The position numbers were made by a program, and so were the translations under genes. Shown piece by piece: positions 1 through 64,000 of a stretch of 64,000 nt of DNA. The stretch lies in assembly GCA_017483605.1 (NCBI GenBank), contig JAFUWG010000016.1, positions 22,151 to 86,150 on the forward strand, written 5' to 3'. Positions within the stretch are counted from its first letter, which is position 1. Every line of letters begins with the position of its first letter. The notes below the pieces were generated by a model that searched no databases, had not been told where the DNA came from, and saw nothing but the letters and a program-made list of their open reading frames with translations. This stretch comes from Bacteroidaceae bacterium. GTDB lineage: Bacteria; Bacteroidota; Bacteroidia; Bacteroidales; Bacteroidaceae.

Positions 1-947
1 CATTGGTGTATTTCGGCATTTTCCATGACGAGAAAAACACGTGGCTGTTTGACGGGACGGCGTATCTGATGAGGGGATTCTGTGAATGGAATCCGCTGAG
101 TTGGGCGGTGGTGGTCGTGCTCATTCTGCCGCTGTTTACGCTGAACTACCACTATCAGAAGACGGCTATCTATGTGGAGATTGCGAAGACGGAGGAGGTG
201 AGGCAAGTGAGGACGAACAACATGACGTTTTTGGACAGATTGGGGGTGATAGGCGAGTATATGAAGTTGGAACTGAAATCGACGGTGAGGAATCTGGTGG
301 TGAGGAAGCAGTTCATCACGGGGGCGTTGTGCATGTTGATGCTGTGCGGATTGTTCTCGTTTTCGGATGTGTATGAGGATATGCCTTTCATGCAGATTTT
401 CGTGTGTGTGTATTGCTTCACGTGTCTGGGGGTGATGACGTTGACGACGATTATGTGTGCGGAGGGAAACTATATGGACGGACTGATGGTGAGGAAGGAG
501 ACGGTGCTGAGTCTGCTGAAGGCGAAGTATTACTTTCAGTGCCTGATTCTCGTGGTGCCGTTCTTGTTCTCGCTGATGCCGATACTCGAAGGGAAAATCA
601 CGTGGCTGTCGGCATTGGGCTGTCTGTTTTTCACGTCTGGCGTGGTGTTTCCGTTTATCTTTCAGTTGGCGGTGTATAACGACACGGCCATTCATCTGAA
701 CGAAAAACTGACGAAGGCGGGCAGGGACACGAAGGTGCAGATGCTGATGTCGGCGGCGGCATTGTTCTTGCCGATGTTGGTGATGTATGCGCTGGTGAAT
801 GTGTTAGGAAGCAAGATGGCTGCCATCGTGATGATTTCGGTGGGGGTGACGGGCACGGTGCTACATCCGTGGTGGCTGCGGAACATCTATAACCGCTTTA
901 TGGAGCGGCGGTATCGGAACATGGACGGATTTAGGAATTCCAGATAA
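1..947 (+). CDS. DUF5687-like ABC exporter membrane subunit, 5' truncated by window edge
   Basis: The frame is open from the window edge, so the true start lies upstream; about 314 C-terminal residues remain. Several hydrophobic segments are visible (around residues 30-48, 105-125, 130-152, 175-195, 205-222, 250-290), and a charged stretch carries the MxxLxRxGxIxxYxxLELK-like pattern around residues 75-95. This resembles the DUF5687 family of Bacteroidota, which is normally encoded just before an ABC ATPase. The ATPase gene follows 23 bp downstream, so the two probably form one exporter in the inner membrane. The substrate is unknown. Family assignment is by recognition of the pattern and the neighbour, not by a search. 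Confidence 0.7.
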   Translation, partial: LVYFGIFHDEKNTWLFDGTAYLMRGFCEWNPLSWAVVVVLILPLFTLNYHYQKTAIYVEIAKTEEVRQVRTNNMTFLDRLGVIGEYMKLELKSTVRNLVVRKQFITGALCMLMLCGLFSFSDVYEDMPFMQIFVCVYCFTCLGVMTLTTIMCAEGNYMDGLMVRKETVLSLLKAKYYFQCLILVVPFLFSLMPILEGKITWLSALGCLFFTSGVVFPFIFQLAVYNDTAIHLNEKLTKAGRDTKVQMLMSAAALFLPMLVMYALVNVLGSKMAAIVMISVGVTGTVLHPWWLRNIYNRFMERRYRNMDGFRNSR

Positions 948-970
948 AATGTACTTTTGCAAGAGAAGAC

Positions 971-1708
971 ATGAATTTAACAATCGAAAATCTAACCAAA
1001 TCATTCGGAGAAAAACAAGTGCTGAACATCGCTCGGTATTCTATCCACAGCGGTGAAATCATTGGTCTTGTGGGCAATAACGGTGCGGGCAAGACAACGC
1101 TGTTCCGCATTATATTGGACTTGCTTCATGCCGACACGGGATGTGTGACGGTGGACGGTGTGGTGGATGGCATGGCGGTGTCGTGTGACACTGCGAAGAG
1201 CGAGGATTGGAAGGCATGGACGGGTGCCTTTGTGGACTCGGGCTTCTTGATTGACTATCTGACCCCAGAGGAGTATTTTCGGTTTATCGCCAAGATTTCG
1301 AACATTTCGGACGAGGTGCTGGCAGACCGACTGTTGCAATTTGACAGTTTCATGAATGGGGAGGTGCTCGGACAAAAGACGCTCATCAGGAACTTGTCGA
1401 TGGGTAACAAGCAGAAGGTGGGCATCATCGGTGCGATGCTGCACTATCCGCAGTTGCTGATTCTTGACGAGCCATTTAACTTCCTTGACCCGACTTCGCA
1501 GTTGGCGATGAAGTATCTGCTCGAGACGTACAGCAAGGAGAGGGGTGCGACCATCATCGTGTCGTCGCACAACTTGACGCATACGATAGATATTTGCACT
1601 CGTGTGACGCTGTTGGAGCATGGTTATATCATTAAGGATTATGACAAGGATTATGCTCTGCTGACTGCCGAAATCGAGGCTTATTTTAAGGGAAATATCA
1701 ATATTTAA
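971..1708 (+). CDS. ABC transporter ATP-binding protein
   Basis: A 245-residue ATPase that should power the membrane protein encoded just upstream. Walker A is GNNGAGKT at residues 35-42, the signature is LSMGNKQKV near residue 141, Walker B with catalytic Glu is LLILDEP near residue 163, and the H-loop is SSHN near residue 195. The order and length fit a single-domain exporter ATPase. The 23-bp gap before it contains TACTTTTG (952-959), which resembles a Bacteroidota -7 box but lacks a good -33 partner; cotranscription with the upstream gene is more likely. The substrate cannot be read from the sequence. Confidence 0.9.
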   Translation: MNLTIENLTKSFGEKQVLNIARYSIHSGEIIGLVGNNGAGKTTLFRIILDLLHADTGCVTVDGVVDGMAVSCDTAKSEDWKAWTGAFVDSGFLIDYLTPEEYFRFIAKISNISDEVLADRLLQFDSFMNGEVLGQKTLIRNLSMGNKQKVGIIGAMLHYPQLLILDEPFNFLDPTSQLAMKYLLETYSKERGATIIVSSHNLTHTIDICTRVTLLEHGYIIKDYDKDYALLTAEIEAYFKGNINI

Positions 1709-1762
1709 GGAATATTTGTGAAGTTTTTCTCTTTTTGTTCTTTTTGTGTCGGAGAAAAGCGT

Positions 1763-1770
1763 TAAATTTG
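1763..1770 (+). promoter_or_regulatory. Candidate -7 box for the methylmalonyl-CoA operon
   Basis: TAAATTTG matches the Bacteroidota TAnnTTTG element in the 237-bp gap before mce. The nearest upstream TTTG (1743-1746) is only 16 bp away instead of 19-21, so the -33 half is poor. It would give a leader of about 170 nt. Nothing else stands out in this gap. Confidence 0.3.
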
Positions 1771-1945
1771 TATGTTTTTGTGACAGAATGAAAGTCACGG
1801 CTGTGCTGTGGCAAGTGGTTGTGTGTGGATGAACGGATGAAGGGATGAAAATGTGGGGTTGGTATGTATGTCATGGAAAAGGAAGAGAGAAGTATTCAAA
1901 TCATTAACATCAATATCATCAAATAACCTAAGCAAAAGAAACGTT

Positions 1946-2359
1946 ATGAAGATTTCAAGAATCGACCACCTTGGAATAGGTGTGGAGAGCATTGATGCAG
2001 TGCTCCCTTATTTCGAGAACGTGCTTGGCCTCAAGTGCTACGCTATCGAAGAAGTTGCTGACCAGAAAGTGAAGACTGCTTTCTTGAAGGTTGGCGAAGT
2101 GAAATTAGAGTTGCTGGAGCCAACGTCTCCAGAGAGTGCCGTGGCTAAGTGGCTCGAGAAGGGCGGCAAGGGTGTTCACCATGTGGCATTCGCCGTTGAG
2201 GACGGTGTGGCTGAGGCTCTCGTTGAGGCAGAAGGCAAGGAAATCCGTCTTATCGACAAGACTCCACGCCCAGGTGCAGAGCAGATGAGCATCGCTTTCT
2301 TGCACCCCAAGTCAACCGCTGGCATCTTAACTGAACTTTGTGAACCACAGAATAAATAA
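1946..2359 (+). CDS. mce: Methylmalonyl-CoA epimerase
   Basis: A 137-residue protein of the vicinal-oxygen-chelate fold that interconverts (R)- and (S)-methylmalonyl-CoA in the succinate-propionate route. Visible are the N-terminal metal ligand in IDHLGIGV (His8), the second paired-motif HHVAFAVE, and the C-terminal ELCE that supplies the metal-binding Glu. An upstream in-frame start at 1853 would add 31 residues that do not fit the family, so the ATG at 1946 is preferred. The gene is followed 4 bp later by mmdA, so epimerase and decarboxylase are made together. Confidence 0.93.
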
Positions 2360-2363
2360 GAAT

Positions 2364-3929
2364 ATGAGCAAGCAGACAGAAAGAATACAAGAGTTGATAG
2401 AACTCCGCCAGAAGGCTCGTCTTGGCGGTGGCGAGAAGGCTATCGACAAGCAGCACGCAAAGGGTAAGTTTACCGCTCGTGAGCGTATTTCAATGCTCCT
2501 TGATGAAGGCAGTTTTGAAGAGTATGACATGTTTAAACTCCACCGTTGCACGAACTTCGGCATGGAGAAGAAGCAATATCTGGGCGATGGTGTCGTCACT
2601 GGTTCTGGTACAATCGGTGGTCGCCTCGTCTTTATTTTTGCCCAAGATTTCACGGTGAATGCAGGTTCTCTCTCTGAGACCATGAGCCAGAAAATCTGCA
2701 AGATTATGGACATGGCAATGAAAGTGGGTGCTCCTGTCATCGGTATCAATGACTCAGGTGGTGCTCGTATCCAAGAGGGTATCAACGCCTTGGCTGGCTA
2801 TGCAGAGATTTTCCAACGCAACATCATGGCATCGGGTGTGATTCCTCAGATTTCTGGTATCTTTGGCCCATGTGCAGGTGGTGCCGTTTATTCTCCAGCC
2901 TTGACGGACTTCACGCTGATGATGGAGAACACGTCGTTCATGTTCTTGACAGGTCCTGCCGTGGTGAAGACCGTGACGGGTGAGGATGTTGACCAAGAAA
3001 GCCTTGGCGGTGCATCGGTTCACTCGACAAAGTCGGGTGTAACACACTTCACTGCCGCTACGGAGGAAGAGGCTATGGCCATGATTCAGCAACTCATCAG
3101 TTACATTCCTCAGAACAATCAAGAGGAGACTCCTCTCGTTGAGTGTACAGATCCTATCGACCGTCTTGAGGATTCGCTCAACGAGATTATTCCAGACAAT
3201 CCTAACCAAGCATACGACATGTACAAGGTGATTGCCGCTACAGTGGATAACGGCGAATTCTTCGAGGTACAGCCACGTTATGCTCAGAACATCATTGTAG
3301 GTTTCGCTCGTTTCAACGGTCGCTCGGTGGGTATCGTTGCCAATCAGCCAAGCAAGTTCGCTGGTGTGCTCGACTGCAACGCTTCTCGCAAGGGTGCTCG
3401 TTTCGTTCGTTTCTGCGATGCCTTCAACATTCCAATCGTAAGTTTCGTGGATGTTCCGGGCTTCCTTCCAGGCACAGGCCAAGAGTACAACGCCGTGATT
3501 CTGCATGGTGCTAAGTTGCTCTACGCTTACGGTGAGGCTACCGTGCCAAAGGTGACGGTGACACTGCGTAAGTCATACGGTGGTTCTCACATCGTGATGT
3601 CTTGTAAGCAACTCCGTGGCGACATCAACTACGCATGGCCATCTGCAGAAATCGCTGTGATGGGTGCAAGCGGTGCCGCTGCAGTGCTCTATGCTCGTGA
3701 GGCTAAGCAGATTAAGGAAGAGGGTGGTGATGCCAAGGCGTTCATCGCTGAGAAGGAGGAAGAGTATTCTAAACTCTTCGCTAATCCTTATCAAGCAGCC
3801 AAGTATGGCTACATCGATGACGTGATTGAGCCACGCAACACTCGTTTCCGTGTCATTCGTGCTCTTGAGCAACTTGCTAATAAGTCACTTACTAATCCAG
3901 CCAAGAAGCACGGTAATATTCCTCTCTAA
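2364..3929 (+). CDS. mmdA: Methylmalonyl-CoA decarboxylase alpha subunit / acyl-CoA carboxyltransferase
   Basis: A 521-residue carboxyltransferase that moves CO2 from methylmalonyl-CoA to the biotin of the neighbouring carrier protein. The N-terminal half has the GGARIQEG oxyanion-hole motif near residue 128 and [16 protein letters not shown] near residue 172. The C-terminal half has [12 protein letters not shown] near residue 365 and the YGGSHIVM segment near residue 406. Length matches MmdA and PccB. An earlier in-frame ATG at 2340 lies inside mce and is rejected. Because genes for an OadG-like subunit, a biotin carrier and a sodium-pump beta subunit follow, the sodium-pumping decarboxylase is more likely than an ATP-dependent propionyl-CoA carboxylase. 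Confidence 0.93.
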
Positions 3930-3932
3930 GTC

Positions 3933-4922
3933 ATGAAAAAGTTATTATCAGTTATATCATTTCTTGTGGCCTCTTCCGCTGCCTTTGCACAAGGTGCCCA
4001 CGACTTCAAAATCAATGAGGTCTATGTGGCAACACATTCATGCTGCGACTCCGCATCATGCAAGCAGCCAGGCTATGTGGATGAATATGGTCAGGCTGCT
4101 TCATGGATTGAGATCGAGAACACTTCTTATTCCACACACGAGATAAGAAACTGTTTCGTCACCATCAATCCAACAGTGCTTGACAAGGACATGCCAGCAC
4201 CTCAGCGTGAGAAACTCATGTCTGCCATTCCTGCTGGCGACCCACGCACTTCGCTCTCTGCCAAGCAGCGTATCACGTTCTTTGCAGACGGTCATGTGAA
4301 CCGTGGTACACTCCACCTCAATTTCACATTGCCAGTGGGTGAACCTTTCACGGTGTATCTCTTCGATGGCAATGCTGTCGATTTGCTCGACTCCGTCTCT
4401 GTTCCAGCCCTCCCTGTGGGTTCAAGTTATGCTCGCATCAGTGGCGACGAATGGCAAGTGCTGGATGCCGACAAGGTGACTCCTAATGCTCCCAACATTG
4501 CTTACCACAACAACAAGATTCAAGAGTTTAAGGAGAAAGACCCGCACGGCATCGCCATGACCCTCATGTGCATGGGCGTTGTGTTCTCTTGCCTTATTCT
4601 CCTCTTTGTGTTCTTCCACATCTTCGGTTGGGCAATGAACCGTGCAGCCAAATTGGCTCGTGTACGTGCCATCCGTGCCATCCACGAGAAGGCAGAGAAG
4701 GTGGTCGAAATGGCTAAGCAAGGTACCACTGAGACGAAGGGTATTGAGATTGAGACCTATGCTGCTGTCATCGGTTTGGCTCTTCACGAGTACTTTGGTG
4801 GCACACACGACCTCGAGTCGGGTATCCTCACCATTCAGCAGACTCACACCACTTGGGCAGACAAGAGTCATGAACTCCGCACGACGCCCCAGCATCATCA
4901 GGCAGTAGAATTGAAAAAATAA
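3933..4922 (+). CDS. OadG-family decarboxylase subunit with N-terminal lamin-tail domain
   Basis: A 329-residue membrane protein. A signal peptide (residues 1-19, ending AFAQ) is followed by a region of about 140 residues with the INEVYV start and ASWIEIEN segment of a lamin-tail (LTD) domain, which would lie in the periplasm. One membrane helix spans about residues 209-232. The remaining cytoplasmic tail is rich in Arg and Lys, then His near the C-terminus, as in OadG gamma/delta subunits that join the carboxyltransferase to the membrane pump. The ATG lies 3 bp after the mmdA stop. The added extracytoplasmic domain makes it much longer than the usual 80-120-residue OadG. Confidence 0.8.
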   Translation: MKKLLSVISFLVASSAAFAQGAHDFKINEVYVATHSCCDSASCKQPGYVDEYGQAASWIEIENTSYSTHEIRNCFVTINPTVLDKDMPAPQREKLMSAIPAGDPRTSLSAKQRITFFADGHVNRGTLHLNFTLPVGEPFTVYLFDGNAVDLLDSVSVPALPVGSSYARISGDEWQVLDADKVTPNAPNIAYHNNKIQEFKEKDPHGIAMTLMCMGVVFSCLILLFVFFHIFGWAMNRAAKLARVRAIRAIHEKAEKVVEMAKQGTTETKGIEIETYAAVIGLALHEYFGGTHDLESGILTIQQTHTTWADKSHELRTTPQHHQAVELKK

Positions 4923-4940
4923 AATCACTAACAAAAAGCA

Positions 4941-5369
4941 ATGAAAGAATATAACTATAAAATTCAAGGTGCTCCTTACAATGTGAAGATTCAAGGCATT
5001 GAAGAGAACATCGCAAAGGTTGAGGTCAATGGCATCGCCTTCGACGTAGAACTTGAGAAGCCTGTTGCTCAGCCAAAGCCCGTGGTACGTGCCGTAGTCG
5101 CACCTGTCAAGACTGTCGAGGCTCCAAAGGCAGCACAAGAAGCAGTGGCAGCCGGTGTTTCTGCCGTTCGTTCACCACTCCCAGGTACTGTAAACGAAGT
5201 TCGTGTCACTGTAGGACAAGCCATCAAGAAGGGTGAGACCGTTGTTGTGCTCGAAGCCATGAAGATGGAGAACAACATCGACGCCGACCGTGACGGTAAG
5301 GTGAAGGAAGTGAAGGTTCAGAAGGGCGACACGGTGATGGAAGGTGCTATCCTCGTCACTATCGAGTAA
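4941..5369 (+). CDS. mmdC: Biotin carboxyl carrier subunit of methylmalonyl-CoA decarboxylase
   Basis: A 142-residue carrier protein that shuttles the carboxyl group from MmdA to the membrane beta subunit. The biotinylation motif EAMKMEN places the modified lysine at Lys108. An Ala/Pro/Val-rich flexible linker (about residues 42-75) separates a small N-terminal domain from the C-terminal biotinyl domain, as usual in decarboxylase gamma subunits. It lies between the OadG-like and beta-subunit genes, the standard order of the operon. Confidence 0.93.
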   Translation: MKEYNYKIQGAPYNVKIQGIEENIAKVEVNGIAFDVELEKPVAQPKPVVRAVVAPVKTVEAPKAAQEAVAAGVSAVRSPLPGTVNEVRVTVGQAIKKGETVVVLEAMKMENNIDADRDGKVKEVKVQKGDTVMEGAILVTIE

Positions 5370-5407
5370 AATTGTAGATTGTAAATCGTCAAATCGTAAA
5401 TTACATT

Positions 5408-6577
5408 ATGTTACTCGAAAGTGTTTCCACAATGGATTTCATAGGGACGAAACTCGCAGACTTCCTCACTTACACAGGCTTTGCCAACGTGGAGTGGGCC
5501 AACATCATCATGATTGCTGTTGGTGCCTTCTTCATCTGGCTTGCCATCAAGAAGGACTTCGAGCCTCTGCTCCTCATCCCGATTGGTCTCGGCATCATTC
5601 TGGGAAATATCCCGTTCAAGGCGGCAGGTCTTGAAATTGGTCTCTACGAGGACAATTCCGTGCTCAACATCTTCTATCAAGGTGTTCGACTCGGTTGGTA
5701 TCCTCCTCTCGTATTCCTCGGCATCGGTGCCATGACCGACTTCGGTGCACTCATCGCCAATCCTAAACTCATGCTGATTGGTGCAGCGGCACAGTTCGGT
5801 ATCTTTGGTGCCTACATGATTGCCTTGGCAATGGGCTTCGAGCCTAATCAGGCAGCAGGTATCGCCATCATCGGTGGTGCCGACGGCCCTACCGCCATCT
5901 TCCTTTCCAGCAAGTTGAGCCCCAACTTGATGGGTGCCATCGCCGTGTGTGCCTACTCTTACATGGCACTCGTGCCTGTCATTCAGCCAGGTGTGATGAA
6001 ACTGCTCACCACCAAGAAGCAGCGTCTCATCAAGATGAAGCCATCACGCCAAGTGAGCCAGACAGAGAAGATGCTGTTCCCCATCGTCGGACTGCTCATC
6101 ACCACTTTCATCGTTCCGTCAGGTCTGCCACTGCTCGGTATGCTCTTCTTCGGTAATCTCCTCAAGGAGTCAACCAAGACGACACGCCTTGCCAAGACCG
6201 CAGGCAGTGCCCTCAACGACATCGTGGTGATGCTCCTCGGTCTCACCGTAGGTTGCTCCACTCAGGCATCCGAGTTCCTCACGCTTGCAACCGTGAAGAT
6301 TTTCGCACTTGGTGCATTCGCCTTCATCATTGCCACAGCCAGTGGTGTTATCTTCGTTCACATCATGAATATCTTCCTTCCGAAAGACCAGAAGATTAAC
6401 CCGCTCATCGGTAATGCAGGTGTGTCAGCCGTTCCAATGGCTGCTCGCATCTCCCAGAACGAAGGTCTTAAGGCTGACCCCCACAACTACCTGCTCATGC
6501 ACGCCATGGGTCCCAACGTAGCCGGTGTCATCGGTTCAGCCGTAGCCGCAGGTGTCCTCCTCGGATTCCTCTCCTAA
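5408..6577 (+). CDS. mmdB: Sodium-translocating decarboxylase beta subunit
   Basis: A 389-residue integral membrane protein that decarboxylates carboxybiotin and exports Na+. It is strongly hydrophobic throughout with about ten membrane segments and holds GGADGPTAIF near residue 157, whose Asp is essential for Na+ coupling in the OadB/MmdB family, and the conserved GNAGVSAVPMAARI segment near residue 337. The ATG at 5408 is used; a second in-frame ATG at 5432 is also possible. It is the last gene of the operon and is followed by a strong hairpin terminator. Confidence 0.93.
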   Translation: MLLESVSTMDFIGTKLADFLTYTGFANVEWANIIMIAVGAFFIWLAIKKDFEPLLLIPIGLGIILGNIPFKAAGLEIGLYEDNSVLNIFYQGVRLGWYPPLVFLGIGAMTDFGALIANPKLMLIGAAAQFGIFGAYMIALAMGFEPNQAAGIAIIGGADGPTAIFLSSKLSPNLMGAIAVCAYSYMALVPVIQPGVMKLLTTKKQRLIKMKPSRQVSQTEKMLFPIVGLLITTFIVPSGLPLLGMLFFGNLLKESTKTTRLAKTAGSALNDIVVMLLGLTVGCSTQASEFLTLATVKIFALGAFAFIIATASGVIFVHIMNIFLPKDQKINPLIGNAGVSAVPMAARISQNEGLKADPHNYLLMHAMGPNVAGVIGSAVAAGVLLGFLS

Positions 6578-6609
6578 TAAGTCTCTCAAACATTTTTGCA
6601 ATATTCTCG

Positions 6610-6645
6610 AAGAGGTCGTACCTACATGGGTACGACCTCTTTTTG
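6610..6645 (+). terminator. Intrinsic terminator of the mmd operon
   Basis: A perfect 12-bp stem, AGAGGTCGTACC paired with GGTACGACCTCT around a 6-nt loop, is followed at once by TTTTTG. It lies 33 bp after the mmdB stop. Confidence 0.92.
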
Positions 6646-6668
6646 TTTATGCTCGTCACCTCCAAAGT

Positions 6669-6729
6669 GGTGTGACTCACACCGCTCGGGTGGTCTGAGT
6701 CACACCGCCGAGGCGGTCTGAGTCAGACC
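6669..6729. repeat. 23-bp-period palindrome array (copy C, three units)
   Basis: Three odd palindromes of 15 bp start at 6669, 6692 and 6715, exactly 23 bp apart: GGTGTGACTCACACC, GGTCTGAGTCACACC and GGTCTGAGTCAGACC. All have a TGASTCA core. This is the reverse complement of the array copies at 24077 and 53785, including the flanking GCTCGTCACCTCC (seen there as GGAGGTGACGAG). It sits between the mmdB terminator and the convergent anti-sigma gene. The rest of the 227-bp gap shows nothing else. Confidence 0.9.
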
Positions 6730-6804
6730 ACTTTTGAGGCTTCGAGGTGATGATTTTTGTGGTGACGAGTGTGTGTTGGGAGGTGGGGTGGGGTTGCTGG
6801 CGGA

Positions 6805-8076
6805 TTAGAGTCCGCCGTCGGCAATCCATAGATGCTGCTCGTTGTCGTTTCTGATGGCGATGTGCTTCTGTTCTTGTTTTCCGTTGGGGTGGGTGAGGGT
6901 ATAGAACACGTAGGTGCCGACGTAGTTGTCATCGTGGCGTTCCTCGAAGTCTGTCGCCTTGCAGCCTTTCATGTTTTCCGAGAGTGCGGGGAGGACGTTC
7001 TTGTAATAAATCAGGGCTTCGCTGGCAGGGGTGGTGTCGCCTGTGATGATGGCTTGGATGATACGCTGGGCGGCTTGCGTGGCTGTTTCTTTTTGCAACA
7101 AGTGGAGTCTGTTGTCGCTTGTTTTCGTATCTTTCTCCAAGTCTGTCCATTGGCAATCGGGAATTTGTGTAAGATTTGCCTTGTTCATCATCACGTTATA
7201 CTGGATGTTGTCAATGTGTAGCAGCAGTGTCTTCTGACCCTTGCGGATGAGCCATAGTTTGACGAATCTCAGCAAGCCGTCGTTTTTTGTGAAGACATTT
7301 TCCACTTCCACCTCGCAGTCGTCCATCTTGCCCGTTTCGAGCAGTTGTTGCAAGTCGCTGTTTTTCTCCGTTCCTCGGAAGGTGAGAATGACGGTGGAGT
7401 CGGTTTCTGTGCTGGTCAACTGGTTCTTTTTGGAGAAGTCGATGGCTGACTTCTGCATCGCCAACAGGCGGTCGGGATAGAGCAGGTTGATGAAGTGTTC
7501 GAGGAAGTTTGTCGAGCGTGTGCCTTTCAGATAGAGCACGTCGGGAATCCACAGATATTGTGCTTGGCCGTCACATACGATGGTGCGTCCGCCTTGTTTT
7601 TCTGCTCGATAGAAGACGCTGTCGTTTTGCCGAAGCAGTCCAATGTCGATTCTCACAAAGTCAGCCTCGGGGTCGAAATAGGCAAAGTTCTCTTGGGGAG
7701 TGGTGCGGGCATAGATGGTCATCTGGAAACTGCCCACGTTCTGCACGCTTCGGATGCCCTGCTCTAAATACATCCCATGTGAGTTGTCGGCAACGGCAGG
7801 TGTGGAGAAGAAATGGTTCCAGCCGACGACAATGCCGAGCAGGAATATGGCTGCGGCGGCGATGGGTCGCCAAAGTCGGCGATGGGTGGCGGTCGTTTTG
7901 GGGGTCAAAGATGCCTCTTGTGGTTGCAGAACTTTGAAGGTTTCGGAGAGTTCCTCGTAATAGGCTTTGCACTCAGGGCATTCTGCCATGTGTTGCTTGC
8001 ATTCTGCCTGTGTCTGCATGTCGATGGTGGTGTCGAAAAGGTCAACCACTTTATTCTTAAATTCTTCGCAATTCAT
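6805..8076 (-). CDS. Anti-sigma factor with large periplasmic domain
   Basis: A 423-residue membrane protein encoded 12 bp after an ECF sigma gene on the same strand, which suggests that it holds that sigma factor inactive. The N-terminus has the zinc anti-sigma motif His29-x3-Cys33-x2-Cys36. One membrane helix lies near residues 72-90. The remaining 330 residues would be extracytoplasmic; residues 100-290 look like a beta-rich, LolA/LolB-like domain, and a separate domain of about 110 residues follows. The signal it senses is not readable. The large sensor part is unlike the short tails of many anti-sigma factors. Confidence 0.78.
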   Translation of the reverse strand: MNCEEFKNKVVDLFDTTIDMQTQAECKQHMAECPECKAYYEELSETFKVLQPQEASLTPKTTATHRRLWRPIAAAAIFLLGIVVGWNHFFSTPAVADNSHGMYLEQGIRSVQNVGSFQMTIYARTTPQENFAYFDPEADFVRIDIGLLRQNDSVFYRAEKQGGRTIVCDGQAQYLWIPDVLYLKGTRSTNFLEHFINLLYPDRLLAMQKSAIDFSKKNQLTSTETDSTVILTFRGTEKNSDLQQLLETGKMDDCEVEVENVFTKNDGLLRFVKLWLIRKGQKTLLLHIDNIQYNVMMNKANLTQIPDCQWTDLEKDTKTSDNRLHLLQKETATQAAQRIIQAIITGDTTPASEALIYYKNVLPALSENMKGCKATDFEERHDDNYVGTYVFYTLTHPNGKQEQKHIAIRNDNEQHLWIADGGL

Positions 8077-8088
8077 TTTCTTTTGTTT

Positions 8089-8607
8089 TTAGAGTTCATG
8101 TTTTGTTTGTTTCATTGCTCGACGGATTTTCTCCAGTCCGTAGAGGAATCGGGATTTCACCGTCGGCAGTGGAATGGAAAGAATCTCTGCCACATCAGCA
8201 AAACTGTTGTTGCCATAGATTCTGAGTCGGATTACTTCGGCTTGCTCTTCGGGGATGTCCTTCAGCAGTTGTGCGATTCGTTGGATGTCTGCCTCGTTGC
8301 TTTCTGTGGGGAGGTCTGCCATGTCGAGGCGGGCATCTAAGGGAATCGTTCTGTGTTGTCCTGATGAGGAAAGCCATGAAGTGCAGAGATTCGACAGTGT
8401 TCGGAAGAGATAGTTACGCCAGTCTTTCACTCTGTCTCCTTGCTTGTCGGCGAGTTTGTTGCAGATTTTCAGGTAGGCGTCTTGTAGTGCGTCTTTCGCA
8501 TCGTCGGCGTTGCCCAATCTGTAACACGCATATCTCATCAGATGAGATTTCTCATGTTGCAGCAATTCTGCCAACTCGTTCATGGTGATGTTGTTTTCTT
8601 TATTCAT
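8089..8607 (-). CDS. ECF-type RNA polymerase sigma factor
   Basis: A 172-residue sigma factor. Region 2 is seen in YACYRLGNADDAKDALQDAY (about residues 25-44), and region 4 in PEEQAEVIRLRIYG and the helix-turn-helix IPLPTVKSRFLYGLEKIR near the C-terminus. Length and layout are typical of extracytoplasmic-function sigma factors of Bacteroidota. It is followed 12 bp later by its probable anti-sigma factor. No promoter could be assigned with confidence, which would fit self-dependent transcription. Confidence 0.9.
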   Translation of the reverse strand: MNKENNITMNELAELLQHEKSHLMRYACYRLGNADDAKDALQDAYLKICNKLADKQGDRVKDWRNYLFRTLSNLCTSWLSSSGQHRTIPLDARLDMADLPTESNEADIQRIAQLLKDIPEEQAEVIRLRIYGNNSFADVAEILSIPLPTVKSRFLYGLEKIRRAMKQTKHEL

Positions 8608-8722
8608 TACCTTTTTGTTGTTTTTTTAGATGCATCTGACATAAAGACTTGGAAATGTCCGAAAAGATTTAAATGAACGAGATGATTTTTGAAAATAGAG
8701 GGAAAAAGTCGGGGAAAAATGA

Positions 8723-8757
8723 CCAAGGGGATGAACCGTGTTGGTGCATCCCCTTGG
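8723..8757 (-). terminator. Terminator downstream of nhaA
   Basis: An 11-bp perfect stem, CCAAGGGGATG paired with CATCCCCTTGG, is followed on the minus strand by TCATTTTTC. It lies about 30 bp past the nhaA stop. No other structure was found in the 179-bp gap between the sigma gene and nhaA. Confidence 0.75.
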
Positions 8758-8786
8758 CTATCTGTACATTTGTGTGAGAACAAAAT

Positions 8787-10163
8787 CTATGCTTCCTTCG
8801 TTTCCATCTTATGGAACAGAGAGATGAGGATGGAGCCGAGGATGCCTGCGGAAAGGGAGCCGAGCAGGACGGCTATCTTGCCGGATGAACGGAGAATGTC
8901 TGTGGTTTGAGGAGCGAGTTCGCCGAAGGAGAGGGTATCGACGAAAATCGCCATTGTGAAACCGATACCTCCCAGGCAGGCGACAGCGAAAAGCATTTTC
9001 CAAGATGCCCCTTCTGGCATGGCTCCCACTTTACACTTGATGGCAATGAAACTGGCAAGTGTGATGCCGATAGGTTTGCCGAGCAAGAGTCCGAAGAAGA
9101 TGCCCATGCCGACAAAGCCTGCACCTTCGATGCCTGGCAATGCTTGGAAAATGTTGAAGAAACTGATGTCGGGAATGACAACTCCAGCGTTGGCAAGTGC
9201 GAAAATCGGCATGATGAGGAAGTTAACCCACGGATTGAGGGCATGTTCGAGACGATAGGACATGCCAATGGAGTTGTTTGTGATGTAACTCATTCTGCGG
9301 AGGCAATGACGCTGAGGACCATTGGGAAAGGGGACACCTTCTTCAAATTCGTCGTTGTCGTATCGGGAAAGGCGAGTGAGATACTTTCGGTTGTTGCGGT
9401 TGAGGAAAGAGCGGTTGAAACGTGCATCCATAGGAATCATGAATGCCATGACCACGCCCGACATGGTGGAGTGGATGCCTGAATAATAGAACAGGAACCA
9501 AACGACGATGGCAGGGATGAGGTAGTACATCATGCGTTTCTCGCCGAGTTTGTTCATAATGAAGATGCCTGCCAGAATGAGCAGGGCAACGAGCAGGAGG
9601 GGAAGGTTGATGTCGCCTCCATAGAAAAATGCGACGACGAGGATGGCTCCGAGGTCGTCGGCGATGGCAAGTGCCGTGAGGAAAATCTTCAGGGACACGG
9701 GCACTTTATTGCCAAGGATGGACATGATGCCTACGGCGAATGCGATGTCTGTGGCTGTCGGGATTCCCCAACCGCCAGCCGTGGTTGTGCCTGCATTGAA
9801 AAGCAAGAAGAACAGAGCGGGAGCAGCCATTCCGCCAGCAGCGGCGATGACAGGCAAGAGGGCTTTCTTGACGCTGGAAAGTTCTCCGCAAACTACTTCA
9901 CGCTTGATTTCGAGTCCAACGGTGAAGAAGAACACCACCATGAGAATGTCGTTGATGAATTTCTCAACGTTCATGTCTTGAGGAAAACTGATGGTGAAAC
10001 TCTCGTTGCTGATGGTCATGGAGAGGCTGGTCTCGAGAATCTCATGATAGAGATGAGCCGTTGCAGGCAAGTTTGCCAAAAGCATCGCTATGATGACACA
10101 CAGCAAAAGGGTGACACCCCCTGCCCAGGGCTGGTTCATGAAGTTCTTGCCTGAGAGTTTCAT
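8787..10163 (-). CDS. nhaA: Na+/H+ antiporter NhaA
   Basis: A 458-residue inner-membrane antiporter that exports Na+ in exchange for protons. The family marks are the N-terminal GGVTLLL helix, EIKREVVCGELSS near residue 85, TDIAFAVG near residue 135, and LAIADDLGAILVV near residue 162, which carries the paired Asp of the ion site. A longer start at 10208 is open and would add 15 residues; the inner ATG fits the family better. It shares a short gap with two AraC-type regulators transcribed in the same direction. Given the sodium-pumping decarboxylase nearby, it may help balance the Na+ gradient, but that is inference. Confidence 0.92.
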   Translation of the reverse strand: MKLSGKNFMNQPWAGGVTLLLCVIIAMLLANLPATAHLYHEILETSLSMTISNESFTISFPQDMNVEKFINDILMVVFFFTVGLEIKREVVCGELSSVKKALLPVIAAAGGMAAPALFFLLFNAGTTTAGGWGIPTATDIAFAVGIMSILGNKVPVSLKIFLTALAIADDLGAILVVAFFYGGDINLPLLLVALLILAGIFIMNKLGEKRMMYYLIPAIVVWFLFYYSGIHSTMSGVVMAFMIPMDARFNRSFLNRNNRKYLTRLSRYDNDEFEEGVPFPNGPQRHCLRRMSYITNNSIGMSYRLEHALNPWVNFLIMPIFALANAGVVIPDISFFNIFQALPGIEGAGFVGMGIFFGLLLGKPIGITLASFIAIKCKVGAMPEGASWKMLFAVACLGGIGFTMAIFVDTLSFGELAPQTTDILRSSGKIAVLLGSLSAGILGSILISLFHKMETKEA

Positions 10164-10253
10164 GGAATGCAGTCCTTTGTTCCAGGTGTAGAGTGGGATG
10201 AGTCGCATGAGGAAATAGGTGTTTTGTGTTAATATTTGAATTTCTGTTATTGC

Positions 10254-11234
10254 TTAATTGTCATTGATGGCAACCGAATCTGTTGTGGTTTCTTTGTTTT
10301 TGTGTGTCCGCAAGTATTCTTTGGGCGTCTCGCCTGTCACTCGCTTGAAGAAACGACTGAAACTGCTGATTGTCTGGAAGTTGAGCAGGTCGCTGATTTG
10401 GTTGAGTGTGTAGTTGTGTACGACCATGTACACAATGGCTTTCTTTACGACCGACTCGTCAATCCAGGTAGATGCATTCTTCTTGCTGTAACTGACACAG
10501 ACGAAGGAGAGATATTTGCTGGAGATGTCAAGCAGATTGGCGTAGTAATGCACGGTGCGATGTTCCTGTGAATGCTTGTTCAAGGCAGCGAGGAAGCGGC
10601 AGTAAATGTCGTATTGGCGAGAGTTGCAGTCGCCGTCTTCCTGTTGTATGAGGTCATGCTTGTGTATGTTCATGTTCTCAACGAAGAGGGCATTAAGCAA
10701 ACTACGCAAATAAACTTCCTTGTATTCGTATGCAGGTGCAAGCATGTCGTGTTTGATTTCTTGATAGATACTTAGGAGCCTTGGCTTTTGATCGTCAGGA
10801 ATTTCGGACACAAAGTAGCGTTGGGCTGCTTTGGTGGTGCTATAAGTCATGCCGAGATCCTTGAAGGTCTCAATGACAACCTTTGGATAGATCACAAGCA
10901 TGAAGTAACTGATGTCAGGGCTGACGTAAATGGGGTTGATGACGCTATCGGGCATCGTGGTAATCATCATGCCCTCAGTCAGCGTCTCCACACTTCCGTT
11001 GATGTTGAGCCGATACTCTCCTTTGTAGATGTACAGACAGGTCATCTGGTAGAGTTTGTTGCCTGTGGGGAATCGGAACGAAACGAGCGGATTGGCACCG
11101 TTCAGCGTGTCAAAACAAAGTGCATAATCACGGATGCCAGCCGAAGGGATGATTCCGTCTCGGGTGAAGGCATCTGTGTATTCGATGTATCCACTGTTGT
11201 GGACAGGTTGCTGAGATGTTGTTGTATATGGCAT
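10254..11234 (-). CDS. AraC-family transcriptional regulator
   Basis: A 326-residue regulator. The C-terminal third has the two helix-turn-helix motifs of AraC proteins, ending in SSFSRFFKRVTGETPKEYLR near residue 290. The N-terminal 190 residues are a cupin-like sensor with no clear signature. The gene starts 5 bp after the stop of a second AraC gene, and the two proteins are alike in length and layout, which suggests a tandem duplication followed by divergence. Targets are not known; the neighbouring nhaA is one possibility. Confidence 0.88.
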   Translation of the reverse strand: MPYTTTSQQPVHNSGYIEYTDAFTRDGIIPSAGIRDYALCFDTLNGANPLVSFRFPTGNKLYQMTCLYIYKGEYRLNINGSVETLTEGMMITTMPDSVINPIYVSPDISYFMLVIYPKVVIETFKDLGMTYSTTKAAQRYFVSEIPDDQKPRLLSIYQEIKHDMLAPAYEYKEVYLRSLLNALFVENMNIHKHDLIQQEDGDCNSRQYDIYCRFLAALNKHSQEHRTVHYYANLLDISSKYLSFVCVSYSKKNASTWIDESVVKKAIVYMVVHNYTLNQISDLLNFQTISSFSRFFKRVTGETPKEYLRTHKNKETTTDSVAINDN

Positions 11235-11239
11235 GGCTG

Positions 11240-12169
11240 TTAGTCCTCCTGATAGTTGTTTCTGCGAAAGTTCAGAGACTTTCTGTTATGCTTTTTAATA
11301 AATTCGTTGGGCGACAAACCCGTGATTCGTTTGAAATACCTGCCGAAGAAACTTTGGCTGGGGAAGTTGAATTCCTTGCTGATGGCCTTGATATTGTGCT
11401 CGTTAAGATACAACACCTGTTTGATGGCGTGTGTCACATACTGGTCAATCACTACAGAAGCGGAAAAGCCCGTGACGGTTTGCGAGATGGTTGACAGGTA
11501 CTTAGGTGTGATGTTGAGAGCCTTTGCATAAGATTGCACCGAGCGTTCTTGCTTGTACTTTTGGCTAAGCGTTTTGAGAAACTCGTTGAACTGGTGATAC
11601 TGCTTGGAACTCTTCGTGTGCGAGATGATGTCTTCAGCCTTTGCCATCGAGAAGAGTTTGGCAATGTATGCTGTTTGGTAAGCACGTAGCACAATTTCTT
11701 TCATGAAGTAGTTGGGGCGATTGTGCTCGTTCTTGATTCGTTGATAGCAACTCAGCAGTGTGTTCGTTGTTTCTTGACTCAGGCGCAGATGATGGAACAT
11801 GAATGCTCTGATGGGGAGTTTCTGACCGATTTTGCTATGGTCATAGATGTCGTTCATGATGTAACTGCGGGTCAAGAAAGAGAAATACAGGCATTTCGAC
11901 TCCTGAATAGTTATCCTCATGCAGGGCAAAATGGCAAGATACTCATTTGAATGTACTTCTATTTCTGTGCATCCCACAACGGCGTGCAATGTTCCTCTGA
12001 GCACAATTATCACGTAAACATAGTCCTCGTTGTATCGCTCTTGGCGAGCATGAATTATTGGACTTGCTTTCTCTTCCAGATTATCCATAATCATGTACTT
12101 GTCTTCGAATGAAGAAAAATACACGTCTTTTGAATGTTCTTTCGTGATAAGGTTTTGTGAGTTTATCAT
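11240..12169 (-). CDS. AraC-family transcriptional regulator
   Basis: A 309-residue regulator. The C-terminal AraC DNA-binding region ends in QSFFGRYFKRITGLSPNEF, near residue 285. The N-terminal part is an unassigned sensor domain. The frame is open to 12217, but that start would overlap the FHA gene by 35 bp; the ATG at 12169 leaves a 13-bp gap and fits the tight spacing of the cluster. It is followed 5 bp later by its paralogue. Confidence 0.86.
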   Translation of the reverse strand: MINSQNLITKEHSKDVYFSSFEDKYMIMDNLEEKASPIIHARQERYNEDYVYVIIVLRGTLHAVVGCTEIEVHSNEYLAILPCMRITIQESKCLYFSFLTRSYIMNDIYDHSKIGQKLPIRAFMFHHLRLSQETTNTLLSCYQRIKNEHNRPNYFMKEIVLRAYQTAYIAKLFSMAKAEDIISHTKSSKQYHQFNEFLKTLSQKYKQERSVQSYAKALNITPKYLSTISQTVTGFSASVVIDQYVTHAIKQVLYLNEHNIKAISKEFNFPSQSFFGRYFKRITGLSPNEFIKKHNRKSLNFRRNNYQED

Positions 12170-12182
12170 GTGTAGATCAATA

Positions 12183-12725
12183 TTAGTTAGTTGACAACTC
12201 TGTTTCTTTGGCTGCACGTAAAATTAACGTGGTTGCCCCAATGGTGATGATGGCTCCGTCTTCCAGATTGATGCGGTCTGTATCTCGCAGGATTTCATTC
12301 ATGTAGAAGGTGCCGGTGTCGCTCGGAGCGTCACGCAGAATGTACTGCAACTTTCCTTGCTTGTTTCGTTTCACCGTAATGACACAATGGAATGTGTCGA
12401 TACTGGGGTCTCGTGTTTCTATGGGTTTGTTGATGTTTGTTCCTTTCAGATATCTGCCGAATTCGTTTTCGCCGAAATCGAGAGGAATGACTTGCTTGTA
12501 GGCGAACTTGTTTTCTACCACCACAATGCTGCCGAAGTCTTGGTTAAACGCCTGCTCATCAAGGGTTTTCTCCTCGTGGCGGTTGGCAAGTTTTGACTTC
12601 CCGATGCGGATGCCAAATTCCTTGTGGCATTGTTCACAAACAAACACGAGAGACTGTCCATTAGCATATTGTGTCTCGTCGAAAACCGTGTAACAGTCAC
12701 ATTTCGGACAGCGAACTCTCTTCAT
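12183..12725 (-). CDS. Zinc-ribbon FHA-domain protein
   Basis: A 180-residue protein. The N-terminus has CPKC (6-9) and CEQC (about 30-33), a probable zinc ribbon. The C-terminal 100 residues have the FHA pattern: FGRYLKG, the phosphothreonine-reading loop RDPSIDTFHC, and the Asn-containing MNEILRDTDRINLEDG turn. FHA domains bind phosphothreonine peptides, so the protein may read a Ser/Thr kinase signal; no kinase gene is visible in the window. It lies between the AraC pair and the SPOR gene on the same strand. Confidence 0.85.
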   Translation of the reverse strand: MKRVRCPKCDCYTVFDETQYANGQSLVFVCEQCHKEFGIRIGKSKLANRHEEKTLDEQAFNQDFGSIVVVENKFAYKQVIPLDFGENEFGRYLKGTNINKPIETRDPSIDTFHCVITVKRNKQGKLQYILRDAPSDTGTFYMNEILRDTDRINLEDGAIITIGATTLILRAAKETELSTN

Positions 12726-12745
12726 TATTTCTTTATTTTTCCTTT

Positions 12746-13855
12746 TTATAGTTCAAGTACCCACGCTTCCGCAAACTCTGTGCTTTGTTGGCGAAGCGAA
12801 ATCAGTGCCTTCTGTGCCTCTTCTTCCGTCGTATATCCAGCATACAGGATGCGGCTTACTTTGCCGTTTTTCACGAAACGTCCTTCTGTAAACCCTGCTT
12901 TGGCCAAGTTCCCGATGTACATCTCTGCGTTATGCTGGCTGACGTAACTGGCAAGGACAATGGCAAATTTCGGCTCAATGGCTTGTGCCTTTGGCGCTGC
13001 AACATTGTTTGCCTCGTTCGTCTGGACTTTCTTTTCTTCCGATGCCGTTTCTTCTTTGGGCGATGCAGGCTTGACTTCCGCAGCAGGTGTCTTTTCTGCC
13101 TTTGCCGGGCGATTGTTTCGGATGGCAATGGCAGGTTGAGGTGCCGTTTGCGGTTTTGCCATCATCTCCTCCATCGGGGAGAAGGCTGCCACCACCGTGT
13201 CCGTCTCGTTGCTAATGGTCTTCAAGGCTGGATAGGAGAAGCAGAAGAAGAGAAGAATTGCCACAGCCGCAGCGATTCCAGCATCAAGCCAATGACGATT
13301 TAATCGTATGATAACGTGCTTGTTAGATTTCTTTTCCTCATTCTTTGGTTGAGCCACCTTTTTGCTGTCGATTGGAATGACCGTTGCTGCTGCTTGAAGG
13401 GCTTGCTCAATCTCCTTTTCCTTGATGACACTTTGCAGCGACTTGATTTCACAAGAGTAGAGCCCGTACAGATGGGGTGTCAGGATTCCGTTCTCTGGGG
13501 CTGTGAAAGTAATGTTCTGATTCAGGTCTTTCTTTAGCAAACCGATGTTCTCCAGCGTGTATTCCCCTGCCATTTCCAGTTCGTTCATCATCTTCTCAAT
13601 CTCTTTCTCCATCTGGAGGTGGGCTGCGGGGTAGGAAGCGTCGTAAGCCGCCATATAGGACTGCACCAAAAGACCGTCGTTGACTTGCAGTTGCTGATTG
13701 AAGCCAATCGTGCGGTAAGGGGGTAAAAACAGGTGTTCGTCATCACCGCTATATCTTGCCTCGGCATGGTTGGCAATGAAGCCGCCCAAACCTGGCACGA
13801 TGACGCAATCATGCTCGAGCAGAAGTAGTTCTATATGTCTTGCTAAAGAAATCAC
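12746..13855 (-). CDS. HU-CCDC81/SPOR-domain membrane protein
   Basis: A 369-residue protein. Residues 1-140 match the bacterial HU-CCDC81 pair of domains (start LARHIELLLLEHDCVIVPGLGGF). One membrane helix spans about residues 190-211. A Pro/Ala/Lys/Glu-rich linker follows, then a C-terminal SPOR domain (about 292-368) of the type that binds denuded septal peptidoglycan. This puts the HU-like part in the cytoplasm and SPOR in the periplasm and suggests a role at the division site. The linker and helix order are clear; the partner of the cytoplasmic part is unknown. Confidence 0.85.
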   Translation of the reverse strand: MISLARHIELLLLEHDCVIVPGLGGFIANHAEARYSGDDEHLFLPPYRTIGFNQQLQVNDGLLVQSYMAAYDASYPAAHLQMEKEIEKMMNELEMAGEYTLENIGLLKKDLNQNITFTAPENGILTPHLYGLYSCEIKSLQSVIKEKEIEQALQAAATVIPIDSKKVAQPKNEEKKSNKHVIIRLNRHWLDAGIAAAVAILLFFCFSYPALKTISNETDTVVAAFSPMEEMMAKPQTAPQPAIAIRNNRPAKAEKTPAAEVKPASPKEETASEEKKVQTNEANNVAAPKAQAIEPKFAIVLASYVSQHNAEMYIGNLAKAGFTEGRFVKNGKVSRILYAGYTTEEEAQKALISLRQQSTEFAEAWVLEL

Positions 13856-13950
13856 GTTACAAAGATAAGTGTTTTTTTCTTACTGTACGTAATGTTTCGT
13901 GGATTTTTTTGAAATCTTGTTCAAAATAATCAAAAAACGTTCCCTCTGAA

Positions 13951-14000
13951 CACAAAAAACATAGAAGGACCACATGCTTTTGTCATGTAGCCCTTCTATT
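13951..14000 (-). terminator. Terminator downstream of secG
   Basis: ATAGAAGG and CCTTCTAT, extended by ACATG/CATGT with small mismatches, form a hairpin. On the minus strand it is followed by TTTTTTG. It lies 16 bp after the secG stop and accounts for a spurious short frame at 13880-14062. Confidence 0.82.
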
Positions 14001-14015
14001 TTTGATGAGGGTTCT

Positions 14016-14345
14016 TTATTCTGCAGGAGTCTGTGAACCGGAAGCAGGGAATGATGGAACATTCGATGCGTCAGTTGATGGAGCAGGAGCAGAGATGTTG
14101 ATAGGGGCTTCCTCCACAGTTGTCTTTGTGACGAATGCGGCAGAAAGAACGCTGAGCACTACCATAGCGGCTGCGAGGCCCCAAGTGGCTTTCTCGAGGA
14201 AGTCTGTTGTCTTGCGTACACCCATGATCTGGTTTGAAGAAGCAAAACTGGATGCAAGGCCACCGCCCTTAGATTCCTGAATAAGAACAATCCCGACCAT
14301 AAGGATGGATGCGAGAATTACGAGTACAATGATTAATGGGTACAT
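14016..14345 (-). CDS. secG: Preprotein translocase subunit SecG
   Basis: A 109-residue two-helix membrane protein of the Sec translocon. The first helix is YPLIIVLVILASILMVGIVL, then the conserved loop QESKGGGLASSF and NQIMGVRKTTDFLEKATW, then the second helix. The C-terminal tail is Pro/Ser/Ala-rich. A start at 14393 would add 16 polar residues; the ATG at 14345 is preferred because the first helix normally begins at the N-terminus. It is the last gene of the group that begins with the sigma54 activator. Confidence 0.92.
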   Translation of the reverse strand: MYPLIIVLVILASILMVGIVLIQESKGGGLASSFASSNQIMGVRKTTDFLEKATWGLAAAMVVLSVLSAAFVTKTTVEEAPINISAPAPSTDASNVPSFPASGSQTPAE

Positions 14346-14405
14346 TTTTATTGATTGATTTTTATTATTTTTCGGTTTGTTTTGGATGCTCAAAGTGCGG
14401 AATTT

Positions 14406-15161
14406 CTACTTCTTTTCGTTCAGAATGATTTCCAACAGATTGATTTCGGCTGCAAAGTTAGAACTTTTTTTCGGATTATTCAAACAAATCTTGCGTAATA
14501 TTTCTAATGCTTGCTGATATCTGCCCTGTTTTATGTAGATATTGACCATACTTTCCGTATAAATCTCTTCATCTTCTACCGAAAATTCGGGCGAAACAAA
14601 CTCTTCGTCGCTCAGTTCCAGCATCTCCACCCGCTGTTTGCCTTCGTTTTCGGCGATGAACGTGTCGATGAGTTCCGCACCTTTCAGTTTGGGGGCATTT
14701 CCGGCGTGTCCGTCTTCGCTGATGTCTTTTGCGGTGTGCTGGTCTTGCTGCATCAGGTAGGAAACGTAGTCGTTGGTGAGGTCTGCCACAGAAGGCTCGT
14801 TCCGTTCAGGGCCGAAGTCCTCACTTGTCTCGATGCTTCCTTTCTTCAGGAAGGTGTCGATGAGCGAGATGGTGCGGTCGCCGTCTCCCTCCGTCTCGAT
14901 GCTGATGCTGCTGTTCTGTGTCGGCAACTCGTAGTTGATTCCTTCGGTGAGGGTGAACAGGGCGGTGCGGTCGGGCACAAAGATGCTTGCCCGCCTCAGT
15001 TCCGCCCCGAAGTCCTGCGAGTGCAGTTGATAGAGGTTGGAGAGATAGAGCAGACGAACCACCTGAAAGAACGGGTACTTCTCCACCAGCGTTTTCAGTT
15101 CTGGCAGGGTCTCCGCATTGAGTTTCGACGGGTCGTCTATCAGTTCCTTGATGTTTATCAT
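14406..15161 (-). CDS. TPR-like hypothetical protein
   Basis: A 251-residue soluble protein without signal peptide. The C-terminal part has one TPR-like helical hairpin, YTESMVNIYIKQGRYQQALE, followed by ILRKICLNNPKKSSNFAAEI. The N-terminal part is helical with a FFQVVRLLYL segment. Proteins of this type are commonly found between lptE and secG in Bacteroidales. The role is not known. The gene lies 31 bp after lptE on the same strand. Confidence 0.75.
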   Translation of the reverse strand: MINIKELIDDPSKLNAETLPELKTLVEKYPFFQVVRLLYLSNLYQLHSQDFGAELRRASIFVPDRTALFTLTEGINYELPTQNSSISIETEGDGDRTISLIDTFLKKGSIETSEDFGPERNEPSVADLTNDYVSYLMQQDQHTAKDISEDGHAGNAPKLKGAELIDTFIAENEGKQRVEMLELSDEEFVSPEFSVEDEEIYTESMVNIYIKQGRYQQALEILRKICLNNPKKSSNFAAEINLLEIILNEKK

Positions 15162-15192
15162 TTTGTTTAAGTAAAAGTGCGTTGTTGTCTGT

Positions 15193-15714
15193 TTACCAGT
15201 TCGCTACCGTCGCATTGAATATCTGGTCAACGATGTCGTCAATCATCTCTTGCACCAGTGCTTCCTGCACGGCTGCCAACTGCTGCGAAGAGTCGTAATC
15301 GGTCGATGCACTGAATCGCTGTTCAAAGTCTTCCTCATGCTTTTTCGTGTTCACAAATCGGACATTCACCGTCATCTTCAACTGCGTCTGTGCCGAATAG
15401 CCGTCCGAACTGACGCTCTTGTTCGTTTGGCTGTACTCCACGATTTCGCCCGACAACTGCAAGTCGCCGTTTCTCTTCAGCACTTTCAACTTCGTCTTCT
15501 GGGCAAAGGCGTCGCTGATGGAGTTGTAGAACATCGATTCCATCGGGCTCCACACGTAGTTGGCACGGATGGGGAACTTGTCGAGGCTCACGGTCTTGGT
15601 GACATCGTAGTTGATGCTCGTGCCCGTGAAGCCATAACTGATGGAACACGCCGTCAGCACCGTTGCAGCCAGTGCGAGCATACTCGACAGGAGGAGGGTG
15701 GTTTGCTTTCTCAT
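15193..15714 (-). CDS. lptE: LptE-like LPS assembly lipoprotein
   Basis: A 173-residue outer-membrane lipoprotein; the signal peptide ends at LTAC with the lipidated Cys23. The SISYGFTGTSI start, the block KTVSLDKFPIRANYV and the C-terminal QEALVQEMIDDIVDQIF segment fit the Bacteroidota LptE family, which plugs the LptD barrel during LPS export. Its start codon overlaps the stop of the sigma54 activator gene by 4 bp (ATGA), so the two are translationally coupled. Confidence 0.82.
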   Translation of the reverse strand: MRKQTTLLLSSMLALAATVLTACSISYGFTGTSINYDVTKTVSLDKFPIRANYVWSPMESMFYNSISDAFAQKTKLKVLKRNGDLQLSGEIVEYSQTNKSVSSDGYSAQTQLKMTVNVRFVNTKKHEEDFEQRFSASTDYDSSQQLAAVQEALVQEMIDDIVDQIFNATVANW

Positions 15715-17018
15715 AAGTCCAATCCGTAGTCTTTGATTTTTCGGTAAAGGGTACGTTCCGATATTTCCAGTTCGGCCGCCGCCTTCTTGCGATTGCCGTT
15801 GTTGCGTCGCAGCGAGTCGATGATGTTTTTCTTCATCAGTTCCTTGTTCGACATCGGAGCCTCTTCAATCGTCTCGATGTCAACGTCCTGTATGTTGTTG
15901 GTATTGTATGGCATCCGCGGCTGAGGCTGATACCCCTGGTCGTTCACAATGTAGGGGTGCGACTGCTGAATCACCTGAGGATGAGCGTATTGTAGCGGTG
16001 CTCCCACGTTGGCGGGCTCTTCGTTGAACACGCGGTAGTTCTCCTGCGAGGCGTTCTGCATGTTGTCCAAGTTGCTGTGTACCAGTTCCTTCAGGTCTTT
16101 CACCTCTTTGCCGATGCTCGACAGCAGTTGGAACAGCATGTCACGTTCCTTCTCATAACTGTGTGCTTCGGCCGAGTGAACGTCTCGGTTGGCACTGTGC
16201 AGCACCAGTCCAGTCTCACCCTGCGAATCGTCCGTCACGCCATATTCTTTCAGAATGCCAGCCGTGATTTCCCGCTCCTGACTGATGATGCTGATTTGCT
16301 CCGTCAGGTTGCGGAGTTGGCGAATATTGCCTGGCCACTTGTATTTTAAAAGAAGTTCGCGCGCGTCGTCCGTCAGCCTTACCGGTTCGATGTGGTATTT
16401 CTCCGAAATGTCGTAGGCAAACTTTCTGAACAGCAGTTCGATGTCGCGTCCACGCTCACGAAGGGGCGGCACACTGATGGGGATGGTGTTCAGTCGGTAG
16501 TAGAGGTCCTCGCGGAACTTTCCTTCGCGGATGGCTTTCTGCATGTTCACGTTCGTTGCCGCCACAATCCTCACGTTCGTCTTCCTCACCTCGCTTTCGC
16601 CCACACGGATGTACTCTCCCGTCTCCAGCACACGCAGGAGGCGAGCCTGAGTAGCCAACGGCAGTTCGCCCACCTCGTCGAGAAACAGTGTGCCGTTGTT
16701 TGCCACGCCAAAGTAGCCCTCACGGTCGTCCAGTGCTCCGGTGAACGAGCCTTTCTTGTGGCCGAACAGTTCCGAGTCAATCGTGCCTTCAGGCAGAGAG
16801 CCGCAGTTGATGGCAAAATACTTATTGTGCTTCCGGGTGGAGTTGTCGTGAATGATGCGAGGCAAGGTTTCCTTACCCACGCCGCTTTCACCCACAATCA
16901 GCACCGACAGTTCCGTCGGTGCCACTTGGATGGCAATGTCAATGCTGCGGTTCAGCCCCTCATAATTGCCCACAATGCCATATCGCTGCTTGATTTGTTG
17001 TATTGCTTTCTCGTTCAT
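15711..17018 (-). CDS. Sigma54-interacting AAA+ transcriptional activator
   Basis: A 435-residue bacterial enhancer-binding protein without an N-terminal receiver or sensor domain: the AAA+ domain begins near residue 15. Walker A is GESGVGKE (43-50), the sigma54-contact loop is GSFTGA (the variant with Ser in place of the first Ala of GAFTGA), and Walker B is LFLDEVGELP. A Fis-type helix-turn-helix closes the protein (RKKAAAELEISERTLYRKI). The frame is open to 17069; MNEKAIQQI at 17018 is the better start. It is coupled by a 4-bp overlap to lptE, so it may act on envelope genes, but targets are not shown. Confidence 0.9.
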   Translation of the reverse strand: MNEKAIQQIKQRYGIVGNYEGLNRSIDIAIQVAPTELSVLIVGESGVGKETLPRIIHDNSTRKHNKYFAINCGSLPEGTIDSELFGHKKGSFTGALDDREGYFGVANNGTLFLDEVGELPLATQARLLRVLETGEYIRVGESEVRKTNVRIVAATNVNMQKAIREGKFREDLYYRLNTIPISVPPLRERGRDIELLFRKFAYDISEKYHIEPVRLTDDARELLLKYKWPGNIRQLRNLTEQISIISQEREITAGILKEYGVTDDSQGETGLVLHSANRDVHSAEAHSYEKERDMLFQLLSSIGKEVKDLKELVHSNLDNMQNASQENYRVFNEEPANVGAPLQYAHPQVIQQSHPYIVNDQGYQPQPRMPYNTNNIQDVDIETIEEAPMSNKELMKKNIIDSLRRNNGNRKKAAAELEISERTLYRKIKDYGLDL

Positions 17019-17137
17019 GCTCAAAATTGAAAATCGTGACAAAATTACACATTTTTCCCCAACCCACAATGAAATTCTGTCAGTTTTTGAGGATTTTATC
17101 CTCTTTTCACAGCCAGCGTCCCCTTTTTATGGATTTA

Positions 17138-17551
17138 TCAAGATTCCTCTCCCTCCTCGTTCAGTGCATCCATATCCACAAACTCCATCTTCTGCAGCAT
17201 CTTTTGGAAGTCCTTGTGGGGGTAGAACTGCACCTTCACTTGGCGAACATTCTCGCTGCTCAGTTTTTCAGGAGCATCTGCCGTCGCCGCACTAAACACG
17301 GGCTTGAGTGTGCCGATACCTTCTATCTGAACGCTGTGCCCCATCGCCAGATAGAATTTCAGGCGGTTCGACATGGCACTTGCGATTCCTTTCACCTGGG
17401 CACCTGAAACGCCTTGCGATTCGGTACATTCCTTCACAAAATCCTCAAACTTGATGGGAGGGTAACTGAATTGCTCCATCATCCAGGCCTCATGCAGTTG
17501 ATGGTCAGGCCCGATGACTTTCTTTTTCCGTTTTCTGTAGGGTATAGACAT
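17138..17551 (-). CDS. HU-family (HIG-type) DNA-binding protein
   Basis: A 137-residue HU-like protein. It starts with a basic stretch MSIPYRKRKKK, then an HU body with the beta-arm region EGIGTLKPVFSA and the NVRQVKVQFYP segment. HU/HIG proteins of Bacteroidota are longer than classical HU and bind or bend DNA. A start at 17602 is open but lies upstream of the promoter elements; the ATG at 17551 is chosen. A palindrome array (17666-17728) lies just upstream of its promoter. Confidence 0.82.
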   Translation of the reverse strand: MSIPYRKRKKKVIGPDHQLHEAWMMEQFSYPPIKFEDFVKECTESQGVSGAQVKGIASAMSNRLKFYLAMGHSVQIEGIGTLKPVFSAATADAPEKLSSENVRQVKVQFYPHKDFQKMLQKMEFVDMDALNEEGEES

Positions 17552-17573
17552 GGTTCTTTGTTTTTTTATTGCA

Positions 17574-17605
17574 AAGTTACGAAAAAAAAACGACAATGGC
17601 AAGAC
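17574..17605 (-). promoter_or_regulatory. Promoter of the HU gene
   Basis: On the minus strand the -7 box is TAACTTTG (17581-17574). CTTG, carrying the TTG core, lies 20 bp upstream as the -33 element. The leader would be short, about 20 nt, which supports the ATG at 17551. Confidence 0.6.
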
Positions 17606-17665
17606 TTTGCCTCAAAAACCTCACACCCGTATTCCTCTTGACCTCTTCTTCCGCCACCACCAAAT

Positions 17666-17728
17666 CGACCACGACGTGGTCGGTTGACCGATTACGTCGT
17701 GGTCGATGTGCCGACCACGTCGTGGTCG
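17666..17728. repeat. 23-bp-period palindrome array (family D, three units)
   Basis: Three 17-bp units start at 17666, 17689 and 17712, exactly 23 bp apart. Units 1 and 3 are perfect odd palindromes: CGACCACGACGTGGTCG and CGACCACGTCGTGGTCG. Unit 2, CGATTACGTCGTGGTCG, has two changes in its left arm. The 6-bp spacers differ (GTTGAC, ATGTGC). The units share no sequence with the TGASTCA arrays but have the same period and odd symmetry. The array lies between the HU promoter and the end of the hydrolase gene; the other parts of this gap show nothing. Confidence 0.9.
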
Positions 17729-17808
17729 ATTTAGGGGTGACGGGCTTAGGGGTGATGGGGTAGTGGAGTGGACGCTGACAGGGAAACGCCTGTGTCCCCG
17801 TTCTCTTT

Positions 17809-18450
17809 CTATCGCATATACGGATTGTACATCTTCTCCCGTCCGATGGTGGTAGAAGAACCGTGGCCACAGAACACTTGGGTCTCGTCGGGCAGGGTGG
17901 CAAGCCGTTTGAGGCTCTGGAGGATGGCTTGCCAATCGCCGCCTTCGAGGTCGGTGCGGCCACAACTGCCGCAGAAGAGGGTGTCGCCCGAGAAGAGAAC
18001 GGCATCCTCCTTGGAGTAGAAACAGATGCAGCCCCGAGAGTGTCCTGGCGTGGCGATGACCTTCAGCGTCGTGTTGCCAAACTTGACTTCGCTGCCGTCG
18101 AGCAGGGAAGTGCCCAGCGGAGGCAGGGGCGAGTGGGGAATGCCGACACCCACGACGGAACGGATTTGCTCGTCCATCCGCTCATAGATGCTGAGGTCTT
18201 CATAGTTGGCTTCTGGCCGCAGCCCCATGTCCCGATAGACGAATGTGTTGCCCCACACGTGGTCGAAATGCAGGTGGGTGTTCAGCAGATGCTTGATTTG
18301 CAGGTCGTTGCTGGCAATGTACTTTTTGATTTCTGCCCACTCATACTCGTCTGAACAGCCGCAGTCGATGATGACACCTTCCTTCGTGTCGTCGCTTGCC
18401 ACGTAGCATTGCTCGCCAAGTGGGTTTACCTCGAATTTTTTGATATTCAT
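17809..18450 (-). CDS. Metallo-beta-lactamase-fold hydrolase (glyoxalase II-like)
   Basis: A 213-residue hydrolase. The metal site is HLHFDH near residue 59, with further ligands in TPGHSRG, FSGDTLF and CGHG near residue 195. Length and motif spacing match short glyoxalase II-like or persulfide dioxygenase-like enzymes of the YcbL type; the exact thioester substrate cannot be told. rsmG lies 44 bp upstream on the same strand. Confidence 0.87.
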   Translation of the reverse strand: MNIKKFEVNPLGEQCYVASDDTKEGVIIDCGCSDEYEWAEIKKYIASNDLQIKHLLNTHLHFDHVWGNTFVYRDMGLRPEANYEDLSIYERMDEQIRSVVGVGIPHSPLPPLGTSLLDGSEVKFGNTTLKVIATPGHSRGCICFYSKEDAVLFSGDTLFCGSCGRTDLEGGDWQAILQSLKRLATLPDETQVFCGHGSSTTIGREKMYNPYMR

Positions 18451-18494
18451 ACCGTTTCTTCCTCCTTCTTGGGTTTTACCTTTGTGCCGTGCCT

Positions 18495-19127
18495 TTATTT
18501 CTTGGCGACAATGGCGACATGCACCACCTTTTTGGTCTTGAAATACTCCTCTTCAAAAAAGTCGCTCAGTTCCCAGACGGTGGAGATGTTACGCATCGAG
18601 GCAATCTCGCCTGCCAACTCGCCGCCTTTCAGGGCAATGATGCCGTTGGGCACCGCATTGTGCTGCTCCTTGCGGATGTTCTTCCGAGCCACTTTCACCA
18701 GGTCTGCCATCGGCATCACGGCACGGGTGACGACAAAATCATACTTGTCCTTGATTTCTTCGGCTCGGGCATGGCTGAAACGCACATTCTTCAATCCGAT
18801 GGCAGTCGCCACCTCTTGAGCCACCCGCACTTTCTTCCCGATGCTATCGACGAGGTGGAACTGCACCTCGGGGAACAGGATGGCAAGCGGAATGCCGGGG
18901 AAACCGCCTCCAGTGCCTAAGTCCATCACTTCCGTTCCTTCCTTGAATCGCACCACCTCGGCAATGCCCAGCGAGTGCAGCACATGGTGTTCGTACAGGT
19001 TCTGGATGTCCTTCCGCGAAATCACGTTGATTTTGGCGTTCCAGTCATTATAAAGAGCCTCAAGTTGAGCAAATTGCTCAACCTGAAGCCCTGTCAAATT
19101 TGGAAAATACTTCTTGATAATATCCAT
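18495..19127 (-). CDS. rsmG: 16S rRNA (guanine527-N7)-methyltransferase
   Basis: A 210-residue SAM-dependent methyltransferase. The N-terminal helices contain NAKINVISRKD and YEHHVLHSL, motif I is VMDLGTGGGFPGIPLA, and RAVMPMADL follows; all are diagnostic of RsmG (GidB). The frame is open to 19160, but that start falls within the DUF4301 gene; the ATG at 19127 is 4 bp after the DUF4301 stop. It modifies the 530 loop of 16S rRNA. Confidence 0.93.
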   Translation of the reverse strand: MDIIKKYFPNLTGLQVEQFAQLEALYNDWNAKINVISRKDIQNLYEHHVLHSLGIAEVVRFKEGTEVMDLGTGGGFPGIPLAILFPEVQFHLVDSIGKKVRVAQEVATAIGLKNVRFSHARAEEIKDKYDFVVTRAVMPMADLVKVARKNIRKEQHNAVPNGIIALKGGELAGEIASMRNISTVWELSDFFEEEYFKTKKVVHVAIVAKK

Positions 19128-19131
19128 AGGT

Positions 19132-20619
19132 TTATTGGTGTTGTGGACGCAGCAGGTCATTCACGGTCTTCACGGGGTTGAACGTGCCGAGCGACACTTC
19201 TACGAAGATGGTGTTCCAGTCGCTCATGGCTCCATTCCAAAGACCTGGCAACTCGAGGGCCTTGAGTTCCTTGCCGTCCTTGCTCTTGCTGGAGATGAAA
19301 CCAGTCTGTGGATCCACATACTTGGTCAGGTCGAACTTGCCACCCTTGTAGTCCTTCACGGCACACACGAGGTCAACGGGGTTGAAGTGAGTGCCGTTCT
19401 GGAACATTTGCAGATACTCAGCATTGTTCTTGTCAATCTGGCTGCTTTCGAGAATCTGCAAACTGATAGTGCCGTCCTGATTGTAGGCGAGGAATGGACC
19501 GCCGCCAGGTTCGCCCACGTTCTTCACCATACCGCACACACGCATGGGTCGATTGAGTTTCTTCCGCAGGTAGATTGCCAACTCTGCATCCTCGAGGTCT
19601 TTCAACTCGGGGTTGCGGCAAGAGAGTTCGTCGCGGAGGAAGCGGATGATTTCTTCCAACTGCGTGTGGTTGTAGGTGCCGCTGTCGAGCAGACGGAGAT
19701 AGTCGAACGCTTTCTTCTGCTTGCTGACCAGCACGCCGGCGATGAGTTTTTTGTACTCGACGGTTTCTGGCTTCAGACGGTCGGGCACTACGTTGTCGAT
19801 GTTCTTGATGAAAATCACATCGGCATCAAGGTCGTTCAGATTCTCGATGAGCGCACCGTGACCACCCGGGCGGAAGAGAATCTTGCCGTCCTTGCCACGG
19901 AATGGGGTGTTGTCGGGATTGGCTGCCACGGTGTCGGTGCTTGCCTTCTGCTCGGAGAAACTGATGGCGTATTTCACGCCGAACTTCTGCTCGTACTTAG
20001 GAGCCACCTTTGCCACCAATGCCTCGAAGAGAGGACGGTGTTCGGGGCTGACCGTGAAGTGAACACTGACTTGACCGTTCTTTCCGCCGGCATAGAGGGC
20101 ACCCTCCACCAGATGCTCTTCCACAGGTGTGCGGGCACCGTCGTCGTATTTGTGGAACTTCAGCAGGCCCTTCGGCAGTTTGCCGTAAGAGAGTCCTTCT
20201 TCGCCCAGCAGGGTGGCGATGGCGGTCTTCACGCTGTTGTCGCCGCCGTTTTTGGCAATCGCTTCCTTGAGGTCGTCGATGAAGGCGAACTTGTCGAGGT
20301 TTTCTTCAAATGTCTTGATGAAGTCGGTCTTCTCGTCGGTGTCGAGGAACTCAAACAGGTTCTTGAACATACGGCTTGCCGCACCCGATGCAGGCACGAA
20401 CTTGAGCACCTTGCCCGAGCCGTCAAGGTATGCGTCCCATGCAGCGAGATACTGCTTCTTCTCCTCGTCGGTGGGGATGGTGATGCCATTCTCTGGCGAT
20501 GCAGCCCCTGCCAGTTTCAGCCAAGGGAAGCCGGTCTTGAAGCATTCTAACTGTGCGTTGAGTTTCTCTTCAGAAATGCCCTTCTGAGCCAAAAAATCTT
20601 TGTCTTCTTGTGTAAGCAT
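19132..20619 (-). CDS. DUF4301 protein
   Basis: A 495-residue soluble protein of the Bacteroidota family DUF4301, recognised by its start (MLTQEDKDFLAQKGI) and the conserved segments VPASGAASRMFKNL near residue 70, FRPGGHGALIENLNDLDAD near residue 245 and EPGGGPFLAY near residue 370. The GGxG- and nucleotide-sugar-like motifs suggest a nucleotidyltransferase-type fold, but no function is established. Upstream in-frame codons to 20727 run past the promoter and are rejected. It is divergent from the RelA/SpoT gene. Confidence 0.82.
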   Translation of the reverse strand: MLTQEDKDFLAQKGISEEKLNAQLECFKTGFPWLKLAGAASPENGITIPTDEEKKQYLAAWDAYLDGSGKVLKFVPASGAASRMFKNLFEFLDTDEKTDFIKTFEENLDKFAFIDDLKEAIAKNGGDNSVKTAIATLLGEEGLSYGKLPKGLLKFHKYDDGARTPVEEHLVEGALYAGGKNGQVSVHFTVSPEHRPLFEALVAKVAPKYEQKFGVKYAISFSEQKASTDTVAANPDNTPFRGKDGKILFRPGGHGALIENLNDLDADVIFIKNIDNVVPDRLKPETVEYKKLIAGVLVSKQKKAFDYLRLLDSGTYNHTQLEEIIRFLRDELSCRNPELKDLEDAELAIYLRKKLNRPMRVCGMVKNVGEPGGGPFLAYNQDGTISLQILESSQIDKNNAEYLQMFQNGTHFNPVDLVCAVKDYKGGKFDLTKYVDPQTGFISSKSKDGKELKALELPGLWNGAMSDWNTIFVEVSLGTFNPVKTVNDLLRPQHQ

Positions 20620-20655
20620 GGTTTCGTTATTTTTAAGAATGTTGAAAAATTTGCC

Positions 20656-20663
20656 CAAAGGTA
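20656..20663 (-). promoter_or_regulatory. -7 box of the DUF4301 gene
   Basis: TACCTTTG on the minus strand lies about 37 nt upstream of the chosen start. A clear -33 TTTG at 19-21 bp was not found, so only the -7 half is supported. Confidence 0.5.
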
Positions 20664-20767
20664 CAAATTTAATCTGAAAAAATGTTGAAAACGGAGATAT
20701 TTTTCTGTTCTTGGGGCAAAAAAGCATTTTTTAACGATTTGCAAATACGGGCATCGCTAAAAAAGTG

Positions 20768-20775
20768 TAACTTTG
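20768..20775 (+). promoter_or_regulatory. -7 box of the relA/spoT-type gene
   Basis: TAACTTTG lies 21 bp before the ATG at 20797. The nearest upstream TTTG (20738-20741) is 26 bp away, longer than usual. It overlaps a spurious TTG start at 20773 and so supports the later ATG. Confidence 0.5.
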
Positions 20776-20796
20776 CAAGTCGAAAAAAGAACGCTC

Positions 20797-23013
20797 ATGG
20801 GTGAAATTGCAACTATCAGAGAAGATGAGAAGCAGGAGTTCTTTTCTGCCTTCCGTAAATTGCAGGGGTTGGTGGCTGATGTGCTCAACCCTGATGACTT
20901 CCGCAAAATCAAAGAAAATCTGTTGAGTGCAGTCAGGACCGACCTGCTGCACCGCGACCAGTTTGGGCTGAACCCAATCTTGTTCGATTTGCAAACTGCC
21001 ATCATCACGGCAGAAGAGATTGGCGTGAACAGGGCTTCCATCGTGAGCATCCTGATGCACGACTGTGTGTCGATTGGGGTGATTGACGTGGAGTATGTGA
21101 AGCGGGAGTTTGGCGAGGATGTGGCAAAAATCATCAACGGACTCTTGCGAGTGAACGAACTGTATGCCAAGAATCCGTCCATCGAGACAGAGAACTTCCG
21201 TGATTTGCTGCTGTCGTTTGCCGAAGACATGCGGGTGATTTTCATCATCATTGCCGACCGTGTGAACCTGATGCGTCAAATCAAGGACAAGGGCACAGAG
21301 GAGGAACGGAAACGGGTGGCAACGGAGGCTGCCCATCTGTATGCTCCGCTGGCACACAAACTGGGTCTTTACCTCATCAAGCGAGAACTGGAAGACCTGT
21401 CGCTCAAATACTTAGAGTCGGATGTCTTCTACATGATAAAGGAGAAACTGAGTGCCACCCGTGCGGCTCGCGACCTCTACATTGCCAACTTTATCGGGCC
21501 GATTGAGGAGAAGTTGAAAGCGGCAGGGCTGAAGTTCCACATCAAGGGACGCACAAAGTCCATCCACTCCATTTGGCAGAAGATGAAGAAGCAGAAATGC
21601 AAATTCGAGGGCATCTACGACCTCTTTGCCATCCGCGTGATTCTTGACTCGGAACTGGAGAAGGAAAAGCAAGACTGTTGGCAGGTGTTCTCGATTGTCA
21701 CCGACATGTATCGCCCGAATCCGAAACGACTGAGGGACTGGCTGAGTGTGCCGAAGTCGAATGGCTATGAGTCGCTGCACATCACGGTGATGGGGCCAGA
21801 AGGAAAGTGGGTGGAGATTCAGATTCGCACCGAACGGATGGACGAGATTGCCGAACGCGGTTTGGCTGCCCACTGGCGATACAAGGGTGTGAAGGACAGC
21901 GGCAGCAAACTGGAGGACTGGTTGAAGGACATTCGTGTGGCACTGGAAAATCAGACGACGACAGACGAACAACTGGTGGATCAGTTCAAGGTGGACCTCT
22001 ACAGCGATGAAGTGTTTGTGTTCACGCCGAAGGGCGACCTCTTCAAGTTGCCGAAGGGGGCGACGGTGCTCGACTTTGCGTTCCAGATTCATACGAATGT
22101 GGGCTGCCATTGTGTGGGTGGAAAGGTGAATGGCAAAAACGTCCATATCCGAACGAAGTTGCAGAGTGGCGACCAGGTGGAAATCCTCACATCGCCCAAG
22201 CAGCAGCCGAAGCGTGACTGGCTGAACATCGCCATCACGTCGAAAGCAAGAAGCAAGATTCGTCAGTCGCTCACCGAACAGGAGATGAAGGTATCGACCT
22301 TTGCGAAGGAGACGTTGGAACGAAAGTTCAAGAACAAAAAGATTGAGCCGGACGAATCGACCATGATGCGACTCATCAAGAAACTGGGTTACAAGCACGT
22401 GACGGAATTTTACAAGGCGATTGCCGAGGAAATTTTGGATGTGAACACGGTGATTGAGCAGTATCTGGATTTGCAGGAACGGGATGCCAATCCGAATGCT
22501 TACTCTACGGAGCAACGCAGTGCCGATGGCTATGAGATGGCACAGGACGACCGCACCCAAGGCGGCACGGATGTGCTGGTGCTCGACAATAATCTGAAAG
22601 GGGTAGAGTATAGCCTTGCCAAGTGCTGCAACCCGATTTATGGAGATGACGTGTTTGGTTTTGTCACCGTGAACCGCGGCATCAAGGTGCATCGCAAGGA
22701 TTGTCCTAACGCACTTCGTCTGCAAGACCGCATGGGCTATCGTGTGCTTCGTGCCCGATGGGCAGGGAAGGGCGGTAAGCAGTATCCTGTCACGCTGCAC
22801 GTGGTGGGTCACGACGACATTGGCATCGTGAACAACATCACCTCTATTATTAATAAGGAAAAGAATGTGATGCTTCGTGGCATCAGCATCCAGTCGTCAG
22901 AAGATGGACTTTTCGCCGGCACGTTGACGGTGATGATTGACGACCAGAACCAGTTGGCACAGTTGATTAAGAAGATTGCCACTGTGAAAGGCGTGAAGAA
23001 TGTGGCACGATGA
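20797..23013 (+). CDS. Long RelA/SpoT-family (p)ppGpp synthetase, hydrolase site degenerate
   Basis: A 738-residue alarmone enzyme. In order: HD-type domain (about 45-190), synthetase domain with GRTKSIHSIWQKM, YDLFAIRVI, PKSNGYESLHI and VEIQIRT, a TGS domain (VFVFTPKGDLFKLPKGATVLDFA), a zinc-finger-like CCNPIYGDDV region, and a C-terminal ACT domain. In the HD domain the His88-Asp89 pair is kept, but the following HDVVEDT-type residues read HDCVSIG and the usual upstream metal His is not evident. Hydrolysis may therefore be lost, making it RelA-like. The ATG at 20797 is preferred over a TTG at 20773. rlmH follows 29 bp later. Confidence 0.9.
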   Translation: MGEIATIREDEKQEFFSAFRKLQGLVADVLNPDDFRKIKENLLSAVRTDLLHRDQFGLNPILFDLQTAIITAEEIGVNRASIVSILMHDCVSIGVIDVEYVKREFGEDVAKIINGLLRVNELYAKNPSIETENFRDLLLSFAEDMRVIFIIIADRVNLMRQIKDKGTEEERKRVATEAAHLYAPLAHKLGLYLIKRELEDLSLKYLESDVFYMIKEKLSATRAARDLYIANFIGPIEEKLKAAGLKFHIKGRTKSIHSIWQKMKKQKCKFEGIYDLFAIRVILDSELEKEKQDCWQVFSIVTDMYRPNPKRLRDWLSVPKSNGYESLHITVMGPEGKWVEIQIRTERMDEIAERGLAAHWRYKGVKDSGSKLEDWLKDIRVALENQTTTDEQLVDQFKVDLYSDEVFVFTPKGDLFKLPKGATVLDFAFQIHTNVGCHCVGGKVNGKNVHIRTKLQSGDQVEILTSPKQQPKRDWLNIAITSKARSKIRQSLTEQEMKVSTFAKETLERKFKNKKIEPDESTMMRLIKKLGYKHVTEFYKAIAEEILDVNTVIEQYLDLQERDANPNAYSTEQRSADGYEMAQDDRTQGGTDVLVLDNNLKGVEYSLAKCCNPIYGDDVFGFVTVNRGIKVHRKDCPNALRLQDRMGYRVLRARWAGKGGKQYPVTLHVVGHDDIGIVNNITSIINKEKNVMLRGISIQSSEDGLFAGTLTVMIDDQNQLAQLIKKIATVKGVKNVAR

Positions 23014-23042
23014 GAAATGACAATTGATAATTGATAATTGAC

Positions 23043-23516
23043 ATGCGGACAACACTCATCCTCGTCGGAAAGACCGTCAACAAGCATTTTGTCGAACTGA
23101 TTGACGATTATGCTGCTCGTGTGAAGCACTACATGGGCTTTGACATCATTACCATTCCCGAACTGAAAAACACGAAGAATCTCTCCATCGACCAGCAGAA
23201 GCAGCAGGAAGGTGAACTGATTCTTCGTCAGTTGCAGGCTGGTGACCATGTGGTGCTGCTGGACGAGCATGGCAAGGAGTTTCGCAGCATCGAGTTTTCC
23301 AAATATATGGAGCAGAAGATGCAGACGGTCAGCAAGCGGCTGGTCTTCATCATCGGCGGTCCCTATGGCTTCTCTCCCGATGTCTATGCCAAAGCCAACG
23401 AAAAACTCTCTCTCTCCCGCATGACCTTTTCCCACCAGATGATTCGCCTCATCTTCGTCGAACAACTCTATCGTGCCATGACCATCATGCGAGGCGAACC
23501 GTATCACCACGAGTAA
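23043..23516 (+). CDS. rlmH: 23S rRNA (pseudouridine1915-N3)-methyltransferase
   Basis: A 157-residue SPOUT-class methyltransferase. The C-terminal knot shows VFIIGGPYGFSP, LSLSRMTFSHQMIRLIFVEQLYRA, and the ending GEPYHHE, all characteristic of RlmH. The enzyme methylates pseudouridine 1915 in helix 69 on assembled ribosomes. The ATG at 23043 removes a four-residue extension. The 29-bp gap to the upstream gene is made of repeated AATTGATAATTGATAATTG-like DNA. Confidence 0.93.
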   Translation: MRTTLILVGKTVNKHFVELIDDYAARVKHYMGFDIITIPELKNTKNLSIDQQKQQEGELILRQLQAGDHVVLLDEHGKEFRSIEFSKYMEQKMQTVSKRLVFIIGGPYGFSPDVYAKANEKLSLSRMTFSHQMIRLIFVEQLYRAMTIMRGEPYHHE

Positions 23517-23547
23517 TCTTTTGTTCTCTCTATTGCAGTAGCAAACC

Positions 23548-23646
23548 TCATTTTTTCTCTTTTATCCACATGATGATTAGCAATGCTGCTACAATCACAT
23601 CCACCACATTCCACATTGTTCGACCGAGGGCAACCTTGATGAAAGG
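23548..23646 (-). pseudogene. Possible C-terminal remnant of a membrane protein
   Basis: A minus-strand frame reads PFIKVALGRTMWNVVDVIV, a hydrophobic helix, then IKEKK and a stop at 23548. It looks like the last membrane helix and basic tail of a transporter, but no upstream part is present; instead a palindromic promoter region begins at 23651. It is short, so chance cannot be excluded. Confidence 0.3.
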
Positions 23647-23650
23647 TTGA

Positions 23651-23736
23651 AACCGCCAAATTTTATATAAAATCGGCGGTTGTAACCACTAAATTCAATA
23701 TAAATTTGGCGGTTACAATCTATTTCTGTACCTTTG
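23651..23736 (+). promoter_or_regulatory. Strong promoter overlapped by two long operator-like dyads, no intact gene downstream
   Basis: TTTG (23705-23708), N20, TACCTTTG (23729-23736) is a perfect Bacteroidota promoter. A 31-bp near-perfect dyad (23651-23681) with arms AACCGCC/GGCGGTT and a second 35-bp dyad (23682-23716) ending GGCGGTTAC lie side by side, the second covering the -33 box. No intact coding frame follows before the repeat at 23920; a 70-codon frame at 23774 has no recognisable product. The 23737-23919 stretch holds nothing else that I can identify. Confidence 0.75.
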
Positions 23737-24076
23737 CAGACATCATACTAATACCCATAGATTTTGAAACAAGGTGGCTTTTTGCACTCGTCCATTTCTG
23801 AGAAGCCGCTATGTTAGTGGCTGGCTCTCGGACAATAGAAGAGTATTCCTCCTGAGCATTGATTTCTTTCAGACAATCTATCATATAGATTTTTTCTTTT
23901 ATTGTTCTGTTTGCAAAATTACAAAAGTTTTTGCAAACAACAATTGTTTTGAGGAAAAAAGTGAAAAAAGTCTGCTTAAATGGTGACTTTCAATTTTCAC
24001 CGAGGTCTCTCACCCGTCTTTTGTCGTCATGTCAATTTCGTCTTGGCAAAAACGGTGGGCTGGAAGCGTCGAAAGT

Positions 24077-24160
24077 GGTCTGAGTCAGACCGCCTCGGTG
24101 GTGTGACTCAGACCACCTCGGTGGTGTGACTCAGACCACCTGAGCGGTGTGAGTCACACC
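24077..24160. repeat. 23-bp-period palindrome array (copy A, four units)
   Basis: Four odd palindromes of 15 bp start at 24077, 24100, 24123 and 24146: GGTCTGAGTCAGACC, GGTGTGACTCAGACC twice, and GGTGTGAGTCACACC. The 8-bp joints (GCCTCGGT, ACCTCGGT, ACCTGAGC) extend the symmetry, so almost the whole 23-bp unit is palindromic. Confidence 0.93.
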
Positions 24161-24262
24161 ACTTCGGAGGTGACGAGTGTGTCATTTTGTCCTATTGGGG
24201 GAGATGTTTTCAGGGGAAAAGGGAAGAGTGTTCAAGGGGATTTTTGAAGACATTTTAGGGTG

Positions 24263-24305
24263 TGAAAAGAAAATACCTCGACACGAGTTGATTTGTGTCG
24301 AGGTA
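24263..24305 (-). terminator. Terminator of the arabinose operon, inside repeat copy A
   Basis: TACCTCGACAC and GTGTCGAGGTA form an 11-bp stem with a 10-nt loop. On the minus strand it is followed by TTTTCTTTTC. It lies 66 bp after the rpiB stop, at the end of the arabinose operon. Confidence 0.82.
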
Positions 24306-24370
24306 TTGTATTGATTCGTGACCCGTGCATGAATTGATATGCATCGAGGTAACGACGTAGGGGTTTGTTT

Positions 24371-24811
24371 TTATTTGCAAGGAATGTCTTCGATGCGCTG
24401 CTGGTGGCGGCCACCTGCAAATTCGGTGTTGAAAAATTCGTCGAGGCACTGGCGGCACACGTCTTCGCTGATGAAGCGGCCGGGGAAGACGATGACGTTG
24501 GCGTTGTTGTGCTCACGGATGAGGTGGGCAATCTCGGGTTGCCATACAAGTCCGGCACGGATGCTCTGGTGCTTGTTGAGGGTCATGGAGATGCCTTCGC
24601 CAGAGCCGCACATGGCGATGCCGGGATAGACTTCGCCTTTCTCGATGCCTTCAGCCAGGGCGTGGCCGTAGGTGGCATAGTTGCAGGACTCTTCGGTGTA
24701 GGTGCCGTAGTCCTTGTACTCGTAGCCTTTCTCTTCGAGGTATTTCTTGACGAATTGCTTCAATGGGAATGCCGCGTGGTCAGAAGCAATTCCGACTGTT
24801 TTCACTTCCAT
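24371..24811 (-). CDS. rpiB: Ribose-5-phosphate isomerase B
   Basis: A 146-residue isomerase that interconverts ribulose 5-phosphate and ribose 5-phosphate. Family marks are GIASDHAAFPLK at the start, YATYGHALAEGI, the active-site loop MCGSGEGISMTLNK with the catalytic Cys, and NNANVIVFPGRF. It is the last gene of the arabinose operon and works beside transketolase to feed arabinose carbon into the pentose phosphate pathway. Repeat copy A begins 7 bp past its stop. Confidence 0.93.
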   Translation of the reverse strand: MEVKTVGIASDHAAFPLKQFVKKYLEEKGYEYKDYGTYTEESCNYATYGHALAEGIEKGEVYPGIAMCGSGEGISMTLNKHQSIRAGLVWQPEIAHLIREHNNANVIVFPGRFISEDVCRQCLDEFFNTEFAGGRHQQRIEDIPCK

Positions 24812-24833
24812 AATGCATTTTATATTTATGAAG

Positions 24834-24901
24834 AATTCGTGGATAATTCATGGTCATTTATGTTTTATTTAACACGAATTTCCATGAATTAGCCACGAAT
24901 T
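24834..24901. repeat. AT-rich inverted-repeat element, copy 1
   Basis: Arms AATTCGTGGATAATTCATGG (24834-24853) and CCATGAATTAGCCACGAATT (24882-24901) pair with one mismatch. The loop contains TCATTTATGTTTTATTT. A related element lies at 39241-39314. It fills the gap between transketolase and rpiB and would form a hairpin in the operon mRNA. Confidence 0.8.
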
Positions 24902-24914
24902 ATTCATGAATTAT

Positions 24915-26939
24915 TTATGCGAACAGTTTGTTTACTTGTGCGTAAACGTTCTCTGCGGTGTAGCCGAGTTTCTCGTCGAGCACCTTGTAAGGAGCGGAGA
25001 AGCCGAAGGACTCGAGACCCCAGATGGTGCCTTCTGCCTCGGGCACGAGACCGAGGAGGTTGACGGGCAGACCTGCGGTGAGACCGAACTTCTTCACGCC
25101 CTGTGGGAGCACACTCTGCTGGTACTCCTTGGGTTGCTGACGGAAGAGGCCTTCGGATGGCACGCTGACGATGCGAACCTTCTTGCCGTCCTTGCGGAGC
25201 AGTTCAGCACCAGCCACGAGGGTAGAAACCTCAGAACCTGTTGCCACGAGAATCACGTCGGGGTTCTCGTCGGAGCCTGCCACGATGTAGCCTCCCTTGG
25301 CTGCCTGGCTGTAGTCGTTGCCTGCTGGCAGGTTCTGGATGTTCTGACGAGAGAGGATGAGTGCGGATGGGGTAGCCATGTTCTCCATTGCGAGTGCCCA
25401 TGCGCAAGTGGTCTCCTGAGCGTCGGCTGGACGGAGAACGAGCACGCTGGGCTTGCCAGAGTGGTTCTTCAGTTTCTCCATCAGGCGGATCTGTGCCTCC
25501 TGCTCAACAGGCTCGTGAGTAGGACCATCTTCGCCCACGCGGAATGCGTCGTGTGTCCAGATGAACTTCACAGGGAGTTCCATGAGGGCTGCCATACGAA
25601 CGGCTGGCTTCATGTAGTCGGAGAATACGAAGAAGGTACCACATGCGGGGATGACACCTCCGTGGAGAGCCATACCGATGCAGCAGCAAGCCATGGTCAA
25701 CTCGGCAACACCTGCCTGGAAGAAGGCGCCTGAGAAGTCGCCCTTGGTGAAGGCATGAGTCTTCTTGAGGAAGCCGTCTGTCTTGTCGGAGTTGGAGAGG
25801 TCGGCTGATGCGCAAATCATGTTGGGCACTTGCTCTGCGAGGACAGAGAGACAAGCGGCGGATGCGGAACGAGTGGCATCGTTGTCCTTCTGTACGCATT
25901 TGCTCCAGTCAATCTTTGGAGCCTTGCCGCTGAACCAGTCAGCCTGCTGAGCAGCCTTCTCTGGGTTGGCAGCGGCCCAAGCCTTTTCTTCAGCATAACG
26001 CTCTGCACAGATGCCTTCGAGCTGCTTGGCGCGGTTGGCATAGAGTTCCTTCACGTCATCGAAAATCTGGAATGGATTCTCTGGGTCGCCACCGAGGTGC
26101 TTGATGGTGTTGATGAAGGCATCGCCACCGAGAGGAGCGCCGTGAGTCTTGCAGTTTGCCTCGTAGGAAGTGCCGTCAGCCTTGAGGGCACCCTTACCCA
26201 TGATGCACTTACCGATGATGAGGGTTGGCTTGCCCTGCACCTTCTGAGCAGCGTCGAGCGCCTGACGAATCTGAGCAGCATCGTTGCCGCAAATCTCGAT
26301 GACTTCCCAACCAAGAGCACGATACTTGGCTGCCGTGTCTTCGGTCATCACTTCCTTCGTTTCTGTAGAAAGTTGGATGTCGTTAGAGTCATAGAACATG
26401 ATGAGGTTGTCGAGACCGAGGGTTGCAGCGATACGTGCACCGCCCTGAGAAATCTCTTCCTGCACACCACCATCGGAGATGTATGCGTAGATAGTCTCCT
26501 TGGCGAAAGTTGGGTTGCCTGTGTGAGCAGCCAAGAACTTGGCAGCGATGGCAGCACCGATGGCGAACACGTGTCCCTGGCCTAGAGGACCAGAAGTGTT
26601 CTCGATGCCACGGGCAATCTCAAATTCGGGGTGACCCGTAGTAGGAGAGCCCCACTGGCGAAGTTGTGCCAACTCATCGAGTGTGAACTTGCCGATGAGG
26701 GTCAACTGAGAGTAGAGCATGGGAGCCATGTGGCCAGGGTCGAGGAAGAAGCGGTCGCGACCCACCCATTCTGGGTTCTTGGGGTCGTATTTCAGATACT
26801 CAGAGTACAATACATTGATGAAGTCGGCACCGCCCATGGCACCACCCGGGTGACCAGACTTTGCCTTCTCTACAGCCGCAGCAGCAAGAATACGGATGTT
26901 GTCTGCTGCATGATTCAATACACTAATTGGATTTGCCAT
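24915..26939 (-). CDS. tkt: Transketolase
   Basis: A 674-residue thiamine-diphosphate enzyme of the non-oxidative pentose phosphate pathway. Motifs: SGHPGGAMGGADF near residue 29, the ThDP-binding GISDGGVQEEISQ type segment (YISDGGVQEEIS near residue 152), and the pyrimidine-binding domain with FVFSDYMKPAVRMAAL and THDAFRVGEDGPTHEPVEQ. Full length. Its place between the ribulokinase gene and rpiB shows that it processes xylulose 5-phosphate made from arabinose. Confidence 0.95.
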   Translation of the reverse strand: MANPISVLNHAADNIRILAAAAVEKAKSGHPGGAMGGADFINVLYSEYLKYDPKNPEWVGRDRFFLDPGHMAPMLYSQLTLIGKFTLDELAQLRQWGSPTTGHPEFEIARGIENTSGPLGQGHVFAIGAAIAAKFLAAHTGNPTFAKETIYAYISDGGVQEEISQGGARIAATLGLDNLIMFYDSNDIQLSTETKEVMTEDTAAKYRALGWEVIEICGNDAAQIRQALDAAQKVQGKPTLIIGKCIMGKGALKADGTSYEANCKTHGAPLGGDAFINTIKHLGGDPENPFQIFDDVKELYANRAKQLEGICAERYAEEKAWAAANPEKAAQQADWFSGKAPKIDWSKCVQKDNDATRSASAACLSVLAEQVPNMICASADLSNSDKTDGFLKKTHAFTKGDFSGAFFQAGVAELTMACCCIGMALHGGVIPACGTFFVFSDYMKPAVRMAALMELPVKFIWTHDAFRVGEDGPTHEPVEQEAQIRLMEKLKNHSGKPSVLVLRPADAQETTCAWALAMENMATPSALILSRQNIQNLPAGNDYSQAAKGGYIVAGSDENPDVILVATGSEVSTLVAGAELLRKDGKKVRIVSVPSEGLFRQQPKEYQQSVLPQGVKKFGLTAGLPVNLLGLVPEAEGTIWGLESFGFSAPYKVLDEKLGYTAENVYAQVNKLFA

Positions 26940-26961
26940 ATAAGTTTTTAAAATTATTAAA

Positions 26962-28551
26962 TTACTTCTTATTCTCTACAGCGGCTTGCTCAATGGCGAG
27001 ACCTGCCTTGTAGTTCTCAATGTATGCGTTGAAGCCTGCCACATCCTCTGGAGTTGGTTTGATTTCTACACCAGCGTTGCCAGCGAAGACAACTTGGTCG
27101 AGATAGTCAGCCAGAGAGAGTTTCTTGTCGTTGTTTACTGCGTATGCAGCAAGAAGTGCGATACCCCATGCACCACCTTCGCCAGCCGTCTCCATCACAG
27201 AGATAGGTGAGTTGAGTGCAGCAGCAAGCATCTTCTGACCCACCTGTGGGGTGGTGAAGTAGCCACCGTGTCCCATGATGCGGTCAACCTTCACGTTCTC
27301 CTCGTTGAAGAGCACGTCATTACCAATCTTCAACACGCCGATGGCACCATAGAGGTGAGCACGCATGAAGTTGGCAAGGCTGAACTTATCGTTGGCTGAA
27401 CGAACAAAGAGTGGACGACCGTCTGCAAGACCCGTCACAGGCTCGCCAGAAACGTAGTTGTAAGAGAGGATGCCGCCACAATCTGGGTCGCCTTTCAGAG
27501 CAACATTGAACAAATTGGTGTAGAGTTGCCCCATATCAACAGGCACGCCAATGAGTTCCTCGAACTCCTTGAAAATCTTCACCCATGCGTTGATGTCGGA
27601 TGTACAGTTGTTGCAGTGTACCATAGCAACGAGGCTACCGTCGGGTGTTGTCACCATGTCAATCATCTCGTAGGGCTTGGAAAGTTCCTTCTCCAGCACA
27701 ATCATGGAGAACGAAGAAGTACCTGCGGATACATTACCAGTACGTTGCTTCACGGCATTGGTTGCCACCATACCTGTACCTGCGTCGCCCTCTGGAGGAC
27801 ATACAGGGATGCCTGCCTTCAAGTGGCCTGACACATCGAGACGGTTGGCACCCTCAGGAGTGAGGAAGCCTGCGTTTTCGCCTGCATTGAGTGACTTAGG
27901 AAGGATGTCGAGCAGTTTCCATTCAAATCCCTTTGGAGCGATGAGTTTGTCAAACTTCTCCACCATCGTGGCATCGTAAGTCTTGGTCTTGGGGTCAACA
28001 GGAATCATACCTGAAGCATCGCCAACGCCGAGCACCTTCTGACCTGTAATCTGCCAGTGGATATAACCTGCGAGGGTGGTGAGGAACTCAATGTCCTTCA
28101 CGTGCTCCTCATTGTCGAGGATGGCTTGATAGAGGTGTGAAATGCTCCAACGAAGTGGAATGTTGTAGTTGAACAGTTCAGACAATTCGGCAGCAGCCTT
28201 GCCCGTGTTGGTGTTACGCCATGTGCGGAAAGGAACGAGGATATCGTTGCCCTTGAATGGCATGTAACCGTGCATCATGGCACTGATACCGATAGCAGCA
28301 AGTGCTTCAATTTCAACCTCGTACTGCTCAAGCACGTTCTTGCGAAGTTGAGCGTAGCAGTCCTGAAGTCCGTACCAGATGGCTTCTGTGCTATAAGTCC
28401 AAAGACCATCCACCAACTGGTTTTCCCAGGTGTGGCTTCCCTGTGCAATAGGCTTGTTTTCCTGGTCAATCAGGACAGCCTTGATGCGGGTAGAACCAAA
28501 CTCGATACCGAGAATCGCTTTACCTGATTCTATTGTTTGTTTTGCTGTCAT
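26962..28551 (-). CDS. araB: FGGY-family L-ribulokinase (Bacteroidota type)
   Basis: A 529-residue sugar kinase. The N-terminal FGGY domain starts ILGIEFGSTRIKAVLID (phosphate-binding loop); SAMMHGYMPF lies near residue 93, SAGTSSFSMIVLE near residue 282, and the C-terminal ETAGEGGAWGIALLAAY near residue 455. On sequence alone it could be called xylulokinase, but the flanking araA and araD make L-ribulose the likely substrate. It is shorter than the enterobacterial AraB and belongs to a different FGGY branch. It lies 22 bp before transketolase. Confidence 0.85.
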   Translation of the reverse strand: MTAKQTIESGKAILGIEFGSTRIKAVLIDQENKPIAQGSHTWENQLVDGLWTYSTEAIWYGLQDCYAQLRKNVLEQYEVEIEALAAIGISAMMHGYMPFKGNDILVPFRTWRNTNTGKAAAELSELFNYNIPLRWSISHLYQAILDNEEHVKDIEFLTTLAGYIHWQITGQKVLGVGDASGMIPVDPKTKTYDATMVEKFDKLIAPKGFEWKLLDILPKSLNAGENAGFLTPEGANRLDVSGHLKAGIPVCPPEGDAGTGMVATNAVKQRTGNVSAGTSSFSMIVLEKELSKPYEMIDMVTTPDGSLVAMVHCNNCTSDINAWVKIFKEFEELIGVPVDMGQLYTNLFNVALKGDPDCGGILSYNYVSGEPVTGLADGRPLFVRSANDKFSLANFMRAHLYGAIGVLKIGNDVLFNEENVKVDRIMGHGGYFTTPQVGQKMLAAALNSPISVMETAGEGGAWGIALLAAYAVNNDKKLSLADYLDQVVFAGNAGVEIKPTPEDVAGFNAYIENYKAGLAIEQAAVENKK

Positions 28552-28568
28552 AATCTTTTTAATTCATA

Positions 28569-28657
28569 ATTCACAATTTATAATTCATAATTGGATAGAC
28601 GCAGATGTCCTGTTGCAGAACAAGCCGCATGGCAATTATAAATTATAAATTGTGAAT
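28569..28657. repeat. Inverted repeat between araA and araB
   Basis: 25-bp arms (28569-28593 and 28633-28657) pair with one mismatch; the left arm starts ATTCACAATTTATAATTC. The 39-bp centre is GC-richer. It is not related in sequence to the AATTCGTGG element at 24834. It would form a long hairpin between two cistrons of one operon. Confidence 0.75.
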
Positions 28658-28663
28658 TGTTAA

Positions 28664-30199
28664 TTACTTCAGTGCCTTGTTCAGCATGTAATAAACCTCG
28701 TTCATCTGGAGGTCGTGCTTGAACTCGCTGATAGTTGTGTTCTTGTTAATCTTCACATACTCGATGCCAAGCATCTCAGCGAAGTCCTCCCAGTATTCCT
28801 CTGTGATGTCATAAGAGAAAGCACTGTGGTGTGTACCACCGGCGAGAATCCATGCACCTGCACCGATTTCGAATGTAGGCTGTGGAACCCAAAGAGCCGA
28901 TGCAACAGGAAGGTTTGGCATTGGCTTTGGTTCAATACACTCAACCTCCTGAGAGATGAGACGGAAGCGGTTGCCAAGGTCAACAACAGTAGCCTTGATA
29001 CCACGACCCACCTTAGAAGTGAAGACGAGGCGAGCAGTCTGCTGCTTGCGGATACCGATGCCGAGGAAGTGAACTTCGAGTTTTGGCTTGTCAACAGCGA
29101 TGAGCGGACAAACCTCGAGCATGTGGCTCTGGAGGCAAGAAGAACGGTCGCCAGCGAAGTTGAGGGTGTAGTCCTCGAGGAAGGAGCAACCGATAGGCAT
29201 ACCCTGCTGGATGACCCAAAGTGTACGATAGAGGCAAGCGGTCTTCCAGTCGCCTTCTGCACCGAACCCATAACCTTCAGCCATCAGGCGCTGTGAAGCG
29301 AGACCTGGGATCTGGTCGAAACCAACGAAGTTTGGATCGTTGATGTCAGCATCGCCAAGGTCGTCGAAGTTGGTTGTGAAGGCAGTTGCACCCTCGTCCT
29401 TCAACACGCGACGAAGAGCGATTTCAGCCTTAGCAGCATTCTTCACCTTCTCCCAGTAAACCTTTTCGCCACTCTCGTCAATCTTGATGGTGTACTCCTT
29501 CTTGTACTCCTCAACGAGTGCATCAGCCTCAGCGTCAGTCACCTGCTTGAAGTATTCCATGAGAGAGGAAACAGGGTAGTAGTCAACGTGGTAGCCCAGA
29601 CGCTGCTCAAACTCAACACGGTCGCCATCAGTTACGGCTACGTTGTTCATGTTCATACCAAACATGAGGCAGCGTACGTTCTTTGCATCAGCAACACCGG
29701 CTGCTACACGTGCCCAAACAGCAATCTGCTTCTGAGCCTGCTCGTCCTTCCAATAGCCGCAAACCACCTTGCGAGGAACACGCATACGAGTGCAGATGTG
29801 ACCAAACTCGATGTCGCCGTGAGCCGACTGGTTGAGGTTCATGAAGTCCATGTCCATTGTCTCCCATGGAATCTCAGCGTTGTACTGAGTGTGGAAGTGG
29901 AGGAGTGGCTTCTGGAGGTCTTGCAGACCCTTAATCCACATCTTGGCAGGAGAGAATGTATGCATCCAAGTGATAACACCAACGCACTTCTCGTCGTTGT
30001 TGGCTGCCTTCATCACGTCTTCAACTTCTTTAGAAGAGTTGGCTGTGCCTTTGTAAACCACCTTGATTGGGATGAGGCCACCTTCGTTCAGACCTGCAAC
30101 CATTTCCTTTGAGTGAGCGTCAACCTGTACGACTGCGTCACCACCGTAGAGCAACTGTGCACCAGTCACCCACCATAATTCCAAATTTTCAAATGCCAT
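28664..30199 (-). CDS. araA: L-arabinose isomerase
   Basis: A 511-residue Mn2+-dependent isomerase that converts L-arabinose to L-ribulose. Recognisable: LWWVTGAQLLYGG at the start, GVITWMHTFSPAKMWI, LLHFHTQYNAEIPW, the metal-site segments MAEGYGFGAEGDWKTA and GCSFLEDYTL, QSHMLEVCP and the C-terminal GGTHHSAFS. Length matches the family. It is followed by the ribulokinase gene after a structured 112-bp gap. Confidence 0.96.
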   Translation of the reverse strand: MAFENLELWWVTGAQLLYGGDAVVQVDAHSKEMVAGLNEGGLIPIKVVYKGTANSSKEVEDVMKAANNDEKCVGVITWMHTFSPAKMWIKGLQDLQKPLLHFHTQYNAEIPWETMDMDFMNLNQSAHGDIEFGHICTRMRVPRKVVCGYWKDEQAQKQIAVWARVAAGVADAKNVRCLMFGMNMNNVAVTDGDRVEFEQRLGYHVDYYPVSSLMEYFKQVTDAEADALVEEYKKEYTIKIDESGEKVYWEKVKNAAKAEIALRRVLKDEGATAFTTNFDDLGDADINDPNFVGFDQIPGLASQRLMAEGYGFGAEGDWKTACLYRTLWVIQQGMPIGCSFLEDYTLNFAGDRSSCLQSHMLEVCPLIAVDKPKLEVHFLGIGIRKQQTARLVFTSKVGRGIKATVVDLGNRFRLISQEVECIEPKPMPNLPVASALWVPQPTFEIGAGAWILAGGTHHSAFSYDITEEYWEDFAEMLGIEYVKINKNTTISEFKHDLQMNEVYYMLNKALK

Positions 30200-30268
30200 A
30201 ATTTAGATAGATTTTAAAAGTTAATAAAAATATAATATTTGTTTGATTTGCGTTTTTTTGATTTGTTT

Positions 30269-30979
30269 TTAGTGCTTCTGACCCTTCTGGCCATAGTATG
30301 CGTTAGGGCCATGCTTGCGGTTGTAGTGTTTCTCGACCAGCAGTTGATTCATGGTCAAGTTGGGGTTGACAGAGAAAGCAACGAATGCCATCTTGGCACA
30401 CTGCTCCATCACCTTGGCGTTGTAAACAGCATTGTCTGGTGAAGTACCCCATGAGAAAGGACCATGATTCTTCACCAGTACGGCTGGAGTGTGGTCTGGG
30501 TTAATCTTGCGAATGTTGAGAATTTCGTCCACAATCACGTTGCCTGTTTCGAGTTCGTAAGCACCTTCCACTTCCTCCTTGGTCATGTCGCGAGTGCATG
30601 GGATGGCCTTGTAGAAATAGTCGGCATGTGTCGTGCCGATGTTGGGAATATCCTTGCCTGCCTGTGCAAAAGCGGTTGCATAAGTAGAGTGGGTGTGAAC
30701 AACGCCCTGAATGTTTGGAAATGCCTTGTAGAGCACGAGGTGAGTGGGGGTGTCGGAAGATGGATTGAGGTCGCCTTCTACCACTTTTCCGCTCTCGAGG
30801 TCAACGACCACCATGTCGCTTGCCTTCATCTCGTCATAACTGACACCTGATGGCTTGATGACAACAAGCCCTTTTTCACGGTCGATGCCAGAGACGTTAC
30901 CCCAAGTGAAGATAACCAGTCCCTGCTTCACCAAATCAAGGTTAGCCTTGAATACTTTTTCTTTCAGTTCTTCTAACAT
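30269..30979 (-). CDS. araD: L-ribulose-5-phosphate 4-epimerase
   Basis: A 236-residue class II aldolase-fold epimerase that makes D-xylulose 5-phosphate. Key segments are [22 protein letters not shown], the zinc ligands in [10 protein letters not shown] and [11 protein letters not shown], and ending YYGQ. It is placed between araR and araA in the operon. Confidence 0.95.
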
Positions 30980-31030
30980 AGTATTTTTGTTTTAAGTGTT
31001 ATGAGAATTACGTTAATGTTTTTTGTTCGT

Positions 31031-31666
31031 CTATTTGAATTTGTAGAGTGTCGCTCCACGGCGAGAGGTGCGGTCTCTCAAGTTGGTGGCTTGGATGTAG
31101 TCCTTCTCCGAGATGGAACGGCGGAAGTTGCGTTTGTCAATCGGAGTGCCGAGAATGCTTTCGTAGAGTGTCTGAAGCAGGCTCAACGTGAAGTATTGGG
31201 GTAGGAGATTGCTGCCAATGGGTTCGTTTTTGATGGTCTCGCTGACCACTCTTCTTGCCTTCTGCACCATGTCGTTGTGGTCGAAGCAGAGCGTTGGCAG
31301 ATTGTCAACATCCCACCATTTGGCGTTGTGAATTTTCGACAGCGTTTCGTCGTAATTGTTCACATTGATGAGGGCATAATAGACAATGCTAATCACTCGC
31401 TCGCCAGGGTCGCGTTCAATCTCTCCGTATGTGGCAAGTTGCTGCATGTAAACGTTGTCCAGCCCTGTAAATTCTTTCAGGATGCGTTTGGCTGAGGCAT
31501 CCACGCTTTCGTCTGTTTGCACAAAACCTCCTATCAGCGACAATTCTCCCATGCCTGGTTCGTAGGGGCGTTGGTGTATCAGCACTTTCAGACGCCCGTC
31601 CTTGAATCCGAAGATGATGCAATCGACGGACACGTAGAATTGTGGATATGATTTGTATGCTGTCAT
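31031..31666 (-). CDS. araR: Nudix-related arabinose regulator AraR
   Basis: A 211-residue protein with an N-terminal Nudix fold (about 10-140) and a C-terminal winged-helix region (about 150-211). The Nudix box at 46-69 reads GGFVQTDESVDASAKRI and KEFTGL: the REUxEE core is broken (RI and KE in place of RE and EE), which argues against hydrolase activity and for ligand sensing. It matches the AraR family known to control arabinose genes in Bacteroides thetaiotaomicron. It lies inside the operon it probably controls. Confidence 0.87.
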   Translation of the reverse strand: MTAYKSYPQFYVSVDCIIFGFKDGRLKVLIHQRPYEPGMGELSLIGGFVQTDESVDASAKRILKEFTGLDNVYMQQLATYGEIERDPGERVISIVYYALINVNNYDETLSKIHNAKWWDVDNLPTLCFDHNDMVQKARRVVSETIKNEPIGSNLLPQYFTLSLLQTLYESILGTPIDKRNFRRSISEKDYIQATNLRDRTSRRGATLYKFK

Positions 31667-31718
31667 TGATACGAGACGTTTCTTTATATATAAATAATGT
31701 GCAGGTCTAAATGTTCGT

Positions 31719-33788
31719 TTACCAGAACAGGATGTAGAGTATCAACGTGATGACCGTGAACGCAATGGTGCTGTATGTATAACCCCGTGTGGTTCGGAAC
31801 AGGCTGAGGTCGATAGGCAAGGCCTTTGGAACAGCCTTCTTGTCCTTCGAGTTGCTATAGAGCCAGATGCTGTTGCCGCCAATCATCACACCAAAGAAGA
31901 AGAATGCTTGGAAACCGATGTCATTCAGGTAGTATGTGAGGGTAGTGGAATTGCCCATGAGCACGACAACGGCTGCCAAGATGATGAAGAACAAGCCTGT
32001 GCCTCCAAGGATGGCTGCCCATCGCAACATCGCCTTGCGTTCTGCTTCGGAGGGAAGTTCTACGCTGACGTACTTTCTGTCGAGATAACTGATAAGGACG
32101 AAGAAGACAAGAAGAATGATGAAGACATAGCCAGAACGGAACAGGAAAGGCATATCAGGCAGATATACCTTGAAGGCAATGCCCAAAGGAATGGCGATGA
32201 GGGCTGTCCAGACAGCCGCTGTGGAAGAGGCTCGTTTCCAGAACAATCCGAAACAGAACACGATGATAACGCCTGGATAGATGAAGCCAGAGTATTCCTG
32301 AATATACTGGAAGGCTTGGTCGAGGTCGCTGAGGAGTGGGTTGACGGCAAATGCTGCAATGATGAGTGCGACGACGGCAACGATACGGCCGACGTTGACC
32401 AGTTCCTTGTCTGTTGCATCCTTGTCGATGTACTTCTTGTAAATATCCATCGTGAAAATGGTGGAGGTACTGTTGAACATGGATGCGAGCGACGAGATGA
32501 CGGCTGCGGTAAGAGCCGCAAAAGAAAGTCCCTTGATGCCTGTCGGAGTGAAGTTGCGGACGAGCCAGGGGAAAGCGTCATCTGCCACATTGATGGTGCC
32601 TTGGATGTGGGTATATTGATCCATGTTCTTTGACATGTAGAAAGCACAAAGACCAGGGATGAGGACGATGAAAGGAATGAGCATCTTCATGAAACCGGCA
32701 AAGACAAAACCCTTCTTTGCCTCGTTGATGCTTCTTGCTGCTAAACCTTTCTGAATGATGTACTGATTGAAACCCCAGTAGCCGAAGTTGGTCAGCCACA
32801 TCGCACCTACCACGGCGGCGATGCCTGGTACGTTGTCGTAGGCGTTGGGGTGATATGCTTTTGCGATGCCCGCAGCATCCATTTCAGGATGTTGGGCGAT
32901 AAACTCTTTGAGTGTGTCTGCCAGTTTGATGCTGTTGGAGTCGATGAGATATTGCTGCACCTGTGCTTGCACTTGCTGGATGGCGCTGCTTTCTCTGATG
33001 ATGAGGTGGAAATGTGTGTCTCTTGAATAGTCACCTGTTGTGAGATAAGTATAGATTTTGTTGAAACCTTCGATGAATGTGCCGTCGTTGCCAGCCACGG
33101 AAACAAGGGCGAAATATGCCGTGACGAGACCTCCACCAATCAGGAATGTCACCTGCATCACGTCTGTCCATGCGACAGATGTGAGACCGCCGTTGATAGA
33201 ATAAAGGCCAGCGATGAGGAAAAGGGCGATGATAATCACCATGCGTAGAGATACTTCCAGGCCGAAGATGGAAACGGACAGTCCCTGAAGACCCAAAATC
33301 TGCTCGATGGCAAGTGCACCCAGCCATGCCACGGAAGTCAGATTGATGAAGACACAAAGGAACAGCCACAGAATGGAAAATGCAAGACCCACACCGTCGT
33401 TGTAACGCTCACGGAGGAACTGAGGAATGGTGAAGATTTTGCGTTCAATCATGAATGGCAGCAAGAATTTGCCAATCACCAGCAACGTGAGGGCTGCCAT
33501 GATTTCGTAGGCGGCGATAGCGATGCCGTCGGCATAGCCTGTACCTGCCATACCAATCAGTTGCTCTGCCGAGATGTTGGCGGCGATGAGTGATGCACCT
33601 ACTGCCCACCACGTCAAGGTGTGACCTGCCAAGAAGTAGTCATTGACGCTTTTCCCTTCGCCAGCCCTTTCGCGGCTGAGGAACATACCGAGGCTTACGA
33701 GCAGGATGACATAGACAACCATGATGATGAAGTCGATGGTTTCAAAACCACTCAGGCTGATTGCTTCTGTGAATTTCAATTGCTCCAT
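31719..33788 (-). CDS. Sodium/solute (SSS) symporter with a periplasmic insertion
   Basis: A 689-residue SSS-family symporter with about 14-15 membrane helices. SSS signature features are YFLAGHTLTWWAVGASLIAANISAE split over residues 51-75 and GGLTSVAWTDVMQ (200-212). Between helices, residues about 262-320 form a polar, helical insertion (SSAIQQVQAQVQQYLID, LADTLKEFIAQHPEMDAAG) that vSGLT-type proteins lack. Context points to sodium-coupled uptake of arabinose. A second SSS gene lies 125 bp upstream. Confidence 0.87.
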   Translation of the reverse strand: MEQLKFTEAISLSGFETIDFIIMVVYVILLVSLGMFLSRERAGEGKSVNDYFLAGHTLTWWAVGASLIAANISAEQLIGMAGTGYADGIAIAAYEIMAALTLLVIGKFLLPFMIERKIFTIPQFLRERYNDGVGLAFSILWLFLCVFINLTSVAWLGALAIEQILGLQGLSVSIFGLEVSLRMVIIIALFLIAGLYSINGGLTSVAWTDVMQVTFLIGGGLVTAYFALVSVAGNDGTFIEGFNKIYTYLTTGDYSRDTHFHLIIRESSAIQQVQAQVQQYLIDSNSIKLADTLKEFIAQHPEMDAAGIAKAYHPNAYDNVPGIAAVVGAMWLTNFGYWGFNQYIIQKGLAARSINEAKKGFVFAGFMKMLIPFIVLIPGLCAFYMSKNMDQYTHIQGTINVADDAFPWLVRNFTPTGIKGLSFAALTAAVISSLASMFNSTSTIFTMDIYKKYIDKDATDKELVNVGRIVAVVALIIAAFAVNPLLSDLDQAFQYIQEYSGFIYPGVIIVFCFGLFWKRASSTAAVWTALIAIPLGIAFKVYLPDMPFLFRSGYVFIILLVFFVLISYLDRKYVSVELPSEAERKAMLRWAAILGGTGLFFIILAAVVVLMGNSTTLTYYLNDIGFQAFFFFGVMIGGNSIWLYSNSKDKKAVPKALPIDLSLFRTTRGYTYSTIAFTVITLILYILFW

Positions 33789-33845
33789 GTTGTATCGTTG
33801 GTTTGGGTGTAATTGGATAGGGTTTAGGCTTTCCCTTGAGGGGGG

Positions 33846-33900
33846 AAGTTCATCATGCCACCTCTCTTTTGGTGAGGAGAGAGACGAGCATGATGAACTT
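33846..33900 (-). promoter_or_regulatory. Intercistronic hairpin between the two symporter genes
   Basis: AAGTTCATCATGC (33846-33858) pairs perfectly with GCATGATGAACTT (33888-33900); an inner CTCTC/GAGAG pair closes the loop. No U-run follows directly on the minus strand, so mRNA processing or partial attenuation is more likely than full termination. Confidence 0.65.
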
Positions 33901-33913
33901 TAGTGTATGTAGA

Positions 33914-35644
33914 TTACCAGAAATACCAGTAGAAGGTAGCACAGAGGCCGACTACGAGGAGGGTGCCGAGAATATCCCAGATGCCCCAACTCTCGCGGAT
34001 GCTCTTCTTGAAGTCGGAAGTGAAAGTGATGGCTTCCACCTGAGCCTTAGAAGGAGCAGGGGTGAAGCAACTGACAACCACCATGAGGAGGACGATGAAG
34101 ACGAGCAGCCAGCACTCGAACACGAGCCAGTTTGTCTGCCAGAACCATTCGGTAGCATTCCAGAAAGCACCGTCCATTGTTGCCTTACCTGTGTCGGTGA
34201 TGACATTGGTGATGAGGCGGAGCATACCGATGACGAAACCGCCGATAAGACCCCATTCACCAGCCTTTGGAGTAATCTTCTTGGAGAAGATACCCAGCGT
34301 GAACACAGCCACCATGGCAGGAGCCAACAGCGACTGGATGCCCTGCAGATAAGAGTAGAGTGTGTCCATCGACATCATCACAGGCATCCAAGCCAAACCG
34401 AGCAGCACAACAACGACTGTTGCGATACGGCCGACGAGCACATAATGCTCCTCGCTCTTGCCCTTCTTCATGGGCTTGTAGAAGTCCTCGGTGAAGAGGG
34501 TAGCGCAAGAGTTGAAGAATGCAGCAAGCGAGGCAACCAATGCACACACGAAACCGATGGTCACGATACCCTTGATGCCGGCAGGCAGGATGTTCTTCAC
34601 CATCAGGGCAAATGCAGCGTCGGTGTCTTCCATCACGAAGCCGTTGATGCCACGCTGAGCCAGAGCGGCAGCAATCATGCCGGGGATGAGGAACATGAAG
34701 CAAGGCAGAATCTTGAAGAAACCGGCAGCGATGGTACCACGGCGGGCACGAGCCATCACGACCTTGTTGTCTTCGCCTGGCACCTGACCGAGTACACGCT
34801 GAACGATGTGCTGGTCAGTACACCAGTACCAGAAGCCGATGATGCAGGCTCCGAGGAATACCACGTAGCCAGGATATTCACGATACATCGGGTCGCCCGG
34901 GTCGGTGTGGAACATGTGGTTGATGCCATAGCCGTCGTGCATCTGACGGGCTGTTTCCATCATGGTGCTCCAACCTGCTGCCACGCTACCGCCACCGAGG
35001 GTTGCCAAGCCGAGGAAAAGCACCAGGAAGGAACCGATGATGAGGATAGGGGTCTGGATAGAAGAAAGCGTCATCACGCCCTTCATGCCGCCGAACACGG
35101 TGAACACGGCTGTCACGGCAATCAAGCCGATGGCACCCACCCAGAAGTTCAAGCCAAGCAGATACTCGAAGAAGATACCGCCGGTGAAGGCTGTCACGCT
35201 GACCTTGGTGAGCACGTATGCCACCAGCGTGATGATGGAGAGCCATGAGCCTGTACGCTGCGTGTAGCGGAACTTCAGGAAGTCAGGCATGGTGATAATC
35301 TTGCCCATCTTGTTGATAAGCAACTGATAGAAAGGAACGAAGAGCCAGCCGAGGATGAGAATCATCCAGCCCTGCATCTCCCAGTGAGCCATGCCGACGC
35401 CGTCTTTTGCACCCGTACCAGCCAAGCCGACCAAGTGCTCTGAACCAATGTTTGCGGCAAAGATTGCCATACCAATCACGTACCAAGGCTCGCCTTTACC
35501 GAAGAGGTAGGCAGATGAGTCTTCGCCCTGCTGCGACTTCTTGTCTTTCCAGATGGCATACCATACGGCAGCCACCACTCCTAACAGGCCGACACCTAAA
35601 ATCGCCCAGTCAAGCCAAATAAATTCGTTTGATGACCAATTCAT
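33914..35644 (-). CDS. Sodium/sugar (SSS) symporter
   Basis: A 576-residue symporter of the SSS family with 14-15 membrane segments. Seen are EPWYVIGMAIFAANIGSEHLVGLAG (split across residues 52-76, a classical SSS start), MPDFLKFRY, and FGGMKGVMTLSSIQT in place of the GGLxxVxxTDxxQ signature. It is of ordinary length, unlike its neighbour, and diverged enough to carry another sugar. It lies just after the exported mutarotase gene, so arabinose or another pentose/hexose from hemicellulose is likely. Confidence 0.87.
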   Translation of the reverse strand: MNWSSNEFIWLDWAILGVGLLGVVAAVWYAIWKDKKSQQGEDSSAYLFGKGEPWYVIGMAIFAANIGSEHLVGLAGTGAKDGVGMAHWEMQGWMILILGWLFVPFYQLLINKMGKIITMPDFLKFRYTQRTGSWLSIITLVAYVLTKVSVTAFTGGIFFEYLLGLNFWVGAIGLIAVTAVFTVFGGMKGVMTLSSIQTPILIIGSFLVLFLGLATLGGGSVAAGWSTMMETARQMHDGYGINHMFHTDPGDPMYREYPGYVVFLGACIIGFWYWCTDQHIVQRVLGQVPGEDNKVVMARARRGTIAAGFFKILPCFMFLIPGMIAAALAQRGINGFVMEDTDAAFALMVKNILPAGIKGIVTIGFVCALVASLAAFFNSCATLFTEDFYKPMKKGKSEEHYVLVGRIATVVVVLLGLAWMPVMMSMDTLYSYLQGIQSLLAPAMVAVFTLGIFSKKITPKAGEWGLIGGFVIGMLRLITNVITDTGKATMDGAFWNATEWFWQTNWLVFECWLLVFIVLLMVVVSCFTPAPSKAQVEAITFTSDFKKSIRESWGIWDILGTLLVVGLCATFYWYFW

Positions 35645-35697
35645 TGTTTTTAAGTTTGTTAGTTTTTAGTTATTGTTTAGTTCTTAGTTTTCAGGGG

Positions 35698-36933
35698 TTA
35701 CTCAGCCACCACCGAGAATGCATACTTGCAGTAACTGTGGTATGGCTTCTCAGGCGTGATGAACGGATTGCTCTGCTCCCAACCTGGCATCATGCACTTG
35801 TTGGGCGAGTCGGGATACTTCTGGCTTTCGAGGCAGATGGCACAATGCTTCTGATACATGATGCCGCCCTTGCCCGGACGAGTGCCATCCTGGAAGTTAG
35901 CCGTGTAGCACTGGATGCCAGGCTCGTTGGTGTAAACGTCCAACTTGATGCCCGAACGTGGGTCAGTCATCGTTGCAGCGATTTTGTCCTGATTGCCCTT
36001 CGTGTTGAGGCACCAGTTGTGGTCGTAGCCGCCACCCACAGAAATCATCTCAGCGTCGTTCTTGTCGAAGTCGGTGCCGATAGCCTTTGGTGTGCGGAAA
36101 TCAAACACGGTTCCCTCCACCGAGCGAATCTCGCCAGTAGGGATGAGGAAACGGTCGCCAGGCGTGTAACTGTCAGCGTTCACGTAGAGCACAGACTCGT
36201 CAATCGTGTTGTTCAGGTCGCCCGACAGGTTGAAGTAAGTGTGGTTCGTCATGTTGAGCACGGTGGGAGCATCCGTCGTGCCGTCGTAGTTGATGACGAT
36301 GGCATTGTCATCCGTCAGTTCAAACTTCACCGTAGCCTCCACATTGCCTGGGAACTGGTTGTCGCCAGCGGGAGACACACGCTTGATGGTGAGCGACTGG
36401 TCGGTAGCCTCCACCACGTCATACACCTGATACTGCCAGCCCGTGAAGCCGCCGTGCAGACAAGCCACGCCGTTGTTGTTCTTAGGCAGCGTCACGATTT
36501 CGCCGTTGTAACTGTACTTGCCGTCGTTGATGCGGTTGGCATAGCGACCCACCGAGCAGCCAAAGTCCGTCTCGAAAATCCAGGGGAAGTAATTCTCCAC
36601 CTTGTCGAAACCACAAGCCACGTCCACCAATTCTCCGTCCTTGTTAGGCACCATGATGCTCACGATACGACCACCGAAGTTGGTGATGCACACCTCCATG
36701 CCGTTGGCATTGGTGAGCGTGTAGAGTTTCACCTGCTTTGCATTGGCTGTGTCGGCAACGAAAGCGTGAGCCTCCGCATCGTAAGCCACTGCAATGCATG
36801 TGTCATAATCGGCAGGGTTGATACCTGACTGCGTCAGTTCGGGCTGAACTGGCTGCTGTGGTACAGAATTGCACGCACAAAGGAATGCTACGGCCGCAGC
36901 ACTTCCTGTCAAAATCGATTTAAGATTTCTCAT
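35698..36933 (-). CDS. Exported aldose 1-epimerase lipoprotein
   Basis: A 411-residue mutarotase with a lipoprotein signal (FLCAC, Cys21). The GalM fold is seen in FGGRIVSIMVPNKDGE, GRYANRINDGKYSYNGE, LHGGFTGWQY, the catalytic His in NMTNHTYFNLSG, GYDHNWCLN, and the catalytic Glu in TNEPGIQCYTANF. The lipid anchor places it outside the cytoplasm, where it would convert sugar anomers before uptake by the adjacent symporters. It is the first gene of the arabinose operon. A second, cytosolic paralogue is at 40690. Confidence 0.9.
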   Translation of the reverse strand: MRNLKSILTGSAAAVAFLCACNSVPQQPVQPELTQSGINPADYDTCIAVAYDAEAHAFVADTANAKQVKLYTLTNANGMEVCITNFGGRIVSIMVPNKDGELVDVACGFDKVENYFPWIFETDFGCSVGRYANRINDGKYSYNGEIVTLPKNNNGVACLHGGFTGWQYQVYDVVEATDQSLTIKRVSPAGDNQFPGNVEATVKFELTDDNAIVINYDGTTDAPTVLNMTNHTYFNLSGDLNNTIDESVLYVNADSYTPGDRFLIPTGEIRSVEGTVFDFRTPKAIGTDFDKNDAEMISVGGGYDHNWCLNTKGNQDKIAATMTDPRSGIKLDVYTNEPGIQCYTANFQDGTRPGKGGIMYQKHCAICLESQKYPDSPNKCMMPGWEQSNPFITPEKPYHSYCKYAFSVVAE

Positions 36934-37013
36934 AATTGGTTTAGAAAATGTATTAGTTTATAAACTTTCCGCCAAAGTTCGGCATTTTTGCCGTCATTTC
37001 ACCTTACAAAAAC

Positions 37014-37067
37014 ATGTTATAAAACATAAAGTGTGGTTTTGACACTTTTTTGTATCAAAAACCACAC
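37014..37067 (-). promoter_or_regulatory. Candidate operators upstream of the arabinose operon
   Basis: ATGTTATAAAACAT (37014-37027) is a 14-bp dyad with ATGTT/AACAT arms, and GTGTGGTTTTGA (37031-37042) pairs with TCAAAAACCACAC (37055-37067) apart from one bulged A. They lie 81-134 bp upstream of the first gene of the operon. No standard TAnnTTTG box was found here, as expected for an activator-dependent promoter. Assignment to AraR is inference. Confidence 0.4.
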
Positions 37068-37113
37068 ATTTTCTCTTATTTGGCATTTGGCATTTTGGCG
37101 TTTGGCACACTTC

Positions 37114-37415
37114 CTACCTTGCCACATAGATGCTGGAGCAATACACATTCTGATAGTCGCGTTCCTTGTAGCGGTTGACGCTGAAACCGACGAGCGTTTC
37201 CACCCGTGTGCCCACTTCGAGGCTGAAGTTGCGGGCATTGTCGCCCTTCAGCGTCATCAGCAAGGCTTGCTCGTGGGTCTTCACCCTGCCGTCGCTGTAT
37301 TTCGTCTCTTCGCTCCATGTGAGGTGATGTCGCGGTTGCACCACACGTTTCCGCTCTCTTGTGCCACGCCCTGTTTCAGGTCGCCCACTTTGGTCAATGT
37401 TCCTGTGATTCTCAT
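37114..37415 (-). pseudogene. Frameshifted small OB-fold-like gene (DUF3127-like)
   Basis: From ATG at 37415 the frame reads MRITGTLTKVGDLKQGVAQ, then SGNVWCNRDIT; near 37326 the sense shifts to another frame, LTWSEETKYSDGRVK, through NARNFSLEVGTRVE and VNRYKERDYQNVYCSSIYVAR to a stop at 37114. The span is 302 nt, so a one-base loss explains the break; restored, it would be about 100 residues. The layout resembles DUF3127 single-strand-binding-like proteins. Its ATG overlaps the stop of the upstream fragment (ATGA). Confidence 0.55.
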
Positions 37416-37819
37416 TGCTTTTTGTTGTTTTTGTGTTGTTTCTTCTGTTTCTGATTCACTTTCCGGTAGCAGCCAGTGCCACACGGTTCGACAAACTCTG
37501 CCCGTTGCCATGTCAGCAGCAAGCCTCGCTCACGCTGCTTCACGCCCTGTGCCGCCATCGCCTTGTGCAAGTCCGCCACGGTGAACTCTTCGGGCAGGCT
37601 CTCGAAGAGGGTCACGGTCTTGGTGCGTCGCTGATGGGGGATGCTCTCGCTTTTCTCTATCAGGTCGTTGTACTGGTCGCCAAACTTCAGGAGCACGTTG
37701 GCGAGGATTCTCTCGGCTGCCCAGATGCTGAAGGGGCTGAGCGTGACGGCTGCCAGCGAGGCTCTGGGCGTGAAGGAGGGGAACGGCGAGAATGTACCTT
37801 CGGAGCCGGAACCTGAGCC
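37412..37819 (-). pseudogene. C-terminal gene fragment of uncertain family
   Basis: An open frame without a good ATG begins right after a stop (37820-37822) and reads FSPFSIWAAERILANVLLKF, QYNDLIEKSES, TVTLFESLPEEFTVADLHKA, and ends in a Lys/Gln-rich tail. The SLPEEFTxADLHKAM part looks like a winged-helix end of a mobile-element replication protein, possibly DUF3987-like, but I cannot assign it. It overlaps the next remnant by 4 bp, as genes in an operon would. Confidence 0.4.
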
Positions 37820-37840
37820 TTAAGGGACGGGTTGTTTTAG

Positions 37841-37989
37841 AACAACGAATTAGACGAATTAGACGAATTTTTTGGGGAGGAATGCCGTGAGCGGCGACGA
37901 ATAGGACTAATGCCATTCGTTTTCATCCGACGCACCAAAGGTGCATTGTCCTCTCGGAAGAATTCGTCTAATTCGTTTAATTCGTTGTT
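37841..37989. repeat. 149-bp element with 29-bp terminal inverted repeats
   Basis: Left arm 37841-37869 starts AACAACGAATTAGACGAATT; right arm 37961-37989 ends TTCGTTGTT; 28 of 29 positions pair. Each arm is itself a tandem of GACGAATTA-like units. The 91-bp centre holds a GCACCAAAGGTGC hairpin and no coding frame. It lies between the galK stop and gene remnants and looks like a miniature transposable element or a large RNA hairpin. Confidence 0.8.
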
Positions 37990-38007
37990 AAAATAAAATA
38001 TTCGTCG

Positions 38008-39174
<1,167 letters not shown>

Positions 39175-39240
39175 AACTGATTAGGTTTTATTTGGTTAGA
39201 AATAGTAATTTAATAAATTGTTCAATTAAAATTCATGAAT

Positions 39241-39314
39241 AATTCGTGGCTAATTGATGGACATTCGTGTTTTTATTTTAATAAACATAAATTATCACGA
39301 ATTAACCACGAATT
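39241..39314. repeat. AT-rich inverted-repeat element, copy 2
   Basis: Arms AATTCGTGGCTAATT (39241-39255) and AATTAACCACGAATT (39300-39314) pair with one mismatch. The centre has GATGGACATTCGTGTTTTT, aligned with ATGGTCATTTATGTTTT in the copy at 24834. It lies in the 160-bp gap between the MFS gene and galK. Confidence 0.75.
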
Positions 39315-39334
39315 ATCATAAATTATATTTGTGT

Positions 39335-40564
39335 TTACTTGCTAAGTCCAATCTTCGAGCCGAAGTTGCAGAACCAGAAGAGGTATGCGTAGTAAACGAA
39401 CATGAGGCACATGGCGATGATGACACCTGCAGCGTCAACCACAGCACCCATGAGTGGCATCAGAGTGGCTGCACCAATCACACCCACGTTGATGACGCCA
39501 GAGGCTGCCTTGGTGTGAGGGCCAAGTTCCTGCAAACCGAGGTTGAACACGAGTGGCCACATCACAGAGTGGAACAAGCCTGCTGCCAGCATGAGGTAGA
39601 TGCCGACCATTGAACCGGCTGCGAGCAACGAACCCACGATGCAGAGGGCACCCAGGCAGATGCAAGCCGTGAGGAGTGTGCGAGGCTTGAATTTGGTGAG
39701 GATGCCGGCACCTACGAAACGGCCGACCATCATGCCACCCCAGTAGAACATCAGCAGGTTGGTGATGACGCTCGTGTCGTTCTGACCCAATGCCTGGAGG
39801 CGGTAGGGCAGCATGGAGGGCACGCCGATTTCAACGCCCATGTACATGAAGATGCCGAGTGCGCCGAGCCATACGTGTGGATACTTGAAGCATGAACTCT
39901 TGTACTGCTTCACCTCGCCCGATGCCTCTTCTGCCTGCTTGCCTTCGTCAATCTTTGGCAACTTGAGTGCCACGAGGATGGCAGCGATGATGAGCGTGAA
40001 GATGCCGAGGCCGAGGAATGGGCCAGGCACAGCGTCGGGGGTTGGCACTTGACCGGCGATGATGACGGTGGTGATGAAGATTGGAGCCACGGTGGTAGCC
40101 ACAGAGTTGAGAGCCTGTGAGAGTGTCATGCGGAAGGCACCTTTCTCGGGCGAACCGAGTACCATCACGTAGGGGTTAGCCACGTTCTGCAGCATCACGA
40201 TGCCGAGGGCAACAATGGTCATGCTGCAAAGGAAAACGGCATAAATGGTTGCCTGACTCTGGTCGAGCACACCCTTGATACCCAGAGAGTTGATGATGAA
40301 GCCGATGCCCACCACAGCCAAGCCAAGAATCATGGTGTTTTTGTAGCCAATCTTGCTCATCAGGAGTGAGAAGGGAATGGCGAATGCGTAAGCACCATAG
40401 AAGGCTGAGTTGACGTACTGACCTTGCTGGGCATTCAGGTTGAAAGCCTCAGAACAGAAGGCAATCATGGAGTTGTTCATCGTCGTCACGAATCCGATGA
40501 GGAAGCACACGATGAACACAACGATCAATGCGAACGTATAGTTCGGAGTTTGTTTTTGTGACAT
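39335..40564 (-). CDS. MFS sugar:H+ symporter (FucP/GluP type)
   Basis: A 409-residue, 12-helix transporter of the FGHS branch of the major facilitator superfamily. Seen: NYTFALIVVFIVCFLIGFVT at the start, NAQQGQYVNSAFYGAYAF near residue 44, LQNVANPYVMVLGSPE near residue 130 and the FYWGGMMVGRFVGAG segment near residue 275. The long frame to 40657 adds 31 residues before the family start and is rejected. Between galM and galK, so galactose or glucose is the likely substrate. Confidence 0.88.
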   Translation of the reverse strand: MSQKQTPNYTFALIVVFIVCFLIGFVTTMNNSMIAFCSEAFNLNAQQGQYVNSAFYGAYAFAIPFSLLMSKIGYKNTMILGLAVVGIGFIINSLGIKGVLDQSQATIYAVFLCSMTIVALGIVMLQNVANPYVMVLGSPEKGAFRMTLSQALNSVATTVAPIFITTVIIAGQVPTPDAVPGPFLGLGIFTLIIAAILVALKLPKIDEGKQAEEASGEVKQYKSSCFKYPHVWLGALGIFMYMGVEIGVPSMLPYRLQALGQNDTSVITNLLMFYWGGMMVGRFVGAGILTKFKPRTLLTACICLGALCIVGSLLAAGSMVGIYLMLAAGLFHSVMWPLVFNLGLQELGPHTKAASGVINVGVIGAATLMPLMGAVVDAAGVIIAMCLMFVYYAYLFWFCNFGSKIGLSK

Positions 40565-40641
40565 AAATTTAATTAAGTGTATAAATAGGTTTGTTACTAT
40601 CGATGCGTGGGGGCTGACCTCCGTCTGAGCCCAAAAGCAAC

Positions 40642-40680
40642 ATTCCCTCGTCCACACGGAAAGCGGTGGGCGAGGGGAAT
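40642..40680 (-). promoter_or_regulatory. Intercistronic hairpin between galM and the MFS gene
   Basis: ATTCCCTCG (40642-40650) pairs with CGAGGGGAAT (40671-40680) with one bulge; CCAC/GGTGG pairs inside. It lies 10 bp after the galM stop. The minus-strand flank GTTGCTTTTGG is a weak U-run, so partial termination or mRNA protection is possible. Confidence 0.6.
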
Positions 40681-40689
40681 ATCGCTGGT

Positions 40690-41772
40690 TTATTTCACGT
40701 CAAATTTGTAGATGGTCTTCTGTGTGTACTTCTCGCTTGGCTTGAGCACCACTGGTGGGAAGTAAGGACGGTTGGGTGAATCTGGGAAGTGCTGGCACTC
40801 GAAGCAGATGCTGGAACGACGTGGTGCGGTGCAGCCTTGTTGGATGGGGTAGCCTGTTGCCCAGTTGTCGGAATAAACCTGCACGCCAGGCTCTGTTGTG
40901 TACGTTTCGAGCACACGTCCCGACTTGGGTTCGTAGAGGCGGCAAGCCAGGGTGAGTTCGCCCACTTCCTTCTTGTTCAGCACGAAGCAGTGGTCATATC
41001 CTGCACCGTTCTTAATCTGCTCGTTGTCGGCGTCGATGTCCTGACCGACGGGCTTTGGTGTGCGGAAGTCGAAAGGTGTGCCGTCCACCTTCAGAATCTC
41101 GCCAGTAGGGATGCTGGTTTCGTCGATTGGGATGTAGAAGTCGGCATTCATCTCCATGATTTGGTCTTCGATGCCTGGCGTTGGATTGGCAATGCCTTGC
41201 AGCGAGAAGAATGCGTGATGTGTCAGGTTGATGATAGTCTTCTTGTTGGTGGTTGCCAGATACTCGATGATGAGTTCGTTGTCGTCTGTCCATGTGAACT
41301 CGACCGAAATCTTCACTTCGCCAGAGAAACCCTCGTGTCCGTAAGGCAGAATCACGTCGAGTGTCAAGTTCTGGTCGCCTATCTGATAGGCATCCCACAC
41401 CTGAGCGTGAAGTCCGGTAGGGCCACCGTGCAGGGCGTTAGGGCCATTGTTGATGGCGAGTTGATACTCTTTCCCGTTCAGTTGGAACTTACCCTTGCAG
41501 ATGCGGTTGCCAAAGCGACCGATGAGGGTGGAGAGATAAGGCTCGGGCGAGTTGATGACTGCGTCGATGTTGTCGTGTCCCTGAATGACATTGGCAACCT
41601 TGCCGTCCTTGTCTGGCACCATGATGGCAACGATGGCGCCGCCATAGTTGGTAATGGAAACTTCGTAGCCGTCCTTGTTGACGAGCGTGTAGAGGTCAGT
41701 CTTCTTGCCTTTCACCACCTTCTGGAAGTTTTCGGCTTTGAGACCGCTTAATTTGGGCTGAATAGTGCTCAT
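40690..41772 (-). CDS. galM: Cytosolic aldose 1-epimerase (galactose mutarotase)
   Basis: A 360-residue mutarotase without signal peptide. Motifs: TNYGGAIVAIMVPDKDGK, GRFGNRICKGKFQLNGKEY, LHGGPTGLHAQVW, catalytic His in NLTHHAFFSLQG, GYDHCFVLN, catalytic Glu in TTEPGVQVYSDN, and SICFECQHFPDSPN. It converts beta- to alpha-galactose for galactokinase and heads the galactose cluster. Its paralogue at 35698 is exported. Confidence 0.93.
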   Translation of the reverse strand: MSTIQPKLSGLKAENFQKVVKGKKTDLYTLVNKDGYEVSITNYGGAIVAIMVPDKDGKVANVIQGHDNIDAVINSPEPYLSTLIGRFGNRICKGKFQLNGKEYQLAINNGPNALHGGPTGLHAQVWDAYQIGDQNLTLDVILPYGHEGFSGEVKISVEFTWTDDNELIIEYLATTNKKTIINLTHHAFFSLQGIANPTPGIEDQIMEMNADFYIPIDETSIPTGEILKVDGTPFDFRTPKPVGQDIDADNEQIKNGAGYDHCFVLNKKEVGELTLACRLYEPKSGRVLETYTTEPGVQVYSDNWATGYPIQQGCTAPRRSSICFECQHFPDSPNRPYFPPVVLKPSEKYTQKTIYKFDVK

Positions 41773-41890
41773 AAATAGAATTTATTTTAAGTTACTATTA
41801 TATTCGGTTTTAGATTTCTCTTTGCAAATTAAAGGAAAATATTTTAACTAAACGAACATTCTGCCAATTATTTTTCAGTTTTATCATAAT

Positions 41891-43195
41891 TTAAGGTTTA
41901 GGGGTCGTGTATTCTGGGTAATCTGTCAGCAAATCTGCAACCACAAAACTACTTCCGCCCACATAGACGAAGTCTTCTTTCCGAGCGTGGGCAAGTGCCG
42001 CTTCGTATGCTTCATGCACGGTGGGGTAACTCTCGCCGCTCAGCCCGAACGTGGCAGCCTTTTGTTTGATTTCGGTGTGTGGAAGGGCTCTTTTCACGCT
42101 GGCTTGGCAGAAATAATAGGTGGCATCTTGGGGCATGAGCGACAGCACGCCACTGATGTCTTTGTCGTTCACCATGCCAAACACGATGTGGAGCGGTGCC
42201 TTCACCTGATGAAGTTGACGGGTAATCCATTGGAAACCGCCCAGATTGTGCCCCGTGTCGCAAACGACGGTTGGCTCCCTTCGCAGGGTCTGCCATCTGC
42301 CCATCAAGCCCGTCAACTCGCACACATGGACAAAGCCCTCTTTCACATCCTCGTCGGCGATGCAGAATCCTTTCTTTCGCAACTGGTTGACGGCACACAA
42401 AATGGTGTTAGTATTTTTCGTTTGGCAATAGCCTCCCAATTCGCCTTCAATCTCTCCGTAAGTTTTTGTTTGATAAGTGATGTGCCCATTTTTGTTGAAC
42501 TGAAACTCCACTACCTCATTTTCTTCTTCTGCCAGATGGATGGGTGCGTCCATTTCTGCTGCTTTCTGCACGAAAACGGGTCGAGTTTCGGGCACGGTCT
42601 CACCAATCACGACCGGCACCCCTTTCTTGATGATGCCCGCCTTCTCGCCTGCAATTTTTGCCAAGGTGTCTCCCAAGAACATTACATGGTCGAAACTGAT
42701 GTTGGTGATGACACACACCTCGGGCGAGATGATGTTGGTGCAGTCAAGCCGTCCGCCAAGCCCCACTTCAATCACCGCCACATCCACCTCCTGCTCGGCA
42801 AAATGCTTGAACGCCATCGCCGTGGTCAGTTCAAAAAAGGAGGGATGAAGCGGCTCGAAGAAGGAACGGTGCTGCTCCACAAAATCAATCACATATTGCT
42901 CGCTGACCATCTCGTCGTTCACCCGGATGCGTTCGCGGAAATCCACCAGATGGGGCGACGTGAACAAGCCTACTTTCAGCCCCGTGGATTGCAAGATGGC
43001 AGCCAAGGTGTGCGAGCAGGAACCCTTTCCGTTTGTCCCAGCCACATGGATGGTCTTGAACCTTCTGTGTGGATGCCCAAAATGTTCGTCCAGTTGATAG
43101 GTGTTGTACAGCCCTTCTTTGTAAGCATCGCCACCCACATTCTGGAAAAGTGGTGCCGACGTGAACAGGTATTGGATGGTCTCTTGATAATTCAT
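41891..43195 (-). CDS. folC: Bifunctional folylpolyglutamate/dihydrofolate synthase
   Basis: A 434-residue Mur-ligase-type enzyme that adds glutamate to folates. The P-loop is HVAGTNGKGSCSHTLA near residue 50, followed by GLFTSPHLVDFRERIR, VGLGGRLDCTN, and NISFDHVMFLGDTLAKIAGEKAGI (split 165-190). The C-terminal domain begins near residue 295 with VCDTGHNLGGF. It has its own promoter and is divergent from the sensor kinase gene. Confidence 0.93.
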   Translation of the reverse strand: MNYQETIQYLFTSAPLFQNVGGDAYKEGLYNTYQLDEHFGHPHRRFKTIHVAGTNGKGSCSHTLAAILQSTGLKVGLFTSPHLVDFRERIRVNDEMVSEQYVIDFVEQHRSFFEPLHPSFFELTTAMAFKHFAEQEVDVAVIEVGLGGRLDCTNIISPEVCVITNISFDHVMFLGDTLAKIAGEKAGIIKKGVPVVIGETVPETRPVFVQKAAEMDAPIHLAEEENEVVEFQFNKNGHITYQTKTYGEIEGELGGYCQTKNTNTILCAVNQLRKKGFCIADEDVKEGFVHVCELTGLMGRWQTLRREPTVVCDTGHNLGGFQWITRQLHQVKAPLHIVFGMVNDKDISGVLSLMPQDATYYFCQASVKRALPHTEIKQKAATFGLSGESYPTVHEAYEAALAHARKEDFVYVGGSSFVVADLLTDYPEYTTPKP

Positions 43196-43227
43196 CTTCT
43201 TACTTTTTCTTTTTTGTTATTGTCTTG

Positions 43228-43259
43228 CAAAGGTACACTTTTTCTGCGTTCAAGACAAA
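43228..43259 (-). promoter_or_regulatory. folC promoter
   Basis: On the minus strand TTTG (43259-43256), exactly 20 bp, then TACCTTTG (43235-43228), a full match to the Bacteroidota consensus. It lies 33 bp upstream of the folC ATG. Confidence 0.88.
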
Positions 43260-43297
43260 TTGTCCCCCTTTTATTTCTCGTTTTCATTTATTATGGC

Positions 43298-43305
43298 TAT
43301 CTTTG
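43298..43305 (+). promoter_or_regulatory. -7 box of the sensor kinase gene
   Basis: TATCTTTG lies 20 bp before the ATG at 43325. No clear -33 TTTG is at the right distance. It is divergent from the folC promoter. Confidence 0.5.
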
Positions 43306-43324
43306 TGGCGATAAATGAAATGAG

Positions 43325-46300
43325 ATGAAGAGACACGGCATCCATGTATTGGCGGTTGGGGCATTGTTGACGACGATGCTCGCCTGTCTTGTGGCATGTG
43401 GGCAGATGGAGAATGAAGAGCGGAATGCCGTTGACTCTTTGAACATGCTGGCATATCAAACGAAATATGCTTCATTGGACAAGTCGAAAACCTATGTGGA
43501 CGAGATTTTTGCCCACTATTCGGGAGGAAGTTACAAGGATGGATTGCATGAGGCGTGGCTGAATCTGGGTGACATCTATGGCATGAAAATGGATTACGAC
43601 TCTGCCCAGTGGTGCTACAAGACGGTGCTTGACGAGAGTGGCAACGACCTGATTTGCAGCATTGCGGATGTGGACATGATGTCGGTTTGCCTGATGACCT
43701 CCATGAATAAGGAGTTTTACGACTATCGGGGCGATGCACAAGAGCGGTTTGCCAACATCGCCGACGAAAGCAGCGAGATGGACGAGCATCAACGGCTGTT
43801 GTGGGATGCGGTGCAGGTGGAATATCATTTTGTGTCGGTCAATTATTTCATCAAGATGCGTCAAGACGAGGGTGTCGCAGAAGAGTTTGAATGGTTGGAT
43901 AAAAACCAAAACTTGTATGCTGCCGACACCACCCAGATATCAGCCAATATGTTTCTGAAGTCGCTCTATAGCGTGAAGAATGGAAACTCGTTGGACGACA
44001 TGCAACGCAACTTGATTCGGCTGCTGTCCATGAGTTTGCAGAACGGCAACGTCTATTTTGAGGCTTCGGCATTGAACAGCCTTGCCCGTTTCATGCTGAC
44101 AAACGGAGATATGAAACCCTCGCGTAAGGTGTTTCTGGAAGAGTTGATTGGGGAGAATGGCGATGAGAATCTGGTGGAGAAACTGGCAACCCGTTCGCTT
44201 CGCCTGGCAGAGCAATATGGAAACAGTTTTGTGCAGACAACGGCATTGCTGACGCTTTCCGATTATTACCTGAAGCAAGGGGAAGACAGCCTGGCTCTGG
44301 AGCAGATGGAGTCGGCTTTGAGCCTCATCAACGCTCATCATCGTGAAGCCAATCGGACGACATCGGAAGAAAAGGGCACGGACGTTCTCTATGCCTATTC
44401 AAACGTAGAAGATACCATCTCCACCGAGATGAAATGGATTGCCAACCCCGACATTGTGACCGTGCCAGAGTGGATGGCGTTGGTTCGTGAGCAGTTGAGT
44501 GTGATATATGGTGCGATGGGCATGAAAGCCGAATCCGACTATAATCACAACATCTATTTTGACATTCTTGATGCCACTCGCCAAGACCAACGTGTGCAGC
44601 AAGAGGAAGATAATCTGAACCACGAAGAGCGGATGCTGAACATTCTCTTGTGGGGCTTTGGCTTGGCTTTTGTGGCTTTGGTGTGGATACTCATTATATA
44701 TAATAGAAGAAGCCGCAAGGAGTATCACGAGAAGGTGAACATGCTGGGCAAGGTCGTTGACATCTGCAAAAATCTCTCGTCAGCCCTTTCCGACGAGGTG
44801 GAGGATGAGGACGGCTTGAAGGCAGCCTTGCATGAAGCCTCTGATGCAGATGTCGAGACGCTGTTTCCGCAATTCAAAGGGCAGGATTGGACGCAGGGCG
44901 ACTTGACGGAGTTGAAGGGGCTTGACCGAGAATTGTTTCATGTCTTGTTGGTCTTTTATGAATGGATGAAGCAGAAGGGTTTGCAATTCTTGGAATACAC
45001 CAAAGAACAGCGGCGGCTGGAGAGCGAAACCTATGTGTTTGAGAAGCGTTTCGAGGGTTACAAGCGACAATATATCGAGAAACTGACCTCCATGTCTATC
45101 GTGAACGGCATCACACCTTTCCTCGACCGTGCCTTGCGTGAGGTGAATAAGTTGAAGACCGAAAAGGACATGGACGAAGCGATGGTGCGTGAACGCTTCC
45201 TCTATCTGAGCGAACTGATTGACAAAATCAACGAATATAATGATGTCTTGGGACATTGGGTGAAGATTCGCCAAGGCATGGTGACACTCAACGTGGAAAG
45301 TTTTGCCTTGCAGCCTCTTTTCGACACCTTGAAGCATGGTGCCAAGACATTTTACATCAAGGGTGTAGCATTGCAGGTGCAAGATACACGAAGCATGGTA
45401 AAAGCCGACAAGTCACTCACACTCTTCATGATGAACACGCTGCTGGACAATGCCCGCAAGTACACCCCCGAAGGTGGAACCGTAACGCTGTCAGCCGAAG
45501 AGACTGATACGTATGTGGAAGTTTCGGTCAAAGACACAGGGCATGGCATGTCGGCAGAAGATGTCAACATCATCAACAATTCCAAGGTGTATGATTCCAG
45601 CAAGATTGGTGTTGCCGGCAAAAACGCTGAAGACATCAAACAAAACAAGGGCTTTGGTTTTGGATTGATGAACTGCAAGGGCATCATTGGCAAGTATAAG
45701 AAGACAAACGCTTTGTTCAATGTCTGCGACTTTGGCGTGGAGAGCAAAGTGGAAGAGGGCAGTCGTTTCTTCTTCCGCTTGCCCAAGGGCGTGATGAAAG
45801 CCGTCGTCTGCCTTTTGATGCTGTTCACCTGTAGCAATCTTTGGGCGGCGAACGATTTGCAACGTGCCAGCAGTTATGCCGACAGCATCTTCTCCTGCAA
45901 CGTACAGGGCGATTATCAGGATGCCATCCTCTTTGCCGATTCTGCCATTTCCTGCCTGAATGCCCACTATCAAGCGACCCATCCTCACGGTAAGCATTTG
46001 ATGTCATTGGCAGGAGCGGACATGGCAGAGTTGGAGTGGTGGAAATCGGGCGTTGACACCGACTACGAACTGATTATCAGCATTCGCAACGAGGTGGCAA
46101 TTGCAGCCTTGGCAATCAACCGAAACGCACTCTACCATTATAACAGCGAGGTCTTCACTCGGCTCTACAAATTGACCAGTACCGACCCGACGCTGGAGGA
46201 TTATTGCAACGACATCAAAATTGCCAACCGCAACAAGAAGACGATTGTCATCTTGCTGGGCATCTTGATTGTCTTCATGGTTTCCACTTATTTTATTCTC

Positions 46301-47524
46301 CACTATCGTCACTACCAACTCTTCCTTTTCAATTTGCGGCAGTTCATTCAGTTGAACAACAACGTGTTTTCCTCCACCTCTTCCGAACTGTCTCATGTGT
46401 TCCATCAAGGTTTGTCCGACATCAAGCCAGCCGATACCGTGGGAGTATTGACCACCTCGAAAAGCAATCCCGACCAGTTCCAGTTTACCTTTACGGGAGA
46501 TACAGCCGACCGTGAGGGGTATGAAGCCTTGATGCGTTCTGCCTATGTGCAGAAAAAGGAGGTGCATAGCCGCAATGGACATTTCCATGCTTATCCGCTG
46601 TATGTTCCAGGCACGGATGATACCTCTTTGACAGGCGTGATGGGAGTTCGATTCAGCGATGTGAAACTGACGGCAGAAGAAGAGTTGATTGTTCGCCTTG
46701 TAGCACAGTTCATGAGCATTCACTCCTATTTCTCCTATCAGAAGGTGGCTGAGATGGACGAACTCATCGAGCAGAAACAAGAGGAGCATCTGCGTGTCGA
46801 TAACGAGCAGCAGCGGGTGTATGTGCAGAATCAGATTATGGATAACAGCCTCTCCACGCTGAAGCACGAAACCATGTACTATCCCAACCGCATCAAGCAG
46901 ATTGTGGATGCCGCTCTGAATGCTCCCGACTTTCAAATCACAGAATCAACCATCAGCGACATCGACGAATTGCTGTCATACTACAAGGAAATCTTTACCA
47001 TCCTCAGTTCTTGTGCCGGCAAGCAAGTCGAGAAGGTGCTTTTCAAACGAACGCTGTTGTCGGCTCAGGCGATAGGAGAGATGGCGACACGCTCTTTCCA
47101 ACGCCAAAGAAAGAAACAGCCGAAGGGTGGGGTGTTGAAGGTTTCAACCAAGCAGGGACTTCGTGTGCAAGGCGATAAAATTTTCCTCCAAACACTCATC
47201 GACAACATCATTTCGCTCTATTTTGAGCACCAATCTGGCGGAGATTTGCTGCTCGATTTTGATGTTTCAGATGGTTTTGCTAAATTTGCATTCACAGATA
47301 CAGCCTACCGATACAACGAAGAGGAAATTCCGCAACTGTTCTACGTGGATAACGTCAAGTACGACACCATGAGTGACAGCCTTTCAGGAGTGCAATATCT
47401 GCTGTGTCGCCAGATTATCCGTGAGCACGATGCCTATTCCTCTCGTCGGGGATGCCGCATCTATGTGGAAAACAGCGAAGAGGGGCAAGGCTCCCGATTC
47501 GTTTTCACCCTTCCCCAAGCATGA
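43325..47524 (+). CDS. Tandem double histidine-kinase sensor protein (DUF5112/DUF5113 type)
   Basis: A 1399-residue protein with two sensor-kinase modules. Module 1: N-terminal lipoprotein-like signal (LVAC, Cys25), helical TPR-like periplasmic part, membrane helix about 437-458, a dimerisation region without the usual HExxT histidine box (SMSIVNGITPFLDRAL), and a good HATPase domain: N-box MNTLLDNARKYTPEGG (about 699-714), G1 VKDTGHGMS, G2 NKGFGFGLMNCKGI (about 775). Module 2: an internal signal-like helix from residue 824 (MKAVVCLLMLFTCSNLWA), another helical periplasmic part, a helix about 973-993, an H-box TLKHETMYYPNRI with His1181, and a C-terminal ATPase-like domain lacking GLGL-type boxes. 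The response regulator gene follows 47 bp later. Confidence 0.85.
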   Translation: MKRHGIHVLAVGALLTTMLACLVACGQMENEERNAVDSLNMLAYQTKYASLDKSKTYVDEIFAHYSGGSYKDGLHEAWLNLGDIYGMKMDYDSAQWCYKTVLDESGNDLICSIADVDMMSVCLMTSMNKEFYDYRGDAQERFANIADESSEMDEHQRLLWDAVQVEYHFVSVNYFIKMRQDEGVAEEFEWLDKNQNLYAADTTQISANMFLKSLYSVKNGNSLDDMQRNLIRLLSMSLQNGNVYFEASALNSLARFMLTNGDMKPSRKVFLEELIGENGDENLVEKLATRSLRLAEQYGNSFVQTTALLTLSDYYLKQGEDSLALEQMESALSLINAHHREANRTTSEEKGTDVLYAYSNVEDTISTEMKWIANPDIVTVPEWMALVREQLSVIYGAMGMKAESDYNHNIYFDILDATRQDQRVQQEEDNLNHEERMLNILLWGFGLAFVALVWILIIYNRRSRKEYHEKVNMLGKVVDICKNLSSALSDEVEDEDGLKAALHEASDADVETLFPQFKGQDWTQGDLTELKGLDRELFHVLLVFYEWMKQKGLQFLEYTKEQRRLESETYVFEKRFEGYKRQYIEKLTSMSIVNGITPFLDRALREVNKLKTEKDMDEAMVRERFLYLSELIDKINEYNDVLGHWVKIRQGMVTLNVESFALQPLFDTLKHGAKTFYIKGVALQVQDTRSMVKADKSLTLFMMNTLLDNARKYTPEGGTVTLSAEETDTYVEVSVKDTGHGMSAEDVNIINNSKVYDSSKIGVAGKNAEDIKQNKGFGFGLMNCKGIIGKYKKTNALFNVCDFGVESKVEEGSRFFFRLPKGVMKAVVCLLMLFTCSNLWAANDLQRASSYADSIFSCNVQGDYQDAILFADSAISCLNAHYQATHPHGKHLMSLAGADMAELEWWKSGVDTDYELIISIRNEVAIAALAINRNALYHYNSEVFTRLYKLTSTDPTLEDYCNDIKIANRNKKTIVILLGILIVFMVSTYFILHYRHYQLFLFNLRQFIQLNNNVFSSTSSELSHVFHQGLSDIKPADTVGVLTTSKSNPDQFQFTFTGDTADREGYEALMRSAYVQKKEVHSRNGHFHAYPLYVPGTDDTSLTGVMGVRFSDVKLTAEEELIVRLVAQFMSIHSYFSYQKVAEMDELIEQKQEEHLRVDNEQQRVYVQNQIMDNSLSTLKHETMYYPNRIKQIVDAALNAPDFQITESTISDIDELLSYYKEIFTILSSCAGKQVEKVLFKRTLLSAQAIGEMATRSFQRQRKKQPKGGVLKVSTKQGLRVQGDKIFLQTLIDNIISLYFEHQSGGDLLLDFDVSDGFAKFAFTDTAYRYNEEEIPQLFYVDNVKYDTMSDSLSGVQYLLCRQIIREHDAYSSRRGCRIYVENSEEGQGSRFVFTLPQA

Positions 47525-47571
47525 GGGAACGTCATCGTTAAATTGTCAATTGTCAAATCTTAAATAGAATT

Positions 47572-48291
47572 ATGGAACCTTTCAAAGTAATCATAGTAGA
47601 AGATGTTGCCCTCGAAATGAAGGGCACGAAAGAGATTTTCCGCTCTGAGATTCCAGAAGCAGAAATCGTCGGCACCGCCATGAACGAAACCGACCTTTGG
47701 AAACTCATGCGTGACAACCAGCCAGACCTCGTTTTGCTCGACCTCGGTTTGGGTGGCTCAACAACCGTCGGTGTCGATGTGTGCAAGCAGTTGCGTCGTC
47801 GCTATCCCGAGGTGCATGTGCTCATCTTCACGGGTGAGGTGCTGAACGAAAAACTTTGGGTGGATGCCCTCGATGCAGGCACCGATGGCATCATCTTGAA
47901 GAGTGGCGAACTGCTGACGAAGGGCGATGTGCAGAGTGTGTTGAATGGCAAGCGGATGGTGTTCAATCAGCCCATCTTGGAGAAGATTCTGCAGCGTTTC
48001 CGCAAATCTGTCCTTAACGAGTCCATGCGTCAGGAGGCTTTTCTCGATTATGACATTGACGAGTACGATGAGCGTTTCCTTCGTCATCTCGCCTTAGGTT
48101 ATACGAAAGATATGATTGCAGGGCTGAAAGGAATGCCTTTTGGTGTCAAATCCATCGAAAAACGCCAAAACGACCTCACCAATCGTCTCTTTGGAGAAGA
48201 CCATGGCAGCATCAATGCCACCCGCCTCGTCACCCGTGCTTTCGAACTTCGCATTCTTGACATTGACGACCTCGAACCTGACGAAGACTAA
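47572..48291 (+). CDS. Response regulator with receiver and LuxR-like C-terminal domain
   Basis: A 239-residue regulator. The receiver has the acidic pair Glu10-Asp11, phosphoacceptor Asp57 (LVLLDLGLGG), Thr87 (IFTGE) and Lys110 (IILKSG). The C-terminal part has a helix-turn-helix of the GerE/LuxR kind, FLRHLALGYTKDMIAGLKGM followed by GVKSIEKRQNDL, but it is weakly conserved. It lies directly after the double sensor kinase and is the likely receiver of its phosphoryl group. Confidence 0.85.
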   Translation: MEPFKVIIVEDVALEMKGTKEIFRSEIPEAEIVGTAMNETDLWKLMRDNQPDLVLLDLGLGGSTTVGVDVCKQLRRRYPEVHVLIFTGEVLNEKLWVDALDAGTDGIILKSGELLTKGDVQSVLNGKRMVFNQPILEKILQRFRKSVLNESMRQEAFLDYDIDEYDERFLRHLALGYTKDMIAGLKGMPFGVKSIEKRQNDLTNRLFGEDHGSINATRLVTRAFELRILDIDDLEPDED

Positions 48292-48329
48292 AAACGCTAA
48301 CCTTTCACTTGTAAACATCCATCCTCTTC

Positions 48330-49025
48330 ATGAACTACAAAAACATCATCAAGCAGGTGCTGCAATGCTACTTCATTGGCATTGCCGTCCTGCTTGTCGC
48401 TCTGCTTTTTGTGTCATGGGTTTTGAGCATTTACGTAGATGGAATACAGGGGTTGCTGACCGCACGAGGCATACGTTGGATGTGCAGCAACATTGTGCCC
48501 AACTTTGCTGCGGTGTCGTTGGCAAAGCGTCTGATGGAAATGATGGCGTTGAGTGTGCTGTTGGAATCTGGCATTTTCCACACCCTTCGTGGCCACATTT
48601 CTCTCAAACAGAAACGTGCACTTCAGATGACGGGCATCTTCACGCTGATGGTTGTGGGCGTGTTTTCTTTGTTGTTGCTGTTGCCGAAAGCCGTGCTTCT
48701 CAGTGCATTCGGCACATTCCATAATTCGGCATTTTCAAAGGGACTCTACGGGCTTTTGCTTTGCCTTGCGATGTTTGTGGGGAATATCTATGGTTACACG
48801 TCAGGCAAGTTCTTACGCTTGTACGATTTCGTCCATGCCCATGTGAGTCTCTTTTCTTCTGTCGGCAATTATTTCGTCTTGCTTTTCATGGCAAGCCAAT
48901 TGATAGGATGTCTCGAATTTACAGGCATCCTCACCTTGATGGACGATAGCGACATGTTGATTTTTGTCCTGAAAGGACTCCTGTACAACATTCCTTTATT
49001 GCTTTACGTCTTGTTGCTGCTGTAG
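48330..49025 (+). CDS. Short AbgT-like membrane protein
   Basis: A 231-residue protein with about six hydrophobic segments. The part GIQGLLTARGIRWMCSNIVP followed by NFAAVSL and the later ESGI resembles the start of AbgT-type p-aminobenzoyl-glutamate transporters (SxxGIRWxxxNxVxNFxxFxPLG), but AbgT proteins are about 500 residues and the second half is absent. It may be a half-size relative or an unrelated membrane protein. It ends 22 bp inside the convergent nth gene. Confidence 0.6.
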   Translation: MNYKNIIKQVLQCYFIGIAVLLVALLFVSWVLSIYVDGIQGLLTARGIRWMCSNIVPNFAAVSLAKRLMEMMALSVLLESGIFHTLRGHISLKQKRALQMTGIFTLMVVGVFSLLLLLPKAVLLSAFGTFHNSAFSKGLYGLLLCLAMFVGNIYGYTSGKFLRLYDFVHAHVSLFSSVGNYFVLLFMASQLIGCLEFTGILTLMDDSDMLIFVLKGLLYNIPLLLYVLLLL

Positions 49026-49648
49026 GTCTTGCAGAAATCTTTCAGCCCGCATCCCTTGCATTGGGGTTTCAGACTTTTGCACACATAGCGTCCGTGCAGG
49101 ATGAGCCAATGGTGGGCACGGGGTATGAGTTCTGCGGGAATGTTTTTCACCAGTTCTTTCTCTACGGCGTAGGGAGTGGTGCATTTGTCAGACACTAAGC
49201 CGATGCGATGGCTGACGCGGAACACGTGCGTATCGACCGCCATTGCCGTTTGATTGAATGCCACACTCAACATCACGTTGGCAGTCTTTCTGCCCACGCC
49301 TGGCAGTTCCACCAGAGCATCGAAGTCGCCAGGCACTTCACCATTGTGTTTCTCCATCAGCATTCGTGCCATCTGCACCAGATGTTCAGCCTTGCTGTTG
49401 GGATAACTGACGGATTTCACATAGACGAACACATCATCTTTCGTGGCCGCCGCCATCGTCTGTGGAGTGGGGAAGGCTTGGAAGAGGGCAGGGGTGACCA
49501 TGTTCACTCGCTTGTCGGTGCATTGTGCCGACAGCATCACAGCACACAGCAGTTGAAACGGGTCTTTGTATTCCAGTTCCGTGTTGGCTTCGGGCATGGC
49601 TACCTGAAAATACTCGATGAAGCGGGTGTATCGTTCTTTCTTTGTCAT
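49004..49648 (-). CDS. nth: Endonuclease III (DNA glycosylase/AP lyase)
   Basis: A 214-residue base-excision repair enzyme that removes oxidised pyrimidines. The helix-hairpin-helix ELPGVGRKTANVML carries the catalytic Lys121, VDTHVFRV the catalytic Asp139, and the C-terminal 4Fe-4S cluster motif is C-x6-C-x2-C-x5-C (CKSLKPQCKGCGLKDFC). Full length; its 3' end overlaps the convergent membrane-protein gene by 22 bp. Confidence 0.95.
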   Translation of the reverse strand: MTKKERYTRFIEYFQVAMPEANTELEYKDPFQLLCAVMLSAQCTDKRVNMVTPALFQAFPTPQTMAAATKDDVFVYVKSVSYPNSKAEHLVQMARMLMEKHNGEVPGDFDALVELPGVGRKTANVMLSVAFNQTAMAVDTHVFRVSHRIGLVSDKCTTPYAVEKELVKNIPAELIPRAHHWLILHGRYVCKSLKPQCKGCGLKDFCKTYSSNKT

Positions 49649-49685
49649 TGGATATGAAATAAACTAAAAACAGGAAGTGAGAAAT

Positions 49686-49740
49686 GAAAAAATTGCTACC
49701 GCAACAGTTCGCCAATGTTGACGTACAAGTGCGGTAGCAA
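49686..49740 (-). terminator. Terminator of the rplU-rpmA operon
   Basis: TTGCTACCGCA (49693-49703) pairs perfectly with TGCGGTAGCAA (49730-49740). On the minus strand it is followed by TTTTTTC. It lies 32 bp after the rpmA stop. Confidence 0.88.
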
Positions 49741-49772
49741 ATTTCTCGTTTTTAGTTTTTGACTTTTACCTT

Positions 49773-50036
49773 TTATTCTGCAGCAGCCGGCAATACCGAT
49801 ACTGTGCTGCGATTCTCACGACCACGCTTGAAGGTAACGATACCATCAGCCAATGCGTAGAGTGTGTCATCCTTGCCAATACCTACATTCTTGCCAGGAT
49901 AGTGCTTTGTACCACGCTGACGAACGAGAATGTTGCCAGCCTTTACTGTTTCACCACCGAAGTGCTTTACACCGAGTCGTTTTGAGTGTGACTCACGGCC
50001 GTTCTTAGAACTGCCGACACCTTTTTTATGTGCCAT
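49773..50036 (-). CDS. rpmA: 50S ribosomal protein L27
   Basis: An 87-residue ribosomal protein that begins [20 protein letters not shown], the invariant L27 start reaching into the peptidyl-transferase centre, followed by [21 protein letters not shown] longer frame to 50105 is excluded by this fixed N-terminus. It lies 61 bp after rplU, the usual pair. Confidence 0.97.
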
Positions 50037-50097
50037 GTTGAATAACTGTCTTAATTTGTTGAATAAATGAGATGGATTGAATGGGTCTCGATGGGCT

Positions 50098-50415
50098 TTA
50101 AGCAACCACGGACTTGATGAGAACCTGTGTGAACTGCTCGCGGTGGCCTCTCAGTTTGCGATAGCCCTTGCGGCGACGCTTGTGGAATACGAGAACCTTG
50201 TCACCTTTCACGAGTGGTTCAACAACTTCGAGCACCACCTTGGCACCCTCCACTGTTGGAGTTCCTACTGTTACTGCACCGTCGTTGTCAACCAACAATA
50301 CCTTCTCAATCTCAACAGTTGCATTGGCTTCAACATCCTTGATGTGGTGAACGTAGAGTTTTTTGCCCTCTTCTACCTTGAACTGCTGACCCTGAATTTC
50401 TGCAATTACGTACAT
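50098..50415 (-). CDS. rplU: 50S ribosomal protein L21
   Basis: A 105-residue ribosomal protein: start [20 protein letters not shown], middle [15 protein letters not shown], and the rRNA-binding [20 protein letters not shown]. It heads the L21-L27 operon, which has its own consensus promoter and a leader of about 118 nt. Confidence 0.97.
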
Positions 50416-50539
50416 TTGCTTTTTTATTTGTTTAGGGTTGGATCGGGAGGCGAAGCACCGCTATGAGAAAACCGCCGAATGGTCATCCAGAGTCCTCTCT
50501 GTGCTCACTTGTTCGAGCCTTTCCGACATAAATCGGCTG

Positions 50540-50570
50540 CAAAGATACAACTTTTTCCCCATTCGGCAAA
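50540..50570 (-). promoter_or_regulatory. rplU promoter and leader
   Basis: On the minus strand TTTG (50570-50567), 19 bp, TATCTTTG (50547-50540): a full consensus. Transcription would begin near 50533, giving a leader of about 118 nt before the L21 ATG. I see no convincing stem-loop or known L21 leader motif in that stretch. Confidence 0.87.
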
Positions 50571-50741
50571 ATATTTTCTCCACATTTTTACCTCCCCATC
50601 CATTTTTCTCTTCAACAAAGAAGATTTCTTGTAGCCGTATGACAATATTCTCATCTACACGGGCTACGCTGTGTGGTCTTGCCCCATGAAAGTGGTTCAT
50701 CTATATTCGCCTCATTGGTCAACATACATGAGCCTTATCAT

Positions 50742-51992
50742 TCAACAACGAGAGGCGTTCAAATCTTGGACAAGACAATAATACTTTAATGCAAGAAGAG
50801 CCTTTCCACGTTCGATTTCGCACAACTGTCGTTGTTCATCCTCACTATAATTCAATGTAACCATGCACTTGGGGCATAATCTCACTGCCCAGCACTGGCT
50901 ACACAGACGATTCAACCTCTCCACATAACGAAAAGTTAAGTTCCGCATCCGTTGTTGATCAAAGCCGCTCCACAAATTCCCCACGCTCTGCTCCATACAA
51001 ACCTTTTCACAAGCATATAGTGTTCCATTCGTGTCAATATAACAACGATGCATATCATTTAGGCAACTATAGATGGTGTGTTCTCCTTGGCACAATTCAA
51101 AATCCCGATTCTTGATGGTATCTACCAATGTCTGCAAACTTCTGGTCATGAGCGTTTTCTCCCCTCGTACATATTGAGCAAACGCCTTTTTGTAATATGC
51201 TGCCAAATCGGACAGACGGGGAAGGAACAATTCTCCATTTGAGAAATTGGGAGACACCAAAGAGATGATGATTGGGAGTTTGTCGCTCAACGGTGTTGTC
51301 CGCCATCGGTCGCTTAGCATTTCTGCATCTTCTATTTTGCGAAGAGTTGCCAATATCGCAACCCTCTCTTGATACTCCTTGGGGTATTTATCTTTGAAAG
51401 ACAGTAGGTTGGCAACAATCTGGTCATAACTACCTTTTCCTTGGATGGTCTTGCGGCAAGCATCGTGCATCTCCTTATCGCCATCGACAGACACCATCAC
51501 CTGAACATTCGGAACGGAGCAAATCCAATCGACAATCGCAGGTGTCAATGCCAAGCCGTTGGTAGAGATGGAGAACTGCACCAACCCTCCCAATCGCCTT
51601 CTCAATTCCGACACCAGAAACTCGACCTTGTCAAAACAAATCAGCGCCTCACCTCCATACAGATTCACATGCACTTTCTCCGCTTCCTTGTTGCAATGCT
51701 CGCCAATAAACTCGATTGTTTTCTTGAGAGTCTCTTCCGACATGCTGAGCGGACTATGACTCCTCATGCCCTCATATTGCCCCGAATAGCAGCAATAGGA
51801 GCACCGAAGTGTACACTGCTGAGTCAATTCGACAACAAACTTCTCGATTCTTGAATGGATGAACGAAGCACTTGCCTCGAAAGAGAGGTCAAACTCCTTG
51901 GCAGCATCAAACACATTGGACAACTCTATCCGATTGTCCAACGTATAGTAGATGGCATTCCCCCTTAAGGTTTTGAACCTTATGGCATGCAT
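50742..51992 (-). CDS. Radical SAM/SPASM peptide-modifying enzyme (probable)
   Basis: A 416-residue enzyme. The radical SAM cluster motif is Cys60-x3-Cys64-x2-Cys67 (CTLRCSYC), followed by the glycine-rich SAM segment NLYGGEAL near residue 109 and ISTNGLALT near residue 142. The C-terminal SPASM part has CYIDTNGTLYACEKVC and CSQCWAVRLCPKC (C-x2-C-x5-C-x2-C) plus later cysteines, enough for two auxiliary 4Fe-4S clusters. The first 55 residues are an extension before the barrel, where such enzymes often bind a leader peptide. The gene starts 3 bp after an Asp-rich small gene, its likely substrate. The family is clear; the reaction is not known. Confidence 0.88.
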   Translation of the reverse strand: MHAIRFKTLRGNAIYYTLDNRIELSNVFDAAKEFDLSFEASASFIHSRIEKFVVELTQQCTLRCSYCCYSGQYEGMRSHSPLSMSEETLKKTIEFIGEHCNKEAEKVHVNLYGGEALICFDKVEFLVSELRRRLGGLVQFSISTNGLALTPAIVDWICSVPNVQVMVSVDGDKEMHDACRKTIQGKGSYDQIVANLLSFKDKYPKEYQERVAILATLRKIEDAEMLSDRWRTTPLSDKLPIIISLVSPNFSNGELFLPRLSDLAAYYKKAFAQYVRGEKTLMTRSLQTLVDTIKNRDFELCQGEHTIYSCLNDMHRCYIDTNGTLYACEKVCMEQSVGNLWSGFDQQRMRNLTFRYVERLNRLCSQCWAVRLCPKCMVTLNYSEDEQRQLCEIERGKALLALKYYCLVQDLNASRC

Positions 51993-51995
51993 AAA

Positions 51996-52256
51996 TCAGA
52001 GTCCTGTGACAACATGGTAGGTCCCATTCTCTGCCAGATGCCGCTTCTTGCATTCTGGATACTCCCAACAACTTTTGCGACCAAACGATGGATTGGAATG
52101 GTCACTTGATGTGTCATTGTAGATGTCATCATCATCATCCATGCTATCATCCACATCATCAAAGTCGTCATCCATGCTGTCGTCCATGTCATCGTCAAAA
52201 TCCGAGTCGTCGTGGTGACCGAACAAGGCTTTGCCAAATCGAATTAAGTCTTTCAT
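51996..52256 (-). CDS. Small aspartate-rich protein, candidate substrate of the radical SAM enzyme
   Basis: An 86-residue protein. Residues 1-15 are a short basic/hydrophobic start (MKDLIRFGKALFGHH). Residues 16-52 contain 22 Asp in runs of two to five broken by Ser-Met, Phe or Val (DDSMDD occurs twice). The tail has SFGRKSCWEYPECKKRHL with Cys63 and Cys69 and ends HVVTGL. The CWExxxC start recalls two-CW motifs. It has no signal peptide and no known family that I recognise. Spacing of 4 and 3 bp to its neighbours shows strict co-translation. A RiPP-like precursor is the leading idea; a metal-binding accessory protein is the alternative. Confidence 0.72.
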   Translation of the reverse strand: MKDLIRFGKALFGHHDDSDFDDDMDDSMDDDFDDVDDSMDDDDDIYNDTSSDHSNPSFGRKSCWEYPECKKRHLAENGTYHVVTGL

Positions 52257-52260
52257 AACT

Positions 52261-52551
52261 CTACTCCTTTACCTTTGAAATCCATGTATGCTTACAATTA
52301 GGATTCATACAATTAAATCGATACCACACATAGCCATCATCTGTTGTTTCACGGTTTTTCTGAAGAAATTTAGCAAGTTTATATCCTAAACCTCCGCCAA
52401 CAGGAAGACCAATAGGACCACCGAGTAGAGAACCTATACTAGCCCCAGCAACAGCGAAGGCTGCTGCTGCATAGTTGTCTTCTTTTTCCGTATAAAGGTG
52501 TCCTTCATTCCCTTTCCGCCCACATTCGGGGCAATCTTGTTTTACTGCCAT
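52261..52551 (-). CDS. Zinc-ribbon protein with glycine-zipper core
   Basis: A 96-residue protein. CPEC (Cys7, Cys10) at the start and CMNPNC (Cys81, Cys86) near the end would form one zinc ribbon; between them is an Ala/Gly-rich hydrophobic stretch (about 28-60: AAAAFAVAGASIGSLLGG and GLPVGGGLGYKLAKF) like a membrane-inserting glycine zipper. The tail HTWISKVKE is polar. It is the first gene of the operon with the Asp-rich peptide and the radical SAM enzyme. The function is unknown; it may anchor or escort the modified peptide. Confidence 0.7.
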   Translation of the reverse strand: MAVKQDCPECGRKGNEGHLYTEKEDNYAAAAFAVAGASIGSLLGGPIGLPVGGGLGYKLAKFLQKNRETTDDGYVWYRFNCMNPNCKHTWISKVKE

Positions 52552-52628
52552 AATTTTATTTGCTTTAAGTTAGTACTAAATTGTTTCTTCTCGATGGAGA
52601 ATCCTGCACTAACCTATGGGCATAGAAA

Positions 52629-52796
52629 AAGCGCAGGCATTCACCACACGCAGTTCAGGTCTAGGCCAACCTTCAAGTCACTATGGGAAGCCTGCGCTTG
52701 GGGCGCAAGCCTCATGTGACTTGAATTTTGCTCTATCATTTCGAGGGCCTAGTTCGAACTGCGATTGAGCAAATAAAATGTCATGTTCCGAAGAAC
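52629..52796 (-). promoter_or_regulatory. Structured 5' leader with alternative hairpins, attenuator-like
   Basis: Read on the minus strand, the transcript begins with GTTC-TTCG-GAAC (52796-52785). A long nested hairpin follows: CGCAGTTC/GAACTGCG (52763-52756 with 52656-52649), CTAGGCC/GGCCTAG (52752-52746 with 52667-52661), TTCAAGTCAC/GTGACTTGAA (52725-52716 with 52681-52672), and an apical GCTTGCGC/GCGCAGGC. A competing stem AAGCGCAGGC/GCCTGCGCTT (52699-52690 with 52638-52629) uses the same apical strand and is followed by TTTTTC, as in an intrinsic terminator. The two folds exclude each other, the plan of a riboswitch or attenuator. The rest of the leader to 52552 is AT-rich. Confidence 0.78.
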
Positions 52797-52802
52797 ACGT
52801 TG

Positions 52803-52833
52803 CAAAGATACAAACGAATTTGATAGATTCAAA
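52803..52833 (-). promoter_or_regulatory. Promoter of the radical SAM peptide operon
   Basis: On the minus strand TTTG (52833-52830), 19 bp, TATCTTTG (52810-52803), a full consensus. The expected start near 52797 coincides with the first base of the UUCG hairpin of the structured leader. Confidence 0.87.
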
Positions 52834-52864
52834 ACTTTTCGGGGAAAAATTTGCAAAGCCATAT

Positions 52865-52909
52865 AAAAAGTTGTTGCGGTTCGTGAATTCCCACGAACCG
52901 CAACAACTT
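52865..52909 (-). terminator. Bidirectional terminator after the nucleotidyltransferase gene
   Basis: An 18-bp perfect stem, AAGTTGTTGCGGTTCGTG with its complement, has a 6-nt loop (52886-52891). On the minus strand it is followed by TTTTTATATGG and so ends the transcript of the nucleotidyltransferase gene at 53034. The 124-bp stretch 52910-53033 is AT-rich with no other feature. Confidence 0.9.
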
Positions 52910-53033
52910 TCAAAAAGCAAACACTTTCTTTTCCTTATGTCTTGTTAAACTTTTATATCATATTCTCATTTTTTGACTTTATATTTATTCGGTGTTATCA
53001 CAAAAGGCAAAGACTGCAACAGTTTCCAAGTGT

Positions 53034-53351
53034 CTACACGGCAATTCCTGTGCGTATGACATCATCGTATAGGATGGAGTCTTCATTTTCTTCCATTAAG
53101 ACTGGCTCTATCAACACATTGAGTCTGATGGCATCAAGACTGATGTTGGTAGATTGAAGCAACCAGTCTCCATCAACATGCGGAACAATAACTGCTACAT
53201 CGATATCACTTTCTGGGCGTGCACACCCCTTGGAGTAAGACCCGTATAAAAACACTTTGGGCTCACTTTTGAAACGAGGTGTAATAACTTTCTTGTACTC
53301 CCTTACGAGATTGAGAGCCTGCTGTTGACTAAGAGTTTTTCGTGTATCCAT
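53034..53351 (-). CDS. MNT-type nucleotidyltransferase antitoxin
   Basis: A 105-residue minimal nucleotidyltransferase. The active site is GSYSKGCARPESDIDVAV (from Gly37; metal ligands Asp49 and Asp51). Proteins of this kind pair with HEPN ribonuclease toxins and silence them, often by AMPylation of the toxin. Its first 49 bp overlap the end of a HEPN-like fragment, as in such pairs. It seems intact while the partner is not. Confidence 0.85.
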   Translation of the reverse strand: MDTRKTLSQQQALNLVREYKKVITPRFKSEPKVFLYGSYSKGCARPESDIDVAVIVPHVDGDWLLQSTNISLDAIRLNVLIEPVLMEENEDSILYDDVIRTGIAV

Positions 53352-53509
53352 TGTTTCATCTGTTGAGTGGTTTCAAGAATGTACTTGCATGATTGTTCGG
53401 TTAGTGTACTTGCAATCTTTTTCTTATAACTGGGGTAACGTGCCTCAATATACATGGGAATCATCATGGCAATAAAGGTTTGTTGATCCTCATTGAGTTC
53501 TGTCATCAA
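53303..53509 (-). pseudogene. Truncated HEPN-type toxin gene
   Basis: The frame reads ELNEDQQTFIAMMIPMYIEA then RYPSYKKKIASTLTEQSCKY and ILETTQQMKQWIHEKL, the C-terminal half of a HEPN protein including the YIEARYP motif. HEPN toxins of MNT pairs are about 130 residues; here only 68 remain. In-frame upstream codons read LLDGCGLM and then hit a TAA near 53528. The missing N-terminal half is replaced by noncoding DNA that leads into the duplicated element at 53637. Confidence 0.65.
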
Positions 53510-53784
53510 TCCACAACCATCAAGCAGTTAATCATTGAAGCACAACACTACAAATGAGTGCAGTCTTTCATTCAATTGCAAATTAAGTGAAAAATGGAGA
53601 ATGTGCCAAATTTTCGTTCGACTTTTTCTCTGTAGGTACAAAAGTTTTTGCAAACAACGACTATTTTGAGGAAAAAAGTCTGCTTAAATGGTGACTTTCA
53701 ATTTTCACCGAGGTCTCTCACCCGTCTTTTGTCGTCATGTCAATTTCGTCTTGGCGAAAATGGTGGGCTGGACGCGTTGAAAGT

Positions 53785-53845
53785 GGTCTGAGTCAGACCG
53801 CCTCGGTGGTGTGACTCAGACCACCCGAGCGGTGTGAGTCACACC
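53785..53845. repeat. 23-bp-period palindrome array (copy B, three units)
   Basis: Odd palindromes of 15 bp start at 53785 (GGTCTGAGTCAGACC), 53808 (GGTGTGACTCAGACC) and 53831 (GGTGTGAGTCACACC). The joints are GCCTCGGT and ACCCGAGC. Unit order matches copy A with one middle unit missing. Confidence 0.93.
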
Positions 53846-53949
53846 ACTTCGGAGGTGACGAGTGTGTCATTTTGTCCTATTGGGGGAGATGTTTTCAGGG
53901 GGAAAAGGGAAGAGTGTTCAAGGATATTTTTGAAGACATTTCTGGGGGT

Positions 53950-53991
53950 GAAAAGAAAATACCTCGACACGAGTGGATTTGTGTCGAGGTA
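53950..53991 (-). terminator. Terminator of the beta-galactosidase gene, inside repeat copy B
   Basis: TACCTCGACAC (53960-53970) pairs with GTGTCGAGGTA (53981-53991). On the minus strand it is followed by TTTTCTTTTC, exactly as in copy A. It lies about 90 bp after the gene's stop. Confidence 0.8.
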
Positions 53992-54079
53992 TTGTATTGA
54001 TTTGTTACCTGTGCATCAACCTTTCGCTCGGCGTAGCCAATTGATACGCATCGGGGTGACGACGTAGGGGCACGTCGGT

Positions 54080-56437
54080 TTAATACTTGAAAGGTGCGGC
54101 TTTCACGTAAATCTTGTAGTCTTTGATGCCGCCAGGCACGGTGCTCTCCATGCGTGGGAGGTACTGCAATGCGGTGACGGTCTGCTCTTTGCCAAGGTCG
54201 ATGACGATGTGGTGGGGGAACTTGACGCCTTTGACGGTGGACCAGAAGGTGGATTCTTGCAGGTCGTAAATCTTGTCGCCGGCACGGTTGCCTGTCACGA
54301 TGTCTTCGCTGTCGGCATAACTGATACGCCAAGGTTCACGCGAGAGGCGTTCGCCATTCTGGTCGAGCAGGTAAAGTTCGGCGATGCAAGCGAAGTCGTC
54401 GCCATTGTGGTTGTTGAGTGCTTCGAGGCATACGTAACGTCCCTTTTGAGGAGCGGAGAACTTCACTTCCTGCCACCCGTTGCCTGCTGCAAATGAGCCT
54501 GTTGCAATGGCTGTCTCGCCTGCGAGGTTGAGGTTCTGACCCTCGGTGCGGTGGATAGGAGGCTCGGCATTTTGCAGTTTGTCGATAATCGGCTTTGCCA
54601 AACCTTCGCTCTTGGCTTCTGTCGGGCCGATGATGTCCATCACGATGATTTCGTTCTGTCCTTTCTTCAGCCAGCAACCTGGGCAATAGAGGGTTTGCTG
54701 AGGACCCACTTCCCAGATTCTGCCGAGTCCGTGACCGTTCACATAGACGAGGCCTTTGCCGAAAGTCTCGAAGTTCAAGAAGGTGTCACCCGTCTTCTTC
54801 AGATTGAATGTGGCACGATAATAGCCTGGCATACGGTCGCCGTTGTGCAGCGGCTTGGTGGTCTCCAAAGGCTTGTAAACCTGTTGCTTGCAAAATTCGT
54901 AGGTGTCGGGGAAGAGGTAGTTACGCCAATTCTTTAGGTGTGCCGTGAAGTCATTGCCGTCGATGTTGATGGTCAAGTCCACGGTGCCTTCGATACCCTT
55001 GAAGTCTTTGATGGCACGTCCGAAGTTGATGCGTCCCATAGCCTCCACCAAGATGTCGAGTTTGGCATCCTTGCGAGTGCTGGGCAGCACAAGGTCTTTG
55101 TCGCCGTTGCGACGGTCGAGTGCCCCGATGTATTTGCCGTCGAGGAACACCTGCACGTAGTCATGACCGCCGACAATGTGGAGTTTGCTCTGACCCGAGA
55201 TTTTGGGCAGGGTAGTGCCGTACATGATGGAGCCCCAACCTTGGTCAAACTCTTCCATCGTCTGCACGTTTTCTGTGCGGATGGCTGCCGGGAGGTTCTC
55301 GAAGAGCGGTGCAAACTCCTTGAAGTTGAAGGCGGGCACGGTGATGATAGGCAGAGCCTTGGGTGCGGCAGGAAGTTTCTTGTCTGTGTACTGCTGCAAC
55401 ATGGTTCGCAGTTCGTCAAACTTCGGAGTCGCCTGTCCGTACTCGTTGATAGGTGCATCGTAGTCGTAACTGGTCACGTCGGGTGCGAAACCCGGAGAGT
55501 TGGCACCTGCCCAATGGCTGAAGGATGTGCCTCCGTGGGTCATGTAGAGCGAGAAAGAAATGTTCTTGTCGAGCATCTCACGCAGTCCTGCCACCATGTC
55601 TTTCGACGAACGGGTTTCGTGCTTTCCGCCCCATTTGTCGAACCATCCGCTCCAAAACTCAGAGCACATCAGCGGTGCGTTGGGACGAACTTCTTTCAGT
55701 TTGCGGAACTGGTCGTCGATATTGGCACCCGTGCCGAAGTTCATCGTCCAAACGAGGTCGTCCAGACCGTTGTTGAGGAAGTTGCTCGACCAGTCGCACT
55801 GGAAGAGTGCCACCTTGTCGAAGCCTACAGAGCGGAGGCAATCGCGGATTTCGCTGACGTAGGGTTTGTTCACGCCGTATGAACCGTACTCGTTCTCCAC
55901 CTGCACCATGATGATTGGACCGCCATTCTGGATGGTCAGTGGTGCCAACTGCTTGCCCACTTCGGTCTCGAAAATCTTCACACGCTCCATGAAGTAGGGG
56001 TCTTGTTCACGCAACTTGATGTCTTTCTTCTTCAGGAGCCACCAAGGCAGACCGCCCATCTCCCATTCGGCACAAACGTATGGTCCAGGGCGAACGATCA
56101 CGTACATGCCGTTCTGTTGAGCCAACCGACAGAAGGCGGCAACGTCGTTGTTGTCTGTCCAGTCGAATTTACCTTCCGTCTGCTCGTGGATGTTCCAGAA
56201 GATGTAGATGCAGACGGTGTTCATGCCCAGAGCCTTGCACATCTTGATGCGGTGGTCCCAGTAGGCTCTTGGAATGCGTGGATAATGGATTTCGGCAGCC
56301 TTCACCACAAAAGGTTTGCCATTCAGCAGGAACGAGCCTTCGCCTGCCTCGAACGTTCCTTGTGCTTTCTGTGCACATGCTGGCGTTGCCACCATCATGG
56401 CAAGCATCAGCGAGAACATACAAAAGAGTTTCTTCAT
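54080..56437 (-). CDS. Secreted GH35 beta-galactosidase with C-terminal discoidin domain
   Basis: A 785-residue glycosidase. Signal peptide residues 1-23 (ending PACAQ), then the GH35 barrel (about 25-350): RIPRAYWDHRIKMCKALGMN, VRPGPYVCAEWEMGGLPWWL, acid/base Glu in VQVENEYGSYG and nucleophile Glu in MCSEFWSGWFDKWGG. Beta domains follow, ending in an F5/8-type C (discoidin) domain (about 655-780) that may bind sugars. The consensus promoter at 56470 excludes the longer frame from 56500. It would free galactose from plant or host glycans outside the cytoplasm and so feed the galactose cluster. Confidence 0.93.
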   Translation of the reverse strand: MKKLFCMFSLMLAMMVATPACAQKAQGTFEAGEGSFLLNGKPFVVKAAEIHYPRIPRAYWDHRIKMCKALGMNTVCIYIFWNIHEQTEGKFDWTDNNDVAAFCRLAQQNGMYVIVRPGPYVCAEWEMGGLPWWLLKKKDIKLREQDPYFMERVKIFETEVGKQLAPLTIQNGGPIIMVQVENEYGSYGVNKPYVSEIRDCLRSVGFDKVALFQCDWSSNFLNNGLDDLVWTMNFGTGANIDDQFRKLKEVRPNAPLMCSEFWSGWFDKWGGKHETRSSKDMVAGLREMLDKNISFSLYMTHGGTSFSHWAGANSPGFAPDVTSYDYDAPINEYGQATPKFDELRTMLQQYTDKKLPAAPKALPIITVPAFNFKEFAPLFENLPAAIRTENVQTMEEFDQGWGSIMYGTTLPKISGQSKLHIVGGHDYVQVFLDGKYIGALDRRNGDKDLVLPSTRKDAKLDILVEAMGRINFGRAIKDFKGIEGTVDLTINIDGNDFTAHLKNWRNYLFPDTYEFCKQQVYKPLETTKPLHNGDRMPGYYRATFNLKKTGDTFLNFETFGKGLVYVNGHGLGRIWEVGPQQTLYCPGCWLKKGQNEIIVMDIIGPTEAKSEGLAKPIIDKLQNAEPPIHRTEGQNLNLAGETAIATGSFAAGNGWQEVKFSAPQKGRYVCLEALNNHNGDDFACIAELYLLDQNGERLSREPWRISYADSEDIVTGNRAGDKIYDLQESTFWSTVKGVKFPHHIVIDLGKEQTVTALQYLPRMESTVPGGIKDYKIYVKAAPFKY

Positions 56438-56469
56438 TGTATAAATAGGTTTGGTTAGATATCTACCGA

Positions 56470-56501
56470 CAAAGGTAGAGATTTTTATCAACATCCACAA
56501 A
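56470..56501 (-). promoter_or_regulatory. Promoter of the GH35 gene
   Basis: On the minus strand TTTG (56501-56498), 20 bp, TACCTTTG (56477-56470), a full consensus. The leader of about 26 nt contains CAAACCTATTTATACA, also found upstream of the MFS transporter gene (40578-40593). Confidence 0.88.
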
Positions 56502-56519
56502 TTTATTGCCTAAAATGTT

Positions 56520-56564
56520 GATGGGAACGCCACACCTTGTGGATGAAGGTGCAGCGTTCCCATC
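56520..56564 (-). terminator. Hairpin downstream of trmD
   Basis: GATGGGAACGC (56520-56530) pairs with GCGTTCCCATC (56554-56564); CACCTT/AAGGTG pairs inside. It lies 25 bp past the trmD stop. The U-rich tract lies before rather than after the stem on the minus strand, so it is terminator-like but not classical. Confidence 0.55.
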
Positions 56565-56588
56565 AAAAAAGAACAAGAAAGGAGCGGG

Positions 56589-57284
56589 TTAGTCCAATAA
56601 GTCGGGTCGCAAAGCCTTGGTGCGTGCCAATGCTTGTTCGTACTCCCATTCCTTGATTTTCGCTTCGTGGCCAGAAAGAAGAATCTCCGGCACCGTCCAG
56701 GTCTCCTCGGGATTGCCGATAGGGTGGTACTCCGCAGGGCGAGTATAGACTGGTGGCTCTAAGAGATTGTCCTGGAACGAGTCGGAGAGCGCACTTTCCA
56801 CATCGCCAATCACGCCCGGGATGACACGCACGATGCTGTCAGCCATCACCGCCGCCGCCAGTTCGCCTCCCGTCAGCACATAGTCGCCGATGCTGACCTC
56901 GCGGGTGATGAGGTGCTCGCGGATGCGGTAGTCGATGCCCTTGTAGTGCCCGCAGATGATGATGATGTTTTCCTTGAGACTCAACTCGTTCGCCATCGGC
57001 TGGTCGAACTTCTCGCCATCAGGAGCCGTGAAGATGATTTCGTCGTAGTGACGCTCCGCCTTCAGCGCCGAAATGCAGGCATCCAAAGGCTGGCATTGTA
57101 TGAGCATGCCCGCTGCACCACCAAAAGGGTAGTCGTCCACTCGCCGATGCTTGTCGGCTGTGTAGTCACGCAGGTTGTGCACATGAATCTCGGCGAGCCC
57201 CTTCTTCTGTGCCCTGCCGAGGATGCTTTCTTGAGTGAAAGGCTCGATGAGTTCCGGTAGAACCGTGATGATGTCTATTCTCAT
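56589..57284 (-). CDS. trmD: tRNA (guanine37-N1)-methyltransferase
   Basis: A 231-residue SPOUT methyltransferase. Seen: [20 protein letters not shown] at the start, [54 protein letters not shown], and [14 protein letters not shown]. It modifies G37 of tRNAs to prevent frameshifting. It lies 6 bp after carB, an unusual partner because trmD more often sits with ribosomal genes. Confidence 0.96.
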
Positions 57285-57290
57285 AATGAA

Positions 57291-60200
57291 TCAGAACTCG
57301 CTCCAAGCCTTGATTTCGATGTCGTCGAGGCTCTTGGTGCAGAAGGCGTCGATGAAGGCGGAGGCGAGGCGAGAGTTGGTGATGAGGGGGATGTTGAGGT
57401 CGATGGCGGCACGGCGAATCTTGTAGCCGTTGGTGAGTTCGCCCACGGAGAGGTTCTTGGGCACGTTGACCACCATGTCGATGTCGTGGCTGTGGAGCAG
57501 GTCGAGCGCCTGGGGCTGCTGACCTTCCTCGCTGGGCCAGTGGACGAGGGTGTTGGGGATGCCGTTCTCTGCCAGATAGCGGGAGGTGCCGCCGGTGGCG
57601 TAGAGGTGGTAGCCGTGCTCGACGAGTTGCTGGGCGGCACGGAGCATGTCGGCTTTCTGTTTGCCGGGACCGGTGGAGAGGAGGATGCCGCCGGGGACGA
57701 GGGTTCCAGCGGCTGAACCGCTGGACGCCGGGGCGGGGCGGAGGGGGATGCGGTGCCCGACGGAGAGCATGGCACAGAGGAGGGCGGAGGAGGTGTCGTC
57801 GCCGATGCAGCCCACTTCGCCGGTCGATGCCATATCGACACCCAAGACGGGGTCGGCTTTCTGCAGGCGGTTGAAGGAGAACTGCGAGGCTTTGATGCCC
57901 ACGTAGTCGAGGTCGAAGAGGTTTTTCTCGGGTCGCTCGACGGGGAGTCCGAGCATGATTTTGGTCGCCAGTTCGATGAGGTTGAGTTTGAGCACCTTGC
58001 TGACGAAGGGGAAGGAGCGTGAGGCTCGCAGGTTGCACTCGATGACTCGCAGGTGGTTCTGCTCGGCGAGGAACTGGATGTTGAAGGGACCCGAGATGTT
58101 GAGTTCCTTGGCTATCTTCTTGGAGACTTTCTTAATCTGTCGGACGGTCTCCACATATATCTTCTGTGGGGGGAACTGGATGGTGGCGTCGCCCGAATGG
58201 ACTCCGGCAAACTCGATGTGCTCCGAGATGGCGTAGGCGATGATTTCGCCGTCTTTCGCCACGGCATCCATCTCGATTTCCTTGTTGTGCTCGTGGAACT
58301 TGCTGACCACGACGGGGTGCTTCTTGCTGATGTTGGCGGCGAGTTGGAGGAATCGCTCCAGTTCTTCCTGGTTGGAGCATACGTTCATGGCTGCACCGCT
58401 GAGCACGTAACTGGGTCGGACGAGGACGGGGAAGCCGACCTTGTCGATGAACTGGTTGATGTCGTCCATCGAGGTGAGCGCCGCCCATGCCGGCTGGTCC
58501 ACTCCGATGCGGTCGAGCATGGCGGAGAACTTGTCGCGGTCTTCGGCATTGTCGATGCTCTTGGCTGAGGTGCCGAGGATGGGGACTCGCTCGCTGTCGA
58601 GCCGCATGGCGAGGTTGTTGGGGATTTGTCCGCCGGTGGAGACGATGACTCCGTGGGGATTCTCCAGTTCGATGATGTCCATGACACGCTCGAAGGTGAG
58701 TTCGTCGAAGTAGAGGCGGTCGCACATGTCGTAGTCGGTGGAGACGGTCTCGGGGTTGTAGTTGATCATCACGGAACGGTAGCCGTTCTTGCGGATGGTG
58801 TTCAGCGCCTGAACACCACACCAGTCGAACTCGACGCTGGAACCGATGCGGTAGGCGCCGGAACCGAGGACGATGATGGAACGGCGGTCGTTTTCGTAGG
58901 CGATGTCGTGGGCGAGGGTGGGGGATGCAGCGACGGAATCGCTGCACACGGTGCCGCTGCCCTGGTAGGTCAAATAGAGATAGTTGGTTTGGGCGGGATA
59001 TTCGGCGGCGAGGGTGTCGATTTGCTTGACGGAGGGGAGGATGCCCATCTGCTTGCGGAGTTCACGCACGAGTTTGGTGGCGATTTCGGCATCGATGAGG
59101 GACTCTAGACCGACGGCACGGGCAATCTGGAAGTCGGTGAAGCCCTGCACCTTGGCGCGACGCATCAGGTCGGCATCGACGTGCTGGATGGCTCCCCGCT
59201 GCTGCAGTTCGGTGTAGGTGTTGAGAATGTTCTGCAGTTTTTGCAGGAACCACTTGTCTATCTTGGTGAGGTCGTGAATCTGGTCGATGGTGTAGCCGCT
59301 GTGCAGGGCTTTCTCCACGACGAGGACACGCTTGTCGGTCGGAGCCTTGAGGGCGGCATCCACATCGTCAATCTCCAGTTCGTGATTGCCCACGAAGCCG
59401 TGCAGCCCCTGTCCAATCATGCGGAGACCCTTCTGAATGGCTTCTTCGAATGTCCTGCCAATCGCCATCACCTCGCCCACCGACTTCATGCTGGAGCCGA
59501 GTTCTCTATCTACACCACGGAACTTGCCTAAGTCCCAACGGGGAATCTTGCACACCACATAGTCGAGTGCTGGTTCGAAGAAGGCGGAAGTGGTTTTGGT
59601 GACAGAGTTCTTCAGGTCGAAGAGCCCATAACCGAGGCCGAGTTTGGCAGCGACGAATGCCAGCGGATAGCCCGTCGCCTTCGATGCCAATGCCGAAGAA
59701 CGGGAGAGTCGGGCATTCACCTCGATGACACGGTAGTCCTCGCTCTCGGGGTCGAAGGCATACTGCACGTTGCACTCGCCCACGATGCCGATGTGACGGA
59801 TAATCTTGATGGCGAGGGCACGGAGTTTATGATATTCGCTGTTGGTCAATGTTTGGGAAGGGGCGACGACGATGCTCTCGCCGGTGTGGATGCCGAGGGG
59901 GTCGAAGTTCTCCATGTTGCAGACGGTGATGCAGTTGTCGAAACGGTCGCGCACCACCTCATACTCAATCTCTTTCCAGCCCTTCAGCGACTTCTCGACC
60001 AGCACCTGCGGCGAGAACGAGAAGGCTTTCTCCGCCAACTTGTTCAGTTCCTCCTCGTTGTCGCAAAAACCCGAACCGAGACCGCCCAATGCGTAGGCGG
60101 CACGGATGATGACGGGATAGCCGAGGTCGGAAGCCGCCCGGCGAGCCTCGTCGATGGTTTCGCAAGCGTGGCTCTTGATGGTCTTGACGTCGATTTCGTC

Positions 60201-60602
60201 CAGTTTCTCAACGAACAGTTCACGGTCTTCGGTGTCAATAATCGCCTGGACGGGAGTGCCGAGCACCTGGACGTTGTATTTCTCGAGAATCTTCTGCTGA
60301 TAGAGTTGCACGCCGCAGTTCAACGCCGTCTGTCCGCCGAATGCCAGGAGAATGCCCTGCGGCTTCTCCTTCTGGATGACTTTCTCCACGAAGAAGGGCG
60401 TGACGGGCAGGAAATAAATCTTGTCGGCAACTCCCTCGGAGGTCTGCACCGTGGCGATGTTGGGATTGATGAGGACGGTCTCGATGCCTTCTTCCTTCAA
60501 GGCTTTCAGGGCTTGGCTGCCCGAGTAGTCGAACTCGCCAGCCTCGCCAATCTTTAAGGCTCCGGAGCCTAAGAGAAGAACTTTCTTAATATTTGAATCC
60601 AT
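57291..60602 (-). CDS. carB: Carbamoyl-phosphate synthase large subunit
   Basis: A roughly 1103-residue enzyme that makes carbamoyl phosphate for pyrimidine and arginine synthesis. Two ATP-grasp halves are visible: the first starts KKVLLLGSGALKIGEAGEFD and has GGLGSGFCDNEEEL; the second starts RRSIIVLGSGAYRIGSSVEF near residue 575. A C-terminal MGS-like regulatory domain (about 955-1100, with YATGGTSRYLAENGIPNT) follows. Met-Met occurs at the start (60605 or 60602). It overlaps carA by 17-20 bp. Confidence 0.96.
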   Translation of the reverse strand: MDSNIKKVLLLGSGALKIGEAGEFDYSGSQALKALKEEGIETVLINPNIATVQTSEGVADKIYFLPVTPFFVEKVIQKEKPQGILLAFGGQTALNCGVQLYQQKILEKYNVQVLGTPVQAIIDTEDRELFVEKLDEIDVKTIKSHACETIDEARRAASDLGYPVIIRAAYALGGLGSGFCDNEEELNKLAEKAFSFSPQVLVEKSLKGWKEIEYEVVRDRFDNCITVCNMENFDPLGIHTGESIVVAPSQTLTNSEYHKLRALAIKIIRHIGIVGECNVQYAFDPESEDYRVIEVNARLSRSSALASKATGYPLAFVAAKLGLGYGLFDLKNSVTKTTSAFFEPALDYVVCKIPRWDLGKFRGVDRELGSSMKSVGEVMAIGRTFEEAIQKGLRMIGQGLHGFVGNHELEIDDVDAALKAPTDKRVLVVEKALHSGYTIDQIHDLTKIDKWFLQKLQNILNTYTELQQRGAIQHVDADLMRRAKVQGFTDFQIARAVGLESLIDAEIATKLVRELRKQMGILPSVKQIDTLAAEYPAQTNYLYLTYQGSGTVCSDSVAASPTLAHDIAYENDRRSIIVLGSGAYRIGSSVEFDWCGVQALNTIRKNGYRSVMINYNPETVSTDYDMCDRLYFDELTFERVMDIIELENPHGVIVSTGGQIPNNLAMRLDSERVPILGTSAKSIDNAEDRDKFSAMLDRIGVDQPAWAALTSMDDINQFIDKVGFPVLVRPSYVLSGAAMNVCSNQEELERFLQLAANISKKHPVVVSKFHEHNKEIEMDAVAKDGEIIAYAISEHIEFAGVHSGDATIQFPPQKIYVETVRQIKKVSKKIAKELNISGPFNIQFLAEQNHLRVIECNLRASRSFPFVSKVLKLNLIELATKIMLGLPVERPEKNLFDLDYVGIKASQFSFNRLQKADPVLGVDMASTGEVGCIGDDTSSALLCAMLSVGHRIPLRPAPASSGSAAGTLVPGGILLSTGPGKQKADMLRAAQQLVEHGYHLYATGGTSRYLAENGIPNTLVHWPSEEGQQPQALDLLHSHDIDMVVNVPKNLSVGELTNGYKIRRAAIDLNIPLITNSRLASAFIDAFCTKSLDDIEIKAWSEF

Positions 60603-61692
60603 CATAGTCTTTGAGTCTTAAAAGGAGTTTCACGAAATCATCAAAAAGGAATTCTGTATCGACAGGACCGCTGGCTGCTTCGGGGTGGAACTGTGCAGAG
60701 AACCACGGATGCTGCTTGTGTCGGATGCCCTCGTTCGAACCGTCGTTCATGTTGATGAAGAACGGTTCCCAATCAGCGGGCAGGGTTTTGCTGTCCACCG
60801 CATAGCCATGATTCTGCGAGGTGATGAAACAGCGTTGCGTCCCCACCTGCTGCACGGGCTGGTTGTGCGAACGATGTCCGTATTTCAATTTATAGATGGT
60901 GGCACCTGCCGCCTTTGCAAGCAACTGATTTCCCATGCAAATGCCACAGATAGGCTTCTTGGATTGCTTCATGTGCTTGCGTAGAATCTCTACAGCCTCC
61001 TCGCACATATCGGGGTCGCCTGGACCGTTGGCAAGGAAGAGTCCATCAAAAGCAAGTTGCGTGTAGTCGTAGTTCCAAGGCACTCTGATGACCTCGACAC
61101 CACGGCGGATGAGACAGCGGATAATATTGTTCTTCACACCACAATCCACCAAGACCACTTTCTTGGGAGCACCCTCATTGTAACGGATCACTTCTTTGCA
61201 GGAGACGCGAGCCACCCAGTTCACTCCTTCGTATTGAGCGACAGGGATATTGTCGGGCTCATCGTCGAAAAGAATCTTGCCCATCATCACACCATGCTCA
61301 CGCAACACTTTGGTGAGTTGGCGTGTGTCGATGCCCGTGATGCCCGGCACCTGTTCACGTTTCAGCCAATCGGCAAGACTCTCTTGGGCATTCCAATGGG
61401 AATAGTCGGTGCTGTAGTCGCTCACGATGATGGCTTCGGCATGAATCTTCTCGCTTTCCATAAACGTGGCAATGCCATTCTCTTCGATGCTGAAAGGAGG
61501 GACTCCGTAGTTGCCGACAAGAGGGTAGGTGAGCACCATCATCTGACCAGCATACGACGGGTCGGTCAAACTCTCAGGGTAGCCCATCATAGCAGTGTTG
61601 AAGACCACTTCGCCAGCCACAGGTTTTTCATAACCGAACGATTTCCCGTGGAAGGCTGTGCCGTCTTCTAAAAGAAGTGTAACGTTTTTCAT
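60586..61692 (-). CDS. carA: Carbamoyl-phosphate synthase small subunit
   Basis: A 368-residue glutaminase subunit. The N-terminal domain begins TLLLEDGTAFHGKSFGYEKP and has MVLTYPLVGNYGVP; the class I glutaminase domain has FLANGPGDPDMCEEAVE, nucleophile Cys in ICGICMGNQLLAKAAG, and the His/Glu pair in AQFHPEAASGP. It lies 14 bp after glmS and overlaps carB, giving the operon glmS-carA-carB-trmD. Confidence 0.96.
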   Translation of the reverse strand: MKNVTLLLEDGTAFHGKSFGYEKPVAGEVVFNTAMMGYPESLTDPSYAGQMMVLTYPLVGNYGVPPFSIEENGIATFMESEKIHAEAIIVSDYSTDYSHWNAQESLADWLKREQVPGITGIDTRQLTKVLREHGVMMGKILFDDEPDNIPVAQYEGVNWVARVSCKEVIRYNEGAPKKVVLVDCGVKNNIIRCLIRRGVEVIRVPWNYDYTQLAFDGLFLANGPGDPDMCEEAVEILRKHMKQSKKPICGICMGNQLLAKAAGATIYKLKYGHRSHNQPVQQVGTQRCFITSQNHGYAVDSKTLPADWEPFFINMNDGSNEGIRHKQHPWFSAQFHPEAASGPVDTEFLFDDFVKLLLRLKDYDGFKY

Positions 61693-61706
61693 TATGTGTT
61701 TGTTAT

Positions 61707-63551
61707 TTATTCTACAGTTACCGATTTTGCCAAGTTTCTCGGTTGGTCAACATCTTTGCCCTTCGCCACAGCGATGTAGTAAGCAAGCATCTGGAGCGGG
61801 ATGGAAGCCAAGAGCGGTTCGAGGCATTCCTCCGTGTGGGGCAGTTCGATGACGGCATCTGCCATCTTGCGGATGGTCTCGTCGCCTTCGGAGATGATGG
61901 CAATGACACGTGCCTTTCGTGCCTTGATTTCTTGAATGTTGCTGACCACCTTCTCGTAGAGCACATTCTTCGTGGCAACGACCACCACTGGCATCTCGTC
62001 GTCAATCAGCGCGATGGGGCCGTGCTTCATCTCGGCGGCAGGATAACCCTCGGCATGAATGTAGGAGATTTCCTTCAGTTTCAAGGCTCCTTCCAACGCT
62101 ACGGGGTAGTTGTAGCCACGGCCGAGGTAGAGGAAGTTGTGGGCATAGGTGAAGATGCGGCTGATGTCCTTGATGGCATCGCCCTGCTTGAGCAGTTCCT
62201 GCATCTTGTCAGGCACGGCATTCAGTTCTTCCAACACCTTAGCATAGCGCACATTGTCGATAGTGCCACGCTCCTTGCCAAGTGCCAGTGCCAACATGGT
62301 CAGCACGGTCACTTGACCGGTGAATGCCTTCGTGGAAGCCACACCGATTTCGGGACCGACGTGAATGTAGGAACCTGTGTCGGTGGCGCGTGGAATGCTG
62401 GAGCCGATGGCGTTACAGATGCCATAGATGAAGGCCCCTTTCGACTTTGCCAGTTCGATGGCTGCCAAGGTGTCTGCCGTCTCACCCGACTGACTGATGG
62501 CAATCACCACGTCCTGCTCGTTGATGACAGGCTTACTGTAGCGGAACTCGCTGGCATATTCCACCTCGACAGGAATCTGGCAGAAATCCTCAATCAACTG
62601 CTTGCCAATCAAGCCTGCGTGCCAACTGGTTCCGCAAGCCACAATGATGATGCGGCGAGGGTTGATGAGGAACTTGCGGTAGTCGATGATGGCAGAAAGG
62701 GTGACGTTGTTTGCCTCCACATTCACACGGCCTCTCATGCAGTCTTTCAGACACTCTGGCTGCTCGAAAATCTCCTTCAGCATGAAGTGGGGGAAGCCAC
62801 CTTTCTCTATCTGTGCCAGATTGAGGTCAACCTTCGTCACCTCGTGCTCCATCTTCTCATTGTTGAAATCGACCACTTCCACCTCCTTGCCACGACGGAT
62901 GACGGCGATGTCCTTGTCGTCCAAATATATCACCTTGTCCGTGTATTCGATAATCGGGCTGGCATCCGAACCTAAGAAGAACTCTTCTTCGCCGATGCCC
63001 ACCACCAACGGGCTGCTCTTTCGGGCGGCAATAATCTGGTCGGGGGCATCTTTGTCGAGAATGGCGATGGCGTAGGCACCAATGACGGAACGAAGAGCGA
63101 TACGTACAGCGGTGAGCAAGTCGAGGTTCCGCTTGGTGCGGATGTACTCAATCAGTTGAACCAGCACCTCGGTGTCGGTATTGCTCTTGAACTCAATGCC
63201 ATTTTCCTGCAACTGCTTTTTCAGCACGGCGTAGTTCTCGATGATGCCGTTATGAATGATGGCAAGATTTCCTGTATAAGAAATGTGTGGGTGAGCATTG
63301 GTGGAGTTGGGTTCGCCGTGGGTTGCCCAACGTGTGTGAGCAATGCCGACGGTGCCGGTGGTGTCCTTGTCTGAAGCATAGCCCTCAAGGTCAGCCACTT
63401 TTCCTTTGGTCTTATAGACCCTCAAATCTCCATTTTCTGTCAGCAGTGCCACGCCAGCACTGTCATAGCCTCTGTATTCCAAACGTTTAAGTCCCTTAAT
63501 CAAGACGGGGTAGGCGTTACGTTTGCCTAAATAACCAACAATTCCACACAT
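61707..63551 (-). CDS. glmS: Glutamine--fructose-6-phosphate aminotransferase
   Basis: A 614-residue enzyme for glucosamine 6-phosphate, the entry to cell-wall amino sugars. The catalytic Cys must be residue 2 after Met, which fixes the start at 63551 (MCGIVGYLGKRNAYPVLIKG) and excludes the frame to 63578. The glutaminase domain has RWATHGEPN and HNGIIENY; two SIS domains follow with ACGTSWHAGLIGK, SQSGETADTLAA and the C-terminal ending RNLAKSVTVE. It heads a glutamine-using operon with carAB. Confidence 0.96.
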   Translation of the reverse strand: MCGIVGYLGKRNAYPVLIKGLKRLEYRGYDSAGVALLTENGDLRVYKTKGKVADLEGYASDKDTTGTVGIAHTRWATHGEPNSTNAHPHISYTGNLAIIHNGIIENYAVLKKQLQENGIEFKSNTDTEVLVQLIEYIRTKRNLDLLTAVRIALRSVIGAYAIAILDKDAPDQIIAARKSSPLVVGIGEEEFFLGSDASPIIEYTDKVIYLDDKDIAVIRRGKEVEVVDFNNEKMEHEVTKVDLNLAQIEKGGFPHFMLKEIFEQPECLKDCMRGRVNVEANNVTLSAIIDYRKFLINPRRIIIVACGTSWHAGLIGKQLIEDFCQIPVEVEYASEFRYSKPVINEQDVVIAISQSGETADTLAAIELAKSKGAFIYGICNAIGSSIPRATDTGSYIHVGPEIGVASTKAFTGQVTVLTMLALALGKERGTIDNVRYAKVLEELNAVPDKMQELLKQGDAIKDISRIFTYAHNFLYLGRGYNYPVALEGALKLKEISYIHAEGYPAAEMKHGPIALIDDEMPVVVVATKNVLYEKVVSNIQEIKARKARVIAIISEGDETIRKMADAVIELPHTEECLEPLLASIPLQMLAYYIAVAKGKDVDQPRNLAKSVTVE

Positions 63552-63575
63552 AGTAGTCCTTTTATTTTGTTGGTG

Positions 63576-63609
63576 CAAAGGTACGGATTTATTTTCTTTT
63601 TATCACAAA
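63576..63609 (-). promoter_or_regulatory. glmS promoter
   Basis: On the minus strand the -7 box is TACCTTTG (63583-63576). The -33 TTTG lies 22 bp upstream, slightly longer than usual. It lies 25 bp before the glmS ATG and supports that start. I saw no glmS ribozyme-like leader; the leader is too short for one. Confidence 0.65.
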
Positions 63610-63893
63610 AAAGCCCGATAATTTTTATATTTGAAAGTGAAAAGACTTCTTTCTGTGACGAAATGACACTTTGGGGATTTTCTTCTTGTGCTACATTTCC
63701 CTTCTTTACCCTTACAAATGACAGATGACAGTTTTTATTTGCCATGGTCGGGTGGTGGAGAATAAGGTTTTTTCTATGATATATTTATCTATATAGAGTA
63801 AAGAAATTTAATAATGTATTATTTATACTTATTATATATATTAACGTGAGTTCGACGAATTTAGTTCTAAAATAGTTATATGATTATTAGGTA
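63610..63893. other. AT-rich spacer, probably containing an IS left end
   Basis: This stretch is strongly AT-rich (runs such as TATATATTAACG near 63834) and has no credible gene; a 72-codon minus-strand frame at 63527-63745 runs across the glmS promoter and is rejected. The left end of the insertion element that starts its transposase at 63958 must lie here, but I could not define its terminal repeat because the right end is outside the window. Confidence 0.4.
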
Positions 63894-63959
63894 ATTAGCG
63901 ATATTTTTAGTAAATTTGTAGTCGCTACAAAACAAATTCAACTAAAGAATATCGCTAAT
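63894..63959 (+). promoter_or_regulatory. Transposase promoter and hairpin over its start codon
   Basis: TAAATTTG (63911-63918) is a -7 box with TTAG 20 bp upstream. ATTAGCGATATT (63894-63905) and AATATCGCTAAT (63948-63959) are perfect 12-bp inverted repeats; the right arm covers the first two bases of the ATG. Read-through transcripts from outside would fold and hide the start, while transcripts begun at this promoter would lack the left arm. Confidence 0.65.
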
Positions 63960-64000
63960 GTTTACCGAGGACAAAGTTACTGAAATTTTCTGTATGGCAG
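63958..64000 (+). CDS. Transposase start, truncated by window edge
   Basis: The last 43 bases open a frame MFTEDKVTEIFCMA that runs out of the window. This is like the N-terminus of Bacteroidota IS transposases, which I associate with the IS982 group (xxDKVTEIFCxADDF). Only 14 residues are visible, so the family is tentative. Confidence 0.55.
   Translation, partial: MFTEDKVTEIFCMA

Follow-up and report, generated by a model that had tools for sequence, protein, structure and literature searches.

Is the small, strongly acidic protein encoded directly in front of a radical SAM/SPASM enzyme gene the substrate of that enzyme, and if it is, which part of it would be modified? The question is posed by an operon of a Bacteroidaceae bacterium. 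It lies in the window, by which we mean the whole 64-kb stretch of DNA that was analysed, and consists of three minus-strand genes (52551 to 50742) for a zinc-ribbon protein (ZR), an acidic protein (ASP) and the enzyme, in this order (Table 1). An earlier note on this DNA had described such a three-gene operon and had suggested that an Asp/Ser-Met repeat in the acidic protein forms the core of a RiPP of no described class. The open reading frames are indeed where that note placed them, with 4 bp between ZR and ASP and 3 bp between ASP and the enzyme gene. The three genes are presumably transcribed together.

Table 1. Features of the operon, the element upstream of it and related loci (window positions unless a locus is named)
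Feature	Position	Strand	Basis or remark
Radical SAM/SPASM enzyme, 416 aa	50742..51992	-	ORF, Pfam, NCBIfam, alignments
ASP, 86-aa acidic protein	51996..52256	-	ORF; homologue in G283
ASP C-terminal tail, residues 61-86, with Cys63, Cys69, Glu65, Glu68 and Glu76	51999..52076	-	candidate modification site
SSDHSNPSFGR motif, ASP residues 50-60 (SSDHDNLTFGK in G283)	52077..52109	-	comparison with G283
Asp tract, ASP residues 16-52 (22 Asp)	52101..52211	-	sequence
ZR, 96-aa zinc-ribbon protein	52261..52551	-	ORF; relative in G283
Structured RNA element, about 250 nt	about 52552..52800 (to 52810)	-	folding, copies, paired changes
TATCTTTG, like the Bacteroidetes -7 promoter box	52803..52810	-	sequence
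Element copies	L165 1469-1691; L164 1474-1713	- (both)	before two genes for probable secreted proteins
Cassette regions	L035 8432-11570; L036 1802-4532; L037 9032-11782; L038 11106-13959		

The Operon and Its Genomic Setting

The operon has rplU/rpmA-like genes (recognised by eye) and genes of the MNT/HEPN type as neighbours. Among the neighbouring ORFs, inspection by eye found no protease or exporter, in agreement with the earlier note. We compared the rplU regions of 10 of 12 other genomes of the same genus; in the other two, rplU marks the start of the contig. DNA similarity to these regions breaks off close to rplU, either at the gene or a little upstream of it (positions 50423-50580). Over the 6-9 kb compared in each, tblastn detects neither the trio nor the MNT/HEPN pair nor the two genes that follow in any of the ten. 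The trio has a GC content of 0.448 and the MNT/HEPN pair one of 0.412, both below the 0.503 of the window; two nearby genes reach 0.535 and 0.588. Because the similarity stops near rplU, the genes are missing from the sister regions and their GC content is low, we read the trio region as a putative recent gain at a variable spot.

An Enzyme of the Peptide-Maturase Kind

The enzyme matches the Pfam family Radical_SAM with an E value of 2e-13. The radical SAM site (C60, C64 and C67) and the SPASM cysteines that had been described for it are present: together with cysteines 310, 328, 364, 367, 373, 376, 391 and 406 they are invariant in an alignment of seven enzymes, the window's included. In a wider alignment of 13 rows, C60, C64, C67, C310, C328 and C373 stay invariant and C364, C367, C376 and C391 nearly so; C406 is not kept. 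The top five NCBIfam matches are all peptide maturases, and all score far below the curated cut-offs (bits/cut-off: CcpM 203.7/500, RumMC 141.5/720, PapB 133.7/340, lachnocin 111.5/550, TIGR04148 110.7/300). The nearest solved chain is 5wgg (E 9.6e-18 with the single sequence, 7.6e-47 with a seven-row profile), which is CteB according to the portion of PMC10352776 used here. Sequence comparison supports the view that the enzyme is a complete radical SAM/SPASM protein of the peptide-maturase kind.

This part of the earlier assignment stands, at the level of matches below cut-off. The N-terminal extension, which had been taken as typical of maturases, is short: the first cluster cysteine is residue 60 here and residue 119 in PapB (PMC10470005, whose numbering we used in extract), which leaves 59 fewer residues before it. 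With an N-terminus this short, a full leader-binding domain may not fit.

The best family match, CcpM (TIGR04068; E 5e-60, residues 43-413), is the maturase of Cys-rich peptides of the CLI_3235 type. Its partner is rich in cysteine, whereas ASP has just two cysteines in 86 residues, both in the tail. As outlined in an excerpt of PMC10731318, the CcpM cluster of P. polymyxa includes ABC transporter, TIGR04066 and TIGR04069 genes; none of these was seen by eye among the neighbours of the operon.

PapB, the freyrasin maturase of the ranthipeptides, combines radical SAM and SPASM parts as the enzyme here does and uses acidic acceptors. All ten PapB cluster cysteines (three radical SAM, seven auxiliary) have counterparts in our enzyme. 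By the same extract of PMC10470005, the steps of +18 (310-328) and of +3 and +6 (364-367-373) are equal in both proteins, whereas two steps differ: 373-376 is +3 against +4 in PapB, and 373-391 is +18 against +23. Arg372 of PapB, two residues after C370, is described as essential, its loss abolishing activity. Lys330, two residues after C328, would correspond to it by counting, a register read from the numbers only. Lysine or arginine occupies this position in seven of seven aligned enzymes, so Lys330 does not single out acidic substrates.

ZR and ASP Occur as a Pair Without the Enzyme

ASP contains 23 aspartates (codons GAT 11, GAC 12), 22 of them within residues 16-52, and DDSMDD twice. Its only cysteines are Cys63 and Cys69, and there are glutamates at 65, 68 and 76. 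The peptide is thus as it had been described. Of all ORFs in the window that encode 30-219 aa, no other packs 14 or more acidic residues into a stretch of 30, and searches of Pfam, NCBIfam, PHROGs and PADLOC assign ASP to no family. That it is a chance ORF can be rejected, given a homologue behind a ZR homologue in another genome, G283.

This genome came up in a search of 399 genomes of the family with ZR, a protein with the motifs CPEC and CMNPNC and, between the two cysteine pairs, a Gly/Ala-rich stretch that may form a membrane hairpin. ZR was found in two of the 399, its own genome, which holds just itself, and G283 (E 1.8e-11, 38% identity). In G283 an Asp-rich ORF of 145 aa follows 4 bp after the ZR homologue, in the same order and with the same gap as in the window. 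It shares with ASP an acidic stretch and the motif SSDHxNxxFG(K/R), with a BLASTP E value of 0.001 in a single comparison. Of 5000 shuffles, 16 reached the score of the tail alone; for the full-length score it was 1 of 3000. This likeness would be moderate by itself; with a homologous neighbour in the same order and at the same gap we consider the proposed homology convincing. The G283 protein is acidic as well but lacks the DDSMDD repeat and has a longer and different tail.

Unlike the operon of the window, the pair in G283 has no such enzyme beside it. Within 19 kb around it there is no ORF of at least 100 aa with a CxxxCxxC motif, a filter that recovers the enzyme of the window, and the next ORFs (155 and 828 aa) appear to be secreted. 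The sole match to the enzyme in this genome, which is 84% complete, is distant (E 9.6e-7) and lies on another contig.

Further relatives are scarce. Among 37 genomes of its genus the G283 ZR was found in G283 itself only, and a two-row ZR profile matched 1 of 393 genomes of the order, its own. A two-row ASP profile matched 8 of 339 family genomes (a sample that overlaps with the 399) at E 0.1. Of these, G000 and G283 belong to the profile and match by construction; the remaining six matches, which have E values of 0.026-0.076 and in two cases internal stops, were discounted as chance. By tblastn, the ASP of the window matched nothing in phage or plasmid records and that of G283 nothing in plasmid records, with a low-complexity filter on that handicaps ASP in both cases. 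The ZR of the window gave no tblastn match in plasmid records and that of G283 none in phage or plasmid records. The plasmid records gave no match by DNA either, and no ZR or ASP match was confirmed in viral contigs. Conservation of the trio, which the earlier note had proposed as a check, was not borne out: the complete set occurs in no other genome searched, and the one relative has ZR and ASP alone.

The Nearest Relatives of the Enzyme Lie Behind Cys-Rich Peptides

Close relatives of the enzyme are rare too. The enzyme was found in 1 of 45 genomes of the genus (E 1e-30; its own), in 4 of 399 of the family (1e-35; its own included) and in 1 of 355 of the phylum (1e-50; its own). The own genome also holds a second copy, L002, which the last cut-off drops. 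A scan of genome contigs yielded 23 loci with 25-34% identity over parts of the enzyme, and 110 plasmid and 28 phage records matched, all below 60% identity.

The nearest enzymes (L002, L004, L005 and L006; 27-29% identity) share a cassette: a metallopeptidase-like gene (M48), a short peptide, the enzyme and an acetyltransferase-like gene (GNAT). M48 and GNAT are confirmed by Pfam in L002 and assigned by likeness in the other three; in L006, enzyme and acetyltransferase are fused in one frame. The peptides are RiPP-like, with a common leader and three to five cysteines near the end. Their genes stand directly before the enzyme gene, at spacings of 0 and 6 bp or with overlaps of 19 and 41 bp, a feature that the four cassettes have in common with the window, where ASP ends 3 bp before the enzyme gene. 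Two things differ. M48 and GNAT genes adjoin in the cassettes and are absent beside the trio, and the cassettes have a Cys-rich peptide and no Asp-rich gene where the window has ASP. The N-terminus of ASP, compared by eye, has nothing in common with the leaders of these peptides. More M48-like and zinc-ribbon genes were noticed by eye near the cassettes, and a MotA/MotB-like pair in L037.

How widely do related enzymes have acidic neighbours? We surveyed 27 loci (20 picked from 104, plus L002, L004, L005, L006, L041, L042 and L043; some are near-duplicates, such as L086/L087, and some, such as L088 and L089, have little upstream DNA) and found an Asp-rich ORF near the enzyme in none, using a filter that recovered the acidic genes of both the window and G283. 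Within 14-19 kb around the four cassette enzymes (L035-L038) there is no Asp-rich ORF under 220 aa; one ORF of 337 aa in L035 reaches the acidic threshold, more than 3 kb from the enzyme. The earlier note had named enzyme homologues without an Asp-rich gene as evidence against its proposal, and the four closest loci, small as the number is, are of this kind. Because the pair of G283 lacks the enzyme and the nearest kin of the enzyme sit behind Cys-rich peptides, ZR and ASP look like a core module, to which the enzyme may be an added part.

What the Enzyme May Modify

Our preferred account, held tentatively and with a chance we would put somewhat short of even, is that a radical SAM/SPASM maturase has joined a ZR-ASP module and modifies the tail of ASP. 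Made next to ASP, the enzyme would place a cross-link, or two, in the tail of 26 residues, for example from Cys63 to Glu65 or Glu68, or from Cys69 to Glu76. The substrate would be ASP, and the chemistry a thioether. ASP begins with a short hydrophobic segment, continues with a flexible acidic spacer and the SSDHxNxxFG(K/R) motif, and ends in the variable, cysteine-bearing tail. The Asp tract would remain unmodified, as spacer or recognition element. ZR, a small zinc-ribbon protein, would be in contact with the membrane through its possible hairpin, and the product would stay in the cell.

In the four sister loci a small peptide gene lies directly upstream of the enzyme gene, and ASP thus occupies the position of a substrate. 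To this extent it may well be the partner of the enzyme, as had been proposed. Since G283 keeps ZR and ASP without the enzyme, the run of aspartates is probably not the modified part, and the proposed Asp/Ser-Met core finds little footing.

The chemistry of PapB indicates where a modification could be, not that one exists. According to the passages of PMC9413430 drawn on here, PapB forms thioethers from Cys to Asp or Glu in Cys-X3-Asp/Glu motifs, tolerates Cys-Xn-Asp with n from 0 to 6, with Glu shown at the X3 spacing, and gives no product from the transposed motif DSANCA, in which Asp precedes Cys. In ASP the tract precedes both cysteines, so PapB-like chemistry would need Glu65, Glu68 or Glu76. 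The available spacings (Cys63-x1-Glu65, Cys63-x4-Glu68 and Cys69-x6-Glu76, i.e., n of 1, 4 and 6) would suit it if Glu is tolerated there, which is an extrapolation. ASP has no CX3D/E motif; Pro67 and His73 stand four residues after Cys63 and Cys69.

Several findings speak against modification of the tail. The pair of G283 is the sole other one known; the tail of its ASP is longer and unlike the one here, and no such enzyme stands beside it. In addition, the N-terminus of ASP is unlike the sister leaders, the enzyme departs from PapB in the length of its N-terminus and in two cysteine steps, Lys330 is not specific, and neither an exporter nor a protease gene was seen near the operon. With one other pair and incomplete genomes, the ranking of explanations may change as more sequences become available. 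A more elaborate version appears unlikely to us. In it, ASP would be a resident acidic adaptor, paired with ZR as a membrane-hairpin protein and cross-linked in its tail by the enzyme; the product would work inside an intracellular machine rather than be secreted as a peptide, and a new class of structured leader RNA would control the whole unit.

A realistic alternative, if one we rate slightly lower than modification of the tail, is that the enzyme acts on ZR or on a peptide encoded elsewhere, or is simply a recently acquired neighbour, with ZR and ASP alone forming a metal-binding or scaffold pair. That the pair stands alone in G283 fits this well, as do the absence of any match to the enzyme at E 1e-30 in the other 44 genomes of its genus, the lack of any trio gene beside rplU in the ten sister regions, the low GC content of the trio and the second such enzyme in the same genome (L002), which has a Cys-rich peptide of its own. 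The 3-bp spacing behind ASP and the order of peptide then enzyme in the sister lineage argue the other way.

Far less probable is an origin of the trio as an altered member of the M48/Cys-rich peptide/radical SAM/GNAT cassette that is present in the same genome and in three relatives. In a tree of 17 rows the enzyme of the window groups with the four cassette enzymes, with a support of 91/87 that is not among the strong branches and on a long branch, of which others were flagged elsewhere in the tree. The peptide of L002, too, is directly preceded by a small zinc-ribbon/glycine protein. However, hhalign gives that protein a probability of only 37% against ZR, the trio has no M48 or GNAT gene, and ASP has nothing evident in common with the Cys-rich peptides.

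We find it hardest to believe that the Asp/Ser-Met repeat itself is the core, despite the tight gene coupling, the maturase-like enzyme and the Asp acceptors of PapB, considering that the homologue in G283 has neither repeat nor enzyme, that none of the 27 surveyed loci (a small number) has an Asp-rich ORF and that both cysteines follow the tract, an order on which PapB failed, which weakens this explanation as one motif in another enzyme can, other chemistry on the tract being conceivable. We also set aside an anti-phage role: all that PADLOC reports is that the radical SAM enzyme resembles viperin (2.2e-10), and neither ASP nor ZR has a hit.

If the enzyme does modify ASP, then the chemistry of SPASM enzymes would reach a small, highly acidic protein, one that occurs without the enzyme as well, and the operon would be a natural test of the choice between many aspartates and few glutamates near cysteine. 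If ASP is not modified, the locus cautions against taking the product of an Asp-rich gene for the substrate of the radical SAM enzyme encoded next to it. A survey of RiPPs in Bacteroidales reports many areas with radical SAM genes only, and its main text, in the form consulted, has no word beginning with "aspart" or "M48" (PMC10352776). We found no paper that joins radical SAM, precursor peptide and aspartate-rich or Asp-rich, in a literature search that mostly covered papers outside subscription.

A Structured RNA Element Upstream of the Operon

The sequence in front of ZR holds a second subject, a structured RNA element that, by its position, is presumably the leader of the operon. Near its start, TATCTTTG resembles the Bacteroidetes -7 promoter box, whose consensus is TAnnTTTG. 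For the operon strand, from 52810 to 52552, the folding energy is -97.9 kcal/mol with a z of -7.5, a level reached in 0 of 200 shuffles. The opposite strand folds unusually well too (52600-52780: -66.3, z -4.8, 0 of 200 shuffles), as inverted repeats do. Hence, we assign the element to its strand by its position and its copies, which lie in the same orientation before their genes.

The element has matches in two of seven genomes searched, namely near-full copies in G000 C9 (76%) and G011 C32 (71%), and the same search gave short matches of 25-51 bases at four more places. The near-full copies are followed, after 31 and 35 bases, by ORFs that seem by eye to begin with a signal peptide. In the alignment of the three sequences, 92.2% of cells pair. 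Changes on both sides affect 22 of the 77 pairs, compared with a mean of 8.6 in shuffled alignments (0 of 500 as high) and 1 to 4 in slid controls; the structure was derived from the same three-row alignment, which favours this count. The bases just before the ZR start would pair with TTTTATTTGCTC near the 5' end to form a closing helix. None of the pairs of this helix is changed on both sides, and in one row some of them are broken, which leaves a role in hiding the start of ZR a guess.

Rfam has no match at the element or in its copies; three sub-threshold hits all fall at 52860-52959, beside it. An exact 19-base pattern found nothing in viral contigs. Gauged against Rfam rather than against the surveys of structured RNAs (PMC2864571, PMC8040213), the element is possibly more novel than the operon itself. 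As a leader RNA, it can be tested separately from the question of enzyme and substrate.

Two smaller features lie further upstream. Between the operon and the MNT gene lies an inverted repeat (52867-52910) whose 19-bp arms match perfectly and are separated by 6 nt, perhaps a terminator. The MNT-type nucleotidyltransferase (NTP_transf_2, E 3e-8; 53034-53351) overlaps a short HEPN-like ORF (53303-53509; 20.8 bits against a cut-off of 22). Both are on the minus strand and low in GC, and the two might form a type VII toxin-antitoxin system in which the HEPN component is shortened.
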